Source: Clostridia bacterium (GTDB taxonomy: Bacteria; Bacillota; Clostridia; Oscillospirales; Acutalibacteraceae). From it: 47,482 bases of DNA. The position numbers and the translations under genes are program-made. Positions 1 through 47,482 of this stretch are shown here, piece after piece. Positions within the stretch are counted from its first letter, which is position 1. Every line of letters begins with the position of its first letter. The notes below the pieces were generated by a model, which searched no databases, was not told where the DNA came from, and saw only the letters and a program-made list of their open reading frames with translations. Location: positions 1 through 47,482 of the forward strand of contig JAFSDM010000031.1 of the NCBI GenBank assembly GCA_017436225.1, written 5' to 3'.

Positions 1-204
1 ATCTCTATCAGTAATTTTTCCGTGATCTGCGACATTGTGGCAAACAACGGTGCGATTACCTTTGCCTATGAACCTATCTCCCGATGCCGTGACGACCTTG
101 CCACCTTTACTGTTGCAGATATGCAGATTAGTGGTGAGTTTAACTTTGTGTATTGCAATGAACGGGTCGCAAGGGAGAAAATAAACTTGCTTTTCTTCAG
201 CTAG
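1..204 (+). CDS. C-terminal end of a probable LysR-type transcriptional regulator (5' end outside window)
   Basis: The frame is open from base 1 to a TAG at 202-204, so the gene starts upstream of the window. The 67 visible residues contain a pattern (VICDIVANNGAITFAYE, then a DLATF stretch and EFNFVY near the end) that resembles the last part of the effector-binding domain of clostridial LysR-family regulators. That is family recognition from memory on a short fragment. The internal ATG at 22 is unlikely to be the start, because coding character continues upstream and no ribosome binding site precedes it. No DNA-binding domain is visible, so the assignment is tentative. Confidence 0.45.
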   Translation: MSISNFSVICDIVANNGAITFAYEPISRCRDDLATFTVADMQISGEFNFVYCNERVAREKINLLFFS

Positions 205-247
205 GAGCTATTCTTCAAGACACAAACATTTAACATTTATAAAAAAG

Positions 248-290
248 GTAAGAAGTAAGCCCCAAGAACTTATTGTCCTTGGGGCTTTGG
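248..290. terminator. Bidirectional terminator hairpin, copy 1 of a duplicated element
   Basis: Arms AAGCCCCAAG (257-266) and CTTGGGGCTT (278-287) form a perfect 10-bp stem. It lies just beyond the stop of the leftward gene at 316-1737 and probably ends that transcript. The same hairpin, with the same AAGAAGTAAG flank, recurs at 2601-2641 behind another leftward gene, so it belongs to a dispersed element rather than being a private terminator. Confidence 0.75.
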
Positions 291-315
291 CAAGTTGCAC
301 CGATTTAGATATCCA

Positions 316-1737
316 TTATTTCACATAATCAATATCATATTCCACGATTTTCATCTGATTTTCTTCCAACCTATATAGAATATTTATAAACCGATATTTC
401 CCGTTTCTATTTGGTAATGTGTTATACTCACCTGTGTCTACATTGTAAACAAGAACATAATCATAAAATCCGTAATCATTCATAGGTGAAGTTATACCTA
501 TTAAATCATTTGATACGGAAGACAACCATTTGTCGCCATTTGCTAGTTGGTTTTCAAAATTTGCTACCGCTGAGTTATCAAAATATATATCGCTGGTGTA
601 ATAGATATATCCTCTTGAAACTGATTGGGTTCCTTTTGTCCAATCCTGTGAGCTGATTTGTTTGTGTTCCGGAATATCAATTCCTATTGTTTGCTCTGCT
701 CTAAGAATTGGCTCATCGCTATGGTCATATACATTTGCAAATATAAAGGAAAATGACCCATATATGCAAAGCAGCGCAGCCATAATTATTCCAACTATCA
801 CATTCTTTTTATATTTGTAGTTTTTCGATTTTAATACGAACCCGAAAACTATAGACGAAATCGGTATTGGGGTTAACAAGAAAAATAACCACATATTCTC
901 AATAAATAAATGATTTTCACTTGATACCATCGCAACCAAAAACATTGCTACAAATATTGATAGCAAGGATGCCACAAAAAGTATAATTGATATTGTCTTC
1001 CAACGGTTGTGCAGAGGTTTTTCCATTATCTTTGACGGGTTTTTATACATATATGAATAAAATGCGGAGTTTTCTTTCAAATCGCTTTTTCGTATAATAA
1101 ACGACTGCCCACCGAATTGTAAGAAAAGCCATTTGCCAAACTGCTGAATTTGCTCAATGTCCGTAAAGAAACATTTTGATTCGCGAATTTTTTCGTTTTC
1201 GCGATAGATATTAACACTTATATAATTTTCAAAAACTTTATATTCGTATACTGATTTGCAAATTCGTTCTGTGCTGTTTTTCCATGCTTTGCTATGTGCT
1301 CGAATTCCCTTAATATGCGAAACGGCACCAATTAAAAACATACCGAAAGAAAAACCAATCATAACGTCCGGTGCAGATGATCCGATGAAAAACACAATCA
1401 TCAAAATGCAAAGCACGGTAAAAATGATAGGTCTTTTGTAAATACTTTTTCTTTGCAAACGATATATTTCATTTAATTCTTGCTTTAAAAAAGCAAACCG
1501 ATATGATTCATTCGGTTGAATTTCTGCGTTTTGTTTTTTATTTTCGGAATTTAATATTTCATCAACTGATATTCCAAATATATCACTCAGGCGCATTAAA
1601 TTATCAATTGTCGGAACAGTTTGATCTTTTTCCCATAGACTAATCGTCTGACGGCTTACAAGTAACTTTTGACCTAGTTCCTCTTGTGATAAATTAAGGT
1701 CTTTTCTATATTTTTGAATTTTTTCACCAACTGTCAT
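316..1737 (-). CDS. Membrane-anchored XRE-family HTH regulator
   Basis: A 473-residue protein. Residues about 5-60 form a Cro/CI-type helix-turn-helix (SQEELGQKLLVSRQTISLWE, then a typical GISVDEIL end). About five hydrophobic segments follow, near 102-120, 122-142, 248-271, 281-303 and 312-333. A roughly 135-residue polar C-terminal part probably faces outside. HTH proteins with membrane domains are common in Firmicutes and usually sense an extracellular or membrane signal, often autoregulating. The specific signal here is unknown. The start is an ATG with GGAGG seven bases upstream. The gene is AT-rich, stands alone on the minus strand, and has repeated ACTTG half-sites in its upstream region (1803-1852), consistent with autoregulation. 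Function beyond 'regulator' is inference. Confidence 0.8.
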   Translation of the reverse strand: MTVGEKIQKYRKDLNLSQEELGQKLLVSRQTISLWEKDQTVPTIDNLMRLSDIFGISVDEILNSENKKQNAEIQPNESYRFAFLKQELNEIYRLQRKSIYKRPIIFTVLCILMIVFFIGSSAPDVMIGFSFGMFLIGAVSHIKGIRAHSKAWKNSTERICKSVYEYKVFENYISVNIYRENEKIRESKCFFTDIEQIQQFGKWLFLQFGGQSFIIRKSDLKENSAFYSYMYKNPSKIMEKPLHNRWKTISIILFVASLLSIFVAMFLVAMVSSENHLFIENMWLFFLLTPIPISSIVFGFVLKSKNYKYKKNVIVGIIMAALLCIYGSFSFIFANVYDHSDEPILRAEQTIGIDIPEHKQISSQDWTKGTQSVSRGYIYYTSDIYFDNSAVANFENQLANGDKWLSSVSNDLIGITSPMNDYGFYDYVLVYNVDTGEYNTLPNRNGKYRFINILYRLEENQMKIVEYDIDYVK

Positions 1738-1764
1738 AAAGGTCGCCTCCTTTTCTTGGATATA

Positions 1765-1852
1765 ATTATAGCAAAAAACGCTTTATAATGGAAGAATATA
1801 TTACTTGATTTTGTCAAGTAGCACTTGCAAAGTTACTTGTTTTAGTTCAAGT
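1765..1852 (-). promoter_or_regulatory. Promoter and probable operator cluster of the membrane HTH regulator
   Basis: A minus-strand TATAAT (1765-1770) lies upstream of the ribosome binding site; its -35 at 17 bp is weak (TTCCAT). Further upstream is the perfect palindrome ACTTGA-N5-TCAAGT (1803-1819), followed by more ACTTG/CAAGT half-sites near 1823, 1835 and 1848. The cluster is a natural target for the dimeric HTH protein encoded just downstream. Binding itself is inferred. Confidence 0.5.
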
Positions 1853-1916
1853 CCTCCCTGAAAGCCGTTTTTGGAAGCAGGATATCTACAAAATTCAACT
1901 GCAAAAATTTGTATAG

Positions 1917-1950
1917 AAAAATCCCGAAACCGCTATGGTTTCGGGATTTT
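1917..1950. terminator. Bidirectional terminator
   Basis: AAAATCCCGAAACC (1918-1931) pairs perfectly with GGTTTCGGGATTTT (1937-1950) around a five-base loop, with A- and T-runs at the ends. It lies downstream of the leftward lipoprotein gene at 2056-2457. The bases from 1951 to 2055 hold nothing else that I recognise. Confidence 0.75.
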
Positions 1951-2055
1951 CTGCGCCTAATCTCAAATCGGTTCGCATTGTTGGGTAATTTGAACTTAAT
2001 GACACGAATGAAATGTGCCTGAAAACTGGGGATTTTCTTATAATTTTATTATATT

Positions 2056-2457
2056 TTATTCTGTTTTAACAGAATACCAATTTGTTTCAATTTCTTCAAT
2101 ATCTATCCAATCTTGTGTACCTGTATATTTATCTGCGTTGACATAATCTTTCCAATCGATTTGGTCGGTAACATACAAATAACCTCTCGACTCACTTAAA
2201 ATTCCGCGAAATTCAAAAAAATATATTGCACTTTGGTCTCGAAACTCGACTATTAGACACTCTCCCGTATCTGAAAGGTTTTTAAATTCATCAGGTAAGG
2301 TAACCAAACCATTTTCTGCAATTCCAACTCTTTCATCAAGTATGAGGTCAACAACTTTCTCTCTATCCTCCTTGCAGTCATCAAACGAAGAAACACCGCA
2401 AGCCGAAAGCATAAAAGATAAAGTCAAGCAAAGCAATAAAGCAAATGTTCTTTTCAT
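2056..2457 (-). CDS. Small putative lipoprotein of unknown function
   Basis: A 133-residue protein with a lipoprotein signal peptide: positive start MKRT, a hydrophobic core, and the lipobox LSAC with the Cys at residue 20. The mature part is acidic, about 113 residues, rich in aromatic residues near its end, and I do not recognise a family. It should be tethered to the outer face of the membrane. The start has AAGGCGGGG upstream. A promoter TTGCTC-N17-TATAAT (2482-2510) lies at the end of an adapter element shared with other accessory genes here. AT-rich and standing alone, it fits the accessory gene class. Confidence 0.6.
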   Translation of the reverse strand: MKRTFALLLCLTLSFMLSACGVSSFDDCKEDREKVVDLILDERVGIAENGLVTLPDEFKNLSDTGECLIVEFRDQSAIYFFEFRGILSESRGYLYVTDQIDWKDYVNADKYTGTQDWIDIEEIETNWYSVKTE

Positions 2458-2481
2458 AAAAACCCCGCCTTTCGTATTACA

Positions 2482-2510
2482 ATTATATCACTACAAAATA
2501 AAAAGAGCAA
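2482..2510 (-). promoter_or_regulatory. Promoter of the lipoprotein gene
   Basis: On the minus strand, TTGCTC (2505-2510) and TATAAT (2482-2487) are separated by 17 bases. The -35 box overlaps the small hairpin GCAAGGC-AAA-GCCTTGC (2507-2523), the same hairpin-plus-promoter design seen at the other accessory genes in this window. Confidence 0.6.
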
Positions 2511-2523
2511 GGCAAAGCCTTGC

Positions 2524-2641
2524 AAAAAATACTTATTACCTCTTACTTGTTACTTCCAAAGCCCCAAGGACTTTTTAGGTAAGAGTGAAGAGGTAATAGG
2601 TAAGAAGTAAGCCCCAAGAACTTATTGTCCTTGGGGCTTTG
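2524..2641 (-). repeat. Adapter element, family B: terminator with an inverted copy of its arm and AAGAAGTAA-type tracts
   Basis: Read on the minus strand, a terminator hairpin (CTTGGGGCTT stem) is followed by an ACTTCTTACCTATTACC-type tract. An inverted copy of the terminator arm comes next: GTCCTTGGGGCTTTG at 2627-2641 is the exact complement of CAAAGCCCCAAGGAC near 2558-2572. A complementary AAGTAAGAGGTAATAAG tract and then the promoter of the lipoprotein gene complete it. The hairpin and its flank match the copy at 248-290. A second complete example with unrelated stem sequence is at 29166-29320. Its origin is unknown; it resembles neither an insertion sequence nor a CRISPR. Confidence 0.6.
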
Positions 2642-2731
2642 TGTTTTATACCATAAAATACGAACAGAACATTTTAATATTTTAGTCGTTAGTTTGAGTC
2701 TGGGTGATAAGTTTCTAATAAATATATCATT

Positions 2732-3253
2732 TTAATTATAAAATTCCTTTAAAAAAGCAACCACCGATTTTATGTTTACAAAAATTACAGTTATTAATAC
2801 TACCATACCAATTAATAAGGATAATCCGATAATCAATCCCCAGATTGAATTAGATTTGTCTGCCGAAATTGCATCTTCTGATGACAAATATTCTTGATGT
2901 TCATCAGCCATTCCATAAACAAAAATTTCCTTTGAATCTTCCCCTATCTCGTCATAATTAATGATTAAAACATATTCCTTACCAGAAATGAAGTTTTCAT
3001 TGAAAGCATCAATATCAAATTTATTATACCAAACACTTGGAATATCATATGCACGATTGGCATCCTTTGTATATAAAGTTAAGCTTGGGTTACGGCCTTG
3101 CCATTCTTCTTTTGTGGTAATGCAAACTTTAACATTCTGCATGTTATACGTTTGATTTTGCGACTGATTAAAAGAATATATGCCTAAACCTGAGCAAAAT
3201 AATGTTCCAAAAACAAATATTATAACACCTAGTGTGAACAATATCTTCTTCAT
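2732..3253 (-). CDS. Small membrane protein of unknown function
   Basis: A 173-residue protein starting at the ATG at 3253, which has GGCGGTGA just upstream. A longer reading from 3313 would begin inside the hairpin array and promoter, so I reject it. One hydrophobic segment sits at about residues 3-27 and another near the C-terminus (about 138-162), leaving a roughly 110-residue polar domain between them that probably lies outside the membrane. No family is recognised. Its promoter is part of the hairpin array at 3301-3459, and the transcript probably ends at the terminator in 2601-2641. AT-rich accessory gene. Confidence 0.6.
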   Translation of the reverse strand: MKKILFTLGVIIFVFGTLFCSGLGIYSFNQSQNQTYNMQNVKVCITTKEEWQGRNPSLTLYTKDANRAYDIPSVWYNKFDIDAFNENFISGKEYVLIINYDEIGEDSKEIFVYGMADEHQEYLSSEDAISADKSNSIWGLIIGLSLLIGMVVLITVIFVNIKSVVAFLKEFYN

Positions 3254-3274
3254 TAAATCACCGCCTATATGTGT

Positions 3275-3303
3275 ATTATAGCATAAAAGCGGCAATAAAT
3301 CAA
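3275..3303 (-). promoter_or_regulatory. Array-borne promoter of the small membrane protein
   Basis: On the minus strand, TTGATT (3298-3303) and TATAAT (3275-3280) have a 17-base spacer ending CGCTTTTATGC. The -35 box overlaps the 3' arm of the final array hairpin CAATGC-TTC-GCATTG. The same layout recurs at 28656-28684 and, with a weaker -10, at 38313-38341. Confidence 0.75.
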
Positions 3304-3459
3304 TGCGAAGCATTGTGTGTAATCAATTCCGCAAGGAATTGCATATCATCAAGCCGACAGAATTATATACACACCTTCGGTGTGATGATATACGCCGCAC
3401 TTGTGCGGCAATGATATACACGACTGCGTCGTGATGATATACCAAGCCTGTCGGCTTGG
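3301..3459 (-). repeat. Symmetric hairpin array A1
   Basis: On the minus strand, the array starts straight after a terminator T-run (TTTTTTATCC). It then lists short perfect or near-perfect hairpins with different stems: CCAAGCCgacaGGCTTGG, ACGACgcaGTCGT, GCCGCACaaGTGCGGC, ACACCgaaGGTGT, AATTCCttgcGGAATT and AATGCttcGCATT. Linkers in the first half read (G)TATATCATC. Linkers after the midpoint read GATGATATGC and GATTACACAC, essentially the reverse complement. An outer stem pairs AAGCCGACAG (3448-3457) with CTGTCGGCTT (3351-3360). The array ends in the promoter of the gene at 2732-3253. I cannot place it in a named repeat or RNA family. Confidence 0.8.
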
Positions 3460-3504
3460 ATAAAAAACCGCTCTTTTAAAGGGCGGTTTTTTAGGGGGGA
3501 GAAA
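3459..3504. repeat. 46-bp block heading the left phage module; perfect inverted copy at 38092-38137
   Basis: Every base of this block is repeated in reverse complement at 38092-38137. It contains a terminator-type hairpin (AAAAAACCGC at 3462-3471 with GCGGTTTTTT at 3483-3492), a run of six G (3494-3499) and GAGAAA (3499-3504). Oddly, the hairpin sits between two divergent promoters, where no known transcript needs terminating. The two copies face each other across 34.6 kb. Confidence 0.9.
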
Positions 3505-3527
3505 TTTTTTTGATTTTTTGCTACACT
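3499..3527 (+). promoter_or_regulatory. Candidate promoter of the left phage module (GAGAAA-N17-TACACT)
   Basis: GAGAAA (3499-3504), a 17-base T-rich spacer ending TTGC, and TACACT (3522-3527) precede the phage genes. The right module has GAGAAA, a 17-base spacer ending TTGC, and TATAAT at the same distance from the shared terminator. GAGAAA is unlike the TTGACA-type -35 boxes of the host promoters here, so a phage-specific activator or alternative sigma factor may act. Function is inferred from conservation of position in two copies. Confidence 0.5.
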
Positions 3528-3585
3528 TTTCTTAGCATAGATGCTTTAGCAGTATTTTTAAAAATGGCTGAAAGGAGAAGTGAGA

Positions 3586-3861
3586 ATGGAAAATCAAAAG
3601 CCAACTACCCCAAACCCGCCTAAGCGCAGAAGTCAAAGCGACAAAAAGCGCAAGAAAAATCTTATGCTTGCGGCAGATAGCGCCATAAACAGGCTTGAAG
3701 TTCTTTCTCGCCCCGGCGGCGAGATTGAAAGTATGGATATTAAGGAGCTTAAAAATCTTATTTCCTCCATAAAGGAGCTTGTTGGCGTATCCTTAGAGCT
3801 TTCGGGTGAGGCGCAGTCGGGCGGTGTGGTTGTATTGCCGGAGGTAAACATAAATGTCTGA
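3586..3861 (+). CDS. Small protein in the terminase-small-subunit position
   Basis: A 91-residue protein. The ATG at 3586 has AAAGGAG eight bases upstream; an in-frame GTG at 3580 would be too close to that site. The N-terminal 28 residues are rich in Lys, Arg and Pro. The rest is predicted helical (IESMDIKELKNLISSIKEL), followed by a short Val-rich tail. The stop overlaps the large terminase start by 8 bp, indicating translational coupling. Position and a basic N-terminus fit a small terminase subunit or DNA-recognition partner, but I see no diagnostic motif, so the role is inferred from context. Confidence 0.55.
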   Translation: MENQKPTTPNPPKRRSQSDKKRKKNLMLAADSAINRLEVLSRPGGEIESMDIKELKNLISSIKELVGVSLELSGEAQSGGVVVLPEVNINV

Positions 3862-5284
3862 CACCGTTTGGAAGCCTCAAAAAAAGCAGATAGATTTTTT
3901 ATCCCGTAATGAGTACGAGGTGCTTTACGGCGGTGCGGCGGGTGGCGGTAAAAGTGACGCTCTTTTGGTGGAGGCTCTCCGTCAGGTGCATATTCCCCAC
4001 TACACCGCCCTTATTTTGCGAAAAACGGTGCCTCAGCTAAGTGAGCTTATTGACCGTAGCAGACAGATTTATTCGGTAGCCTTTCCCAAAGCTAATTACA
4101 ACTCTACCGAGCACGTTTGGCGGTTCCCGTCGGGCGCTAAAATTCATTTTGGCAGTATGCAGTACGTTAAGGACAGAATAAATTATCAGGGCAAGCGCTA
4201 TGATTTTATAGCCTTTGATGAGCTTACCCACTTCACCTGGGAGGAATACAGCTATATGTTCTCCCGCAACCGCCCCTCAGGTGCAGGGACAAGGGTTTAC
4301 ATCAGGGCAACCACCAACCCCGGCGGTGTGGGTCACGGCTGGGTAAAGGAGCGTTTTATTACCCCCGCTCCGCCCCTTACCCCCATCACCGATACATACA
4401 GCGTTGTTTCACCGAGCGGTGAGGTGGTTGAAATGAAAAGACAGAGGGTTTTTGTTCCCTCTACCGTCTTCGATAACGAAATTCTGCTTAAAAACAATCC
4501 CGAATATCTGGCAAGTCTTGCAATGCTCCCCGAAGCCGAAAAAAAGGCTCTGCTTTACGGCGACTGGGATAGCTTCGACGGGCAGGTGTTTACCGAATGG
4601 CGTAACGACTCCGCCCACTATGACGATATGCGGTTTACCCACGTTGTTGCCCCATTTAGAATTCCACGCCATTGGCAAATTTACAGGGGCTTTGACTTCG
4701 GTTACACAAGACCATTCAGCGTTGGTTGGTATGCCTGTGACGGCGATGGCAGACTCTTTAGAATAAGGGAATATTACGGCTGTACGGGAAGGCCCAATCA
4801 GGGCGTACGCTTTGAGCCGTCACGCATTGCAGAGGAAATACGCAGTATTGAGGAAAACGACCCCAACATACGGGGCAGAAGAATTATAGGTATTGCCGAC
4901 CCCTCTATTTTTGATGGGTCAAGAGGTCGCTCGGTGGCAGAGATAATGGAAAAATCGGGCGTTTTCTGGCGCGCGGGTGATAACTCTCGCATTTCGGGTA
5001 AAATGCAGTATCATTACAGATTTGCCTTTGACCGCGAGGGTGTGCCTATGCTCTATATTTTTAACACCTGTAAAAATTTCATACGAACGGTGCCCTCCCT
5101 TTGCTATGACACCCTTAATGTAGAGGATATTGACACATCATCTGAGGACCATATTTATGATGAGTGCAGATACGTTTTAATGCACATTCCCATTAAGGCA
5201 AGGGAGCATTATCAAGCTCCAAAAGGCGAAAAGTTTTCGCCTCTTTCCAATGCTGAAAATAAGGTTAATTTTTTAAGAATTTAG
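3854..5284 (+). CDS. terL: Phage terminase large subunit (packaging ATPase and nuclease)
   Basis: A 476-residue protein of normal length for the family. The N-terminal ATPase has Walker A GGAAGGGKS (residues 26-34), Walker B FIAFDE (118-123) and a coupling motif TTNPGG (153-158). The C-terminal RNase H-like nuclease begins at RGFDFGYTRPF, with the first acidic residue D281. Further candidate metal ligands lie in IGIADPSIFDG and in the late YDECRY motif. The protein cuts concatemeric DNA and pumps it into a procapsid through the portal. All catalytic motifs are intact, with no frameshift. It is coupled to the preceding small gene and followed 16 bp later by the portal gene. It heads a module lacking capsid genes, which lie about 27 kb away. 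Confidence 0.93.
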   Translation: MSDTVWKPQKKQIDFLSRNEYEVLYGGAAGGGKSDALLVEALRQVHIPHYTALILRKTVPQLSELIDRSRQIYSVAFPKANYNSTEHVWRFPSGAKIHFGSMQYVKDRINYQGKRYDFIAFDELTHFTWEEYSYMFSRNRPSGAGTRVYIRATTNPGGVGHGWVKERFITPAPPLTPITDTYSVVSPSGEVVEMKRQRVFVPSTVFDNEILLKNNPEYLASLAMLPEAEKKALLYGDWDSFDGQVFTEWRNDSAHYDDMRFTHVVAPFRIPRHWQIYRGFDFGYTRPFSVGWYACDGDGRLFRIREYYGCTGRPNQGVRFEPSRIAEEIRSIEENDPNIRGRRIIGIADPSIFDGSRGRSVAEIMEKSGVFWRAGDNSRISGKMQYHYRFAFDREGVPMLYIFNTCKNFIRTVPSLCYDTLNVEDIDTSSEDHIYDECRYVLMHIPIKAREHYQAPKGEKFSPLSNAENKVNFLRI

Positions 5285-5300
5285 AAAGGAAAAATGTTTT

Positions 5301-6893
5301 ATGAAGGAAAAAAGCAAACAAAAAATTATAGGCATAAAGGAAATCAGAAAAGCCTATCAAACCCTGCTTTTATACAAGCAGGGCAAACGCTCGTTGGATG
5401 CAAGAATTGTAGAAAATGAGGAATGGTATAAGCTTCGTTGCGGTTGCACCGCCGATGGAAAGCTGGGTCAAAACTCGGCGTGGATTTTCAACTCCATAAT
5501 AAACAAGCACGCCGACGCTATGGATTGTTACCCCGAGCCAAACGTTTTGGCAAGAGAAAAGGGCGATGAAGCGCTAGCCAAAAAGTTTTCGGCAATTCTG
5601 CCTATTATTTTGGAGCAACAAAACTTTGAGCAAACCTACTCCGACGCTTGGTGGTACAAGCTTAAAACAGGTACGGGCGTATACGGTGTTTTTTGGAATA
5701 ACGAGCTTGAAAACGGTCTTGGCGATGTTGACATTAAACAGCTTGATATTCTCAATCTGTTTTGGGAGCCGGGCATAAAAAATCTAGAGCAATCGGCTAA
5801 CCTGTTTTATGCTACTGCGGTTGACAAGTCGGCGCTTATGGCAGAATATCCCGACAAGGCCGATAAAATCAAAAGCGGTTTTGGTGAGCTTTCAGCATAC
5901 CGAATGGACGACGGCATTATTGATACCAGCAAGGCGCTTGTGGTGGATTGGTACTACAAGAAAAAGGTGGGCTCAAAAACTCTGCTTCACTACTGCAAAT
6001 TTTCGGGCGAGGCGCTGCTTTTTGCCTCGGAAAATGAACCGCAGTACAGGCTGAGAGGTTTTTATGACCACGGCAAGTATCCAATAGTTTTTGACACCCT
6101 TTTTGTAACCGAAAATTCCCCTGCGGGCTTTGGCTACATTGATGTTATGAAAGGGTGCCAAACCACTATTGACAAGCTTTCGGTAGCGGTTGAAAGAAAC
6201 GCTCTTATGGGTGAAACACCTCGCTTTTTCATAAGCGACAGCGCAGGAATTAACGAGGAAGAATACGCCGATTGGTCGCGCACCTTTATTCACACCACAG
6301 GCAGAATAGATGACCAGACCTTAAAACAGGTTTCGGTTGAAAACATATCCGAAGCTACTCTTAAATTTTTAAATTTCAAGGTAAACGAGCTAAAGGAAAC
6401 CTCGGGCAACCGAGATTTTTCACAAGGCTCTACCAACTACGGCGTTACCGCCGCATCGGCTATTTTAGCCCTTCAAGAGGCGGGCAATAAGCTTTCAAGG
6501 GATATGATTAAATCCGCCTTCCGCGCCTATTCCAACATATGCTATTTAATTTTAGAGCTTGTAAGGCAGTTCTACACCGAGCCAAGAAGCTTTCGCATTA
6601 CCGAAAACGGCGGAAGCGACAGATACATTGTTTTCCAAAACAAGGATTTGCTGGAAAATCATCCCTTTGCAAACTATCGCCCCATATTCGATATAAAAAT
6701 CATTCCCCAAAAGCAAAGCCCATACCAAAAGGCAAGTCAAAACGAGCTAGCAAAGGAAATGTTTAGTCTTGGTATGCTTGACCCCGAGCGTAGAAGCGAG
6801 GCTAAAATGGCAGTCAAGCTAATGGATTTTCACGGCAAGGAGGAGCTTTTAGCCAGACTTTCATCGGAAGAAAATGAGGTAGAAATGCTATGA
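5301..6893 (+). CDS. Phage portal protein
   Basis: A 530-residue protein, close to the usual size of portals in phages with N4-gp56-type capsids. The beginning (residues 14-110) has the pattern of portal families: a basic stretch, WYKLRCG, then SAWIFNSIINKHADAMDCYPEPNV cut short here as a motif around residues 52-75. The middle includes QLDILNLFWEPG and a helical region rich in Gln/Ala near residues 390-420. Twelve copies would form the vertex ring through which TerL pumps DNA. The position directly after terL supports the call; a finer subfamily is uncertain. The stop overlaps the next start (ATGA). Confidence 0.85.
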   Translation: MKEKSKQKIIGIKEIRKAYQTLLLYKQGKRSLDARIVENEEWYKLRCGCTADGKLGQNSAWIFNSIINKHADAMDCYPEPNVLAREKGDEALAKKFSAILPIILEQQNFEQTYSDAWWYKLKTGTGVYGVFWNNELENGLGDVDIKQLDILNLFWEPGIKNLEQSANLFYATAVDKSALMAEYPDKADKIKSGFGELSAYRMDDGIIDTSKALVVDWYYKKKVGSKTLLHYCKFSGEALLFASENEPQYRLRGFYDHGKYPIVFDTLFVTENSPAGFGYIDVMKGCQTTIDKLSVAVERNALMGETPRFFISDSAGINEEEYADWSRTFIHTTGRIDDQTLKQVSVENISEATLKFLNFKVNELKETSGNRDFSQGSTNYGVTAASAILALQEAGNKLSRDMIKSAFRAYSNICYLILELVRQFYTEPRSFRITENGGSDRYIVFQNKDLLENHPFANYRPIFDIKIIPQKQSPYQKASQNELAKEMFSLGMLDPERRSEAKMAVKLMDFHGKEELLARLSSEENEVEML

Positions 6894-7162
6894 CAACCGT
6901 TGCGGCAGCCTTAATTTCGGCTATATCGTCCATTACGGTTGGCGTTTTAACCCTTATGGGCGTGGTTATTACAAACAGTAGGGTAAACAGGGATATTGAG
7001 CAAAAAATTACGGTGGCTCAAGCCGTTACCGACACCAAGCTTGCCGAGCTTACCCGTGAGGTTCGTGAGCATAATCAGATGGTAAAACGGGTACCCGTTG
7101 TGGAGGAGCAAATGAAGGTTGTTAATCACAGAATAGCCGATATTGAGAATATACTGAATTAG
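6890..7162 (+). CDS. Membrane-anchored coiled-coil protein, holin-associated
   Basis: A 90-residue protein overlapping the portal stop by 4 bp (ATGA). Residues about 4-27 form one transmembrane helix. The rest is charged, helical and heptad-like, ending VVEEQMKVVNHRIADIENI. Proteins of this form lie next to holins in Firmicutes phages, where XhlA-like partners help lysis. The phrase EVREHNQMVKRVPVVEEQ is one I associate with such phage proteins, from memory. Function as a holin partner is inferred from architecture and from the holin and amidase that follow. Confidence 0.6.
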   Translation: MTTVAAALISAISSITVGVLTLMGVVITNSRVNRDIEQKITVAQAVTDTKLAELTREVREHNQMVKRVPVVEEQMKVVNHRIADIENILN

Positions 7163-7185
7163 AAGTAAAAAAAGGAGGAAAATTA

Positions 7186-7392
7186 ATGAAAACTAAATTT
7201 TTAAACTGGGTTAAAGCGGCAGGCGTAAGAATGGTAAAAACCATGGCAGAAACTGCCCTTGCAATTATCGGTACAAATACGGTAGGCATTACCGAGGTTG
7301 ATTGGGTAGGTGTAATAAGCGCTTGCGCTTTATCGGGCGTTATTACCGTGCTTACTTGTGTTAAAGGCTTACCTGAACTAAGGGAGGAATAA
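7186..7392 (+). CDS. Phage holin, r1t type
   Basis: A 68-residue protein with AAAGGAGGA upstream. It has an amphipathic basic N-terminus (FLNWVKAAGVRMVKT), a hydrophobic segment around residues 20-32, the characteristic turn VGITEVDWVGV, and a second hydrophobic segment at about 41-58, ending GLPELREE. This matches the phage r1t holin family, which forms membrane lesions releasing the endolysin. The amidase gene starts 4 bp after its stop, so the two form a lysis cassette. Confidence 0.85.
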   Translation: MKTKFLNWVKAAGVRMVKTMAETALAIIGTNTVGITEVDWVGVISACALSGVITVLTCVKGLPELREE

Positions 7393-7395
7393 ATA

Positions 7396-8088
7396 ATGGC
7401 AAAAAGAGTGTTTATTGGTGTGGGTCACGGCGGAAGTGATAGCGGAGCAGTTGCAAACGGCTTTAAAGAAAAGGATTTAAATCTTGCGATTGCTCTTGCT
7501 TGCCGTGATGAGCTTACCCGCCACGGTGTAAAAGTGGGTATGAGCCGAACAAAGGATGAAGCCGACCCATTAACAGATGAGATTAAAGAGTGCAACGCTT
7601 TCGGCCCTGATTACGCGGTGGAAATTCACAACAACGCGGGCGGCGGCGACGGGGTAGAAATCTACCATCATTACGGAGGTGGCAAGGGTAAAACCTTGGC
7701 GCAGAATATACTGAATGAGATTGTTGCAATCGGTCAAAATTCTCGCGGTCTTAAAACAAAAAAGAACAGCGACGGCAGGGATTATTTTGGTTGGATAAGG
7801 CAGACCGTTGCTCCCGCCTGTTTGGTTGAATGTGCTTTTGTGGATAATAAGAAAGATATTACCATAATTGACACCGCCGCCGAGCAAAAGAAAATGGGCA
7901 TAGCCATTGCAAAAGGCATACTCAAAACCCTTGGCATTACTTGGATGGCAGAAAAGCCAAAAGAAACGCCTGTAAATGATACCAAAAAGCTTTACAGGGT
8001 TCAGGTTGGTGCATATGCCGAGCTTAAAAACGCCGAGGAAATGCTTAAAAAATTAAAATCCGCCGGCTTTGACGGAATAATTGTATAA
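7396..8088 (+). CDS. N-acetylmuramoyl-L-alanine amidase (endolysin) with partial SPOR-like tail
   Basis: A 230-residue protein. Residues 1-178 form an Amidase_3 fold that cleaves the bond between muramic acid and the stem peptide. Zinc ligands are visible as the His in GVGHGGSDSG (residue 10) and the His in EIHNNAG; the catalytic Glu lies in LVECAFVDN. After a short linker, residues 197-230 (LYRVQVGAYAELKNAEEMLK...) resemble the first half of a SPOR peptidoglycan-binding domain, then stop. Similar short tails occur in clostridial phage lysins, so this need not be damage. It has no signal peptide and therefore depends on the adjacent holin. Confidence 0.88.
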   Translation: MAKRVFIGVGHGGSDSGAVANGFKEKDLNLAIALACRDELTRHGVKVGMSRTKDEADPLTDEIKECNAFGPDYAVEIHNNAGGGDGVEIYHHYGGGKGKTLAQNILNEIVAIGQNSRGLKTKKNSDGRDYFGWIRQTVAPACLVECAFVDNKKDITIIDTAAEQKKMGIAIAKGILKTLGITWMAEKPKETPVNDTKKLYRVQVGAYAELKNAEEMLKKLKSAGFDGIIV

Positions 8089-8101
8089 TAAAGGTATAGA
8101 A

Positions 8102-8147
8102 AAAATAACCATAACAGAACACATTTTTAGTTCTGTTATGGTTATTT
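8102..8147. terminator. Terminator at the end of the left phage module
   Basis: AAATAACCATAACAGAA pairs with TTCTGTTATGGTTATTT (8131-8147) in a long AT-rich stem. It lies between the amidase stop and the convergent FAD protein gene and can serve both directions. Confidence 0.75.
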
Positions 8148-8161
8148 CCATTATCCTTAAT

Positions 8162-9532
8162 TTAATGCTTTTCGGCAATTTTGCGAGCTACGAAAACACC
8201 GCTTGCAGAGGCGTGGGAAAGGGAATGGGTAATTCCGCTTCCGTCACCTATAATATAAAGACCCTTATGTACCGATTCGAGGTTTTTGTCCACCGCTACT
8301 TCCATATTATAGAATTTAACCTCAACACCGTAAAGCAAGGTATCTTCATTTGCGGTACCGGGGGCAACCTTGTCCAGCGCATAAATCATTTCAATAATTC
8401 CGTCTAAAATTCGCTTGGGCAGAACAAGGCTTAAATCGCCCGGTGTTGCTTGAAGAGTGGGGGTTATAAAGGCTTCATCAATTCTGCTTTGGGTAGAGCG
8501 TCTGCCCCTTATAAGGTCACCAAAGCGCTGAACTATAACACCGCCGCCAAGCATATTGCTAAGTCTTGCTATGGATTCGCCGTAGCCGTTAGAGTCCCTG
8601 AACGGCTCAGAAAAATGCTTTGAAACAAGCAAGGCAAAGTTTGTGTTTTCAGTCTGCTTTGCGGGGTCCTCATAGCTGTGACCGTTTACCGTTATAATTC
8701 CGTTTGTATTTTCATTTACAACCGAGCCCTTGGGGTTCATACAAAAGGTTCTTACCTTGTCGCCGTATTTGTCGGTGCGGTAGGCAATTTTGCTTTCATA
8801 AAGCTCATCGGTCAGGTGGGCAAAAACCGTTGCGGGAAGCTCTACTCTTACGCCGATATCCACCCTTGTGGATTCGGTTGAAATATTTAAGGCTTCGCAG
8901 ACAGTTTCCATCCACTTGCTTCCGCTTCTACCAACCGAAATAATGCAATTATTGCAAAGGTATTCGCCCTTTTCGGTTATAATCTTGTAGCCGTTTTCGG
9001 TTTTTTCTACCATCTGAACGGGGGTATCAAAATAAAAATCAACCTTATTTTCAAGGTGATTATAAAGATTTTGAAGAACAACAAAGTTAATGTCGGTTCC
9101 CAAATGGCGAACAGAGGCATCAAGCAGATGCAAATCGTTTTGAATACAAAGGGTTTTAAAGCGTGAACCTGCGGTTGTGTAAAGCTTGGTGCCTTCACCG
9201 CCGTATTTAAGGTTGATTTCATCAACATATTGCATAAGCTCCAAGGCACGCTTTTTGCCTATATACTCGTAAAGTGTTCCGCCAAAGTTGTTGGTAATGT
9301 TGTACTTACCGTCTGAAAATGCGCCCGCACCGCCAAAACCGCTCATTATACTGCAGGTTTTGCAGTTAATACAGGATTTTACCTTTTCGCCGTCTATGGG
9401 GCAGCGGCGGTTATTAAGAGCGTGACCCGACTCAAAAACCGCAACCTTAAGATTTTTGTTGGCTTTAACAAGCTCGTATGCGGCAAAAATACCGCCCGGA
9501 CCTGCACCTACAATAATAACGTCGTAATTCAT
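8162..9532 (-). CDS. FAD-dependent oxidoreductase (uncharacterised dehydrogenase family, COG2509-like)
   Basis: A 456-residue cytoplasmic flavoprotein. The N-terminus carries the dinucleotide-binding motif VGAGPGG within YDVIIVGAGPGGIFAAYEL, and a final segment YIIGDGSGITHSLSHASASG is the usual FAD-contacting C-terminal motif. Near residues 50-70 a Cys-rich stretch (RRCPIDGEKVKSC, CKTC) precedes SGFGGAGAFSDGK, typical of this family. The reaction is unknown. I start it at 9532: AAAGGG lies nine bases upstream, whereas the longer start at 9568 lacks a binding site and lies almost on the predicted transcription start (minus-strand TATAAT at 9577-9582). It stands alone and converges on the phage module. 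Confidence 0.82.
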   Translation of the reverse strand: MNYDVIIVGAGPGGIFAAYELVKANKNLKVAVFESGHALNNRRCPIDGEKVKSCINCKTCSIMSGFGGAGAFSDGKYNITNNFGGTLYEYIGKKRALELMQYVDEINLKYGGEGTKLYTTAGSRFKTLCIQNDLHLLDASVRHLGTDINFVVLQNLYNHLENKVDFYFDTPVQMVEKTENGYKIITEKGEYLCNNCIISVGRSGSKWMETVCEALNISTESTRVDIGVRVELPATVFAHLTDELYESKIAYRTDKYGDKVRTFCMNPKGSVVNENTNGIITVNGHSYEDPAKQTENTNFALLVSKHFSEPFRDSNGYGESIARLSNMLGGGVIVQRFGDLIRGRRSTQSRIDEAFITPTLQATPGDLSLVLPKRILDGIIEMIYALDKVAPGTANEDTLLYGVEVKFYNMEVAVDKNLESVHKGLYIIGDGSGITHSLSHASASGVFVARKIAEKH

Positions 9533-9696
9533 ATTATCAAACCCTTTCTTTCGGAATTTGAATTTCATACCAACTCATTATAGCACAGACTTTTAAAAAT
9601 TTCCACATAAAAATTAAAGGTAAAAAACTTTCGTTTTTTCTACCAAAAATCAGCTCGAAAATTAGTTAAAAAAATAAATTTATTCTGTCGCCTTTT

Positions 9697-9740
9697 GTTG
9701 ACTTTTGTTAACAATTATGTTAGTATAAATTTGTAATTTT
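9697..9740 (+). promoter_or_regulatory. Promoter region of xpt
   Basis: TTGACT, then 17 bases, then TAGTAT with an overlapping TATAAA just downstream, lies ahead of the xpt start in the AT-rich gap 9583-9762. I looked for a purine riboswitch here and saw none of its conserved junction sequences. Confidence 0.5.
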
Positions 9741-9762
9741 TGTTTTTTTACGGAGGTCGGCG

Positions 9763-10338
9763 ATGAAGGCGTTAGAAGATAAAATTTTAAAGGAAGGCAC
9801 CGTTTTGCCGGGCAACATTCTTAAAGTGGCTTCCTTTTTAAATCATCAGCTCGACGTTGATTTTATAATGGAAATGGGTAAGGAGATTGCCCGACTTTTT
9901 AAGGGTGAGGAAATAACCAAAATCTTAACGGTTGAAACCTCGGGCATTGCCATTGCTATGGGCGCCGCGGCAGAAATGCATCTGCCTGTTGTTTTCGCTA
10001 AAAAGCATAAAACAGGCAACCTTTCGGGCAATATGTACAGCACCGTTGTTCACTCATACACCCACGGCGTGGATTACAACATCGTTGTCAGCTGTGATTT
10101 TTTAAAGGCTGAGGACAAGGTTTTAATTATTGATGATTTTCTTGCAAACGGCAAGGCTTTAATCGGTCTTATAGATATTGTAAAGCAGGCGGGAGCCACA
10201 CTTGTTGGTTGCTCTACCGCCATTGAAAAGGGTTTCCAAGGCGGCGGTGACCTTCTTCGTGCCGAGGGTATAAGGGTTGAATCCCTTGCCATTGTGGACT
10301 CTATGAGTGATAATTCTCTCACATTTCGCAGTATGTAA
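9763..10338 (+). CDS. xpt: Xanthine phosphoribosyltransferase
   Basis: A 191-residue enzyme of exactly the usual length. It joins xanthine to PRPP to make XMP in purine salvage, in the cytoplasm. The start MKALEDKILKEG and LPGNILKV are hallmark Xpt sequences, and the PRPP-binding motif is VLIIDDFLANGKA (about residues 122-134). GGAGGTCGG precedes the ATG. A nucleoside importer follows 42 bp downstream with no terminator between, so uptake and salvage are probably co-expressed. Confidence 0.95.
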   Translation: MKALEDKILKEGTVLPGNILKVASFLNHQLDVDFIMEMGKEIARLFKGEEITKILTVETSGIAIAMGAAAEMHLPVVFAKKHKTGNLSGNMYSTVVHSYTHGVDYNIVVSCDFLKAEDKVLIIDDFLANGKALIGLIDIVKQAGATLVGCSTAIEKGFQGGGDLLRAEGIRVESLAIVDSMSDNSLTFRSM

Positions 10339-10380
10339 TTAAATTTACATAAATTATTTTTTAAAAAGGGAGTTTTTAAA

Positions 10381-11637
10381 ATGAAAAAATTACTCGCACT
10401 TCTTTTAACAGTTGTAATGCTTTTCAGCTTTGCAGCTTGTGGAGAAAACAGCTCTGAGCTTCTTGGTATGAGCGACGCTCCTATTGACGCAGTAGAAGTA
10501 AAGGTTGATTATGAAATCCCCGACGATTTCAAAATCGGTTTCATCTGCTTACACGATGAAAACTCTACCTATGACCTTAACTTCCTCAACGCTGTAGACG
10601 CTATCCAAAAGGCTACCGGTCTTAAGGACGAGCAGGTTATTGTTAAAACCACCATTGGTGAAGATGATACTTGCTACAACACCGCTAAAGATTTAGCTAC
10701 TCAGGGTTGTGACATTATCTTCGCTAACTCTTTCGGTCACGAAGCATTTATGATTAAGGCTGCAAAAGAGTTCCCCGAGGTTGAGTTCTGTCACGCTACA
10801 GGCACTAAGGCTCACACCGAAGGTCTTGCTAACTACCACAATGCATTTGCTTCTATCTACGAGGGTCGTTACCTTGCAGGTGTTGCAGCAGGTATGAAGC
10901 TTAACGAAATGATTGAAGAAGGTAAAATCACTGCCGAACAGGCTAAAATGGGTTATGTAGGCGCATTTACCTATGCTGAAGTTATCTCCGGCTATACTTC
11001 TTTCTACCTTGGCGCAAAATCTGTTTGCCCAACCGTAACTATGGACGTTCAGTTCACAGGTTCTTGGTATGATCCAACCGAAGAGAAAAACGCAGCTGAA
11101 GCTCTTATTGCTAAGAAGTGCGTTCTTATTTCTCAGCACGCTGACTCTATGGGCGCTCCCGGCGCTTGCGAAGCTGCGCTTGTTCCTAACGTTTCTTACA
11201 ACGGCGCTACCTACGAGTCCTGCCCCGAAACCTTCATTGTTTCCTCCAAAATTGATTGGACTCCTTACTACAACTACATTATTAAATGCGTTGTAAAGGG
11301 CGAAAAGATTGCTGCTGACTGGTGCGGCGGTATTGCAGAGGGTTCTGTTGTTCTTACCGGTGTTAATCAGGATGTTGCCGCTGAGGGAACAGTTGCTAAA
11401 ATTAAGGAAGTTGTAAAGGGCCTTACTGACGGTACCATTAAGGTATTCGATACCAAAACCTTCACCGTTGAAGGCAAGGAGCTTACTTCTTACGTTGCTG
11501 ACGTTGATGATAAGGGCGATTACGTTCCCGATACCGAGGTTGTTGAAAACGGCGTATTCAACGAATCGGTAAAACGTTCTGCACCTTACTTTGATCTTAA
11601 GGTTGATGGAATCACTCGTCTAAACGAAAAGTTCTAA
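10381..11637 (+). CDS. BMP-family nucleoside-binding lipoprotein of an ABC importer
   Basis: A 418-residue lipoprotein with signal peptide and lipobox FAAC (Cys at residue 20). The fold signature IGFICLHDENSTYDLNF and the later GRYLAGVAAG and KMGYVGAFTYAEVISGY segments are typical of the BMP/Med family (basic membrane protein), which binds purine nucleosides outside the cell. It is the substrate-capture part of the importer encoded by the next three genes. Codon use is strongly biased toward GCT, GGT, CTT and AAC, unlike its neighbours, which suggests high expression. AAAGGGAG precedes the ATG. Confidence 0.92.
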   Translation: MKKLLALLLTVVMLFSFAACGENSSELLGMSDAPIDAVEVKVDYEIPDDFKIGFICLHDENSTYDLNFLNAVDAIQKATGLKDEQVIVKTTIGEDDTCYNTAKDLATQGCDIIFANSFGHEAFMIKAAKEFPEVEFCHATGTKAHTEGLANYHNAFASIYEGRYLAGVAAGMKLNEMIEEGKITAEQAKMGYVGAFTYAEVISGYTSFYLGAKSVCPTVTMDVQFTGSWYDPTEEKNAAEALIAKKCVLISQHADSMGAPGACEAALVPNVSYNGATYESCPETFIVSSKIDWTPYYNYIIKCVVKGEKIAADWCGGIAEGSVVLTGVNQDVAAEGTVAKIKEVVKGLTDGTIKVFDTKTFTVEGKELTSYVADVDDKGDYVPDTEVVENGVFNESVKRSAPYFDLKVDGITRLNEKF

Positions 11638-11648
11638 TTTAAAGCTTT

Positions 11649-11735
11649 TAGGGCGGTGCATTTTTGCCCCGCCCTAATGTCTTTTTTTAAATCTTAAAAA
11701 AGATTATCTTTTAAAAGACAGTCTTTTTTAAGACT
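11649..11735 (+). terminator. Attenuating terminator and two palindromes between binding protein and ATPase genes
   Basis: TAGGGCGG (11649-11656) pairs with CCGCCCTA (11669-11676), followed closely by CTTTTTTT. Two further palindromes follow, AATCTTAAAAAAGATT (11690-11705) and AGTCTTTTTTAAGACT (11720-11735). Such a partial terminator would let the abundant binding protein be made in excess over the ATPase and permeases. Confidence 0.65.
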
Positions 11736-11759
11736 TGAAATTTTTAAGGAGGAGAAAAC

Positions 11760-13289
11760 TTGGCAGCTGCAGCTATAGAACTAAAAAATATTACCAAAAC
11801 CTTTGGAAGTATTGTTGCTAACCGAGATGTTAATCTTTCTGTAAACCGAGGAGAGATTTTATCTATTTTGGGCGAAAACGGAAGCGGCAAAACCACCCTT
11901 ATGAATATGATTTCGGGCATTTATTTTCCCGATAGCGGACAGATATTCATAGACGGTAAAGAGGTTGTTATCCGTTCCCCAAAGGATGCCTTTGACCATA
12001 AAATAGGTATGATTCATCAACACTTTAAGCTTGTTGATGTTTTTTCGGCAACCGAAAATATTATTTTAGGACTTAAAGGCAAGGATAAATATAACATTAA
12101 AGAGTCTGCTAAAAAGGTTGAGGAAATCAGCCATAAATACGGCTTCGATATTGACCCTAATAAAATGATTCACGAAATGTCGGTTTCGGAAAAGCAGACC
12201 GTTGAAATTATTAAGGTGCTTTACCGTGGCGCAGATATTTTAATTTTGGACGAGCCTACCGCCGTTTTAACCCCTCAAGAAACCGAAAAGCTTTTTAAGG
12301 TGCTTCGCCGTATGCGTGATGACGGTAAATCTATTATTATCATCACCCATAAGCTACACGAGGTTTTATCCCTTTCGGACAGAGTTTCGGTGCTTCGCAA
12401 GGGCGAATACGTAGGTACCGTTGAAACCGCGAGCACAAGCGAAGCAGAGCTTACCGAAATGATGGTTGGCAAAAAAATCTCGCTTAACATTCACAGAAGT
12501 GAGCCTAAGGACTGTGAAGACCGACTTACTGTTGAAAATATTAACTGCGTAAGCCGTGAGGGAGTAAAGCTTTTAAACTCTGTTTCATTTACCGCAAAGA
12601 GCGGAGAAATTTTAGGAATTGCAGGTATTGCAGGCAGCGGTCAAAGAGAGCTTTTGGAGGCTATTGCAGGTCTTCAGCATATTGATAGCGGTAAAATTCT
12701 TTACAATAACCCTAAAACGGGTACGCAGGATAATTTAAGGGATAAAACCCCGCTACAGATAAGAGAGCTTGGTGTCAGACTTTCCTTTGTTCCCGAGGAC
12801 AGACTTGGAATGGGTCTTGTTGGCAATATGGGAATTACCGATAATATGATGCTAAGAAGCTACCGCAAGGGCAGGTCTGTTTTCTTGGAAAGAAAGGAGC
12901 CTCACGACCTTGCCGAAAAGATTATTTCCGACCTTGAGGTTGTGACACCGGGTACCGAAACTCCCGTAAGGCGACTTTCGGGCGGTAATGTTCAAAAGGT
13001 ACTTGTTGGTCGTGAAATTGCCGCCGCACCCACCGTTTTAATGGCGGCTTACCCCGTAAGAGGTCTTGATATTAACTCATCATACCTTATTTATAACCTG
13101 TTAAACGAGCAAAAAGAGCGTGGCGTTGCAGTTATCTTTGTAGGTGAAGACCTTGACGTTCTTTTAGAGCTTTGCGACAGAATTTTAGTTATCGGTTCGG
13201 GAAGCGTTACCGGAATTGTTGATGCAAGAACCACAACAAAGGAAGAAATAGGTCTTCTTATGACTAAGGGTAAAGGAGAAGAAAAGTAA
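11760..13289 (+). CDS. Nucleoside ABC importer, double ATP-binding subunit
   Basis: A 509-residue protein with two fused ATPase domains, like Bacillus NupO/YufO and sugar importers of the RbsA type. Domain 1 has Walker A GENGSGKTT (38-46), signature MSVSEKQ (about 140-146) and Walker B DILILDEPT. Domain 2 has a degenerate Walker A (GIAGSGQRE), signature LSGGNVQKV and a weak Walker B (VLMAAYPVRGLDI), as normal for the second half of this family. The start is TTG at 11760 with AAGGAGG seven bases upstream; no ATG alternative fits. It overlaps the first permease by one base. Confidence 0.92.
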   Translation: MAAAAIELKNITKTFGSIVANRDVNLSVNRGEILSILGENGSGKTTLMNMISGIYFPDSGQIFIDGKEVVIRSPKDAFDHKIGMIHQHFKLVDVFSATENIILGLKGKDKYNIKESAKKVEEISHKYGFDIDPNKMIHEMSVSEKQTVEIIKVLYRGADILILDEPTAVLTPQETEKLFKVLRRMRDDGKSIIIITHKLHEVLSLSDRVSVLRKGEYVGTVETASTSEAELTEMMVGKKISLNIHRSEPKDCEDRLTVENINCVSREGVKLLNSVSFTAKSGEILGIAGIAGSGQRELLEAIAGLQHIDSGKILYNNPKTGTQDNLRDKTPLQIRELGVRLSFVPEDRLGMGLVGNMGITDNMMLRSYRKGRSVFLERKEPHDLAEKIISDLEVVTPGTETPVRRLSGGNVQKVLVGREIAAAPTVLMAAYPVRGLDINSSYLIYNLLNEQKERGVAVIFVGEDLDVLLELCDRILVIGSGSVTGIVDARTTTKEEIGLLMTKGKGEEK

Positions 13290-14380
13290 TGGAAAACACA
13301 AAAAATAAAAAATCTTTTTCCTTTCACATTGTAAAGCGTGAGCAAACCGTTTGGTATAAGGGACTTGCCATTCGCGCTGCTGCAGTCCTTTTAGCGCTTG
13401 TGGTTTCGGGCATAGTAATAACATTGCTCACCGATAAAGACCCCCTTGCCGTTTATAAGTCAATGTGGAGCGGCGCTTTTGGAATGGATATTCGTATTTG
13501 GAGCCTGTTTCAGGACGTTGCAATACTTCTTTGTATTTCTCTTGCCGTTACCCCTGCTTTTAAAATGAAGTTTTGGAATATCGGTGCTGAGGGTCAGGTT
13601 TTAATCGGAGGTCTTGCTACCGTTTCGGTTATGATGTTCTTAGGCGGTAAAATACCCCTTCCGCTTCTTTTAATCATAATGGTAGTGGCATCTATTTTGG
13701 CTGGTATTATCTGGGCAGTTATTCCTGCTATATTTAAAGCGTATTGGAACACTAACGAAACCCTTTTCACACTTATGATGAACTATGTTGCAATTCAGCT
13801 TGTTTCATATTTTCTTAAGGTTTTTGTTAAAACGGGTTCGGGTGTTTTATTCCCAATGCCTGAATTTGGATTCCCTGTGCTTTTTAATCAGCCATATTTG
13901 CTTAATATAATTATTGTTGTTGCTTTAACCGTTGCCGTATATATCTACCTTAAATATACCAAACAGGGATATGAAATCTCGGTAGTTGGCGAAAGTCAGA
14001 ACACCGCCAATTATATTGGTATTAATGTTAAAAAGGTTGTAATAAGAACGCTTATTGTATCGGGCGCACTTTGCGGCATCGCAGGTCTTTTGCTTGTTGG
14101 CGGCACAAACCATACCATCAATACCGAAACGGCAGGCGGCAGAGGCTTTACCGCAATTATGGTTTCTTGGCTTGCAAAGTTCAACCCCTTCTTTATGGTG
14201 GTTACAAGCTTTATTATTGTGTTTTTACAAAAGGGAGCACAACAGGTTTCTACCGATTTCAGACTCCCACAGGCAATCAGTGACATTGTAACGGGTATTA
14301 TTCTTTTCTTTATCATCGGTTGCGAATTTTTCTTAAATTATAAAATTGTTAAAAGCCAAAACGGAAAGGAGAATGACTAA
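13289..14380 (+). CDS. Nucleoside ABC importer permease 1
   Basis: A 363-residue integral membrane protein (BPD_transp_2 type, NupP/YufP-like). After a short cytoplasmic N-terminus it has about nine or ten hydrophobic segments and the conserved NIGAEGQVLIGGLA motif, plus AANYIGINVKK in variant form (NTANYIGINVKK), both hallmarks of nucleoside/BMP permeases. It pairs with the next gene's product to form the channel. The start overlaps the ATPase stop by one base (TAATG). Confidence 0.9.
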   Translation: MENTKNKKSFSFHIVKREQTVWYKGLAIRAAAVLLALVVSGIVITLLTDKDPLAVYKSMWSGAFGMDIRIWSLFQDVAILLCISLAVTPAFKMKFWNIGAEGQVLIGGLATVSVMMFLGGKIPLPLLLIIMVVASILAGIIWAVIPAIFKAYWNTNETLFTLMMNYVAIQLVSYFLKVFVKTGSGVLFPMPEFGFPVLFNQPYLLNIIIVVALTVAVYIYLKYTKQGYEISVVGESQNTANYIGINVKKVVIRTLIVSGALCGIAGLLLVGGTNHTINTETAGGRGFTAIMVSWLAKFNPFFMVVTSFIIVFLQKGAQQVSTDFRLPQAISDIVTGIILFFIIGCEFFLNYKIVKSQNGKEND

Positions 14381-15327
14381 TGTTAGCCTTTCTTGTTAGC
14401 GCAATTAGACTTGGTATGGTATTTCTCTTTGGTTCTACGGGAGAAATTCTAACCGAAAAATCAGGCCACTTAAATCTTGGTACTCCCGGCGTTATGTGTG
14501 TGGGCGCATCCTGCGGTTGCTTTGCCGAATATCTTTATCTTAAATCGGTAGGACCGTTTGCTTCCCCCGTGCTTGCAATTTTAGTTGCGGTTGTTGCCAC
14601 CTTTGCAGGCGCCGCTTTAATGGGTCTTTTGTTTAGCTTTTTAACCGTAACGCTCAGAGCAAATCAGAACGTTACGGGTCTTGCCCTTACAACCTTGGGT
14701 ATAGGTATTTCCGACTATATGATAGCAAAAGCAGGAACCTCTTTTGGCAGAGCAAGTAAATACTTTACAGCTTCATTTCCCTTTGCAGATGATTTAGGCT
14801 GGTTTGGAGAGCTGTTTTTATCCCACGGCGTTATGATTTATCTTGCTATTATAGTAGCGCTTGTTTGTTCCTTTGTTTTATCTAAAACAAGGGTGGGACT
14901 TAACCTTCGTGCGGTTGGCGAAAACCCTGCAACTGCCGATGCCGCAGGTATAAATGTTTCACGCTATCGTTACATTGCAACCTGTATTGGTTCGGGTATT
15001 TCGGGTCTTGGCGGTCTTACCTTTATAATGGATTACCTCAACGGAAACTGGGAATACTGTATCGACGCTTTTGGTTGGCTTTCAATCGCCCTTGTAATCT
15101 TCACCGTTTGGAAACCAAATCTTGCAATTTTAGGCTCCATAATTTTCGGCGCCCTTTATATTGCCAGCAGTTATATTACAGGCGTTAGCTTTGCGGGAAA
15201 AGAGCTTTTCAAAATGCTTCCTTATATTGTAACGGTAATTGTTTTAATTATTACAAGTATGAGAAACAAAAAGAAAAATCAGCCACCCGAAAGTCTTGGT
15301 CTTCCCTATTTCAGAGAAGAAAGATAA
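14380..15327 (+). CDS. Nucleoside ABC importer permease 2
   Basis: A 315-residue membrane protein (NupQ/YufQ-like). Motifs include TGEILTEKSGHLNLGTPGVM (about residues 21-40), where EKSG.LNLG is the family hallmark, and AVGENPATADAAGINVSRY. It completes the importer formed by the binding protein, ATPase and first permease. The start overlaps the previous stop by one base. A strong bidirectional terminator follows at 15358-15389. Confidence 0.9.
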   Translation: MLAFLVSAIRLGMVFLFGSTGEILTEKSGHLNLGTPGVMCVGASCGCFAEYLYLKSVGPFASPVLAILVAVVATFAGAALMGLLFSFLTVTLRANQNVTGLALTTLGIGISDYMIAKAGTSFGRASKYFTASFPFADDLGWFGELFLSHGVMIYLAIIVALVCSFVLSKTRVGLNLRAVGENPATADAAGINVSRYRYIATCIGSGISGLGGLTFIMDYLNGNWEYCIDAFGWLSIALVIFTVWKPNLAILGSIIFGALYIASSYITGVSFAGKELFKMLPYIVTVIVLIITSMRNKKKNQPPESLGLPYFREER

Positions 15328-15357
15328 AAAGCACAGTTTAATAAAATATGTAATTTT

Positions 15358-15392
15358 AAGAGGAAGAAGTGTAAAAACTTCTTCCTCTTTTT
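15358..15392. terminator. Bidirectional terminator between converging operons
   Basis: AAGAGGAAGAAGT (15358-15370) pairs perfectly with ACTTCTTCCTCTT (15377-15389), followed by a T-run. It separates the nucleoside importer from the leftward glycogen phosphorylase operon. Confidence 0.85.
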
Positions 15393-17687
15393 TTAAAAAC
15401 TGCCCAGCTTCCAAATTTTTTCGTTGTAGTTTTTTACGGTGCTGTCGGCGGAAAAATGTGATGCCGCGGCAATATTCATAAGCATTTTTTCGGCGTAAAG
15501 CGCGGGGCTTTTATAATCCTCGTTTGCCCTTTTTCTAGCCGACATATATGACGGGTAATCAAGTAAAACCTTGTATCGGTCGGCGGGGTTGTAGTCACCA
15601 AAAAGTAAGGAATTAAAAAGGGCGGTAAAATCGCCGCAGGGACCCTGCTTTAAAAGGTCTACAACTCGGCTAATGCGGTCGTTTGTGTAGTAAATGTCCA
15701 TTGGGTCGTAGCTTTTAAGGGCTTCGAGCTCCTCGCTTTTCGCGCCAAAAATATAGTTGTTTTCCATTCCCGCATAGTCCACAATTTCAATGTTTGCGCC
15801 GTCTAGGGTGCCAATGGTCGGCGCACCGTTTAAGGCAAGCTTCATATTCCCCGTTCCGCTAGCCTCGGTGCCCGCCGTTGAAAGCTGTTCCGAAAGGTCG
15901 GCGGCGGGAATGATTTTCATAGCATTTTTTACATTGTAATCGGGAATAAATAAAACCTTAAAGTATTTTTTAGCCGTTTGGTCTTTCTCAATTAACTCGG
16001 CAACAGAATTAATAAGCTTTATAATCTGTTTGGCGTTATAATACCCAGGCGCCGCCTTGCCTGAAAATATAAATGCGGTGGGGTGGAAGTCTTTAAGCTC
16101 ATTGTTTTTAAGGTCAAGATATAATCCAAGCACCCCTAAAATGTTCAGAAGCTGACGCTTGTATTCGTGTATTCTTTTTATTTGTACACTAAACATAAAG
16201 TCGGGGTCAAGGGATAGATTAAAACTGCTTTTAAGGTAGTTTGACAATGCTCTTTTATTTTCATATTTGATTTTTAAAAGCTCCTCTAAATCGGCAGGGG
16301 AGTTGAACTGCTTTATTTTGGAAAGCTGCGGCAGATCATCACGCCATTCGGTACCTATTCTTTTGTTTGCAAACTGCTCCAGACCCTTGTTGGCAAGGCA
16401 GAGCCAACGGCGGTGGGCAATGCCGTTTGTAACATTTAAAAATTTCTGCGGCGTTAGGGAATAAAAGCTATCAAAAACCGAAGCTTTAATTATTTCGCTA
16501 TGAATTTTTGCAACGCCGTTTACCTTGTGGCTAACATAAACCGCCATATTTGCCATATGAATAGTGTGGTTTTTTATTATTAAAATTTCCTTTAGCTGGG
16601 TGTGAGCTTTAAGGGAGTTTTTCATATGGTTGTTAAGCATTACAATATAAGGGTAAACATTTGGCAGAACTTTTGAAAAAAGCGAAACGCTCCAACATTC
16701 AAGCGCCTCTGCCATAACGGTGTGATTTGTGTACGAAAAAATTTCGCCACAAAGCGTGAGCGCGTCATCAAAGTCCATACCGTAGTCCTCTGTTAGCAGG
16801 CGCAAAAGCTCGGGAATGGCAACTGTTGGATGGGTATCATTAAGCTGAATTTTTATAAACTCGGCAAGGTCCGAAATAGACCTACCTGTTTTTTTAAAGT
16901 CGTTTAATATTGAAGCAAGTGAGGCGGCGGTGAAAAAGTACTGCTGCATAAGCCTTAATGCCTTGCCCGACTCGGTGTTATCGGGAGGATACAAAAAGCC
17001 CGATATACATTCGGCAAGGTTTTTATCCTTAAATGCGGCGCAAATGTCACCACTGCAAAATGCGGAAAAATCTACGGGATTTTCGGCTTCGCACTGCCAA
17101 AGGCGTAGGCGGTTAATTCGGGTTTTAGAGGCTATTGGCAAATCAAAGGGCACCGCCAAAACGGTGCAGTCACCAAAGCAAACCCTAACCGTTTCATCTC
17201 TGTTTTCCTTTTCAAAAGGGCAGTCCTCCTGCCATAAATCTACCGTTTCGGTCTGTTCGTTATCCTTTATGGACTGTTTAAAAATACCGTATTTGTAGCG
17301 TATTCCGTAGCCGTCAAGTGGCAGGTTTACGGCGGCGGCAGAGTCTAAAAGGCAGGAAGCAAGTCTGCCAAGACCGCCGTTGCCAAGCGCGGGGTCGGCA
17401 AGCTCTGAAAAGAAGTCGGTGGAATATCCCTTTCTTTTTAAAACTTCGGCGCAAATATCTTCAAGACCAAGATTTGCAAGACTGCCCGTTACAAAGCTTC
17501 CGGGTAAAAATTCCGCTGAAAAATACGCCGCTTTTTGTTCGGTTAATTTTCTTTGCGGCAGAGTGCATAAAACATCTAAAAGGGCGGCGGCAACGGCGCG
17601 GTTAAGTCGGCGTTTTATATTCTTTGAGCTTTTACCGCTTATTTTTTCAAGCTTAGCATTAAGCGAATTTGCAAAAAGTTCCTTCAT
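15393..17687 (-). CDS. glgP: Glycogen/maltodextrin phosphorylase
   Basis: A 764-residue enzyme (family GT35) that releases glucose-1-phosphate from alpha-1,4-glucans using pyridoxal phosphate. Visible hallmarks are EFLPGSFVTGSLANLG, the GNGGLGRLASC glycine loop, NDTHPTVAIPELLR, and the cofactor-lysine motif EASGTGNMKLALNGA, with K in GNMKL. It is somewhat shorter than classical GlgP (about 800 or more), as in compact clostridial forms. It is last in a five-gene leftward operon with a sugar importer and MalQ, so its substrates are probably imported maltodextrins as well as stored glycogen. Confidence 0.93.
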   Translation of the reverse strand: MKELFANSLNAKLEKISGKSSKNIKRRLNRAVAAALLDVLCTLPQRKLTEQKAAYFSAEFLPGSFVTGSLANLGLEDICAEVLKRKGYSTDFFSELADPALGNGGLGRLASCLLDSAAAVNLPLDGYGIRYKYGIFKQSIKDNEQTETVDLWQEDCPFEKENRDETVRVCFGDCTVLAVPFDLPIASKTRINRLRLWQCEAENPVDFSAFCSGDICAAFKDKNLAECISGFLYPPDNTESGKALRLMQQYFFTAASLASILNDFKKTGRSISDLAEFIKIQLNDTHPTVAIPELLRLLTEDYGMDFDDALTLCGEIFSYTNHTVMAEALECWSVSLFSKVLPNVYPYIVMLNNHMKNSLKAHTQLKEILIIKNHTIHMANMAVYVSHKVNGVAKIHSEIIKASVFDSFYSLTPQKFLNVTNGIAHRRWLCLANKGLEQFANKRIGTEWRDDLPQLSKIKQFNSPADLEELLKIKYENKRALSNYLKSSFNLSLDPDFMFSVQIKRIHEYKRQLLNILGVLGLYLDLKNNELKDFHPTAFIFSGKAAPGYYNAKQIIKLINSVAELIEKDQTAKKYFKVLFIPDYNVKNAMKIIPAADLSEQLSTAGTEASGTGNMKLALNGAPTIGTLDGANIEIVDYAGMENNYIFGAKSEELEALKSYDPMDIYYTNDRISRVVDLLKQGPCGDFTALFNSLLFGDYNPADRYKVLLDYPSYMSARKRANEDYKSPALYAEKMLMNIAAASHFSADSTVKNYNEKIWKLGSF

Positions 17688-17714
17688 ATACTGAAAAAGT
17701 CCTTTCCTTTTAAA

Positions 17715-19226
17715 CTACAAAATTTTGGGTTTGTTTCTTTTGTAAATATCGCAGATGGCGTATATTTCATCGGCAAGCATATTGCTCGGCGGTTTTAAAA
17801 TGCGCCACTGCCAATTGCCGTTTAGTGTGGCGGGGGTGTTAATTCTTGCAGAGTCGTTTAGCAGAAGATAGTCATAAAGTGGAATAATAACGGTGTTTGC
17901 ACAGCTTTTGTGACATTCCCTGATAAGCGATGCGGCAAGAGCCTTGTTTTGCCGTATATTCATATATCGGCGGGCGATTTTTTTGGTTTTTGCATCGCAC
18001 GACTCAAAAAATCCAACCGTTGTTTGGTTGTCGTGGGTGCCTGTGTAAACTACCGAATTTTTAGGAATGTTGTGAAGGAGATTTGGATTATCACTTCCGT
18101 CAAAGGCAAACTGCATTACCTTCATACTAGGAAAGCCGGTATATTTAATAAGCTTTTTAACATCCTCGGTGACAATACCTAAATCCTCGGCTATAAATTT
18201 TGCGCCTCTGGCGGCTGAGCGAAAAGAGTCGGTAAGCTCGGCAGAGGGACCCTTCAGCCACTTGCCCGACACCGCATTTTCGTTGCCAAAAGGAATACTG
18301 TAATAGTTTGAAATGCCTATAAAATGGTCAATACGGATTACGTTAAAAAGGGAGGCTTGGTGTTTAATTCGCTCCCCCCACCACGAATAACTGCTTTTTT
18401 TGTGGTTTTCCCAGTTGTAAAGGGGATTTCCCCAAAGCTGACCCTCGGCAGAAAAATCGTCGGGCGGTACCCCCGCAACCGATGTGGGATCTCCCTTTTC
18501 GTTAAGCATAAAAAGGCTTGGATTTGCCCATACGTCGCAACTGTCGCTTGAAACATAAATGGGAATATCCCCAACAAGTAAAATTCCCTTTTTTTGGGCG
18601 TAGGCAGAGAGCTCTTTCCACTGCATAAAAAAGGCGTATTCCAAAAAGGCGAAGAAGTCCAGCCGACTTTTTAGATTATTTTGAATAAATAAAACCGCAT
18701 CCTCGCTTTTGATTTTGTATTTCGGAAAATCGGCTCTGCCAATGCCGCCAAAATGCTCCTTTAGGCTTAAAAACATACAGTAGTCTTTTAGCCAGTGCTC
18801 GTTTTCTTCTTTAAATTTGGCGAAAATTTTTCGCTCGTTTTCGGCTGCGAATTTTTCATAGCCTTGGTAAACCTTTTCTAAAAGAGGCTTTCTTGTTTTA
18901 AAAAGCTCGCCGTAATCTACAAAGCCTTTGTTTGGCAGTTCAAATTCCGAAAGCAGGGAGGTGCTTATCCATCCCTTTTTTAAAAACCATTCGGGGTTTA
19001 AAAAATAACTGTTTCCCGCAAAGGCGGAAAAGCATTGGTAGGGACTGTTGCCGTAGCCTGTAGGTCCAAGCGGTAAAAGCTGCCACATACTACACCCCGC
19101 ACGGCATAAAAAATCTATAAATTCATAAGTCTCGTTACCAAGGGTGCCAATACCATATTTTCCGCTTAGTGAAAAAATGGGCATTAAAATTCCGTGACCT
19201 CGGGTAAAGGGTTTTTGCTTTTTCAT
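17715..19226 (-). CDS. malQ: 4-alpha-glucanotransferase
   Basis: A 503-residue enzyme (family GH77, amylomaltase) transferring glucan segments between maltodextrins in the cytoplasm. Motifs include GTLGNETYEFIDFL, QLLPLGPTGYGNSPYQ, VIRIDHFIGI with the nucleophile Asp, FIAEDLGIVT with the acid/base Glu, and YTGTHDNQT with the third acidic residue. I start it at 19226, where GGGGTGA lies upstream. A longer reading would run back into the permease gene. It begins 4 bp after the permease stop and precedes glgP, so the pair would convert imported maltodextrins to glucose and glucose-1-phosphate. Confidence 0.94.
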   Translation of the reverse strand: MKKQKPFTRGHGILMPIFSLSGKYGIGTLGNETYEFIDFLCRAGCSMWQLLPLGPTGYGNSPYQCFSAFAGNSYFLNPEWFLKKGWISTSLLSEFELPNKGFVDYGELFKTRKPLLEKVYQGYEKFAAENERKIFAKFKEENEHWLKDYCMFLSLKEHFGGIGRADFPKYKIKSEDAVLFIQNNLKSRLDFFAFLEYAFFMQWKELSAYAQKKGILLVGDIPIYVSSDSCDVWANPSLFMLNEKGDPTSVAGVPPDDFSAEGQLWGNPLYNWENHKKSSYSWWGERIKHQASLFNVIRIDHFIGISNYYSIPFGNENAVSGKWLKGPSAELTDSFRSAARGAKFIAEDLGIVTEDVKKLIKYTGFPSMKVMQFAFDGSDNPNLLHNIPKNSVVYTGTHDNQTTVGFFESCDAKTKKIARRYMNIRQNKALAASLIRECHKSCANTVIIPLYDYLLLNDSARINTPATLNGNWQWRILKPPSNMLADEIYAICDIYKRNKPKIL

Positions 19227-19230
19227 AAGG

Positions 19231-20070
19231 TCACCCCTTAACGGCTCCTGCCACAACGCCCTTTATAATATACTTTTGGCAAAAAAGGTAGAATACTATT
19301 ATAGGAATAATTGCAAGCACCAGCATCGCCATTAAAGCACCCATATCTCGGGCTCCGTAGCCGCCTTGTAAATACTGAATAGCAATAGGAATTGTTTTGT
19401 AGTCATTGCCTATAACAAGGTAGGGCAGAAGGTAGTCATTCCAAATCCACATGGTGTTTAAAATGGCTACCGTTATGGCGGTGGGTCTGAGTATTGGAAA
19501 AATCACGCTAAAAAACAGGGTTATGGGATTACAACCGTCCACCACGGCGGCTTCCTCAATTTCACGGGGTATGCTTTTAACAAATCCGCTGAAAATGAAT
19601 ATTGAAAGTCCTGCGCCGAAGCCCAGATATATTAAAATAATTCCTACGGGGTTATCCAACCTCAAGGTGTTTGCGATTTTAGACATTGTAAACATTACCA
19701 TTTGAAAGGGAACAATCATACTAAAAACAAAAAGGTAGTACAAAAATGAGGAAAACCGGCTTTTGGTTCGCGCAAGGTACCAAGAGGTCATTGAGGCGCC
19801 AAGGGTAAGCAAAAGCACCGACCCCACCGTAATAAAAAGGGAATAAAAAAAGGCGGTGAAAAAATTTGTTCGCTCTATTCCGTTTAAATAGTTTTCAGTA
19901 CCCGCAAAGGTAAGGGCGTTGGGCAGGGAGAAGGGGGCATCGGATATATAAAACTGCCCCTTAAAGGAATTTATTAAAACTATAATAATTGGGGCAATAA
20001 AAAGCACCGAAAGAATTGAAAGCAGAAAAAACAGTCCCAAATTTTTAAACGGCTTGATTTTAGTTTCCAC
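19231..20070 (-). CDS. Sugar ABC importer permease, MalG-like
   Basis: A 279-residue membrane protein with about six transmembrane segments. The ATPase-docking EAA motif is EIEEAAVVDGCNPITLFFSV. It belongs to the carbohydrate-uptake CUT1 family and acts with the MalF-like partner, whose stop it overlaps by one base. No ATPase gene lies in the operon. CUT1 importers often share a distant MsmX-like ATPase, which probably applies here (inference). Confidence 0.9.
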   Translation of the reverse strand: METKIKPFKNLGLFFLLSILSVLFIAPIIIVLINSFKGQFYISDAPFSLPNALTFAGTENYLNGIERTNFFTAFFYSLFITVGSVLLLTLGASMTSWYLARTKSRFSSFLYYLFVFSMIVPFQMVMFTMSKIANTLRLDNPVGIILIYLGFGAGLSIFIFSGFVKSIPREIEEAAVVDGCNPITLFFSVIFPILRPTAITVAILNTMWIWNDYLLPYLVIGNDYKTIPIAIQYLQGGYGARDMGALMAMLVLAIIPIIVFYLFCQKYIIKGVVAGAVKG

Positions 20071-20915
20071 TAGCCATCAACCTCCCTGCTTTTGGTTAAA
20101 TAAAGCTGTAAAGCCGCAAGTCCCGCCACAAGCAAAAAGAAAACAACGCCCTTTGCCTGACCAACACCCTCGGAGCCTATTTTGCCGTAGAAGGTGTTAT
20201 AAATATCAAGCGAAAGCATAGCCGTTTGTCTTGCGGGGGCACCCGCCGTAAGAGCTAGGTTCTGGTCAAACAGCTTAAAGGAGTTTGTAAGGGTTAAAAA
20301 GCTGCAAATGGTAAAGGCAGGCATTGTAAGAGGCAGAGTTATTTTAAATAAAATTTGTGATGGCTTTGCCCCGTCGATTTTAGCCGCCTCAATAAGCTGG
20401 GGCGGAATATTGTTAATACCCGCTATGAAAATTACCATCATATAGCCTATCATTTGCCAGTTTGTAAGCACCACCAGACCCCAAAAGCCGTAGGTAGAAT
20501 TCTGGGTTATATCGGCGCCCCAAAAAAGCAGAATTCCGTTTATAATAACCTGCCAAATATAACCCAAAACAATTCCGCCTATGAGGTTAGGCATAAAAAA
20601 CACGGCTCTGAAAAGGTTTCTGCCCCTTATTTTTTTGGTAAGCGCAAGGGCAAGCAAAAAGGCAAAAAGATTAACCGTGATTATGGTAACGAACGAAAAT
20701 TTTACGGTAAACCACAGGGCATTAAGGAAGTTTGAGTTTTCAGTAAAGGCTAAAATATAGTTGGAAAAGCCAACGAAGCTGGCATCGCTGACGGTTGTAA
20801 ATTCGGTGAAGGAGAGGTAAATTCCAAGCAAAAAGGGTATTAAGAACGCAACCGAAAATGCTATGAGGGTGGGCAGAGCAAACAGACCAAAATATCGGTT
20901 TAAATGTTTGTGCAT
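20070..20915 (-). CDS. Sugar ABC importer permease, MalF-like
   Basis: A 281-residue membrane protein with about six transmembrane segments and the docking motif QLIEAAKIDGAKPSQILFKI. It also shows the CUT1-type opening FALPTLIAFSVAFLIPFLLG. It lies 15 bp after the binding-protein gene in the same operon. Its substrate is probably a maltodextrin, judged from the malQ and glgP neighbours rather than from the sequence itself. Confidence 0.9.
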   Translation of the reverse strand: MHKHLNRYFGLFALPTLIAFSVAFLIPFLLGIYLSFTEFTTVSDASFVGFSNYILAFTENSNFLNALWFTVKFSFVTIITVNLFAFLLALALTKKIRGRNLFRAVFFMPNLIGGIVLGYIWQVIINGILLFWGADITQNSTYGFWGLVVLTNWQMIGYMMVIFIAGINNIPPQLIEAAKIDGAKPSQILFKITLPLTMPAFTICSFLTLTNSFKLFDQNLALTAGAPARQTAMLSLDIYNTFYGKIGSEGVGQAKGVVFFLLVAGLAALQLYLTKSREVDG

Positions 20916-20930
20916 ATTAACCTTCCAAGC

Positions 20931-22259
20931 TTATTTGTATTCTTTTTTCCAGTCGGAAACCATTTCTTTTTTCACATCGTCAAAGGTTTTTGTGCCTTGA
21001 GCGTAAGAAAGCAGCGATGCGCCGAAGTTTTCCTTAAAGGTTTGACCGGGGAAAACGGTAAAGTCCCAAGGGATTGTGGTAATGTTATCGCGGTTCATAT
21101 AGCGGATAATTTCCTTTGCAAGAGGGTCGTTTGGCGCTTCGGATTCCTCAAAGGTTGAAAAAGGTACAATAAAATCTAACTTTTCGGTCACCATTTTTTT
21201 GCCTGTTTCGCTTGAATAAAGCCAGTATAAGAAGTCTTCGCTTAGTTTTTGCTGCTCGGCAGATGCGTTTTTGTTAATGCAGATATAATTTTCGGTGCCA
21301 ATGCAAAGACCCTGAGTTTCCTCGCCCTCGACGCCTGTGTAAATTGGCATAAATTTAATATTTTCTTCCTTTACGGTGTTGCCCGCAACGTCCTTAATCT
21401 GGCTCCACGCCCAGTTGCCGTTTTGCACCATAGCGCATTTGCCCAGCGCAAATTCCGCCATAGAATCAGAAACAGATTTACTGCCTAAAAGCTTTTTATC
21501 GGTAATGGAATTGTTTATATAAAGGTCGAAAATATTTTTAAAGTTTTCGGCGTATTCAAATTTAATTTCGCTAAGGTCGTCTGAGCTTAGATTTGCTTTG
21601 TTGTTTTTGAATTCATAGTGGAGCGGAATGTTTGCAAGGTGGGTTTGCCAACGCCAGTCCTCACCGCTTTTAAGCGAGGTGGATGCAAAAACACCCTCAA
21701 TAGAAAGTTTTTCCTTGTTTGCGGTCATATCCTCTACCACCGCTTTTAAATCGGCAAAGCTTTTAATATCGTCAACCGAGTTGAAGCTTACCTTTTTGTT
21801 ATCAAGCGCAAAGTATTTGTCTAAGATTTCGGCATTGTAGATAATTCCGTACCCCTCAACAACATAGGGGATAGCGTAAACGCCGTCACCCTCGGAAATG
21901 GCAAGAGATTTGTCGGCAAGTGCCTCATAAAGAGCGGTGTTTTTTAAATCCTTGCAGTAGCTTTTCCAGCTGGCGTAGCCCTTGGGGCCGTTTACCTGAA
22001 AAATTGTAGGCGCCGATGATTTTGCCATTTCGGATTTCAGGGTTTGCTCATAGGTGCCCGACGCGGCGGTAACAACCTTAAGCTCAACCCCCTTTTCGTT
22101 TTTATAGGCGGTGGCAATTTCCCCCCAAGCGGCAGAGCTTTCGGGCTTGAAGTTAAGGTAATAAATGGTCTCACTATCCTCTTTCTTGCACCCTGTAAAG
22201 CTAAAAACAGAGCAGATAAAAATTGCCGTAATCACAAAAAAAGATATTGTTTTTTTCAT
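20931..22259 (-). CDS. Sugar-binding lipoprotein of the ABC importer, MalE-like
   Basis: A 442-residue solute-binding lipoprotein. The start is the ATG at 22259, with GGAGG seven bases upstream and a clear signal peptide ending in lipobox FTGC. An upstream in-frame extension would cross the intergenic region and is rejected. The mature protein has features of family 1 extracellular solute-binding proteins: an early GEIATAYKNEKGVELKVVTA segment, ALGKCAMVQNGNWAWSQ in the middle and a KMVTEKLDFIVPF stretch late. It is first in the operon with two permeases, MalQ and GlgP, so it likely captures alpha-glucan oligosaccharides. Confidence 0.9.
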   Translation of the reverse strand: MKKTISFFVITAIFICSVFSFTGCKKEDSETIYYLNFKPESSAAWGEIATAYKNEKGVELKVVTAASGTYEQTLKSEMAKSSAPTIFQVNGPKGYASWKSYCKDLKNTALYEALADKSLAISEGDGVYAIPYVVEGYGIIYNAEILDKYFALDNKKVSFNSVDDIKSFADLKAVVEDMTANKEKLSIEGVFASTSLKSGEDWRWQTHLANIPLHYEFKNNKANLSSDDLSEIKFEYAENFKNIFDLYINNSITDKKLLGSKSVSDSMAEFALGKCAMVQNGNWAWSQIKDVAGNTVKEENIKFMPIYTGVEGEETQGLCIGTENYICINKNASAEQQKLSEDFLYWLYSSETGKKMVTEKLDFIVPFSTFEESEAPNDPLAKEIIRYMNRDNITTIPWDFTVFPGQTFKENFGASLLSYAQGTKTFDDVKKEMVSDWKKEYK

Positions 22260-22328
22260 AAAAGTAGCCTCCAAAATTAAAATGTAGTAATAGTTTTGCC
22301 AAAAAAACAAAAAAATTTCAAAAAAGAC

Positions 22329-22357
22329 TTGATTTTTATTTAAAGAGGCTGTATAAT
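22329..22357 (+). promoter_or_regulatory. Promoter of tRNA-Ser
   Basis: TTGATT (22329-22334) and TATAAT (22352-22357) are separated by 17 bases and lie about 36 bases before the tRNA. Confidence 0.75.
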
Positions 22358-22393
22358 ACTTAGGTGCCAAAAAAAGGCGCACTTAATATGTAT

Positions 22394-22485
22394 GGAGAGA
22401 TGGCTGAGCTGGTCTAAGGCGCACGACTGGAAATCGTGTTCAGGCTTAAACCCTGACGGGGGTTCGAATCCCCCTCTCTCCGCCA
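22394..22485 (+). tRNA. tRNA-Ser (anticodon GGA)
   Basis: The acceptor stem GGAGAGA pairs with TCTCTCC, and discriminator G and CCA are encoded. The anticodon stem CACGA/TCGTG holds loop CTGGAAA, giving anticodon GGA for UCC/UCU. A long variable arm (class II) and the T-loop GGTTCGAATCC are present. A terminator follows immediately. Confidence 0.97.
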
Positions 22486-22520
22486 AAAAAGAACGACTCC
22501 CACGAGTCGTTCTTTTTTTA
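22486..22520 (+). terminator. Terminator of tRNA-Ser
   Basis: GAACGACTC (22491-22499) pairs with GAGTCGTTC (22504-22512), followed by a T-run. Hairpin array A2 begins two bases after the T-run. Confidence 0.9.
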
Positions 22521-22521
22521 T

Positions 22522-22717
22522 CCAAGCCGCAGGCTTGGCATATCATCACCGCACGTAGTGTGGTGCATATCATCAAAAAGCAAACTGCAGTTTACTTTTT
22601 GTATCTCATCACGGCAACGCCGTGCATCATTATTCTTGCGGCTTGATGATATACAACACTTCGTGTTGATGATATGCAATTCCTTTCGGAATTGATGATA
22701 TACAAGGCTTCGCCTTG
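22522..22717 (+). repeat. Symmetric hairpin array A2
   Basis: It starts with CCAAGCC-gca-GGCTTGG right after the tRNA terminator. The units that follow have different stems: ACCGCACgtaGTGTGGT, a longer AAAGCAAACTGCAGTTTACTTT palindrome-like unit around 22577-22600, ACGGCaacGCCGT, AACACttcGTGTT, AATTCCtttcGGAATT and AAGGCttcGCCTT. First-half linkers are CATATCATC-like; second-half linkers are GATGATATAC. The outer stem pairs AAGCCGCA (22524-22531) with TGCGGCTT (22637-22644). The final hairpin supplies the -35 box of the promoter at 22715-22743. Confidence 0.8.
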
Positions 22718-22743
22718 ATTTGTTTCCGCGGAAGTAGTATAAT
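22715..22743 (+). promoter_or_regulatory. Array-borne promoter of the four-helix-bundle gene pair
   Basis: TTGATT (22715-22720), a 17-base spacer and TATAAT (22738-22743). The -35 overlaps the last array hairpin, as at the other arrays. Confidence 0.75.
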
Positions 22744-22764
22744 ACTATTGAAAGGAGTGTTTCT

Positions 22765-23112
22765 ATGCCGAAAAATTATTTGCTGATATATTCTGAACAG
22801 CTTGCGACAGAAACAGAATTGCTTTGTCAAAATATAAAAGCACCATCGAACACTCTTTTTCAAATTCGTAAAAGTTCAAGTAGCATTTATGCAAATATTC
22901 GTGAAGCGAAATACGGACAGAGCAAAGCAGATATGCTTTCAAAATTTGAAATTGCTCTAAAGGAATGTAGCGAAACAGAGGGATGGTTACGGTTATTATT
23001 CAACACGAATGGTATTGATGACGAGACATACAAAAAACACAGAAATCTCTGCGGTCGTATAAGGCGAATGTTGATTTCAAGCTGTAAAACCTTAAAGGAG
23101 AATGCAAAATGA
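22765..23112 (+). CDS. Four-helix bundle protein (S23/Avd-like)
   Basis: A 115-residue, wholly helical, basic protein. The central pattern IYANIREAKYGQSKADML, then a KFEIALKECSETEGWLRLL stretch, matches the four-helix bundle family that includes the 23S intervening-sequence protein and the Avd accessory protein of diversity-generating retroelements. Those proteins form pentameric barrels that bind nucleic acid. No reverse transcriptase or template repeat is visible nearby, so the Avd role is not supported. GAAAGGAG precedes the ATG. The gene overlaps the next by 4 bp and is driven by the array A2 promoter. Confidence 0.75.
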   Translation: MPKNYLLIYSEQLATETELLCQNIKAPSNTLFQIRKSSSSIYANIREAKYGQSKADMLSKFEIALKECSETEGWLRLLFNTNGIDDETYKKHRNLCGRIRRMLISSCKTLKENAK

Positions 23113-23459
23113 ATTTAGCGGACATTTGCAAAGAGTTGCAGAATTGTTTCATAAAAGTTCGTCATTTCACTTTTGTTGATGACCAAGAATTGCTTAAAGA
23201 TGCATTAGATCGGATTAGGGATTATGAAAAATATATCATAGACAAGCAGTTAGGTTCAGAATGTCCCATTCTTGTGTATTGTATAAAAACGCTTTTTGAA
23301 ATCGCAGCCGAGAACAACAAGAAGAAAATGTATGATTTTGCTGACGCTATACACAATATGCCGGAGATCTATCTTGGCAAGAGAACATACGATTCTTTTT
23401 TGCTTGAAATCACATCTTTCTGTGATATATACGGTGATTCGTATTTTAAGTGTCTGTAA
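23109..23459 (+). CDS. Conserved-looking small protein of unknown function
   Basis: A 116-residue, mostly helical, acidic protein without membrane segments or a signal peptide. I recognise no family. It contains four Cys residues scattered from position 13 onward, with no clear metal-binding spacing. The start overlaps the four-helix-bundle stop (ATGA), so the two are translationally coupled and likely act together. Confidence 0.6.
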   Translation: MNLADICKELQNCFIKVRHFTFVDDQELLKDALDRIRDYEKYIIDKQLGSECPILVYCIKTLFEIAAENNKKKMYDFADAIHNMPEIYLGKRTYDSFLLEITSFCDIYGDSYFKCL

Positions 23460-23469
23460 CGCTACTTTT

Positions 23470-23590
23470 ACTTACTCTTACCTCGATTCTTCTCCGTTTG
23501 GTTACTCTTAGGCAAAAGAAAACCACCGATTTCGGTGGTTTTTTTGTTTGACGGTAGGTAAGAAGTAAAAAGTAAAAGGGAATAAGTTTA
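23470..23590. repeat. Terminator flanked by complementary TTACTT/AAGTAA tracts (family B variant)
   Basis: A strong terminator AACCACCG-att-TCGGTGGTT (23521-23540) is flanked on the left by a CTTTTACTTACTCTTACC tract and on the right by a roughly complementary GGTAAGAAGTAAAAAGTAAA tract. The tracts can extend the hairpin stem. Downstream, 23590-23690 holds two more hairpins (CCCCCgaaGGGGG, and AAAAACCgcgaaaGGTTTTT), then the promoter of the deaminase gene. I recognise no gene there. Confidence 0.6.
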
Positions 23591-23691
23591 AGGATAAGGG
23601 GGGTGAGAGCCCCCGAAGGGGGTGTACGTCGAAGCAGGCAAAAAACCGCGAAAGGTTTTTTGAACTGTGAAGTCTCGAGCACCGCAAAGCG

Positions 23692-23720
23692 TTGATTATA
23701 AATATAGCTTATGGTATAAT
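23692..23720 (+). promoter_or_regulatory. Promoter of the deaminase gene
   Basis: TTGATT (23692-23697), a 17-base spacer and TATAAT (23715-23720). The -35 follows GCAAAGC, again placing it at the end of a small hairpin-like unit. Confidence 0.7.
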
Positions 23721-23757
23721 CTAACCGATAAATTAGAATTTGACGAGGAGATTACTT

Positions 23758-24153
23758 ATGGAAAAGATATGGAATGAAATGTATGAAGCCGCAAAAGCCG
23801 TATTGAATGAGCGGAGAATTTCGGAATATGTCACCTGCGGAGAAGTATCCGCTGCGGTCTGTTCAAAATCAGGAAAGATATATACGGGGGTTTGTATCGA
23901 CACCTGCTCAACACTTGGCATTTGTGCAGAAAGAAATGCTATTTTTAATATGATTACTAACGGTGAACAGGAAATTGACAAAGTTCTTTGTATTTTGCCC
24001 GATGGTTCTAACGGCGCTCCTTGTGGTGCTTGTCGAGAACTTATGGTTCAACTTATGGCAGGAAATTATTATGATATAGAAATTATGCTTGATTATTCCA
24101 CGGGCAAAACCATAAAACTCGGTGAAATAACTCCTGAATGGTGGATTAAATAA
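23758..24153 (+). CDS. Cytidine deaminase-like protein
   Basis: A 131-residue zinc hydrolase of the cytidine deaminase superfamily. The motif pair CAERNA (catalytic Glu, first zinc Cys) and PCGACRE (two zinc Cys) is intact and correctly spaced. Length fits tetrameric cytidine deaminases and the related blasticidin-S deaminases, so the substrate could be cytidine or a cytosine-containing compound. The start is the ATG at 23758 after GAGGAG; a TTG at 23740 lies upstream of that site. It stands alone behind its own promoter in the accessory zone. Confidence 0.85.
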   Translation: MEKIWNEMYEAAKAVLNERRISEYVTCGEVSAAVCSKSGKIYTGVCIDTCSTLGICAERNAIFNMITNGEQEIDKVLCILPDGSNGAPCGACRELMVQLMAGNYYDIEIMLDYSTGKTIKLGEITPEWWIK

Positions 24154-24425
24154 ATTCCAATAGGTCGAGCAGATATAAAACTAATATAATTATAAAACAT
24201 CATTCCTAAACTATTTATGAGTTCGAACAAGTAGCTCAAAAATTCAAAAGGGCATCGAATTTTATCCATTGCTTTGCATTGAATTATTACTGCTTTTATG
24301 CTATGCTTGTGCTACAATAGGGACAAAAAATATTTCTATATTGCGTTGCAAGTGATTCAATAAATTTAGTATAGATTGAACTCCTTGATTGTTATATAAT
24401 AAAATCAAAGAAAGGAGTGTTCGTA
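24154..24425 (+). repeat. Remnant of a hairpin-array promoter ahead of an HTH gene
   Basis: The segment 24266-24330 retains only the end of an array: a degenerate final hairpin CATTGCTTTGCATTG, then TTGAAT (24279-24284), a 17-base spacer ending GCTTTTATGC, and a decayed -10 TATGCT (24302-24307). The following GTGCTACAATAGGGACAA closely matches 38345-38360 at array A4. A nearer TATAAT about 30 bases before the HTH gene probably drives it now. The rest of this gap shows no gene. Confidence 0.55.
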
Positions 24426-25289
24426 ATGGTAAATGAAATTTTAGGTGCTAATATAAGAAAATACCGACTTGCATTTAACTGGACACAAGAAAAATTGGCA
24501 GATATTTTATGCGTTTCTCATCAAGTAATTAGCAAGTGGGAAAATGGTATTGCAGCCCCTGATATTGCAATTCTGTGTTCATTGACAAGAATTTTTAATG
24601 TCTCATTAGATGATTTGTGTGGCGTTTCTCCGAAACAAATTGATGATTTTATAGAAGAAATCGAGAGTACAATTCAAAAAGAAAATACCACATATCAATC
24701 TTTGCATACAAAATGGGATGGAATAGAACAACAATTGATACATCATCCAACAAATGATAAACTCTTATTTGTTACATTAAAATTTCTTCGTACTATGCAC
24801 GATAAAATAGAGACAGATGCTCAAAAAGAGATAGTTAATGCAGAGATTCTTAAAGTTAGTGAAAGAATTTTAGATTTCTCAAGAAACGATTCATATCGCA
24901 GTTATGCAAATTATAACCTTGCGGTTTACTATTCAGAGCAAGTGAATCTAAAGCGTAGCAATGAACAGGATATAAAAAACGCAGAAAAATCAAAAGCGTA
25001 TGCAGATTTAGTTCTGTACAAAGATATGCATAAAAGTTTTTATCATACATTTGGCGCTACGACTTTGCAAGAAGATTTGATAGCAAAAGAAAAAACACTT
25101 ATTGAAATGATTGATGCAACTAAGAGGGCGTGCGAAAATTTGATTAGATGCTATAAACACCATTTTTCTGATATTGATTATAAAAGTAAATCTTATACAG
25201 AACTGTCGCAATTCTTGAATGAAATAGAGGTGTTTTCAAGCAAGTTATCATCACACTGTAAAGACTTTGAAAAGGCAAGGCAGGAATAA
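24426..25289 (+). CDS. XRE-family HTH regulator with helical C-terminal domain
   Basis: A 287-residue protein. Residues 5-60 form a Cro/CI helix-turn-helix (TQEKLADILCVSHQVISKWE, ending NVSLDDL). The remainder is helical, probably TPR-like or ligand-sensing, with no membrane segment. The ATG at 24426 has AAAGGAG suitably upstream; the GTG at 24417 lies inside that site. Downstream comes a 62-base tail shared with the HTH gene at 38574-39737. The flanks of the two genes are more alike than the proteins beyond the HTH. Confidence 0.82.
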   Translation: MVNEILGANIRKYRLAFNWTQEKLADILCVSHQVISKWENGIAAPDIAILCSLTRIFNVSLDDLCGVSPKQIDDFIEEIESTIQKENTTYQSLHTKWDGIEQQLIHHPTNDKLLFVTLKFLRTMHDKIETDAQKEIVNAEILKVSERILDFSRNDSYRSYANYNLAVYYSEQVNLKRSNEQDIKNAEKSKAYADLVLYKDMHKSFYHTFGATTLQEDLIAKEKTLIEMIDATKRACENLIRCYKHHFSDIDYKSKSYTELSQFLNEIEVFSSKLSSHCKDFEKARQE

Positions 25290-25338
25290 CCATTATACTT
25301 TCGGTTGTTTTACTGCTTAAAAACAAAGTTTTTAACTG
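25277..25338 (+). repeat. 62-base conserved tail, copy 1
   Basis: It aligns without gaps to 39782-39843; I count 52 of 62 identical bases. It includes a hairpin TTAAAAAC-AAA-GTTTTTAA. Here it covers the HTH gene's stop codon; at copy 2 it lies about 45 bases beyond the stop. Confidence 0.8.
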
Positions 25339-25343
25339 CACTT

Positions 25344-25421
25344 ATGCTTGTATTATTTTTAGTTCTGTGGTATGATTATTGTCATACCACAGTTTTTTGT
25401 GTTCTAATTTAACACAAGCAT
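25344..25421 (+). repeat. ATGCTTGT/ACAAGCAT-bounded segment with terminator
   Basis: ATGCTTGT (25344-25351) and its complement ACAAGCAT (25414-25421) bracket a terminator hairpin CTGTGGTATGA (25365-25375) with TCATACCACAG (25382-25392) plus T-run. The same pair of ends brackets a different hairpin at 39989-40098. The right end overlaps a probable promoter (TTGTGT, 18 bases, TATACT) for the next gene. Confidence 0.6.
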
Positions 25422-25448
25422 ATACTAAACCTAAAGGTTGGTGATTTT

Positions 25449-25958
25449 ATGAAGAAATTCAGCCAAGGCAGCATTGAAATTCACACCACTAAGGCAGATG
25501 CAATAGATAAATTCAGGCAGATGCAGGGCTATTGCAGAGAAGAGATAAGCGGTGAAAACTCTCTTCTTTTTAAATGCACTAAAAAGGGTAAAATCACCAT
25601 ATTCTGTCAGTCGGCCAGAAAGGGCAGAGCAAATTTGCGGTCCATAAGGCTTTTGGCTACAATCACTGAACAAAATGGCAAAATCTACGCGAACTACCTT
25701 ACAAGGTTTAGCAGGGCTTATGGCATTGTAAATTCGGTTTTAATAGGAATGGATTTTTTGCTTGCCTTTTTTCTTCTACCCTTTGTTAAGGGATTCGATT
25801 TCTCAATCGTTCTAGCGGTATTGCTTTTAAATTTAGCTTTTTTGGGATATAGCATATATGGCAATATTAAAGAAAAAGAAAACCTGCAAAAGGATTCCGA
25901 AATAATAGTAAACGAGCTTGAAAAAAGAATTGAAGCAATAAATCTGTGGGATAAATAA
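25449..25958 (+). CDS. Two-helix membrane protein of unknown function
   Basis: A 169-residue protein. About 95 polar, basic residues are followed by two adjacent transmembrane helices (near 97-115 and 118-138) and a charged helical tail. I recognise no family. The leader TTTAACACAAGCATA...GGTGATTTTATG is shared with the unrelated gene at 40124, so the two genes occupy equivalent slots behind paralogous HTH genes. Confidence 0.6.
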   Translation: MKKFSQGSIEIHTTKADAIDKFRQMQGYCREEISGENSLLFKCTKKGKITIFCQSARKGRANLRSIRLLATITEQNGKIYANYLTRFSRAYGIVNSVLIGMDFLLAFFLLPFVKGFDFSIVLAVLLLNLAFLGYSIYGNIKEKENLQKDSEIIVNELEKRIEAINLWDK

Positions 25959-25995
25959 ATTTGCGGTACTAAAGCACAAATTATATTGTTTAACC

Positions 25996-26023
25996 GTAGG
26001 GAAGGGTCAAGACCCTTCCCTAC
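25996..26023. repeat. Perfect GTAGGG hairpin
   Basis: GTAGGGAAGGGTC pairs perfectly with GACCCTTCCCTAC around AA. It follows the gene at 25449-25958 and could end its transcript, though no strong T-run follows. GTAGGG...CCCTAC hairpins are, from memory, frequent dispersed repeats in gut Clostridia. Confidence 0.5.
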
Positions 26024-26063
26024 ATTATGTGTCTAAATCAACATTTGCAAAAGAACATAAAAT

Positions 26064-26112
26064 AAAAATCTGCAGGTACGGCATAAAATGCTTTTACCTA
26101 CAGATTTTTTTT
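26064..26112 (-). terminator. Terminator of the phosphodiesterase-peptidase operon
   Basis: AAAAATCTGCAGGTA (26064-26078) pairs with TACCTACAGATTTTT (26096-26110) with one G-T pair. Read leftward it ends in a T-run just after the gene at 26125. Confidence 0.75.
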
Positions 26113-26124
26113 GTTTTATTAAAC

Positions 26125-26928
26125 TCACAGGCTGCCCTTAATTGCGCGGTAGAGGTGCACTATGTTTAAATCCTCCTCCATATCAAGCCCGTGTGAGCCG
26201 CAGCCGCCATCTATTTCGTGGCAACCGTGGTCCATAGCAAAGCCCAGCAGGGTGTTGTGGCTTTTCCAGTGCTTTTCTATAAGAGCGGCAAATTCGTTAT
26301 AGGCGTTTATGTTATGCTCCAGCGCCAATAAAGCCTCTTCGCTTTCGGGGCCGAACTTATGCATGGTGCTATCGTAATTGCCGTTATAAAGGGCAATAAA
26401 ATCATATTCATCCTGAATAATCAGCTCTTTTGCCTTTCTATTCGCCTCATCAATGGTGTCAAAAATAAAATAATCCATTTTTCTGTTTAAAAATATAAGC
26501 GACATACTGTCCTTACCCGTTGAAATAATCGCAACCTTTTTACCGCCCTTAATAAGCGAATCAAAAATGGTTTCAATGGTTATTACCGGCTTTACATAGC
26601 CTTTTATACCGTGTATTTCGGGCTTAACGCCTGTGTACATTGTACCAAAGCAAACGGGCGTTACCGATGGCATAACGGTGCAAAAGGGGAGCTTTAAATC
26701 GGTGGGCTTTATAATAGGGGTGAACATATTATAATATTTTTCAAAAATCCACTGGGCAATAGCATCGGGATTATACATAAAAATTCGGTCGGCTTTTTCG
26801 TTTTTAAAGGAGGCATCAAGGTATTTTATAAGGTCTTGATTTGCCTCTGCCGCAAGGCTTGGGGGCAGCACTCCGATTGCATATGCCAATCCGCCGCACA
26901 GACTGTCAAGCGAGGTTTTGTTTATCAT
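26125..26928 (-). CDS. Alkaline-phosphatase-superfamily protein (phosphodiesterase/pyrophosphatase-like)
   Basis: A 267-residue cytoplasmic protein. Motifs fit the type I phosphodiesterase branch: the region PSVTPVCFGTMYTGVKPEIHG carries the conserved Thr-Pro and HGI pattern, YNGNYDSTMHKFGP a mid-domain Asp/His pair, and FAMDHGCHEIDGG the late DH metal-binding pair. Substrate is unknown. It starts 2 bp after the M28 peptidase stop, with AAAGGAG upstream. A role with the peptidase, perhaps processing a phosphorylated or nucleotide-linked substrate, is only inference. Confidence 0.75.
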   Translation of the reverse strand: MINKTSLDSLCGGLAYAIGVLPPSLAAEANQDLIKYLDASFKNEKADRIFMYNPDAIAQWIFEKYYNMFTPIIKPTDLKLPFCTVMPSVTPVCFGTMYTGVKPEIHGIKGYVKPVITIETIFDSLIKGGKKVAIISTGKDSMSLIFLNRKMDYFIFDTIDEANRKAKELIIQDEYDFIALYNGNYDSTMHKFGPESEEALLALEHNINAYNEFAALIEKHWKSHNTLLGFAMDHGCHEIDGGCGSHGLDMEEDLNIVHLYRAIKGSL

Positions 26929-26930
26929 AA

Positions 26931-28166
26931 TTAAAACTCCTTTACCGCACGGGTTTTTCTTTTAAAATAGTTTTGAATATCGTTTTTAATTTCATCTGTA
27001 ATTTCTAAAGAAAGCGGTATTTCATCTGCATTTGCGAAAATTTCCGTAAATTTAGCTATCAGCTTAATATCGGTTAAAAGGGTTTTTGCCGATACCATTT
27101 CGGCGGTGTCGTAGCGTGTGTGAATGGTATGTGTGCCGTCCATGGTGTTTCGCGCAAAGGAAATAGCAGGAACGCCTGCGCGAATAAAGGAATTGGAATC
27201 GCTGGAGCGTATTTTGTACTTAACCTCTGCCGCTACGCGCTGCTTTTTAAAGAACTTGGTCATAAAATCTGCCATTTGCTCATTAATGCAGGAAAAAGCG
27301 GTAAACACCCCCATAAACGAGCCAACCATATCTAAATTAACGTTTAATAGGGTGTGTTCAAGCTCGGCTTTATGCATAGCGCAGTATTCCTCCGAGCCAA
27401 GCAGTCCGCGTTCCTCACTTCCGCACCATAAAAAGCGTATGCTACGCCTGGGGCGATTGGCGGAAAAATATTCTGCAAGACCTAACAGCGCAATACAGCT
27501 TGACATATTGTCATAAGCGCCGATGGAGAGGGAGGAGGAGTCGTAATGGGCGGAGAAAATTATGGTTTCCTCACTTTCGCCCTCAATATCTAGTATAACG
27601 TTGTGCGACTCGCCTATATAATGGCTCTGCTGGGTGGTAATTTCGGCAAATTTCGAGTTAGCTTTTACAAGCGCCATAGCATCTTTAACGTTAATGTTTA
27701 TAATGGGAGGGCGGTTTTCCGCTTTATGCTCAAAGCAAATTTCTTTTTGCTCAATATCGGTATCTCTATAGCAAATATTTCCGTTATAGGTAATAATTCC
27801 CAAAGCGTTATTTTCGGTAAGCTTATCATAAATGGAGAAGGTTAGCCTGCCACCCAAAAGAACGATTTTATCCTTGCATTTTTTAAGTGAGGCGGAGCTT
27901 AGGTTGTTAAGGTAGTAAAAACCTGCCGCAACCGTTTTACTTTCCGAACCGTTAAAGGCGCGGCAAGGGATTTCTCTGCCGTCTACCACAAGCCTTGCGG
28001 TTTTTGTTTCGTACATAGTAATGGGGAAAGCCTCAATCCTAGCTTCAAGACCCATTTCGGCGCAAAGGGATTTTATGTATTCGGCGCAGGCTAGCTCCTC
28101 TTTGGTTCCGCCCGTTCTTATATAAGCGGTGTCTTTAAAAATTTTATTAATCATTTTACAGTTCAT
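26931..28166 (-). CDS. M28-family zinc aminopeptidase
   Basis: A 411-residue protein. The start is the ATG at 28166, with GAGGTGG upstream; a longer reading crosses the promoter (TTGCGA-N17-TATATT). The co-catalytic zinc site is visible: His-Asp in FSAHYDSSS, Asp in GAYDNMSS, the catalytic Glu pair in GSEERGLLGS, Asp in NVNLDMVGS and His in GTHTIHTRYDT. Residues about 95-190 form an inserted domain resembling the protease-associated fold. No signal peptide is seen, so it probably acts inside the cell on peptides. It is first in a two-gene operon. Confidence 0.87.
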   Translation of the reverse strand: MNCKMINKIFKDTAYIRTGGTKEELACAEYIKSLCAEMGLEARIEAFPITMYETKTARLVVDGREIPCRAFNGSESKTVAAGFYYLNNLSSASLKKCKDKIVLLGGRLTFSIYDKLTENNALGIITYNGNICYRDTDIEQKEICFEHKAENRPPIININVKDAMALVKANSKFAEITTQQSHYIGESHNVILDIEGESEETIIFSAHYDSSSLSIGAYDNMSSCIALLGLAEYFSANRPRRSIRFLWCGSEERGLLGSEEYCAMHKAELEHTLLNVNLDMVGSFMGVFTAFSCINEQMADFMTKFFKKQRVAAEVKYKIRSSDSNSFIRAGVPAISFARNTMDGTHTIHTRYDTAEMVSAKTLLTDIKLIAKFTEIFANADEIPLSLEITDEIKNDIQNYFKRKTRAVKEF

Positions 28167-28302
28167 TTTAAATGCCACCTCGTTTAGATATAAGCTTTCA
28201 TTTATTTTAATATACCACAAAATATTCAAAGTCGCAATAATTTATTGATTTTTGCGAAATTTTGTTTTTTAAAAAAAATTGCCAAGATTGCAAAATTTGC
28301 TA

Positions 28303-28331
28303 TTGACTTTTTGAAGCAGATGGTATAGAAT
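28303..28331 (+). promoter_or_regulatory. Promoter of tRNA-Leu
   Basis: TTGACT (28303-28308), a 17-base spacer and TAGAAT (28326-28331), 19 bases before the tRNA. Confidence 0.75.
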
Positions 28332-28350
28332 AGTATGGTCAACAAAATAA

Positions 28351-28437
28351 GCCGCTGTGGTGGAATAGGCAGACACAAGGGACTTAAAATCCCTCGGTAG
28401 CAATATCGTGCCGGTTCAAGTCCGGCCAGCGGCACCA
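28351..28437 (+). tRNA. tRNA-Leu (anticodon TAA)
   Basis: The acceptor stem GCCGCTG pairs with CAGCGGC, with encoded ACCA. The anticodon stem AGGGA/TCCCT holds loop CTTAAAA, giving anticodon TAA for UUA. The D-loop, long variable arm and GGTTCAAGTCC T-arm are all present. Confidence 0.97.
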
Positions 28438-28472
28438 AAAAATAAGACAGTCTTCGGACTGTCTTATTTTTT
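28438..28472 (+). terminator. Terminator of tRNA-Leu
   Basis: AATAAGACAGTC (28441-28452) and GACTGTCTTATT (28457-28468) close a TTCG tetraloop, followed by T-run. Array A3 begins right after it. Confidence 0.92.
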
Positions 28473-28474
28473 AT

Positions 28475-28658
28475 CCAATCCGAAGGATTGGTATGTAATC
28501 TCGCGTAGCGAGGATGTAATCACGCGTAGCGTGTATGGCATCACCGCAGGTGTATTTTCTTCGGATTGATTACATACCACCTACGGTGGATTACATACAT
28601 TTCTTCGAAATGATTACATCCAACACTTCGTGTTGATTTCATACAATGCTCCGCATTG
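28475..28658 (+). repeat. Symmetric hairpin array A3
   Basis: It begins CCAATCC-gaa-GGATTGG, directly after the tRNA-Leu terminator. Units include CTCGCgtaGCGAG, CACGCgtaGCGTG, CACCTacgGTGG, ATTTCttcGAAAT, AACACttcGTGTT and AATGCtccGCATT. Here the linkers read ATGTAATC in the first half and GATTACATAC in the second, a matched change relative to arrays A1 and A2. The outer stem is AATCCGAAG (28477-28485) with CTTCGGATT (28559-28567). The final hairpin gives the -35 box of the next gene. Confidence 0.8.
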
Positions 28659-28684
28659 ATTTATTATCGCTTTTATGCTATACT
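28656..28684 (+). promoter_or_regulatory. Array-borne promoter of the PH-like membrane protein gene
   Basis: TTGATT (28656-28661), a 17-base spacer ending GCTTTTATGC, and TATACT (28679-28684). It nearly matches the promoter at 3275-3303. Confidence 0.75.
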
Positions 28685-28705
28685 AAACCCAAGGCGGTGA
28701 TGTGA

Positions 28706-29125
28706 GTGGACAAAAAATATATTGCGTTTAATACACATTTAATTCTTTGTTTTGTTCTTTTTCTTATCTTTATCAGTCTTTCTATAGGTTGTGCAATAGA
28801 AAGAGATATTGGCTTGAGTATTATGTTTGGGATTTTCGTTTTACTACCTGTGTTTGTGTTTGCAATTTCACCGTTTTATTTCGTTTTTTCTGATGAATGT
28901 GTTGAAATTGTTTATAAATTTGGTCGAAGAGAAAAAATTAAATGGAGCGATATAAGAAACATCTCACTAATGGGTAGTTGGATTGGTGCTGGTGGCGGAT
29001 TGCCGCACTATGTAATTGCCTATCCTAAAAAAGAAAAAAGACTGTTTTTTGTGGTTGGAGAAATTCAAAAAACAAGAAAAACTAAAAGGCTCATAGAAAA
29101 GTATTATAAAAAGAAAATTGTATAG
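28706..29125 (+). CDS. Membrane protein with a bacterial PH-like domain
   Basis: A 139-residue protein starting at GTG (28706) after AAGGCGGTGA. Two transmembrane helices (about residues 10-32 and 37-61) are followed by a cytoplasmic or membrane-surface domain with PH-like beta strands: FSDECVEIVYKFGRREKIKWSD, then IRNISLMGSW. Such domains occur in small YdbT-like or bPH membrane proteins of unknown role. Accessory and AT-rich, it stands alone behind an array promoter. Confidence 0.65.
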   Translation: MDKKYIAFNTHLILCFVLFLIFISLSIGCAIERDIGLSIMFGIFVLLPVFVFAISPFYFVFSDECVEIVYKFGRREKIKWSDIRNISLMGSWIGAGGGLPHYVIAYPKKEKRLFFVVGEIQKTRKTKRLIEKYYKKKIV

Positions 29126-29165
29126 AAAATCAGGTTTTTCGACCGGTTCCATTTTGAGTGTCGAT

Positions 29166-29320
29166 CCCAAAAATCCCGTTCACGAAAGTGGGCGGGATTT
29201 TTACTTCTTACCTCTTGCTTCTTCACTCTTACCTCAACCAAAATTCCTAACGGGATTTTTGGGAAGTAATAAGTAATAGGTAATAAGTATTGCGGCTTCA
29301 CCGCTTTTATGTTATAATAC
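29166..29320 (+). repeat. Adapter element, family B, complete copy with promoter
   Basis: A terminator (AAAAATCCCG, 29169-29178, with CGGGATTTTT, 29193-29202) is followed by an ACTTCTTACCTCTTGCTTC-type tract. An inverted copy of the terminator arm follows: AACGGGATTTTTGGG at 29249-29263 is complementary to CCCAAAAATCCCGTT at 29166-29180. Then come an AAGTAATAAGTAATAGG tract and a promoter TTGCGG (29290-29295), 17 bases, TATAAT (29313-29318). The order is identical to the copy at 2524-2641, but the terminator sequence differs. Confidence 0.7.
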
Positions 29321-29340
29321 ACCAAAAGGTCGGTGGTACT

Positions 29341-30066
29341 ATGAATTTACAAGAAATTAAAAACAAGCTTTTATCTGATTACAAATACCGAATTGAGTTG
29401 CACGCCCACACGGCGCCTGTAAGCATTTGCAGCGAAGTTTCGCCAAAAGAGCTTGTTGAAATCTACAAAGGGCAGGGCTTTGATGCCGTCGTGATAACCA
29501 ATCATTTTAAATATTTAGCCGATGGTGCCGATAAGGAAAAATATATAAACGATTATGTTGCCGCCTTTGAAGAAACTCAAAAAATCGGCGAAGAGGCAGG
29601 TCTTAAGGTTTACCTTGGCACAGAAATCAGGTTTACCGAGAATAGCAATGAATATTTAATTTTTGGAGTAACCAAGGATATGCTTTGGGAAATTTACGAT
29701 TTTTTGCCAAACGGCATTGAAAATTTCAGAAAAAATTATTCTATGCCTGAAAGCCTGTTTATTCAAGCGCACCCTATGAGAAACGGTATGCAGAGCGTTG
29801 ACCCCAGCCTTTTAGATGGGGTAGAGGTTTTTAATATGCATCCAAACCATAACTCGCGCGTGGGACTTGTTTCAAAATATGCCAAAGAAAACGGCTTTAC
29901 CATTATAACATCAGGCTCAGATTTCCACCACAAAAACCAAAGCCACGAGGGTGTATCGGCAATGAGGTGCGCCGCTTTGCCGAAGGACTCTTTTGAACTT
30001 GCCAAAATTCTAAAAAGCGGAGATTATTTGCTTGAAGTAGGCGGAAATAATATCATATTCCCATAA
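29341..30066 (+). CDS. PHP-domain metal-dependent phosphoesterase
   Basis: A 241-residue protein. PHP motifs are intact: HAHT (residues 21-24), VVITNHF, a metal-binding Glu in LGTEIRF, FIQAHP and SGSDFHH. The fold hydrolyses phosphate esters with two or three metal ions. Relatives include histidinol phosphatase-like and exonuclease-like proteins; the substrate here is unknown. The ATG at 29341 follows GGTCGGTGG; a longer reading from 29290 would start in the -35 box. A terminator with stem AAAAGCTTCTTGAG follows at about 30110-30146. Confidence 0.85.
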   Translation: MNLQEIKNKLLSDYKYRIELHAHTAPVSICSEVSPKELVEIYKGQGFDAVVITNHFKYLADGADKEKYINDYVAAFEETQKIGEEAGLKVYLGTEIRFTENSNEYLIFGVTKDMLWEIYDFLPNGIENFRKNYSMPESLFIQAHPMRNGMQSVDPSLLDGVEVFNMHPNHNSRVGLVSKYAKENGFTIITSGSDFHHKNQSHEGVSAMRCAALPKDSFELAKILKSGDYLLEVGGNNIIFP

Positions 30067-30109
30067 AATCTATCTAATACCACTTGGTTTTTATATGTTT
30101 TTTGGAATA

Positions 30110-30146
30110 AAAAAGCTTCTTGAGGAATTACTCAAGAAGCTTTTTA
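30110..30146 (+). terminator. Terminator of the PHP gene
   Basis: AAAGCTTCTTGAG and CTCAAGAAGCTTT form a strong stem followed by a short T-run. Confidence 0.8.
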
Positions 30147-30221
30147 GTTTGTAAAGGTTTTTGAATAGGGAACGACTTGTGTTGTCGTTCCAAATTGGGT
30201 TTGTACATTTTTTGCTATAAT

Positions 30222-30421
30222 TTTGCCTTAAAACCTCAAACGTTCAGGACGCGGGGTATAAGCTACGCCGCATCCACAAATTTATTCGTAAAAAACCGGT
30301 CAAGGACCGGCGGTCAGGGAAAATTTGCCTTAAAACCTCAAACGTTCAGGACGCGGAGTGAGACTAAGGCGGTGATAAAAACTATCCCGTAATAAACCGG
30401 TCAAGGACCGGCGGTCAGGGA
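30222..30421. repeat. Tandem duplication downstream of dut
   Basis: Two units are offset by about 101-102 bases. The 33 bases at 30222-30254 recur exactly at 30324-30356. The 28 bases at 30293-30320 recur at 30394-30421, including the hairpin CCGGTC-aag-GACCGG, which read leftward is a terminator for dut. The second copy runs into the dut stop codon. The segments between the conserved parts differ. No gene is seen in 30067-30414. Confidence 0.75.
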
Positions 30422-30900
30422 GTGGTGGAGCCGAAACCACCGTTGCGAATACCGTCGGTTTCGTCATCTACCGTAATGCCGAAAGGCATAAATATACCCT
30501 GCGCAAAGCCCTGCCCCGCCGTAACCGATACGGTTTTTTCATTGTGGCAGTTGGTCATTCGCACCATAATGTGCCCCTCATTGTCGGAATAGAAATAGTC
30601 ACTGTCTATAACGCCTACGGTGTTGTTAAGGGTTAAGCGGAACTTAAAGCCTAAACCACTGCGTGGGTAAATAAGCAGTACGTAGCCGTTTTCAATTTCA
30701 GCTCTTATGCCTGTGGGAATGGTAATTTCCTCACCCGGCGCAAGCGTAAAATCAAAAGGTGCGTAGAAATCGTATCCCGCCGAGCCTACAGTTGCTCTGT
30801 GAGGCGATTTTATATTTTCGTAGCACTCCTTTGTTGCCGCAGAATAAGCGGAACAAAATTGTTCGTAACTAACCTTGTGAAATTTAGCAATTCTTTCCAT
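30415..30900 (-). CDS. dut: dUTP diphosphatase
   Basis: A 161-residue trimeric-type dUTPase that hydrolyses dUTP to dUMP, keeping uracil out of DNA. All five motifs are recognisable: 1, GSAGYDFYA; 2, PRSGLGFKF; 3, NNTVGVIDSDYFYS with the catalytic Asp and substrate Tyr region; 4, GQGFAQGIF; 5, NGGFGST at the C-terminus. Residues 1-30 form an N-terminal extension compared with minimal enzymes. It is last in a leftward cluster behind three deacetylases, 12 bp from the nearest. Confidence 0.9.
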   Translation of the reverse strand: MERIAKFHKVSYEQFCSAYSAATKECYENIKSPHRATVGSAGYDFYAPFDFTLAPGEEITIPTGIRAEIENGYVLLIYPRSGLGFKFRLTLNNTVGVIDSDYFYSDNEGHIMVRMTNCHNEKTVSVTAGQGFAQGIFMPFGITVDDETDGIRNGGFGSTTP

Positions 30901-30912
30901 AAATATCCCCTT

Positions 30913-31749
30913 TTAAATACGGATGGTTTCGCCTGCGGGTATTTTTATAACCTTACCCGAATCGGGCTGCCAGTTTGCATTTACAAGCGCCCAAAAATCA
31001 AAGCGAGTGGGATTGTAAATTGTGTTGCCGTCAGCCGAGAAAACAAGCTCTTTAAAGGCTTCTACATATTCATAAATTTCCATATTAGTAGCAAACCAAA
31101 TACCCTCTTCTTTGGTTGCCTTTTCTAAAAGCTGTTCAATAAGTTCCCAGTTGTTATTGTTGTCAAACTCATAAGTGTGACCCCAAACGTACATTAACTT
31201 TGGAGCCTGCCATGGTTTTACGTTACCCATAAATTCATCAAAAAGTTCAAGAGACGCATTGTGGTGACAGGTGGGATGCCACTCAAGCCATTTTTCAGGC
31301 AGAGCGAAGGCTTTTGTGGATTTTGTTGTTCGGGCATATACAATATCAGCCGCCTTTAAAGCCGCTTCGCTGGTAGCGTTAAAAGGGCCGTAAGGGTAGG
31401 CAAAGCCGCGAACAATTTTATCGGTTATGGCTTCACTGGCATTGCGGTTTTTCATAATATCATTTGTAAGGTTTGCCATAGGTAGAGCATTGTAATAAGG
31501 ATGTGTGTGACCGTGACAAGCAATTTCACAAAGCGGATTTTCGGCAATTTCCTTAAGCTGACTTTTCTTAAGGCGATTATCAGGCTCGTTGCCGTCATCG
31601 TAAAAAGCGGTGTTAATGTTAAAGGTGCATTTAACACCGTATTTGTTTAAAAGCTCTACAAGTCTTAAATCTGCGGGAATACCGTCATCATAACTAAAGG
31701 TCATAGCACGGCTTTTACCATTTGGAAAACGCAAATTAAACGAATACAT
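30913..31749 (-). CDS. Polysaccharide deacetylase-like protein, paralogue 1 of 3
   Basis: A 278-residue protein with a NodB-homology fold. The metal/catalytic motif 1 is TFSYDDG (DD at 21-22), a variant of TFDDG. Motif 2 is CHGHTHP (78-84), and later motifs include GFAYPYG and WGHTYEF. It lacks any signal peptide or membrane anchor, unlike peptidoglycan or chitin deacetylases, so it probably acts on a cytoplasmic sugar or amide substrate. GGAG precedes the ATG. Its C-terminus IPAGETIRI resembles that of the paralogues. Confidence 0.85.
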   Translation of the reverse strand: MYSFNLRFPNGKSRAMTFSYDDGIPADLRLVELLNKYGVKCTFNINTAFYDDGNEPDNRLKKSQLKEIAENPLCEIACHGHTHPYYNALPMANLTNDIMKNRNASEAITDKIVRGFAYPYGPFNATSEAALKAADIVYARTTKSTKAFALPEKWLEWHPTCHHNASLELFDEFMGNVKPWQAPKLMYVWGHTYEFDNNNNWELIEQLLEKATKEEGIWFATNMEIYEYVEAFKELVFSADGNTIYNPTRFDFWALVNANWQPDSGKVIKIPAGETIRI

Positions 31750-31761
31750 AATTTTTTCTCC

Positions 31762-32643
31762 TTATGATAAGTATTCTAACAAGCTTACTGTTTCGCCTGC
31801 GGGAATTTTTATGGTGGGTATGGGCGCTTTTCTCACATTCTTTGTACAAATACCGGCCCATAAATCTATTTTAGTGGGATTATAAGCCTTGGTGCCGTCA
31901 GCCGATAAAACAAGGCGATTAAAGGCGTTTACATACTCATAAATCTCCATATTGGTGGCAAACCAAATGTCAGGGTTAGAGTGGCAATTTTCCAAAAGAT
32001 TTTCTATAAGCTCCCAGTTGTTTTCACGTTCAAATTCAAAACTGTGACCCCAAACGGACATAAGGCAAGGGGCAGCGACGGTTTCCTTAAGCTCGGCGAA
32101 TTTTTCAAAAACTAGGTTAGCATCTTTGTGGTGACAGGTGGGAACCCATTTGTACCAGTTTTGGGGCAGAGCAAAAGAATTTGAAGGTTCAGCCGACGCC
32201 GTTCTCACGTAAGCAATATCTGCCGCTTTTAAGGCGGTTTCGCTTACATCATTGGTGGCTGAAACGCTTGGGTAGGCAAAGCCGCGAATTATTTTGCCCG
32301 TTATACGCTCAAGCTCCTTGCGGTTTGTGATAAGGTCGCTTGTAGCAGCGGCTTGCGGAAGACTTGCGTAGTATGGATGCGCGTGACCGTGACAGGCAAT
32401 TTCAAATTGCGGGTCGGCAGAAATTTCACGAAGCTCATCGGCAGTCAGGTGCCCTTCGGGTATAACAAGAGTGTCTGTCGGATTATATTCTCCAAAATGA
32501 CTAGAGTTATAGTTAAAGGTAGCCTTCACGCCATATTTTTTAAAAAGATTTATGAGTTTTTTATCCTCTACAACGCCGTCATCATAACTGAAGGTCATGG
32601 CTTTAATTTTACCTTCAGGGAAGCGTAAAACACAAGCTTTCAT
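31762..32643 (-). CDS. Polysaccharide deacetylase-like protein, paralogue 2 of 3
   Basis: A 293-residue paralogue with the same order of motifs: AMTFSYDDG near residue 15-23, ACHGHAHPYY, RGFAYPS and WGHSFEFE. The shared phrases WELIE and WFATNMEIYEYVNAFN show close kinship with both neighbours. It has no secretion signal. The end IPAGETVSLLEYLS is a little longer than in paralogue 1. AAGGAG lies upstream of the ATG. It is 12 bp before paralogue 1, in one operon. Confidence 0.85.
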   Translation of the reverse strand: MKACVLRFPEGKIKAMTFSYDDGVVEDKKLINLFKKYGVKATFNYNSSHFGEYNPTDTLVIPEGHLTADELREISADPQFEIACHGHAHPYYASLPQAAATSDLITNRKELERITGKIIRGFAYPSVSATNDVSETALKAADIAYVRTASAEPSNSFALPQNWYKWVPTCHHKDANLVFEKFAELKETVAAPCLMSVWGHSFEFERENNWELIENLLENCHSNPDIWFATNMEIYEYVNAFNRLVLSADGTKAYNPTKIDLWAGICTKNVRKAPIPTIKIPAGETVSLLEYLS

Positions 32644-32665
32644 TTTAAAATCTCCTTATTTAAAA

Positions 32666-33508
32666 TTAAAGATGCAATTCTACCGTTTCACTGGGAGCGA
32701 GTTCAATAATTTTACCTGCGCCGGTTTTCTTGTTACCGTCTAAAACGCCCCAAAGGGTGTAGGCGGTAGGGTTGTGAACGAAGGAGCCATCGGCAGAGAA
32801 AACAAGCTGCTTAAAGGCGTTTACGTAGTTGTAAATTTCCATATTGGTGGCGTACCAAATATCTGTGGTCTTAGAGCATTCTTCCAAAAGACCTTCAATA
32901 AGCTCCCAGTTGTTTTGGCGGTCAAATTCATAAGAATGACCCCAAACGTACATAATCATTGGTTTAATTCCGGGAAGGTCGCCTTTAAAAATTTCAAAAA
33001 GCTCGGGCGCCTCATTGTGGTGGCAGGAAGGCTCCCATCTGTGCCAGTTTTCAGGAATGAAGAAGTTTTTAAGGTTGTTGGCAAGACGGGCGTAAACAAT
33101 GCCTGTGCTTTTTAAGCTAAGTTCGCTTGTGTCATTGTATGCAGAAAGGCTTGGATAGGCAAAGCCACGTACCATTTTGCCTGTTTGCTTTTCTAAGAAT
33201 TTGCGGTTTATCATCATATCATCGGTAACTGCCGCCTGTGGCATAAAGGTGTAAAGGGGATGAACGTGACCGTGACATGCAATTTCAAAATTCTCATCAT
33301 CGGAAATAGCCTTTAACTCTTCAAGAGAAAGGTAGCCTTCAGGCGCGTCAGTTTTTCTGTACATATGCGAGTTAACGTTAAAGGTAGCCTTAACGCCGTG
33401 CTTTTTCATAAGCTGTGAAAGGCGAACGTCCTGCATAACACCGTCATCATAGCTAAAGGTCATAGCCTTTTTAAATCCGCCCGGAAAACGTAAAACAAAG
33501 CTTCTCAA
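32666..33508 (-). CDS. Polysaccharide deacetylase-like protein, paralogue 3 of 3
   Basis: A 280-residue paralogue. I place the start at TTG 33508: AAGGAG lies eight bases upstream, and the resulting MRSFVLRFPGG lines up with MKACVLRFPEG and MYSFNLRFPNG of the other two. The GTG at 33517 sits on the binding site. Motifs are TFSYDDG, ACHGHVHPLY, RGFAYPS and WGHSYEFD. There is no signal peptide. It lies directly downstream of the YhaM-like gene. Confidence 0.85.
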   Translation of the reverse strand: MRSFVLRFPGGFKKAMTFSYDDGVMQDVRLSQLMKKHGVKATFNVNSHMYRKTDAPEGYLSLEELKAISDDENFEIACHGHVHPLYTFMPQAAVTDDMMINRKFLEKQTGKMVRGFAYPSLSAYNDTSELSLKSTGIVYARLANNLKNFFIPENWHRWEPSCHHNEAPELFEIFKGDLPGIKPMIMYVWGHSYEFDRQNNWELIEGLLEECSKTTDIWYATNMEIYNYVNAFKQLVFSADGSFVHNPTAYTLWGVLDGNKKTGAGKIIELAPSETVELHL

Positions 33509-33537
33509 AAAACTCACTCCTTAAAAAACTGTGTTAT

Positions 33538-34509
33538 TTAAAATATTTTAGGCTCGTATTTGTTGCTTGTTCTGCCGTGATTGTAAAGCTTACGGTTGTC
33601 AAGACCAAAAATTCTGCCGGTGGTTTCACCCGATTTAACGGCTTCGGTAGCCTCGCAAATTTCAAAAACGGTCGCATCCATTACGTCAAGCTGACTAAGT
33701 AGCTCGGCTTCTAAAAACTGTGGAAGAACTGCCGCGCCAAATTCGGGATTACCGTGATGGGAAATAAGCATATGAGCAAGAAGCATAGGAACTTCAGATG
33801 TAATACCAAGCTTTTCGGCGGTTTTTTCTACCGTAACGGCACCGCCCACCAAATGCCCAACAAGGTTGCCTTTTGGACTATAGCCTGATACAAGCCCCGT
33901 TGAATTAAGCTCAAATTCTTCAATCTTGCCAATGTCGTGCAAAATGGCACCCGCCAAAAGAAGCTCTTTGTCGGCGAATGGGTAGATTTTGCAAACTGCT
34001 TCGGCAAGGCGAACAATGGAAAGGGTGTGACAGAGCAGTCCGCCTCTTGCGGCGTGATGCATTTTAAATGCGGCAGGCCAGTAGAGCATCTGCTCCTTTT
34101 TTTCACACAAAATGGTGGTGACAATGGCTTTCAAATCGGGGTCGGAAAATGCGTTTGCAATGTTGTAAAGCGCCTGCCACATATCCTCCTCCGAAAATCC
34201 CATAGAGGGTATAAAATCGTTAATATTAACGTTATCCTCGGGAACAACATGGCGAATACGCTCAATTCTGAACTGATTTACCCCCCTGTACTCTGAAACC
34301 GTGCCGCGCACCTTAACAAGATTACCAGACTCAAAACTGCCGTGAATGGCTTCGGAATAATCCCAAAGCTTGGCGTTCATTTCGCCTGTTTTATTAGAAA
34401 TGGTAGCATCTAAATAAAAACCGCCCTTGGCAGAGGTTTTTTTCTCAACCGTTTTAAGTAAAACATAGGCATCTACGCTACCGTTTGGAGTAATACTGTC
34501 AAAATTCAA
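33538..34509 (-). CDS. yhaM: YhaM-type 3'-5' exoribonuclease (OB fold plus HD domain)
   Basis: A 323-residue protein matching Bacillus YhaM in length and order. The N-terminal OB fold (residues about 10-90; KLWDYSEAI, VRGTVSEYRG) binds nucleic acid. An HD hydrolase domain follows, with His in LLCHTLSI (161), the HD pair in ILHDIGK (191-192) and HHGNPE. Such proteins trim RNA and single-stranded DNA from the 3' end. It leads the operon with the deacetylases and dut. The promoter is TTGCAA-N17-TATAAT on the minus strand near 34540-34570. Confidence 0.88.
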   Translation of the reverse strand: MNFDSITPNGSVDAYVLLKTVEKKTSAKGGFYLDATISNKTGEMNAKLWDYSEAIHGSFESGNLVKVRGTVSEYRGVNQFRIERIRHVVPEDNVNINDFIPSMGFSEEDMWQALYNIANAFSDPDLKAIVTTILCEKKEQMLYWPAAFKMHHAARGGLLCHTLSIVRLAEAVCKIYPFADKELLLAGAILHDIGKIEEFELNSTGLVSGYSPKGNLVGHLVGGAVTVEKTAEKLGITSEVPMLLAHMLISHHGNPEFGAAVLPQFLEAELLSQLDVMDATVFEICEATEAVKSGETTGRIFGLDNRKLYNHGRTSNKYEPKIF

Positions 34510-34538
34510 AATAATCGCTCCCTAAAAAGAAGTTATAT

Positions 34539-34624
34539 ATGTATTAATTATACATTTAATATAGTATTATTGCAACAATAAATTAAATAAATATTGATTT
34601 TTTCATATCTTTATATTAGAATAG
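34539..34624. promoter_or_regulatory. Divergent promoters of yhaM and mntP
   Basis: Leftward: TTGCAA, 17 bases, TATAAT, read on the minus strand near 34545-34575. Rightward: TTGATT, 17 bases, TAGAAT, near 34593-34622. I looked for a manganese riboswitch before mntP and saw none. Confidence 0.6.
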
Positions 34625-34658
34625 TAAATGCTTAAGCTTTTGAAAGGAAGTTGTTGCT

Positions 34659-35237
34659 TTGGGAATTATTGAACAGCTTAGTATGGCTATCGCCCTTGCT
34701 ATGGATGCCTTTGCAGTTTCAATTTGCAAGGGTCTTACCGTAAAAAAAATAAAGCCCCGCAATCTTTTAATAACAGGACTTTATTTTGGCGGATTTCAGG
34801 CTTTAATGCCGTTTATCGGTTATTTGTTGGCAAAAAGCTTCAGGTCTTACGTTGAGGCGGTCGACCATTGGATAGCCTTTGCTTTACTAGTTATTATAGG
34901 CGCAAATATGATAAAGGAAGCCCTTTCAAAAGAGGAAGAAACCCATACTGATGACTTTTCCTTTAAGGCTATGTTCCCGCTTGCAATAGCAACAAGCATA
35001 GATGCTTTAGCAGTTGGTGTAACACTTGCCTTTTTAAAGGATATTGGTACAGCAGATGTTTACATAACAATTGCTTTAATAGGTGTAATAACCTTTATGC
35101 TTTCTGCCGTTGGCGTTTGGTTTGGCAGAAAGGTTGGCTGCAAATTCAAATCAAAGGCAGAGTTTGCAGGCGGTGCAATTTTAATTATTATGGGCACTAA
35201 AATTCTTTTAGAGCACCTAGGCGTTATAAGCTTTTAA
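34659..35237 (+). CDS. mntP: Manganese efflux pump MntP
   Basis: A 192-residue, six-helix membrane protein with the two internal repeats of the family, each carrying the metal-site motif: AMDAFAVS (about 14-21) and SIDALAVG (about 112-119). It exports Mn(II). The start is TTG at 34659 with AAAGGAAG upstream, and I find no better codon in frame. A terminator (35252-35272 plus T-run) follows, overlapping the end of the convergent phage gene. Confidence 0.93.
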   Translation: MGIIEQLSMAIALAMDAFAVSICKGLTVKKIKPRNLLITGLYFGGFQALMPFIGYLLAKSFRSYVEAVDHWIAFALLVIIGANMIKEALSKEEETHTDDFSFKAMFPLAIATSIDALAVGVTLAFLKDIGTADVYITIALIGVITFMLSAVGVWFGRKVGCKFKSKAEFAGGAILIIMGTKILLEHLGVISF

Positions 35238-35251
35238 ATATTTGCAGTTTA

Positions 35252-35279
35252 GCTCGTCTTTTTAAGACGGGCTTTTTTA
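35252..35279 (+). terminator. Terminator of mntP overlapping the phage gene stop
   Basis: GCTCGTCTT and AAGACGGGC pair (one G-T), followed by TTTTTT. The stop codon of the leftward gene at 35277 lies inside this T-run. Confidence 0.8.
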
Positions 35280-35645
35280 TATCCTGCCTGTGAGATGAGT
35301 GTTTTTGATCGGAGTATAGCTTCGGCGGTAGAAAATAGCAAGCCTGTTGTACTTTTCACTAAAAAGAGCAGAATAGGCGTTGGCTACCTCTAAATTCATT
35401 TCATTAAGAGAAAGCATCCAAAAGACATAATAAACATAAAGCAAAATATGCTCCTCGTTTAAAAGTAAAGCCGCATGAGCGTCGGTGTTAAAGTTGAGCG
35501 GAGCGGTGCGAACAGAAATTCCGCAAGGCGAAAAAATTTCGCAAGCTAGCTTATGCTCAAGGTCGTTTACTATTCTGCAAACCTCATAAAGCTCTACTTC
35601 GGGGAAGCGTTCCTTAACCGCGGCGTCAATATCTAAAAGTTTCAT
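35277..35645 (-). CDS. Phage structural-position protein, possible head connector
   Basis: A 122-residue, mainly helical protein, last gene of the right phage module. Position after capsid and a small head protein, and its size, fit head-tail connector or head-completion proteins. I see no decisive motif. Its stop lies within the terminator of the convergent mntP gene, so the module ends abruptly against host sequence, with no tail genes beyond. Confidence 0.5.
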   Translation of the reverse strand: MKLLDIDAAVKERFPEVELYEVCRIVNDLEHKLACEIFSPCGISVRTAPLNFNTDAHAALLLNEEHILLYVYYVFWMLSLNEMNLEVANAYSALFSEKYNRLAIFYRRSYTPIKNTHLTGRI

Positions 35646-35672
35646 TTTAATTCCTGCTTTCGTATTAAGCGG

Positions 35673-36017
35673 TTAGCTAACGCTTTTTTCATAATCTGCT
35701 TGAAGCTTTTCAACAAGCGAGGCAACATACTCATCCTGAGCGAGTGAGTTTCTAAGTACCTCTTCAACAAAGCGGGGAACGGTAACCTCAACACCGCGTT
35801 TAATTAAAAATGAACGGTCGTTAACCGAAACGTAAACGTCATCACGGTATTTGGCGTTATCCTTAAAAAGCTTTATGGTAACGTTTTCGTTCATATAAGC
35901 CTCGTTAGCCTTTATACCTTCGCTTATTGCCATTTCAGCATTTTCTTTTTCGTTTAAAGCTGCCTTAAGTCTTGCAATTTCCTTTTCAAGTGCAGCAGTA
36001 TTTTTTGTTTCTGCCAT
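35673..36017 (-). CDS. Small phage head-associated protein
   Basis: A 114-residue protein. Residues 1-45 form a coiled coil. The second half, VTIKLFKDNAKYRDDVYVSV with RSFLIKRGVEVTVPRFV, is a beta pattern I associate with small proteins encoded next to N4-gp56-type capsids; this is from memory. GGAGGA precedes the ATG. A GC-rich hairpin at 36056-36076 separates it from the capsid gene. Confidence 0.6.
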   Translation of the reverse strand: MAETKNTAALEKEIARLKAALNEKENAEMAISEGIKANEAYMNENVTIKLFKDNAKYRDDVYVSVNDRSFLIKRGVEVTVPRFVEEVLRNSLAQDEYVASLVEKLQADYEKSVS

Positions 36018-36055
36018 TAGTAAAATTCCTCCAATAAAGTTATTTCTAAGGTAAA

Positions 36056-36076
36056 GGGGGCATAGCTAATGCCCCC
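36056..36076 (-). terminator. Intercistronic hairpin after the capsid gene
   Basis: GGGGGCAT pairs with ATGCCCCC around AGCTA. There is no T-run, so it more likely stabilises the capsid message or reduces read-through than fully terminates. Confidence 0.55.
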
Positions 36077-36096
36077 CGAAGCAGATAAAAATCTAA

Positions 36097-37302
36097 TTAG
36101 TTAGCGTATTCATCTGCAAAGCTGGAACAGGATTCAATACGAATCATATAGTTTTCAACCAAACGCTCGGCTGTTTTTGTAGCCTTCCAGCCTGCGGAAG
36201 CTCGTTGGTTAAGCGGGTCGGCAGTACCGGCAGAGCCTAACTGTTTTACAATGTGCTCCAAACCGCCGTTTTCAAGCTCGGTTACACCGTAGGCGTTAGC
36301 GCCAAGAACAAGGGTGGAATAAACGGGAGCACCATCTTGAGCTGCCTCACCGGGATAAATAATGTCGTCCTCTTTTATAGAGATAGCTTCATCAAGTGTG
36401 ATGTTGTCAAGAAGACCGACTTCGGTTTCGGCATTTACAATTTTGCGTACCTGACCGTTAATAATAATTGTTCTGCCTATAATAGACTGTAAGTTTTCAC
36501 TACCAATTCTTTCTCGAATATCAATGACGTTATCACTGCATTGAAAAGCAGTTAGCGTACGGCGGTTTGGCAAAAGGTCGGGAGCACGAAAAATTTTCGC
36601 CTCGCTCGATTCTACAAAACGCACGTTGCCGATTTTACCAACCTCGCCGTTAAAAAGGTTTTCGGGAGCCGCATATTTATGGGCGTCCATCCATTCTGCG
36701 GATTTCATAAGGTCGTAAGCAACGTAGGGGTGAATAATGGCAACGAAGCTGCCGTTAATGGTTTTTGCAAGGTTGTTTTTAAGCTTTGCGGCGGCGCGTA
36801 AAATAAGGTCTACGCTAAGGGTTGCATCGCTTGTTAGGGATGAACGTGAATTAACCTTAGTGACAACGCCGTCTTTAATAATCGGTGCGTACATAACATT
36901 GGTACCGCCGTTTAAAACTTCCCTTGTAACGGTGTCTAAGGTTCTGCCTGCCTGATCACCCAAAATTTCGGTAGCCTGAACCATATTGGTGTCAATAGCG
37001 GTAAGCTCAAGCATATCGGGAATACCTACCCAACCGCCGTACTGTGCAACGGTTGAAGTAACGGTAGAAACCTTAAGCTCCTGACCGTCGGGAGTGATAC
37101 CCTCGGTAAGGGGAACGGTAGCCTTTGGAAGAGGTGAATATTTTCTAAACTCAATGGTCTTACCGTTGCCCTTTGGAATGGGGTGCTTCTGACCGAATTG
37201 GTCGTGTACAAGGTTTTCGTTTGCGTTGTCACAAAGGTAGTCCTTGTAGTAAGTTTTCATATCGTTAGAAAGGGTTTGTTCGTTGTTATTAACTTGACTC
37301 AT
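36097..37302 (-). CDS. Major capsid protein, N4-gp56 family
   Basis: A 401-residue protein with the HK97-like N4-gp56 family pattern: an early GNGKTIEFRKYSPLPKATVP, then LTEGITPDG, a middle QYGGWVGIPDML, LDTVTREVLNGGTNV, and a C-terminal GWKATKTAERLVENYMIRIE. Several hundred copies would form the head that receives DNA from TerL and portal. No frameshift is seen. AAAGGAG precedes the ATG. It follows a scaffold-like gene, as in complete phage clusters. Yet its terminase and portal partners lie about 30 kb away in opposite orientation. Confidence 0.92.
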   Translation of the reverse strand: MSQVNNNEQTLSNDMKTYYKDYLCDNANENLVHDQFGQKHPIPKGNGKTIEFRKYSPLPKATVPLTEGITPDGQELKVSTVTSTVAQYGGWVGIPDMLELTAIDTNMVQATEILGDQAGRTLDTVTREVLNGGTNVMYAPIIKDGVVTKVNSRSSLTSDATLSVDLILRAAAKLKNNLAKTINGSFVAIIHPYVAYDLMKSAEWMDAHKYAAPENLFNGEVGKIGNVRFVESSEAKIFRAPDLLPNRRTLTAFQCSDNVIDIRERIGSENLQSIIGRTIIINGQVRKIVNAETEVGLLDNITLDEAISIKEDDIIYPGEAAQDGAPVYSTLVLGANAYGVTELENGGLEHIVKQLGSAGTADPLNQRASAGWKATKTAERLVENYMIRIESCSSFADEYAN

Positions 37303-37317
37303 AATTCTATTTCTCCT

Positions 37318-37959
37318 TTAAAATTCAATTTCTTCGCCCATTAAGGCCTTTTTTGCAAGCTCCCTTCGTTTTTGGGGTGTAAGACTGCTTACTGAAGTCT
37401 TGGCAATATAGCCCTTCCCCAATAGAGCAGATTCGCTTGGCCTTGCCGATTTTTGGCGAATACTATCGGCAATCTGCTTTGCCGCAAGCTCGGCACCGTA
37501 ACGCATCGAGGAGTCCATAAATTCATTAAGGTGGAGGACACGATATGCTGTATCACGGTCTACGCCCGCCTTTAAAAGATTTTCAAAGGCAGGGCTGTTT
37601 TCTGTGGCAGAGCCATCACCGTTTTGGTTAATTTCGGCAGAAGCATCACAACCGGTTTCAGCGGCTTCGCCGTTTGCCGATTTATTTTCGGCGTTTTTTT
37701 GCTCTTTAAAGCGTTTGTTAATAATGCTCTGTACCTTGTTGGCAAAAGCATCCTTGTAGGGCCCTTTTATAAGCTCTTCAAATTCCAAGTCCGAAGTGGA
37801 GCTTTGATTTTCCTTTTCGGGCTTTTCATTTTCGGCATCGGCAGAAATTTCTTTCTTTAGGCTGTCACCGTTTGAACTTATGTTGATTTTTTGACTTGCT
37901 GAAGAAGTGTTTTCCTCACCGATTTGGTTGCCGTTTAAATTTTCAGTTTCTTTTTGCAC
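37318..37959 (-). CDS. Phage scaffolding-like protein
   Basis: A 213-residue, strongly charged protein rich in Glu, Lys, Asn and Ser. The first half looks disordered. A helical second half (residues about 125-165) precedes a basic C-terminal tail, RRELAKKALMGEEIEF. This composition and the place directly before the capsid gene are typical of scaffolds, which guide capsid assembly and are then removed. The start is GTG at 37959 with AAAGGAG eight bases upstream; the ATG at 37977 lies too close to that site. Confidence 0.75.
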   Translation of the reverse strand: MQKETENLNGNQIGEENTSSASQKINISSNGDSLKKEISADAENEKPEKENQSSTSDLEFEELIKGPYKDAFANKVQSIINKRFKEQKNAENKSANGEAAETGCDASAEINQNGDGSATENSPAFENLLKAGVDRDTAYRVLHLNEFMDSSMRYGAELAAKQIADSIRQKSARPSESALLGKGYIAKTSVSSLTPQKRRELAKKALMGEEIEF

Positions 37960-38068
37960 AAAAATTTCTCCTTTCATCGTCTTTCCGAAGTGTCATACCG
38001 CCCTTGGTGGCGCCGTGTCGGGGACTAAAAAGCTTTGTTTTTGCCCGACTTCCAAGCAGCGTGGCTAT
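37960..38068 (-). promoter_or_regulatory. Structured leader of the capsid operon
   Basis: About 100 bases lie between the promoter and the GTG start. Foldable parts include GTCGGG...CCCGAC around an AAAAA/TTTTT inner stem, CGCC-accaag-GGCG, and TCTT...AAGA close to the binding site. The left module's leader is only about 55 bases and does not share them. A regulatory role is possible but not shown. Confidence 0.35.
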
Positions 38069-38097
38069 ATTATAGCAAGACTTAAAAAATTTTTCTC
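38069..38097 (-). promoter_or_regulatory. Candidate promoter of the right phage module (GAGAAA-N17-TATAAT)
   Basis: On the minus strand: GAGAAA (38092-38097), a 17-base spacer ending TTGC, then TATAAT (38069-38074). Same layout as 3499-3527 in the left module. Confidence 0.6.
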
Positions 38098-38137
38098 CCC
38101 CCTAAAAAACCGCCCTTTAAAAGAGCGGTTTTTTATC
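38092..38137. repeat. 46-bp block heading the right phage module; inverted copy of 3459-3504
   Basis: Perfect reverse complement of the left block: terminator hairpin AAAAAACCGC/GCGGTTTTTT, six-base C run (G run on the minus strand) and GAGAAA. Array A4 begins at its outer edge, as array A1 does at the left copy. Confidence 0.9.
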
Positions 38138-38315
38138 AAATCCGAAGGACTTTGATGTAATCTCGCGTAAGCGAGTATGTAATCAGTTCGCTTTGCGAAC
38201 TGTATGTTATCAAAGCGCAAGCTTTGTATTTTTCTTACCTTCGGATTGATTACATACATTTCTTTGTGTTGATTATATACCGACTTTGTCGGATTACATA
38301 CAACGCTCCGCATTG
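38137..38315 (+). repeat. Symmetric hairpin array A4
   Basis: It starts CAAATCCgaaGGACTTTG after the terminator T-run. Units include CTCGCgtaaGCGAG, AGTTCGctttGCGAACT, AAAGCgcaaGCTTT, CCGACtttGTCGG and a degenerate AACGCtccGCATT. Linkers are ATGTAATC in the first half and GATTACATAC or GATTATATAC in the second. The outer stem is AATCCGAAG (38139-38147) with CTTCGGATT (38239-38247). It shares the linker type and outer stem with A3, but most hairpins differ. Confidence 0.78.
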
Positions 38316-38341
38316 ATTTTTCGCCGCTTTTATGCTATGGT
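38313..38341 (+). promoter_or_regulatory. Array-borne promoter, decayed -10
   Basis: TTGATT (38313-38318), a 17-base spacer ending GCTTTTATGC, and TATGGT (38336-38341). About 230 bases remain to the HTH gene, and a nearer TTGTTT-N16-TATAAT (about 38510-38537) may have replaced it. A palindrome AGTTGT-N7-ACAACT (38481-38499) lies upstream of that and could be an operator. Confidence 0.5.
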
Positions 38342-38573
38342 TGTGCTACAACAGGGACAAGAAATATCTTGTCATAATAGCAACCAAAAATGCGTAGCGA
38401 CAAATGATGTTTTTCTATTATCGCATCTTAGTAGAAGTCTATTTGGGTTTTTAACATTGAATATATAAATTTCAATCAACAGTTGTATTTGAAACAACTA
38501 TTTGATAATTGTTTTCTGCGGATGTTTTGATATAATATAATCACACCGGTGGAAATAATATGGAGGTGCAATT

Positions 38574-39737
38574 ATGCAACTGAATTTAGGAACTAAAATA
38601 CGTGAACTACGTCGTCGTGACGGAATAACGCAAGAAGCTCTTGCAGAGGTTCTGGGAGTTACCTCACAGGCAGTTTCCCGCTGGGAAGCAAATGGAAGTT
38701 ATCCCGATATGGAAATGGTTCCTTCGATAGCTAACTATTTCGGAGTTTCAATTGATGAACTGTTTGGATACCATAACGATCGAGATACAAAAATTAACAA
38801 AATAATTGAAAAGATTGATTCGTACAACATCAAAAGTCGCGGAGATGACGGCTGGGTAGAGGAATGTGTTTTGATATTAAGAGAAAGTCTTGCGGAATTT
38901 CCACAAAACGAAAGGCTTTTGATTACTCTTGCTGAGGTATTATCAGAAGCCGGTTGGCGTACACATAAAGAGTGGCTTTATTATGACGATGAAGGATTTA
39001 TTCAACATAATTATGACCATCACAAAAGAAATGACTATTGGTCAGAGGCTGTGAAAATTTGTGAAAATCTTATAAATAACGCTTCTGATAACACGATCGT
39101 TACAAAAGCAATTAAAATTCTTGTGTTGTTATATAGAAATTTCGGCGAAAACGATAAAGCTGTTAATTATGCAAAGAGAATGCCTTCCCTAAAAAACTGC
39201 AGAGAGGTTTTGCTCGCATCAGCAACTGAAGGAAAACAAGAGGCGAAGTTTATCGGTGAATTTTTGCTAAAGTCAGCGCAAGAATTTTCGGAGCAACTTG
39301 TTTATGGCTTAATTACAAACCGCAATCATTATAATAGTGATATGCCTATTGAAAAGGTAAAAGGAGCTATATCACTCTTTTATTTGATCTGCGATGACGG
39401 TAATATGGGACCTTATCATGGTTGTATTATAAAGCTTTATCTTTATCTTTCAAGATTGCAATGGGAACGTGGATATCACGATGATTCGTTTACTGCTCTA
39501 GATGAGGCACTTAAGCATGCAAAAGCACTTGAGGTTTTGTATGATGGAGAAGAACACACGTTTACTGCTCCATTGGTCTCCTTCGTAAAATTCCAGTTGG
39601 AAAAAACAAACCAACAGATAGCCAAATTATTGCCTGATGACTGGCCCTTTTGGTGCAATCCTGATTATAGCGAAGTCGAAAAAGAGATAAAGGAAGATCC
39701 TCGTTGGAAAGACTGGGTCGCCAAGACCAGAGCATAA
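38574..39737 (+). CDS. XRE-family HTH regulator with TPR-like C-terminus
   Basis: A 387-residue protein. Residues 6-62 are a Cro/CI helix-turn-helix (TQEALAEVLGVTSQAVSRWE, ending GVSIDELFG). The long C-terminal part is alpha-helical with repeated pair-of-helices character (EAVKICENLI..., KAVNYAKRM...), like TPR-containing sensors of intracellular signals or peptides. No membrane helices. GGAGG lies eight bases before the ATG. Upstream array remnants and the downstream 62-base tail match those of the HTH gene at 24426. Confidence 0.85.
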   Translation: MQLNLGTKIRELRRRDGITQEALAEVLGVTSQAVSRWEANGSYPDMEMVPSIANYFGVSIDELFGYHNDRDTKINKIIEKIDSYNIKSRGDDGWVEECVLILRESLAEFPQNERLLITLAEVLSEAGWRTHKEWLYYDDEGFIQHNYDHHKRNDYWSEAVKICENLINNASDNTIVTKAIKILVLLYRNFGENDKAVNYAKRMPSLKNCREVLLASATEGKQEAKFIGEFLLKSAQEFSEQLVYGLITNRNHYNSDMPIEKVKGAISLFYLICDDGNMGPYHGCIIKLYLYLSRLQWERGYHDDSFTALDEALKHAKALEVLYDGEEHTFTAPLVSFVKFQLEKTNQQIAKLLPDDWPFWCNPDYSEVEKEIKEDPRWKDWVAKTRA

Positions 39738-39781
39738 AATTTCGTACCAATTCGGGCGGTATATATACTTTTGTTTGGGGT

Positions 39782-39843
39782 AAGGCAGGAATAGCCGTCA
39801 TACTTTTGGCAAGTTTACCGCTTAAAAACAGAGTTTTTAACTG
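39782..39843 (+). repeat. 62-base conserved tail, copy 2
   Basis: Gap-free alignment with 25277-25338, 52 of 62 bases identical, including hairpin TTAAAAAC-AGA-GTTTTTAA. Two further hairpins follow: GGTATGA-N6-TCATACC (39874-39893) and one around AGGGTTATC/GGATAACTCT (39904-39931). Confidence 0.8.
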
Positions 39844-39988
39844 TATTTTCTTTGGTATGTTTTTGGGTGTGTCGGTATGATTTTTGTCATACCATCAAAA
39901 ATAGGGTTATCTCGTAATATCGGGATAACTCTATTTGCATATATAACTTGAAAATCTTGATAAAAAATGTTATATTAAATACAAGAAA

Positions 39989-40098
39989 ATGCTTGTTGTT
40001 ATGCGTAAATTTCAACTTGTGGAAATGACTTCCACAAGTTGAAAACAGGAGCCTCCACTTGTCAGGGAGGTGATTTGTCCCTTATTTAACACAAGCAT
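39989..40098 (+). repeat. ATGCTTGT/ACAAGCAT-bounded segment with 14-bp hairpin
   Basis: ATGCTTGT (39989-39996) and ACAAGCAT (40091-40098) enclose a perfect hairpin TTTCAACTTGTGGA (40010-40023) with TCCACAAGTTGAAA (40031-40044) and a CCTCC...GGAGG unit near 40052-40070. The contents differ from 25344-25421, but the ends are the same. A promoter TTGTCC-N17-TACACT overlaps the right end. Confidence 0.6.
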
Positions 40099-40123
40099 AC
40101 ACTGCACCTAGGAGGGTGATTTT

Positions 40124-40591
40124 ATGAAATTAGTAAAAAGAATTTTGGTAATATTATTAATTGTTATAGTTACTTTACCTATTGCTTCGTATATTGGCAT
40201 TGTTATTACAAATAACGTAATTGCCAATAATATTGAAAAAGATTTAATTGCTTATGAGTTGCCACCAAACACAAAATTGGTAGATTCCGTTTCGGTGGCG
40301 GCTAAGCTTACAGGTAGCGGAAACGGTATGCAATATATGGGTGCTATTCTTGTTGAAAGTATATTAAGCGAAGAAGAATTAAAGGAACATTACAGTTCTA
40401 GCTTCGATTATATTGAGGTAAGCCAACAAGAAACGCCGAAGCTTGATTTTATTCAAAGCGTGTATTTTAATGCAGACATAGAGTCGGAAGATAAAACCTA
40501 CTATTCAATAATCTGTTGGGATGATAATAGAAGAGAAATGTTTGGAGATTTACTTTGCGAATTGCTTGATTTCGATATCAGAGGGCATTAA
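40124..40591 (+). CDS. Membrane-anchored protein of unknown function
   Basis: A 155-residue protein with one N-terminal transmembrane helix (about residues 7-30) and an acidic extracytoplasmic domain of about 120 residues. No family recognised. AGGAGGGTGATTTTATG precedes it, nearly the same leader as at 25449. It follows an HTH gene and the conserved tail exactly as the unrelated gene at 25449 does. Confidence 0.6.
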   Translation: MKLVKRILVILLIVIVTLPIASYIGIVITNNVIANNIEKDLIAYELPPNTKLVDSVSVAAKLTGSGNGMQYMGAILVESILSEEELKEHYSSSFDYIEVSQQETPKLDFIQSVYFNADIESEDKTYYSIICWDDNRREMFGDLLCELLDFDIRGH

Positions 40592-40654
40592 GGCAAAAAA
40601 CGTAAGCAAAATCGGTGTTTTTTCTTCAAACTATTAAAATTAAATCAAGTATAA

Positions 40655-40697
40655 AAACACTTCCTTTTGAACAAAATATTTCAAAAAGGAAGTGTTT
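40655..40697 (+). promoter_or_regulatory. Hairpin covering the ribosome binding site of the germination protein gene
   Basis: AAACACTTCCTTTTGA (40655-40670) pairs with TCAAAAAGGAAGTGTTT (40681-40697) with one bulge. The right arm contains the AAAGGAAG binding site of the following gene. It may be the previous gene's terminator, but lying over the binding site it could also limit translation. Confidence 0.5.
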
Positions 40698-40700
40698 ATT

Positions 40701-42101
40701 TTGCCAAACAAATACAGTGAACTTACCGCACAGGTAGATTTAAGACTTTGCCCCCAAAAAAGCTTTGACATAATTAAAAGGGAACTTATAATAGGCTCTA
40801 AATCGGCAGCCATTTACTTTGTGGACGGCTTTATTAAGGATGAGGTTTTTGAAAGAATACTTGAATTTATGTTAAAAATAACCCCCGAACAGCTAAGCAC
40901 CACTAAAACCGCCAAGGAGTTTTCCGAGCGGTTTTTGCCCTATGTAGAGGTGGACGAGTCGGATGATATTAATACGGTTTGCACCGCCATTTTATCGGGT
41001 GCCACCGTGCTTTTGATAGATTCGGTAGAGGGCTACCTTATAGTAGATACAAGAACCTACCCCGTAAGGTCGGTTAGTGAGCCCGAAAAGGATAAAACAA
41101 TGCGCGGCTCAAAGGATGGCTTTGTAGAAACCCTTATTTTTAACACCGCTATGATTCGCCGTAGGGTGAGAGATTATAATCTTAGAATGGAATATTATCA
41201 GGTAGGCGAGTCCTCAAAGGTGGATGTGGCTATCTGCTTTTTAGAGGGAAAGTGCAATAAAAAATCTCTTGAGGTGTTAAGAAAAAGAATAAAATCGGTA
41301 AATCTTAAGGGAATTTCTATGACTCAGCAAGCCTTGGCAGAGGTTATTTGCCCCACCTTCTTTTTAAACCCATTCCCCAAAATCAAGTACACCGAGCGTC
41401 CCGACTATGCAAGTGCCTGTCTTTTGGAGGGCAGAGTGCTTTTGATAATGGATAACGCCCCCACCGTTATGATTTTTCCCACAAGCTTTGCCGACTTCAC
41501 AAAGGAGGCAAACGACTACTATTTTCCACCCCTTACGGCAAGCTATATAAGAATTACAAGGCATTTAATTTCTATAATCACTGTGATTTTAACGCCGCTT
41601 TTTTTACTGCTTGTGAATAACCCCGCCTATATACCCGATTGGCTTTCTTTTATACGGCTGGACCAGACCCCCGTAATACCCATTTTTATTCAGCTTTTAA
41701 TACTTGAATTTGTTATAGACGGACTTAGAATAGCGTCACTGAACACCCCCGATAATCTCTCAAGCTCAATGAGTATAATAGGCGGACTTCTGCTTTCGGA
41801 ATTTGCCATAAATGCGGGTTGGTTTGAAGCCGAATGTATACTCTATATGGCGTTTGTAGCCATCGCGGGCTTTTCTCAGCCAAGCTTTGAAATGGGCTAC
41901 GCCCAAAAATTCATTAGAATAATGCTGCTTTTTGCTACCGAATTTTTAGGTGTTTTCGGCTTTTTCGGCGGAATTATTTTAAGCATTTTAACAATGGCGC
42001 TTACCAAAACTCTCACGGGCAGAAACTATCTTTACCCCATTATCCCCTTTAATTTAAAGGACTTTTCAAGACTTTTTGTTCGCCCCGAAATCAAGGAATA
42101 A
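40701..42101 (+). CDS. GerA-family spore germination protein, SpoVAF-like
   Basis: A 466-residue protein. Residues 1-250 are the soluble GerA-type N-terminal domain: VDLRLCPQKSFDIIKRELII, IYFVDGFIKDEVFERI, TVLLIDSVEGYLIVDTRTYP, and RGSKDGFVETLIFNTAMIRRR, whose KDGF.E..IFN.A..RRR pattern is diagnostic. About five membrane helices follow (from residue 285). The family serves germinant receptors (GerxA) or SpoVAF in the inner spore membrane. The opening and lack of GerB/GerC partners favour SpoVAF, without certainty. I choose TTG 40701, eight bases after AAAGGAAG; the GTG at 40692 is too close. Confidence 0.85.
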   Translation: MPNKYSELTAQVDLRLCPQKSFDIIKRELIIGSKSAAIYFVDGFIKDEVFERILEFMLKITPEQLSTTKTAKEFSERFLPYVEVDESDDINTVCTAILSGATVLLIDSVEGYLIVDTRTYPVRSVSEPEKDKTMRGSKDGFVETLIFNTAMIRRRVRDYNLRMEYYQVGESSKVDVAICFLEGKCNKKSLEVLRKRIKSVNLKGISMTQQALAEVICPTFFLNPFPKIKYTERPDYASACLLEGRVLLIMDNAPTVMIFPTSFADFTKEANDYYFPPLTASYIRITRHLISIITVILTPLFLLLVNNPAYIPDWLSFIRLDQTPVIPIFIQLLILEFVIDGLRIASLNTPDNLSSSMSIIGGLLLSEFAINAGWFEAECILYMAFVAIAGFSQPSFEMGYAQKFIRIMLLFATEFLGVFGFFGGIILSILTMALTKTLTGRNYLYPIIPFNLKDFSRLFVRPEIKE

Positions 42102-42150
42102 ATTTTAAAATTAAAGTAAGGCAAAGTTATATTTTTATTTTTCTAACGTA

Positions 42151-42179
42151 TTGCTAGAGATAAAAAAATATGCTATAAT
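42151..42179 (+). promoter_or_regulatory. Promoter of the ThrE-like gene pair and perhaps gatCAB
   Basis: TTGCTA (42151-42156), a 17-base spacer and TATAAT (42174-42179). It shows that an open frame beginning at 42151 cannot be the true start. Confidence 0.8.
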
Positions 42180-42216
42180 TAACTTTAATAAAGTTTGTGG
42201 CAAAGGGGCTTTGCTT

Positions 42217-42969
42217 GTGCTGGAAAAACTTGGATATATTGTAAATATAGGCGAACAGATGCTTTTATCGGGCGCTGAGGTGCACCGTGTGGAAGAAAGC
42301 ATAAACCGTATGGGGTATGCCTTGGGTGCTAAAAGGGTAGACGTTTTTATTATTACAAGCAGTATGGTTGTTACCTTCCATTTGGAAAACGGCGAAACCT
42401 ATACCCAAACCCGAAGAATACTTTCGGCTAGTACCGACTATGAAAAATTACACAGGCTTAACGATCTTTCGCGTAATATCTGCTCGGGCGAATTAACCTC
42501 AGAAGATATTAAAAATAAGCTTAGTGAAATCTCCGCACTTAAATGCTTTCCCGTATGGGTGGAGGTGCTTTGCTACGCCGTAATAGCGGGGGCGTTTACC
42601 CTGTTTTTTGGCGGCGGCATTTTAGAGGCGGCTTTTTCCTTCGCCATAGGCGCCGTTTTAAGAACGGTTATTTACTTTTGCGACAAAATAAACTCAAACA
42701 AAATATTTTCAAAGTTTGTGTCATCGGCTACAATTACCCTTCTTGCCTTTGCTTTGGTAAGGCTTAAGCTTATTCCAAGCGCCGATACCGTTATAATCGG
42801 AAATATTATGACCCTTATTCCCGGCATTGGTCTTACCAACGCCTTAAGAGATTTGTTTACGGGGGATAGCATTGCAGGTCTTTTGCGATTTATTGAGGTG
42901 TTTTTAATAGCCCTTGCAATTGCGGCAGGTTACTTTATAGTAGTAATTTTGGGAGGTATGCCCGTATGA
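42217..42969 (+). CDS. Threonine/serine exporter-like protein, N-terminal half (ThrE family)
   Basis: A 250-residue protein. The start is GTG at 42217, eight bases after AAAGGGG. Residues 1-110 form the soluble DUF1212 domain (GEQMLLSGAEVHRVEESINR, then a VDVFIITSSMVVTF segment). About five membrane helices follow, with IIGNIMTLIPGIGLTNALRDL a family hallmark. Split ThrE systems export threonine or serine, or move succinate in YjjPB. It overlaps its partner gene by 4 bp (ATGA). Confidence 0.85.
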   Translation: MLEKLGYIVNIGEQMLLSGAEVHRVEESINRMGYALGAKRVDVFIITSSMVVTFHLENGETYTQTRRILSASTDYEKLHRLNDLSRNICSGELTSEDIKNKLSEISALKCFPVWVEVLCYAVIAGAFTLFFGGGILEAAFSFAIGAVLRTVIYFCDKINSNKIFSKFVSSATITLLAFALVRLKLIPSADTVIIGNIMTLIPGIGLTNALRDLFTGDSIAGLLRFIEVFLIALAIAAGYFIVVILGGMPV

Positions 42970-43424
42970 CAAACAATGAAATTTTGCAAATTATAGCAGG
43001 GTTTGTAGGGTCGTTAGGCTTTGGAATTTTGTTTAATATCCGTGGCAAAAGGCTTATTTTTGCGGCGGTGGGCGGTCTTATTTCCTGGGGATTATTTGTT
43101 GTTTTTAATAAGGCTTTTTCAAATGAGGTTATATGCTACTTTTTGGTGGCGGCTATAGTTTCTTTATATGCCGAAATTTCCGCAAGATTTTTAAAAACAC
43201 CAACCACCACCTTTATTACAACCTCTTTAATACCGCTTATTCCCGGCAGCTCACTTTATTACACAATGAACTCTGCCTTCATAGGCGGATTTGAAACCTT
43301 TGTTCAAAAGGCAATTGTAACCCTGCAACTTGCGGCGGCTTTGGCTCTTGGCGTTATACTTTCTGCCGCTTTTGCTAAAATATTTTTCAAAAAAGCGCCA
43401 ATTATCACCAAAACGGAGGAATAA
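42966..43424 (+). CDS. ThrE-like exporter, C-terminal half
   Basis: A 152-residue membrane protein with about five helices (DUF3815/ThrE_2). The motif FITTSLIPLIPGSSLYYTMNSA mirrors the PGIGLTNA region of its partner. Together with the preceding protein it forms one transporter that is a single chain in other bacteria. gatC follows 2 bp downstream, so the exporter and the amidotransferase may share a transcript. Confidence 0.85.
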   Translation: MTNNEILQIIAGFVGSLGFGILFNIRGKRLIFAAVGGLISWGLFVVFNKAFSNEVICYFLVAAIVSLYAEISARFLKTPTTTFITTSLIPLIPGSSLYYTMNSAFIGGFETFVQKAIVTLQLAAALALGVILSAAFAKIFFKKAPIITKTEE

Positions 43425-43426
43425 TT

Positions 43427-43705
43427 TTGTTTGATATTAAGCTGTCAGCCCATTTGGCAGAGCTTTCAAAGCTAAGCTTTACCGAAACCGAGCTTTATGA
43501 AGTTACAAAAGAAATGAATGAAATTGTATCCCTTATGGATGCCGTTTCGGATTTTACCGCAACCGAAGCCTTAAATACTGCAGCTGCAGTGGGGCTTGAC
43601 CAAATAAGAGCCGACGTTAAGTGCGACTCTACCCCCAGAAGCGAGATTTTAAAAAATGCCGCCAAAAGCGAAAAAAATGCCTTTGCGGTGCCTAAGGTGG
43701 TGTAG
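43427..43705 (+). CDS. gatC: Aspartyl/glutamyl-tRNA amidotransferase subunit C
   Basis: A 92-residue subunit starting at TTG after GGAGGA. It has the GatC pattern HLAELSKLSFTETE near the start, then ...NEIVSLMDAV, and a C-terminal segment with RSEILKNAAKSEKNAFAVPKVV. GatC braces GatA against GatB. Three bases separate it from gatA. Confidence 0.9.
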   Translation: MFDIKLSAHLAELSKLSFTETELYEVTKEMNEIVSLMDAVSDFTATEALNTAAAVGLDQIRADVKCDSTPRSEILKNAAKSEKNAFAVPKVV

Positions 43706-43708
43706 CGT

Positions 43709-45172
43709 ATGAGTTTAAAGGAGCTTATAAAAACCGCTACACTTAAAGAGCTTTCCAACCGTCTTAAAAATAAAGATTTTTCATCGGTAGAGCTCACTGC
43801 GGCATATTTGGAAAGAGCAAAAGAATTAAACCAAAAAACAAACGCCTTTATAACCTTTAATGAGGCGGAAGCGCTAAAAGAAGCAAAAAAAGCCGATGAG
43901 CAAATAGCAAAGGGCGAAGCCCAAACCCTTACAGGCACACCCATAGCTGTTAAGGATAATATAAGCACAAAAAACCTTAAAACCACCTGCGCATCTAAAA
44001 TGCTTGAAAACAACACTCCAATTTTTGATGCCACTGTAGTTTTAAAGCTTAAAGAGCAATCGGCAGTTATTTTGGGCAAAACAAATATGGATGAATTTGC
44101 AATGGGCAGCACTAGTGAAACCTCCTATTTTGGAGCGGTTCGTAACCCTTACGATTTGTCAGCCGTTTCGGGCGGTTCATCGGGTGGCTCTGCCGCCGCA
44201 GTTGCCGCCGCACAGTGTCCCGCCGCCCTTGGCTCTGATACGGGCGGTTCGGTGCGTCAGCCTGCCGCTTTTTGCGGAATTACAGGTCTAAAACCCACCT
44301 ATTCAGCCGTTTCACGCTACGGTCTTATCGCCTTTGCATCCTCTCTTGACCAAATCGGCACAATGGCAAAAACCGCCGAGGACTGCGGTATTTTACTAAA
44401 CGCTATAATGGGTAAGGATAACCTTGATGCCACAAGCGCCGCCACCCCCTTTAGCGACTCTTTAAGCGAAATAAACAGGGGAGTAAAGGGACTTAAAATA
44501 GGTCTTCCTAAAGAATTTTTTGGTGATGCTATTAGCGAAGAGGTTAAAGTGGCGGTCTTCAAAGCCGCCGAAACTTATAAAAATATGGGTGCCGAAATAG
44601 TAGAGGTTTCTCTGCCCGATTTAAAATACGCCGTTGCGGCATACTACCTCATTTCCTCTGCCGAGGCGGCAAGTAACCTTTCTCGCTTCGACGGCATAAA
44701 GTACGGTCACCGCAGTGAAATCGGCGAAACTTATGAAGAAGTTATTAAAAATTCACGTAGCGAGGGCTTTGGCAAGGAGGTTAAGCGCCGCATAATGCTT
44801 GGTAATTATGCCCTCTCCAGCGGTTATTATGATGCCTACTACAATAAAGCGGTTAAAATTCGCCAAAAGCTCCGTTTTGAAATGGATGAAATCTTTAAAT
44901 CTTGTGATTTAATACTAACTCCAACCACCCCCACCACCGCATATAAGCTGGGCGCGGGGGATAAAACCTTAACCAAAATTTACTCGGCAGATATCTGCAC
45001 CGTTACGGCAAATATTGCAGGTCTTCCCGCCATTTCCACCCCCTGCGGATATGATGCGGCAGGTCTGCCTATTGGTATGAGCCTTGTTTCAAAAGCCTTT
45101 GCAGAGCCCTCTTTAATTGCGGCGGCAAACGCCTTTGAAAAGCAGTTTGAAAGAAGGGGGGCAGTCTTATGA
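43709..45172 (+). CDS. gatA: Aspartyl/glutamyl-tRNA amidotransferase subunit A
   Basis: A 487-residue amidase that releases ammonia from glutamine. The Ser-cisSer-Lys triad is visible: Lys in PIAVKDNIS, and the two Ser in SGGSSGGSAAA and SDTGGSVRQPA. GLKPTYSAVSRYGLIAFASS follows. Ammonia passes to GatB to convert Glu-tRNA(Gln) and/or Asp-tRNA(Asn), giving the cell its Gln- or Asn-tRNA. It overlaps gatB by 4 bp. Confidence 0.97.
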   Translation: MSLKELIKTATLKELSNRLKNKDFSSVELTAAYLERAKELNQKTNAFITFNEAEALKEAKKADEQIAKGEAQTLTGTPIAVKDNISTKNLKTTCASKMLENNTPIFDATVVLKLKEQSAVILGKTNMDEFAMGSTSETSYFGAVRNPYDLSAVSGGSSGGSAAAVAAAQCPAALGSDTGGSVRQPAAFCGITGLKPTYSAVSRYGLIAFASSLDQIGTMAKTAEDCGILLNAIMGKDNLDATSAATPFSDSLSEINRGVKGLKIGLPKEFFGDAISEEVKVAVFKAAETYKNMGAEIVEVSLPDLKYAVAAYYLISSAEAASNLSRFDGIKYGHRSEIGETYEEVIKNSRSEGFGKEVKRRIMLGNYALSSGYYDAYYNKAVKIRQKLRFEMDEIFKSCDLILTPTTPTTAYKLGAGDKTLTKIYSADICTVTANIAGLPAISTPCGYDAAGLPIGMSLVSKAFAEPSLIAAANAFEKQFERRGAVL

Positions 45173-46584
45173 GCTATGAAACCGTTATAGGTCTTGAAAT
45201 TCACGCCGAGCTTCTGACCCTTACCAAGGTTTTTTGCGGTTGCTCTGCCGATTTTGGCGGCGAAGAAAACACAAGGGTTTGCCCGCGCTGTTCGGGTATG
45301 CCGGGAAGCTTGCCGCTTTTTGGCAGAGGCGCAGCGGAGCTTGCCATAAAGGCAGGTCTTGCCCTTAACTGTAAAATAAATAACTTTAGCGCCTTTGACC
45401 GCAAAAATTACTTCTATCCCGATTTGCCAAAGGCATACCAGATAACCCAGTTTAATTACCCCATCTGTACCGACGGTTTTGTGGATATCTGCACCAAAAA
45501 AATCAGAATTAATCGTATCCATATTGAGGAGGATGCGGGTAAGCTAATTCACGATGATGAGTTAGGTCTTTCCCTTGCCGATTATAACCGTTGCGGTATT
45601 CCCCTTATTGAGATTGTAACCGAGCCTGACATTCGCTCGGCGGAGGAGGCAAAGCAGTTTACCGCCGCCGTTGCCTTGGCACTTAAATATGCAGGTGTTT
45701 GCGATGCAAAAATGGAGCAGGGCTCCCTTCGTTGTGATGTAAATATCTCGGTTATGCCAAAGGGGAGCAAGGTTTTCGGCACCCGAACCGAAATCAAAAA
45801 TCTAAACTCTCTGCGCTCAATAGGCAGAGCCATTGAGTATGAATACTCAAGGCAGACAGAGCTTTGTGAGCGTGGGGAAAGGGTTATTCAGCAAACTCTG
45901 CATTGGAATGATGCCTTAGGTGTTACAAAGGCGCTTCGCTCCAAGGAAGAAGCCCACGATTACCGCTACTTCCCCGAGCCCGATATTCCACCCCTTTTTA
46001 TAACCGATGAAGAGATTAAGGCCATTAAAAATACTATGCCCGAAATGCCAAAAGAGAAAAAAGAAAGGTATTTAAAAATGGGGCTTACCCCTGCCGATGC
46101 CGATCTTTTAATCTTTGATAAGGCTCTGGCAGATTTTTATGATGAGGCGGTAAAATGCTACAATAATCCAAAATCGGTTGCATCTATGATAATTGTTGAG
46201 CTTCTTCGCCGTATGAACGATTTATCTCTCCCCGCGGCAGAGCTTAAAATTACGCCGAGCGACTTCGCCGAGCTTTGCAAAATGGCAGATGACGGCACCG
46301 TGTCACGCGGCGCCGCAAAGGATATTTTAAAACAGATGCTTGAAGTGGGCGGAAGCCCTATGGAAATCGCCGAAAAGGGCGGTATGCTTATGAGCAACGA
46401 TACATCGGCGGTGGAGGCGGCGGCAGATGAAATTTTAGCCGCAAATCCCAAGGCGGTAGAGGAGTATAAAGCAGGCAGCGCAAAGGTCTTTGGCTTTCTT
46501 ATGGGGCAGATGTGCCGAAGCCTTGGTAGGTCTGCAAACCCCGCCATTGTTAAAAAAGTTTTAGAAGAAAAGCTTAATTCTTAA
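45169..46584 (+). CDS. gatB: Aspartyl/glutamyl-tRNA amidotransferase subunit B
   Basis: A 471-residue protein, of normal length. It starts YETVIGLEIHAEL, the family hallmark, followed by the zinc-type Cys cluster (CGCSADFGGEENTRVCPRC in residues 23-41) and KNYFYPDLPKAYQITQ. Later come HIEEDAGKLIHD and KNLNSLRSI. The C-terminal YqeY-type tail binds tRNA. GatB activates the tRNA-bound carboxylate with ATP and receives ammonia from GatA. Confidence 0.97.
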   Translation: MSYETVIGLEIHAELLTLTKVFCGCSADFGGEENTRVCPRCSGMPGSLPLFGRGAAELAIKAGLALNCKINNFSAFDRKNYFYPDLPKAYQITQFNYPICTDGFVDICTKKIRINRIHIEEDAGKLIHDDELGLSLADYNRCGIPLIEIVTEPDIRSAEEAKQFTAAVALALKYAGVCDAKMEQGSLRCDVNISVMPKGSKVFGTRTEIKNLNSLRSIGRAIEYEYSRQTELCERGERVIQQTLHWNDALGVTKALRSKEEAHDYRYFPEPDIPPLFITDEEIKAIKNTMPEMPKEKKERYLKMGLTPADADLLIFDKALADFYDEAVKCYNNPKSVASMIIVELLRRMNDLSLPAAELKITPSDFAELCKMADDGTVSRGAAKDILKQMLEVGGSPMEIAEKGGMLMSNDTSAVEAAADEILAANPKAVEEYKAGSAKVFGFLMGQMCRSLGRSANPAIVKKVLEEKLNS

Positions 46585-46605
46585 AATTAATCAAAAAAGT
46601 TATAC

Positions 46606-46644
46606 AAAATGCGAATAAACGGCAGGTTTGTTCGCATTTTTATG
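46606..46644 (+). terminator. Terminator of gatCAB
   Basis: AAAATGCGAA (46606-46615) pairs with TTCGCATTTT (46631-46640), followed by T-rich sequence. Confidence 0.7.
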
Positions 46645-46704
46645 TTTATTCCCCCAAAAATAAAAAATTTTAAAAAAAGACTTTAAAAATTTTAAAAAAA
46701 GTGG

Positions 46705-46763
46705 TATAATGAATTGCTACTGTAAAACAGTATAACTAAATTTACGTAAATTTATTTAGGAGG
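46705..46763 (+). promoter_or_regulatory. ppdK promoter, palindrome and ribosome binding site
   Basis: TATAAT (46705-46710) has no good -35 at 17 bp. A perfect 16-base palindrome AAATTTACGTAAATTT (46738-46753) lies between it and the AGGAGG binding site (46758-46763) and might be an operator or a leader hairpin. Confidence 0.5.
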
Positions 46764-46773
46764 TAATTCTCAA

Positions 46774-47482
46774 ATGAGCAAAAAGTTTGTTTATCTTTTC
46801 AAAGAGGGCGACGCTTCCATGCGTGAGCTTCTCGGCGGTAAAGGTGCTAACCTTGCAGAGATGACCAAAATCGGTCTTCCTGTTCCACAGGGCTTTACCG
46901 TAACCACTGAGGCTTGTACTCAGTACTATGAGGACGGCAGAAAAATCAATGATGATATTCAAGCCGAAATTATGGAATATATTGATAAAATGGAAGAAAT
47001 CACCGGCAAAAAGTTCGGCGATAAGGAAAATCCCCTTCTCGTTTCGGTTCGTTCAGGTGCAAGAGCATCTATGCCCGGTATGATGGATACTATCCTTAAC
47101 CTCGGTCTTAACGAGGAAGTTGTTGAAACTATGGCAGCACAGTCCGGCAACGCTCGTTGGGCATACGACTGCTATCGTCGTTTCATTCAGATGTATTCTG
47201 ACGTTGTTATGGAAGTTGGTAAGAAATACTTTGAAGAGCTTATCGACGAAATGAAAGAAGCTAAGGGCGTTACTCAGGACGTTGACCTTACTGCTGATGA
47301 CCTTAAGACTCTTGCTGAACAGTTCAAAGCAGAGTACAAAAACAAAATCGGTAAAGATTTCCCCTCTGATCCTAAAGAGCAGTTAATGGGCGCTGTTGAA
47401 GCAGTTTTCCGTTCATGGGACAACCCCCGTGCAAACGTTTACCGTCGTGACAACGATATTCCTTATTCTTGGGGTACCGCTG
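46774..47482 (+). CDS. ppdK: Pyruvate phosphate dikinase (3' end outside window)
   Basis: The first 236 residues of an enzyme usually near 880. The opening YLFKEGDASMRELLGGKGANLAEM and the nucleotide-binding SVRSGARASMPGMMDTILNLGL region (cut here to positions about 91-115) identify it clearly. It interconverts pyruvate, ATP and phosphate with PEP, AMP and pyrophosphate. In anaerobic clostridia it often serves glycolysis. Codon use is biased to GCT/GGT/CTT, like the BMP lipoprotein, suggesting high expression. The frame is open to the window edge. Confidence 0.95.
   Translation, partial: MSKKFVYLFKEGDASMRELLGGKGANLAEMTKIGLPVPQGFTVTTEACTQYYEDGRKINDDIQAEIMEYIDKMEEITGKKFGDKENPLLVSVRSGARASMPGMMDTILNLGLNEEVVETMAAQSGNARWAYDCYRRFIQMYSDVVMEVGKKYFEELIDEMKEAKGVTQDVDLTADDLKTLAEQFKAEYKNKIGKDFPSDPKEQLMGAVEAVFRSWDNPRANVYRRDNDIPYSWGTA

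What the first reader, a model, noticed from the sequence alone, without database searches (positions are those of the whole stretch)
22522..22717. Arrays of variable hairpins with mirror-image linkers
Four arrays (A1-A4) share a plan. Short hairpins with unrelated stems but small GAA, TTC or GCA loops are joined by a constant linker. The linker is (G)TATATCATC in the first half and its reverse complement, GATGATATAC, in the second. The two halves can therefore pair linker to linker, with hairpins projecting as side arms. Stems vary while pairing is kept, so structure rather than sequence is conserved. I cannot match this to a named repeat, riboswitch or RNA.
Basis: seen in the sequence. Interest (0 to 1): 0.88.

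Follow-up and report, generated by a model that had tools for sequence, protein, structure and literature searches.

The report
Folded-repeat element behind tRNA genes
Behind tRNA genes and other gene ends, this gut bacterium carries short DNA elements made of hairpins joined by a mirror-image linker; several copies are scattered over the genome, and one stands in front of the gene for a small protein of unknown function, which is probably their partner.

Summary
In detail: 22522-22719 is a strongly folding array, and three relatives lie in the window (A1 3299-3459, A3 28475-28660, A4 38137-38317). The linker is not constant: A3 and A4 use TATGTAATC. A model of 14 arrays predicts linker-to-linker pairing with compensatory changes and finds such arrays in 24 of 120 genomes of the family. 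The array seems to carry its own terminator, and 19 of 29 arrays checked sit directly behind tRNA genes, 14 anticodons in all. The partner is the gene just downstream, a four-helix-bundle protein (PF05635, 23S_rRNA_IVP): of 78 relatives, mostly in Clostridia, 66 have a repeated, mirrored array upstream (controls 31 of 276), and linker sequence follows protein lineage. In 15 of 18 plasmid loci from five phyla the same gene is flanked by tandem heptamers (controls 2 of 54). My best reading: a transposase-less selfish element with the IVP as its dedicated nucleic-acid-binding protein, and array-only copies as non-autonomous derivatives. Movement and binding are inferred, not shown. No Rfam family matches the arrays.

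The parts
22485..22519 (+). H0: intrinsic-terminator hairpin, probably the 5' end of the element, starting at the 3' end of a tRNA-Ser gene (22394-22485)
   Evidence: sequence; 25 of 29 arrays have a terminator hairpin at this place; all 9 array pairs with the same terminator core sit at different sites, 7 behind different tRNAs and 2 with no tRNA found at one of the two sites
22522..22538 (+). H1: first hairpin, CCAAGCC-GCA-GGCTTGG; its 5' arm plus loop is complementary to the centre
22539..22624 (+). left half: linkers catatcat (22539-22546, 22566-22573) and tatctcat (22602-22609) joined to three hairpins (22547-22565 and 22576-22601 imperfect, read by eye; 22610-22624 perfect)
22637..22645 (+). 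centre: TGCGGCTTG, complementary to 22523-22531 in H1 (helix P1)
   Evidence: own H1:centre complement of 8-13 bp in 13 of 13 arrays with a located H1, 9 bp here; covariation in 20 arrays
22646..22717 (+). right half: linkers atgatata / atgatatg (reverse complement of the left linkers) with hairpins 22654-22668, 22677-22694, 22703-22717
22715..22743 (+). promoter-like TTGATT-17-TATAAT; the -35 hexamer begins in the 3' arm of the last hairpin
   Evidence: same layout in A1, A2, A3, A4; rare in IVP upstream regions in general, 6 of 127 against 1 of 276 controls
22765..23112 (+). IVP gene: four helix bundle protein, PF05635 23S_rRNA_IVP / TIGR02436, 115 aa
   Evidence: Pfam E 1.9e-18; NCBIfam E 5.7e-21; a profile of 11 such proteins matches PDB 2rld, E 8.9e-44
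23109..23459 (+). 116-aa ORF overlapping the IVP stop by 4 bases; no family found; possibly a passenger, since the gene after the IVP usually differs between elements
3299..3459 (-). A1: array-only copy, TATATCATC linker, H1 CCAAGCC-GACA-GGCTTGG, terminator-like hairpin at about 3462-3491, followed by a 193-aa ORF
28475..28660 (+). A3: array-only copy behind tRNA-Leu, linker TATGTAATC / GATTACATA, H1 CCAATCC-GAA-GGATTGG
38137..38317 (+). A4: array-only copy, linker TATGTAATC, first-hairpin 3' arm partly decayed while complementarity to the centre is kept

Best explanation
The arrays are the nucleic-acid part of a small selfish mobile element that has no transposase; its one dedicated protein is the IVP, a four-helix-bundle protein whose solved relatives have five chains per entry. 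A complete copy is terminator (H0) + H1 + left half + centre + right half + promoter + IVP gene, as at 22485-23112; the other window arrays are array-only copies, comparable to MITEs or REPINs. As a single strand (RNA, or single-stranded DNA at a replication fork) the two halves zip up linker to linker in steps of 7-8 bp with hairpins projecting from the junctions, and the centre can alternatively pair with H1 (P1). The IVP ring recognises the linker steps of its own lineage, acting on its own array and, in trans, on array-only copies, and host enzymes carry out copying and joining, preferentially just 3' of tRNA genes and other gene ends. Shown here: the structure and its covariation, the presence of copies at many non-orthologous sites, the IVP-array association and the lineage-specific linker. 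Inferred: IVP binding, mobilisation in trans, the single-stranded intermediate, and the use of host enzymes.
For: Association: of 80 IVP loci fetched (the most similar to 11 IVPs of this family, so not a random sample), 78 had 280 nt upstream; 66 of 78 carry repeated 7-mers with long-range inverted copies against 31 of 276 control gene starts in the same loci, and 58 of 78 carry at least 4 small hairpins against 25 of 276. Cognate pairing: linker similarity tracks IVP identity (n 92, Mantel r 0.69, p 0.0005). With the window-type model, 10 IVPs in 120 family genomes have an array whose end lies 47-139 bp before the PF05635 match; of the 10 IVPs of 60-72 bits in array-positive genomes 9 are adjacent and the tenth is within 60 bp of its contig end; 21 of 24 array-positive genomes have an IVP against 33 of 96 others, Fisher p 2.4e-6. 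Dispersal: 9 array loci in this genome and 83 listed in the family; 19 of 29 arrays lie within 120 nt of a tRNA 3' end, 14 anticodons. At three tRNA genes compared in the genus, the site holds different arrays, a truncated one, or none (by eye). Structure: linker helices and hairpins with double changes; P1 own against swapped 9.8 against 6.0 bp in 95 arrays, permutation p 5e-5, the floor; 28 double-change cells against at most 24 in 2000 shuffles. Generality: 15 of 18 IVP loci on plasmids of five phyla have 7-nt-periodic runs of 10 nt or more against 2 of 54 controls, no other lag from 4 to 12 stands out, and 12 of 18 have up- and downstream flanks complementary over 11 nt or more against 0 of 54. 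In two Nostoc plasmids a heptamer-flanked IVP replaces the middle of a cytosine methyltransferase gene that is intact in three others.
Against: No transposition was observed, and no clean empty/filled pair with both flanks conserved was found; the Nostoc case is a replacement with loss of about 330 bp. I know of no catalytic residues in IVPs (recalled), so the joining enzyme is unnamed. Twelve of 78 IVP genes lack the repeated 7-mer signal, and the best-scoring PF05635 loci (such as L027, L028, L029, L031) show at most short tandem units upstream, no hairpin array (by eye). Arrays occur without any IVP in 3 of 24 array-positive genomes, and this genome holds TATGTAATC arrays without a detected cognate IVP, although the assembly is 88% complete. 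Two of the 8 genus genomes have no window-type array by the pattern. The linker-lineage correlation shows co-inheritance and would arise without any binding. In one search one measure, the number of extra pair types (7), lies within the shuffles (mean 5.1, maximum 9).
Confidence: 0.5

Rival explanations
1. Regulatory array: the array is a portable operator, promoter and insulator. The IVP binds the linkers and controls its own promoter and, in trans, the genes behind array-only copies, so the arrays form a regulon rather than a mobile element.
For: All four window arrays end in a promoter-like TTGATT-17-TATAAT-type pair whose -35 overlaps the last hairpin, and so do L020, L057, L059, L061 and L065; linkers are lineage specific; the terminator on the other side would insulate.
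Against: The -35/hairpin overlap is found in 6 of 127 IVP upstream regions only, though in 1 of 276 controls, and not in L001, L005, L006, L060, L070; a strict promoter match in the last 130 nt is only modestly enriched, 44 of 127 against 58 of 276; downstream genes usually differ between copies; plasmid IVPs sit between paired heptamer arrays inside operons or over a gene, which looks like insertion.
Confidence: 0.2
2. RNA-processing spacer: like the 23S rRNA intervening sequence, the folded RNA is a substrate of RNase III and serves to separate or protect transcript ends; the IVP is a passenger or RNA chaperone.
For: The protein family is that of 23S IVS; the IVS is bordered by complementary ends, is cut by RNase III and carries heptameric repeats before its S23p gene in Coxiella (PMC4990558: abstract, introduction and passages seen).
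Against: The arrays are mirror-symmetric, so both strands match the model, and most lie behind a terminator, so they need not be transcribed from the tRNA side.
Confidence: 0.15
3. Passive repeats: heptamers and hairpins arise by slippage and template switching at replication and merely accumulate at gene ends; the IVP link is historical.
For: Heptameric repeats are common in bacteria and polymerase slippage has been proposed for them (cited in PMC4679880, passage seen); template switching can keep quasi-palindromes matched (recalled).
Against: The strong, lineage-specific link to one protein family across phyla, the conserved slot order and the P1 helix are not expected from slippage.
Confidence: 0.1

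Closest known systems
Intervening sequence (IVS) of 23S rRNA with S23 protein (Coxiella, Leptospira and others)
   Same: Same protein family (PF05635); complementary ends that fold into a stem-loop; heptameric repeats just before the S23p start in Coxiella (PMC4990558); called a selfish element there.
   Different: Not inside rRNA; array of hairpins and linkers upstream of the gene rather than a stem around it; terminator at its end; many array-only copies, often behind tRNA genes; linker differs by lineage.
Heptameric tandem repeats of cyanobacteria, Xanthomonas and Beggiatoaceae
   Same: Unit of 7 nt, mostly intergenic, in Xanthomonas often as inverted pairs (PMC4692102 and PMC4679880, passages seen); plasmid IVPs here are flanked by such repeats.
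   Different: In Clostridia the 7-8-nt units are separated by hairpins and have a defined centre; the term S23 has no hit in either paper.
REP / REPIN elements with RAYT transposase
   Same: Dispersed palindromic non-autonomous copies next to gene ends with one autonomous gene in trans (recalled).
   Different: REPs are conserved in sequence and go with a Y1 transposase (recalled); Y1_Tnp is found in 1 of 8 genus genomes, with a stop inside, and not in this draft genome.
Avd of diversity-generating retroelements
   Same: Avd is a four-helix-bundle pentamer of the same superfamily (recalled).
   Different: The only RVT_1 match of this genome lies on another contig (C24), and RVT_1 is found in 4 of 8 genus genomes.

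Membership tests
23S rRNA intervening sequence (IVS) | encodes an S23 / IVP four-helix-bundle protein | tested here: met
   PF05635 E 1.9e-18, TIGR02436
23S rRNA intervening sequence (IVS) | located inside a helix of 23S (or 16S) rRNA | tested here: not met
   lies behind a tRNA-Ser gene; Rfam at gathering scores reports only two tRNAs in the window
23S rRNA intervening sequence (IVS) | complementary ends forming a stem | tested here: met
   linker-linker pairing within the array; but the array stands beside the gene, not around it
23S rRNA intervening sequence (IVS) | excision by RNase III | not testable with these tools
   no RNA data
REPIN / RAYT | Y1 transposase (RAYT) in the genome | tested here: not met
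   PF01797 not found in G000 (draft, 88% complete); 1 of 8 genus genomes
REPIN / RAYT | palindromes conserved in sequence | tested here: not met
   41 distinct stems among 103 hairpins of the arrays examined
Diversity-generating retroelement | reverse transcriptase in the element | tested here: not met
   the only RVT_1 match of this genome is on contig C24, not on the window's contig; 4 of 8 genus genomes have one while IVP is in 8 of 8
CRISPR array | identical direct repeats throughout, separated by unique non-structured spacers | tested here: not met
   the repeat inverts in the second half and the intervals are hairpins
Rfam families (riboswitches, ncRNAs) | covariance model match over the gathering score | tested here: not met
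   only tRNA reaches gathering; inside the array the best sub-threshold E is 0.23
Integron attC site | R-box / integrase-recognised folded site next to an integrase-borne cassette array | not tested
   no integrase search or attC model was run

The most novel reading that the evidence does not exclude
IVP proteins are linker- or heptamer-specific ring proteins that define a cosmopolitan class of transposase-less mobile elements. Clostridial hairpin arrays, cyanobacterial and other heptamer repeats, and the 23S rRNA intervening sequences are forms of one system, each IVP lineage carrying its own 7-nt code, and array-only copies are mobilised in trans to gene ends.
Probability: 0.4. Interest if true: 0.93.

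Novelty: categorically new. Interest (0 to 1): 0.85.

Why it matters
S23/IVP proteins are found in many bacteria and have solved structures, yet PMC4990558 says that they have no known function, and PMC4692102 says that the role of heptameric repeats remains to be elucidated (passages). A lineage-specific link between this protein and structured 7-nt repeats gives both a testable partner. PMC4679880 suggests that a repeat-binding protein might itself be the mobile element (passage); the IVP is a concrete candidate. If true, it would be a mobile-element class defined by nucleic-acid structure rather than by sequence or by a transposase.

Tried and rejected
Rejected: known ncRNA or riboswitch; REP/RAYT; reverse transcriptase as a fixed requirement; a mainly viral home of the IVP: 5 loci confirmed from 85 candidate stretches in the viral contigs and 2 records in the phage collection; a defence-system label for the IVP (PADLOC).

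Led nowhere or weak: a first own-against-swapped test of the centre with automatic hairpin definition gave only 5.62 against 5.14 (after), because linkers dominated and the first hairpin was often missed; it was replaced by the complement test. Within the same linker type 37% of swapped pairs also reach 9 bp, since first hairpins are shared within a type. The idea that loops show a DNA or RNA preference was dropped: loop polarity differs between linker types. The promoter overlap failed as a general feature. The genome census (249 kb: the window and 12 stretches) scored array A1 at only 16, no higher than many background windows, and scored two windows at 40 with no hairpins (C28 58361, C10 51601), which I did not inspect.

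In one search two of 80 loci (L089, L101) were dropped for short upstream sequence. In one search L058 was dropped because my cut missed its centre, while one decayed (C28a) and one out-of-register array (L060) were counted. Of 26 plasmid records with an IVP, 18 were used; the controls there were picked by hand from the gene tables of the 10 longer loci (58 picked, 54 with full flanks). The match list was cut, so 83 loci is a lower bound and covers 23 of the 24 genomes; I collapsed the two strands by hand.

Full report
What was checked. The stretch 22519-22720 folds much better than chance as DNA (z -7.7) and RNA (z -6.9), none of 200 shuffles doing as well. Rfam has nothing for it: over the whole window only two tRNAs reach a gathering score, and a permissive scan of 22400-22800 gave, inside the array, nothing better than E 0.23.

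Four arrays, two linkers. The window holds A1 3299-3459 (-), A2 22522-22719 (+), A3 28475-28660 (+) and A4 38137-38317 (+). A1 and A2 use (G)TATATCATC in the first half and its reverse complement in the second; A3 and A4 use TATGTAATC / GATTACATA. So the plan is shared but the linker is not constant.

Anatomy. Relatives in the same genus (pattern search, 6 of 8 genomes, this one included) show the same slots: terminator, H1, left linkers with hairpins, a centre, right linkers with hairpins, last hairpin. Aligning 14 arrays and asking RNAalifold for a consensus gives three linker-to-linker helices with hairpins between them; 23 of 50 predicted pairs change on both sides in at least one sequence while staying paired, including linker positions that separate the two linker types. 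A further helix, P1, joins the 5' arm and loop of H1 to the centre: in 13 of 13 arrays with a located H1 (14 examined) the complement is 8-13 bp, with four H1 types. In 20 arrays of both linker types (17 distinct rows) P1 is 84% paired with 28 double-change cells, against means of 67% and 11 and maxima of 82% and 24 in 2000 shuffles; the number of extra pair types, 7, is not unusual. In several arrays (L057, L059, L060, L071, A4) the local H1 stem is weakened while the complement to the centre stays. P1 crosses the linker helices, so the two form a pseudoknot or are alternatives (inference).

The terminator appears to belong to the element. Of 29 arrays tested (20 from the genus and 9 from other genera of the family), 25 have a terminator hairpin immediately before H1 (31 of 4000 random positions), and 19 have a tRNA 3' end within 120 nt. 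A1 and A4 were among the four misses, although a terminator-like hairpin with a mismatch is visible there. Nine pairs of arrays share a terminator core: seven lie behind different tRNAs, and in two no tRNA was found at one of the sites. Fourteen anticodons occur. At three tRNA genes compared over the genus (tRNA-Ser, tRNA-Gly, tRNA-Tyr) the site holds different arrays, a truncated one, or none; only the tRNA side of those sites was matched, and the reading is by eye.

The partner gene. Forty-five bases after the array starts an ORF for a four-helix-bundle protein: PF05635 23S_rRNA_IVP, TIGR02436. A profile of 11 such proteins finds PDB 2rld (E 8.9e-44) and 2gsc, XCC0516 (E 0.00035), each with five chains; the introduction of PMC4990558 describes the Xanthomonas S23p structure as a pentameric toroid. 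This genome has three IVP genes, and all 8 genus genomes have at least one. Of the first 20 loci scanned, 8 have a next ORF that overlaps the IVP stop by 1-8 bases; judged by their first 40 residues these differ, except that L013 and L014 share one. This suggests passengers.

Is the association general? A family-wide profile search found PF05635 in 54 of 120 genomes. They were chosen by similarity to 11 IVPs of this family, so they are not a random sample of PF05635. There, repeated 7-mers with long-range inverted copies occur in 66 of 78 against 31 of 276 control gene starts, and at least 4 small hairpins in 58 of 78 against 25 of 276. The linkers are of many kinds. Of 127 upstream regions (these 78 and 49 from the genus and family searches), 95 have a clear axis; in these the longest complement between start and own centre averages 9.8 bp against 6.0 for swapped centres, 68 of 95 reaching 9 bp against 4.6% of swaps. 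Pure 7-nt periodicity is less common here: runs of 9 or more at lag 7 in 21 of 127 against 3 of 276. Linker similarity rises with IVP identity, Mantel r 0.69, p 0.0005, n 92, with little similarity below 65% identity. Shared descent of gene and array would give this as well as recognition, so it shows co-inheritance, not binding.

Census with a covariance model. The model from the 14 arrays finds matches in 24 of 120 family genomes; both strands match, as a mirror-image element must. I collapsed the listed matches to 83 loci, a lower bound since the list was cut. This genome has nine. Ten IVPs have an array whose end lies 47-139 bp before the PF05635 match; the other listed arrays have none within 500 bp downstream. 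Array-positive genomes carry an IVP in 21 of 24 cases, others in 33 of 96.

Beyond Clostridia. On plasmids 26 records hold an IVP; the 18 fetched are from Cyanobacteriota, Bacteroidota, Spirochaetota, Chloroflexota and Bacillota. In these, runs of 7-nt periodicity of 10 nt or more occur in 15 of 18, against 2 of 54 control genes; no other lag from 4 to 12 differs. Twelve of 18 have up- and downstream flanks complementary over 11 nt or more, against 0 of 54. Positions include between cas2 and cas1, between genes for restriction subunits S and R, and, in two Nostoc plasmids, over the middle of a cytosine methyltransferase gene that is intact in three others, with loss of about 330 bp. The intact gene has CAATTCG at the left junction, matching the heptamer; one case only.

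Interpretation. Structure, copies at non-orthologous tRNA ends, a terminator shared between sites, a single recurring protein family and stand-alone derivatives fit a mobile element better than a regulatory or passive repeat. What is missing is the enzyme and any observed move. Y1 transposase was not found in this genome and reverse transcriptase in only 4 of 8 genus genomes, so neither looks obligatory; the drafts are incomplete. I give the mobile-element reading 0.5, the regulatory reading 0.2, the RNA-processing reading 0.15 and passive repeats 0.1.

Literature. In nine searches of the open PMC library I saw no listed paper that joins IVP/S23 proteins with hairpin arrays, or with heptameric repeats outside the Coxiella IVS; results were seen as listings, subscription papers are mostly missing, and the search is by words. 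Three papers were opened: PMC4990558 (outline, abstract, introduction, passages), in which the Coxiella IVS has tandem heptamers just before S23p; PMC4692102 and PMC4679880 (passages), which describe heptameric repeats without a settled role; the latter raises a repeat-binding protein as a possible mobile element. That Avd is a related pentamer is recalled.

Novelty. By its parts it touches the IVS, but it fails the location that defines an IVS and combines features that I found in no described family (hairpin array with a centre helix, shared terminator, array-only copies, linker by lineage). I rate it categorically new, with the caveat that the IVS may turn out to be a special case of it.

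Noticed in passing
window 3580-8088 and 35277-37977: Phage morphogenesis genes in two separate blocks: terminase large subunit, portal and endolysin on the left, N4-gp56-type major capsid protein and neighbours on the right. Each block begins next to an array (A1, A4), and the two arrays have the same terminator sequence.
   Followed up: partly
window 2529-2640 (-): A heptamer-type element without hairpins (TTACCTC / GAGGTAA units) with a terminator whose arm is repeated at its centre; it precedes a 133-aa lipoprotein-like ORF. In congener G005 (L061) an ORF that looks related by eye instead follows a TATATCATC array.
   Followed up: partly
window 23500-23770; L185: Another sequence shared by eye, GTACGTCGAAGCAG - hairpin - ACTGTGAAGTCTCGAGCA, before a cytidine-deaminase-like gene in the window and behind tRNA-Tyr in congener G005.
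   Followed up: no
L227 and L228 (Gloeocapsa and Chlorohelix plasmids): The same order DUF1156 protein - four helix bundle protein - Swt1-family HEPN protein in two phyla, so some IVPs may have become fixed parts of other systems.
   Followed up: no
L208 and L218 (Nostoc plasmids) against L214-L216: A heptamer-flanked IVP replaces about 330 bp in the middle of a DNA cytosine methyltransferase gene; both remaining ends are well conserved. A third record (H29) looks similar but was not opened.
   Followed up: partly
L005 about 640-670: A remnant that looks like the start of an AACATC-type element (GTGCC-GACA-GGCAC-AACATCAT), the linker type of the IVP at L007.
   Followed up: no
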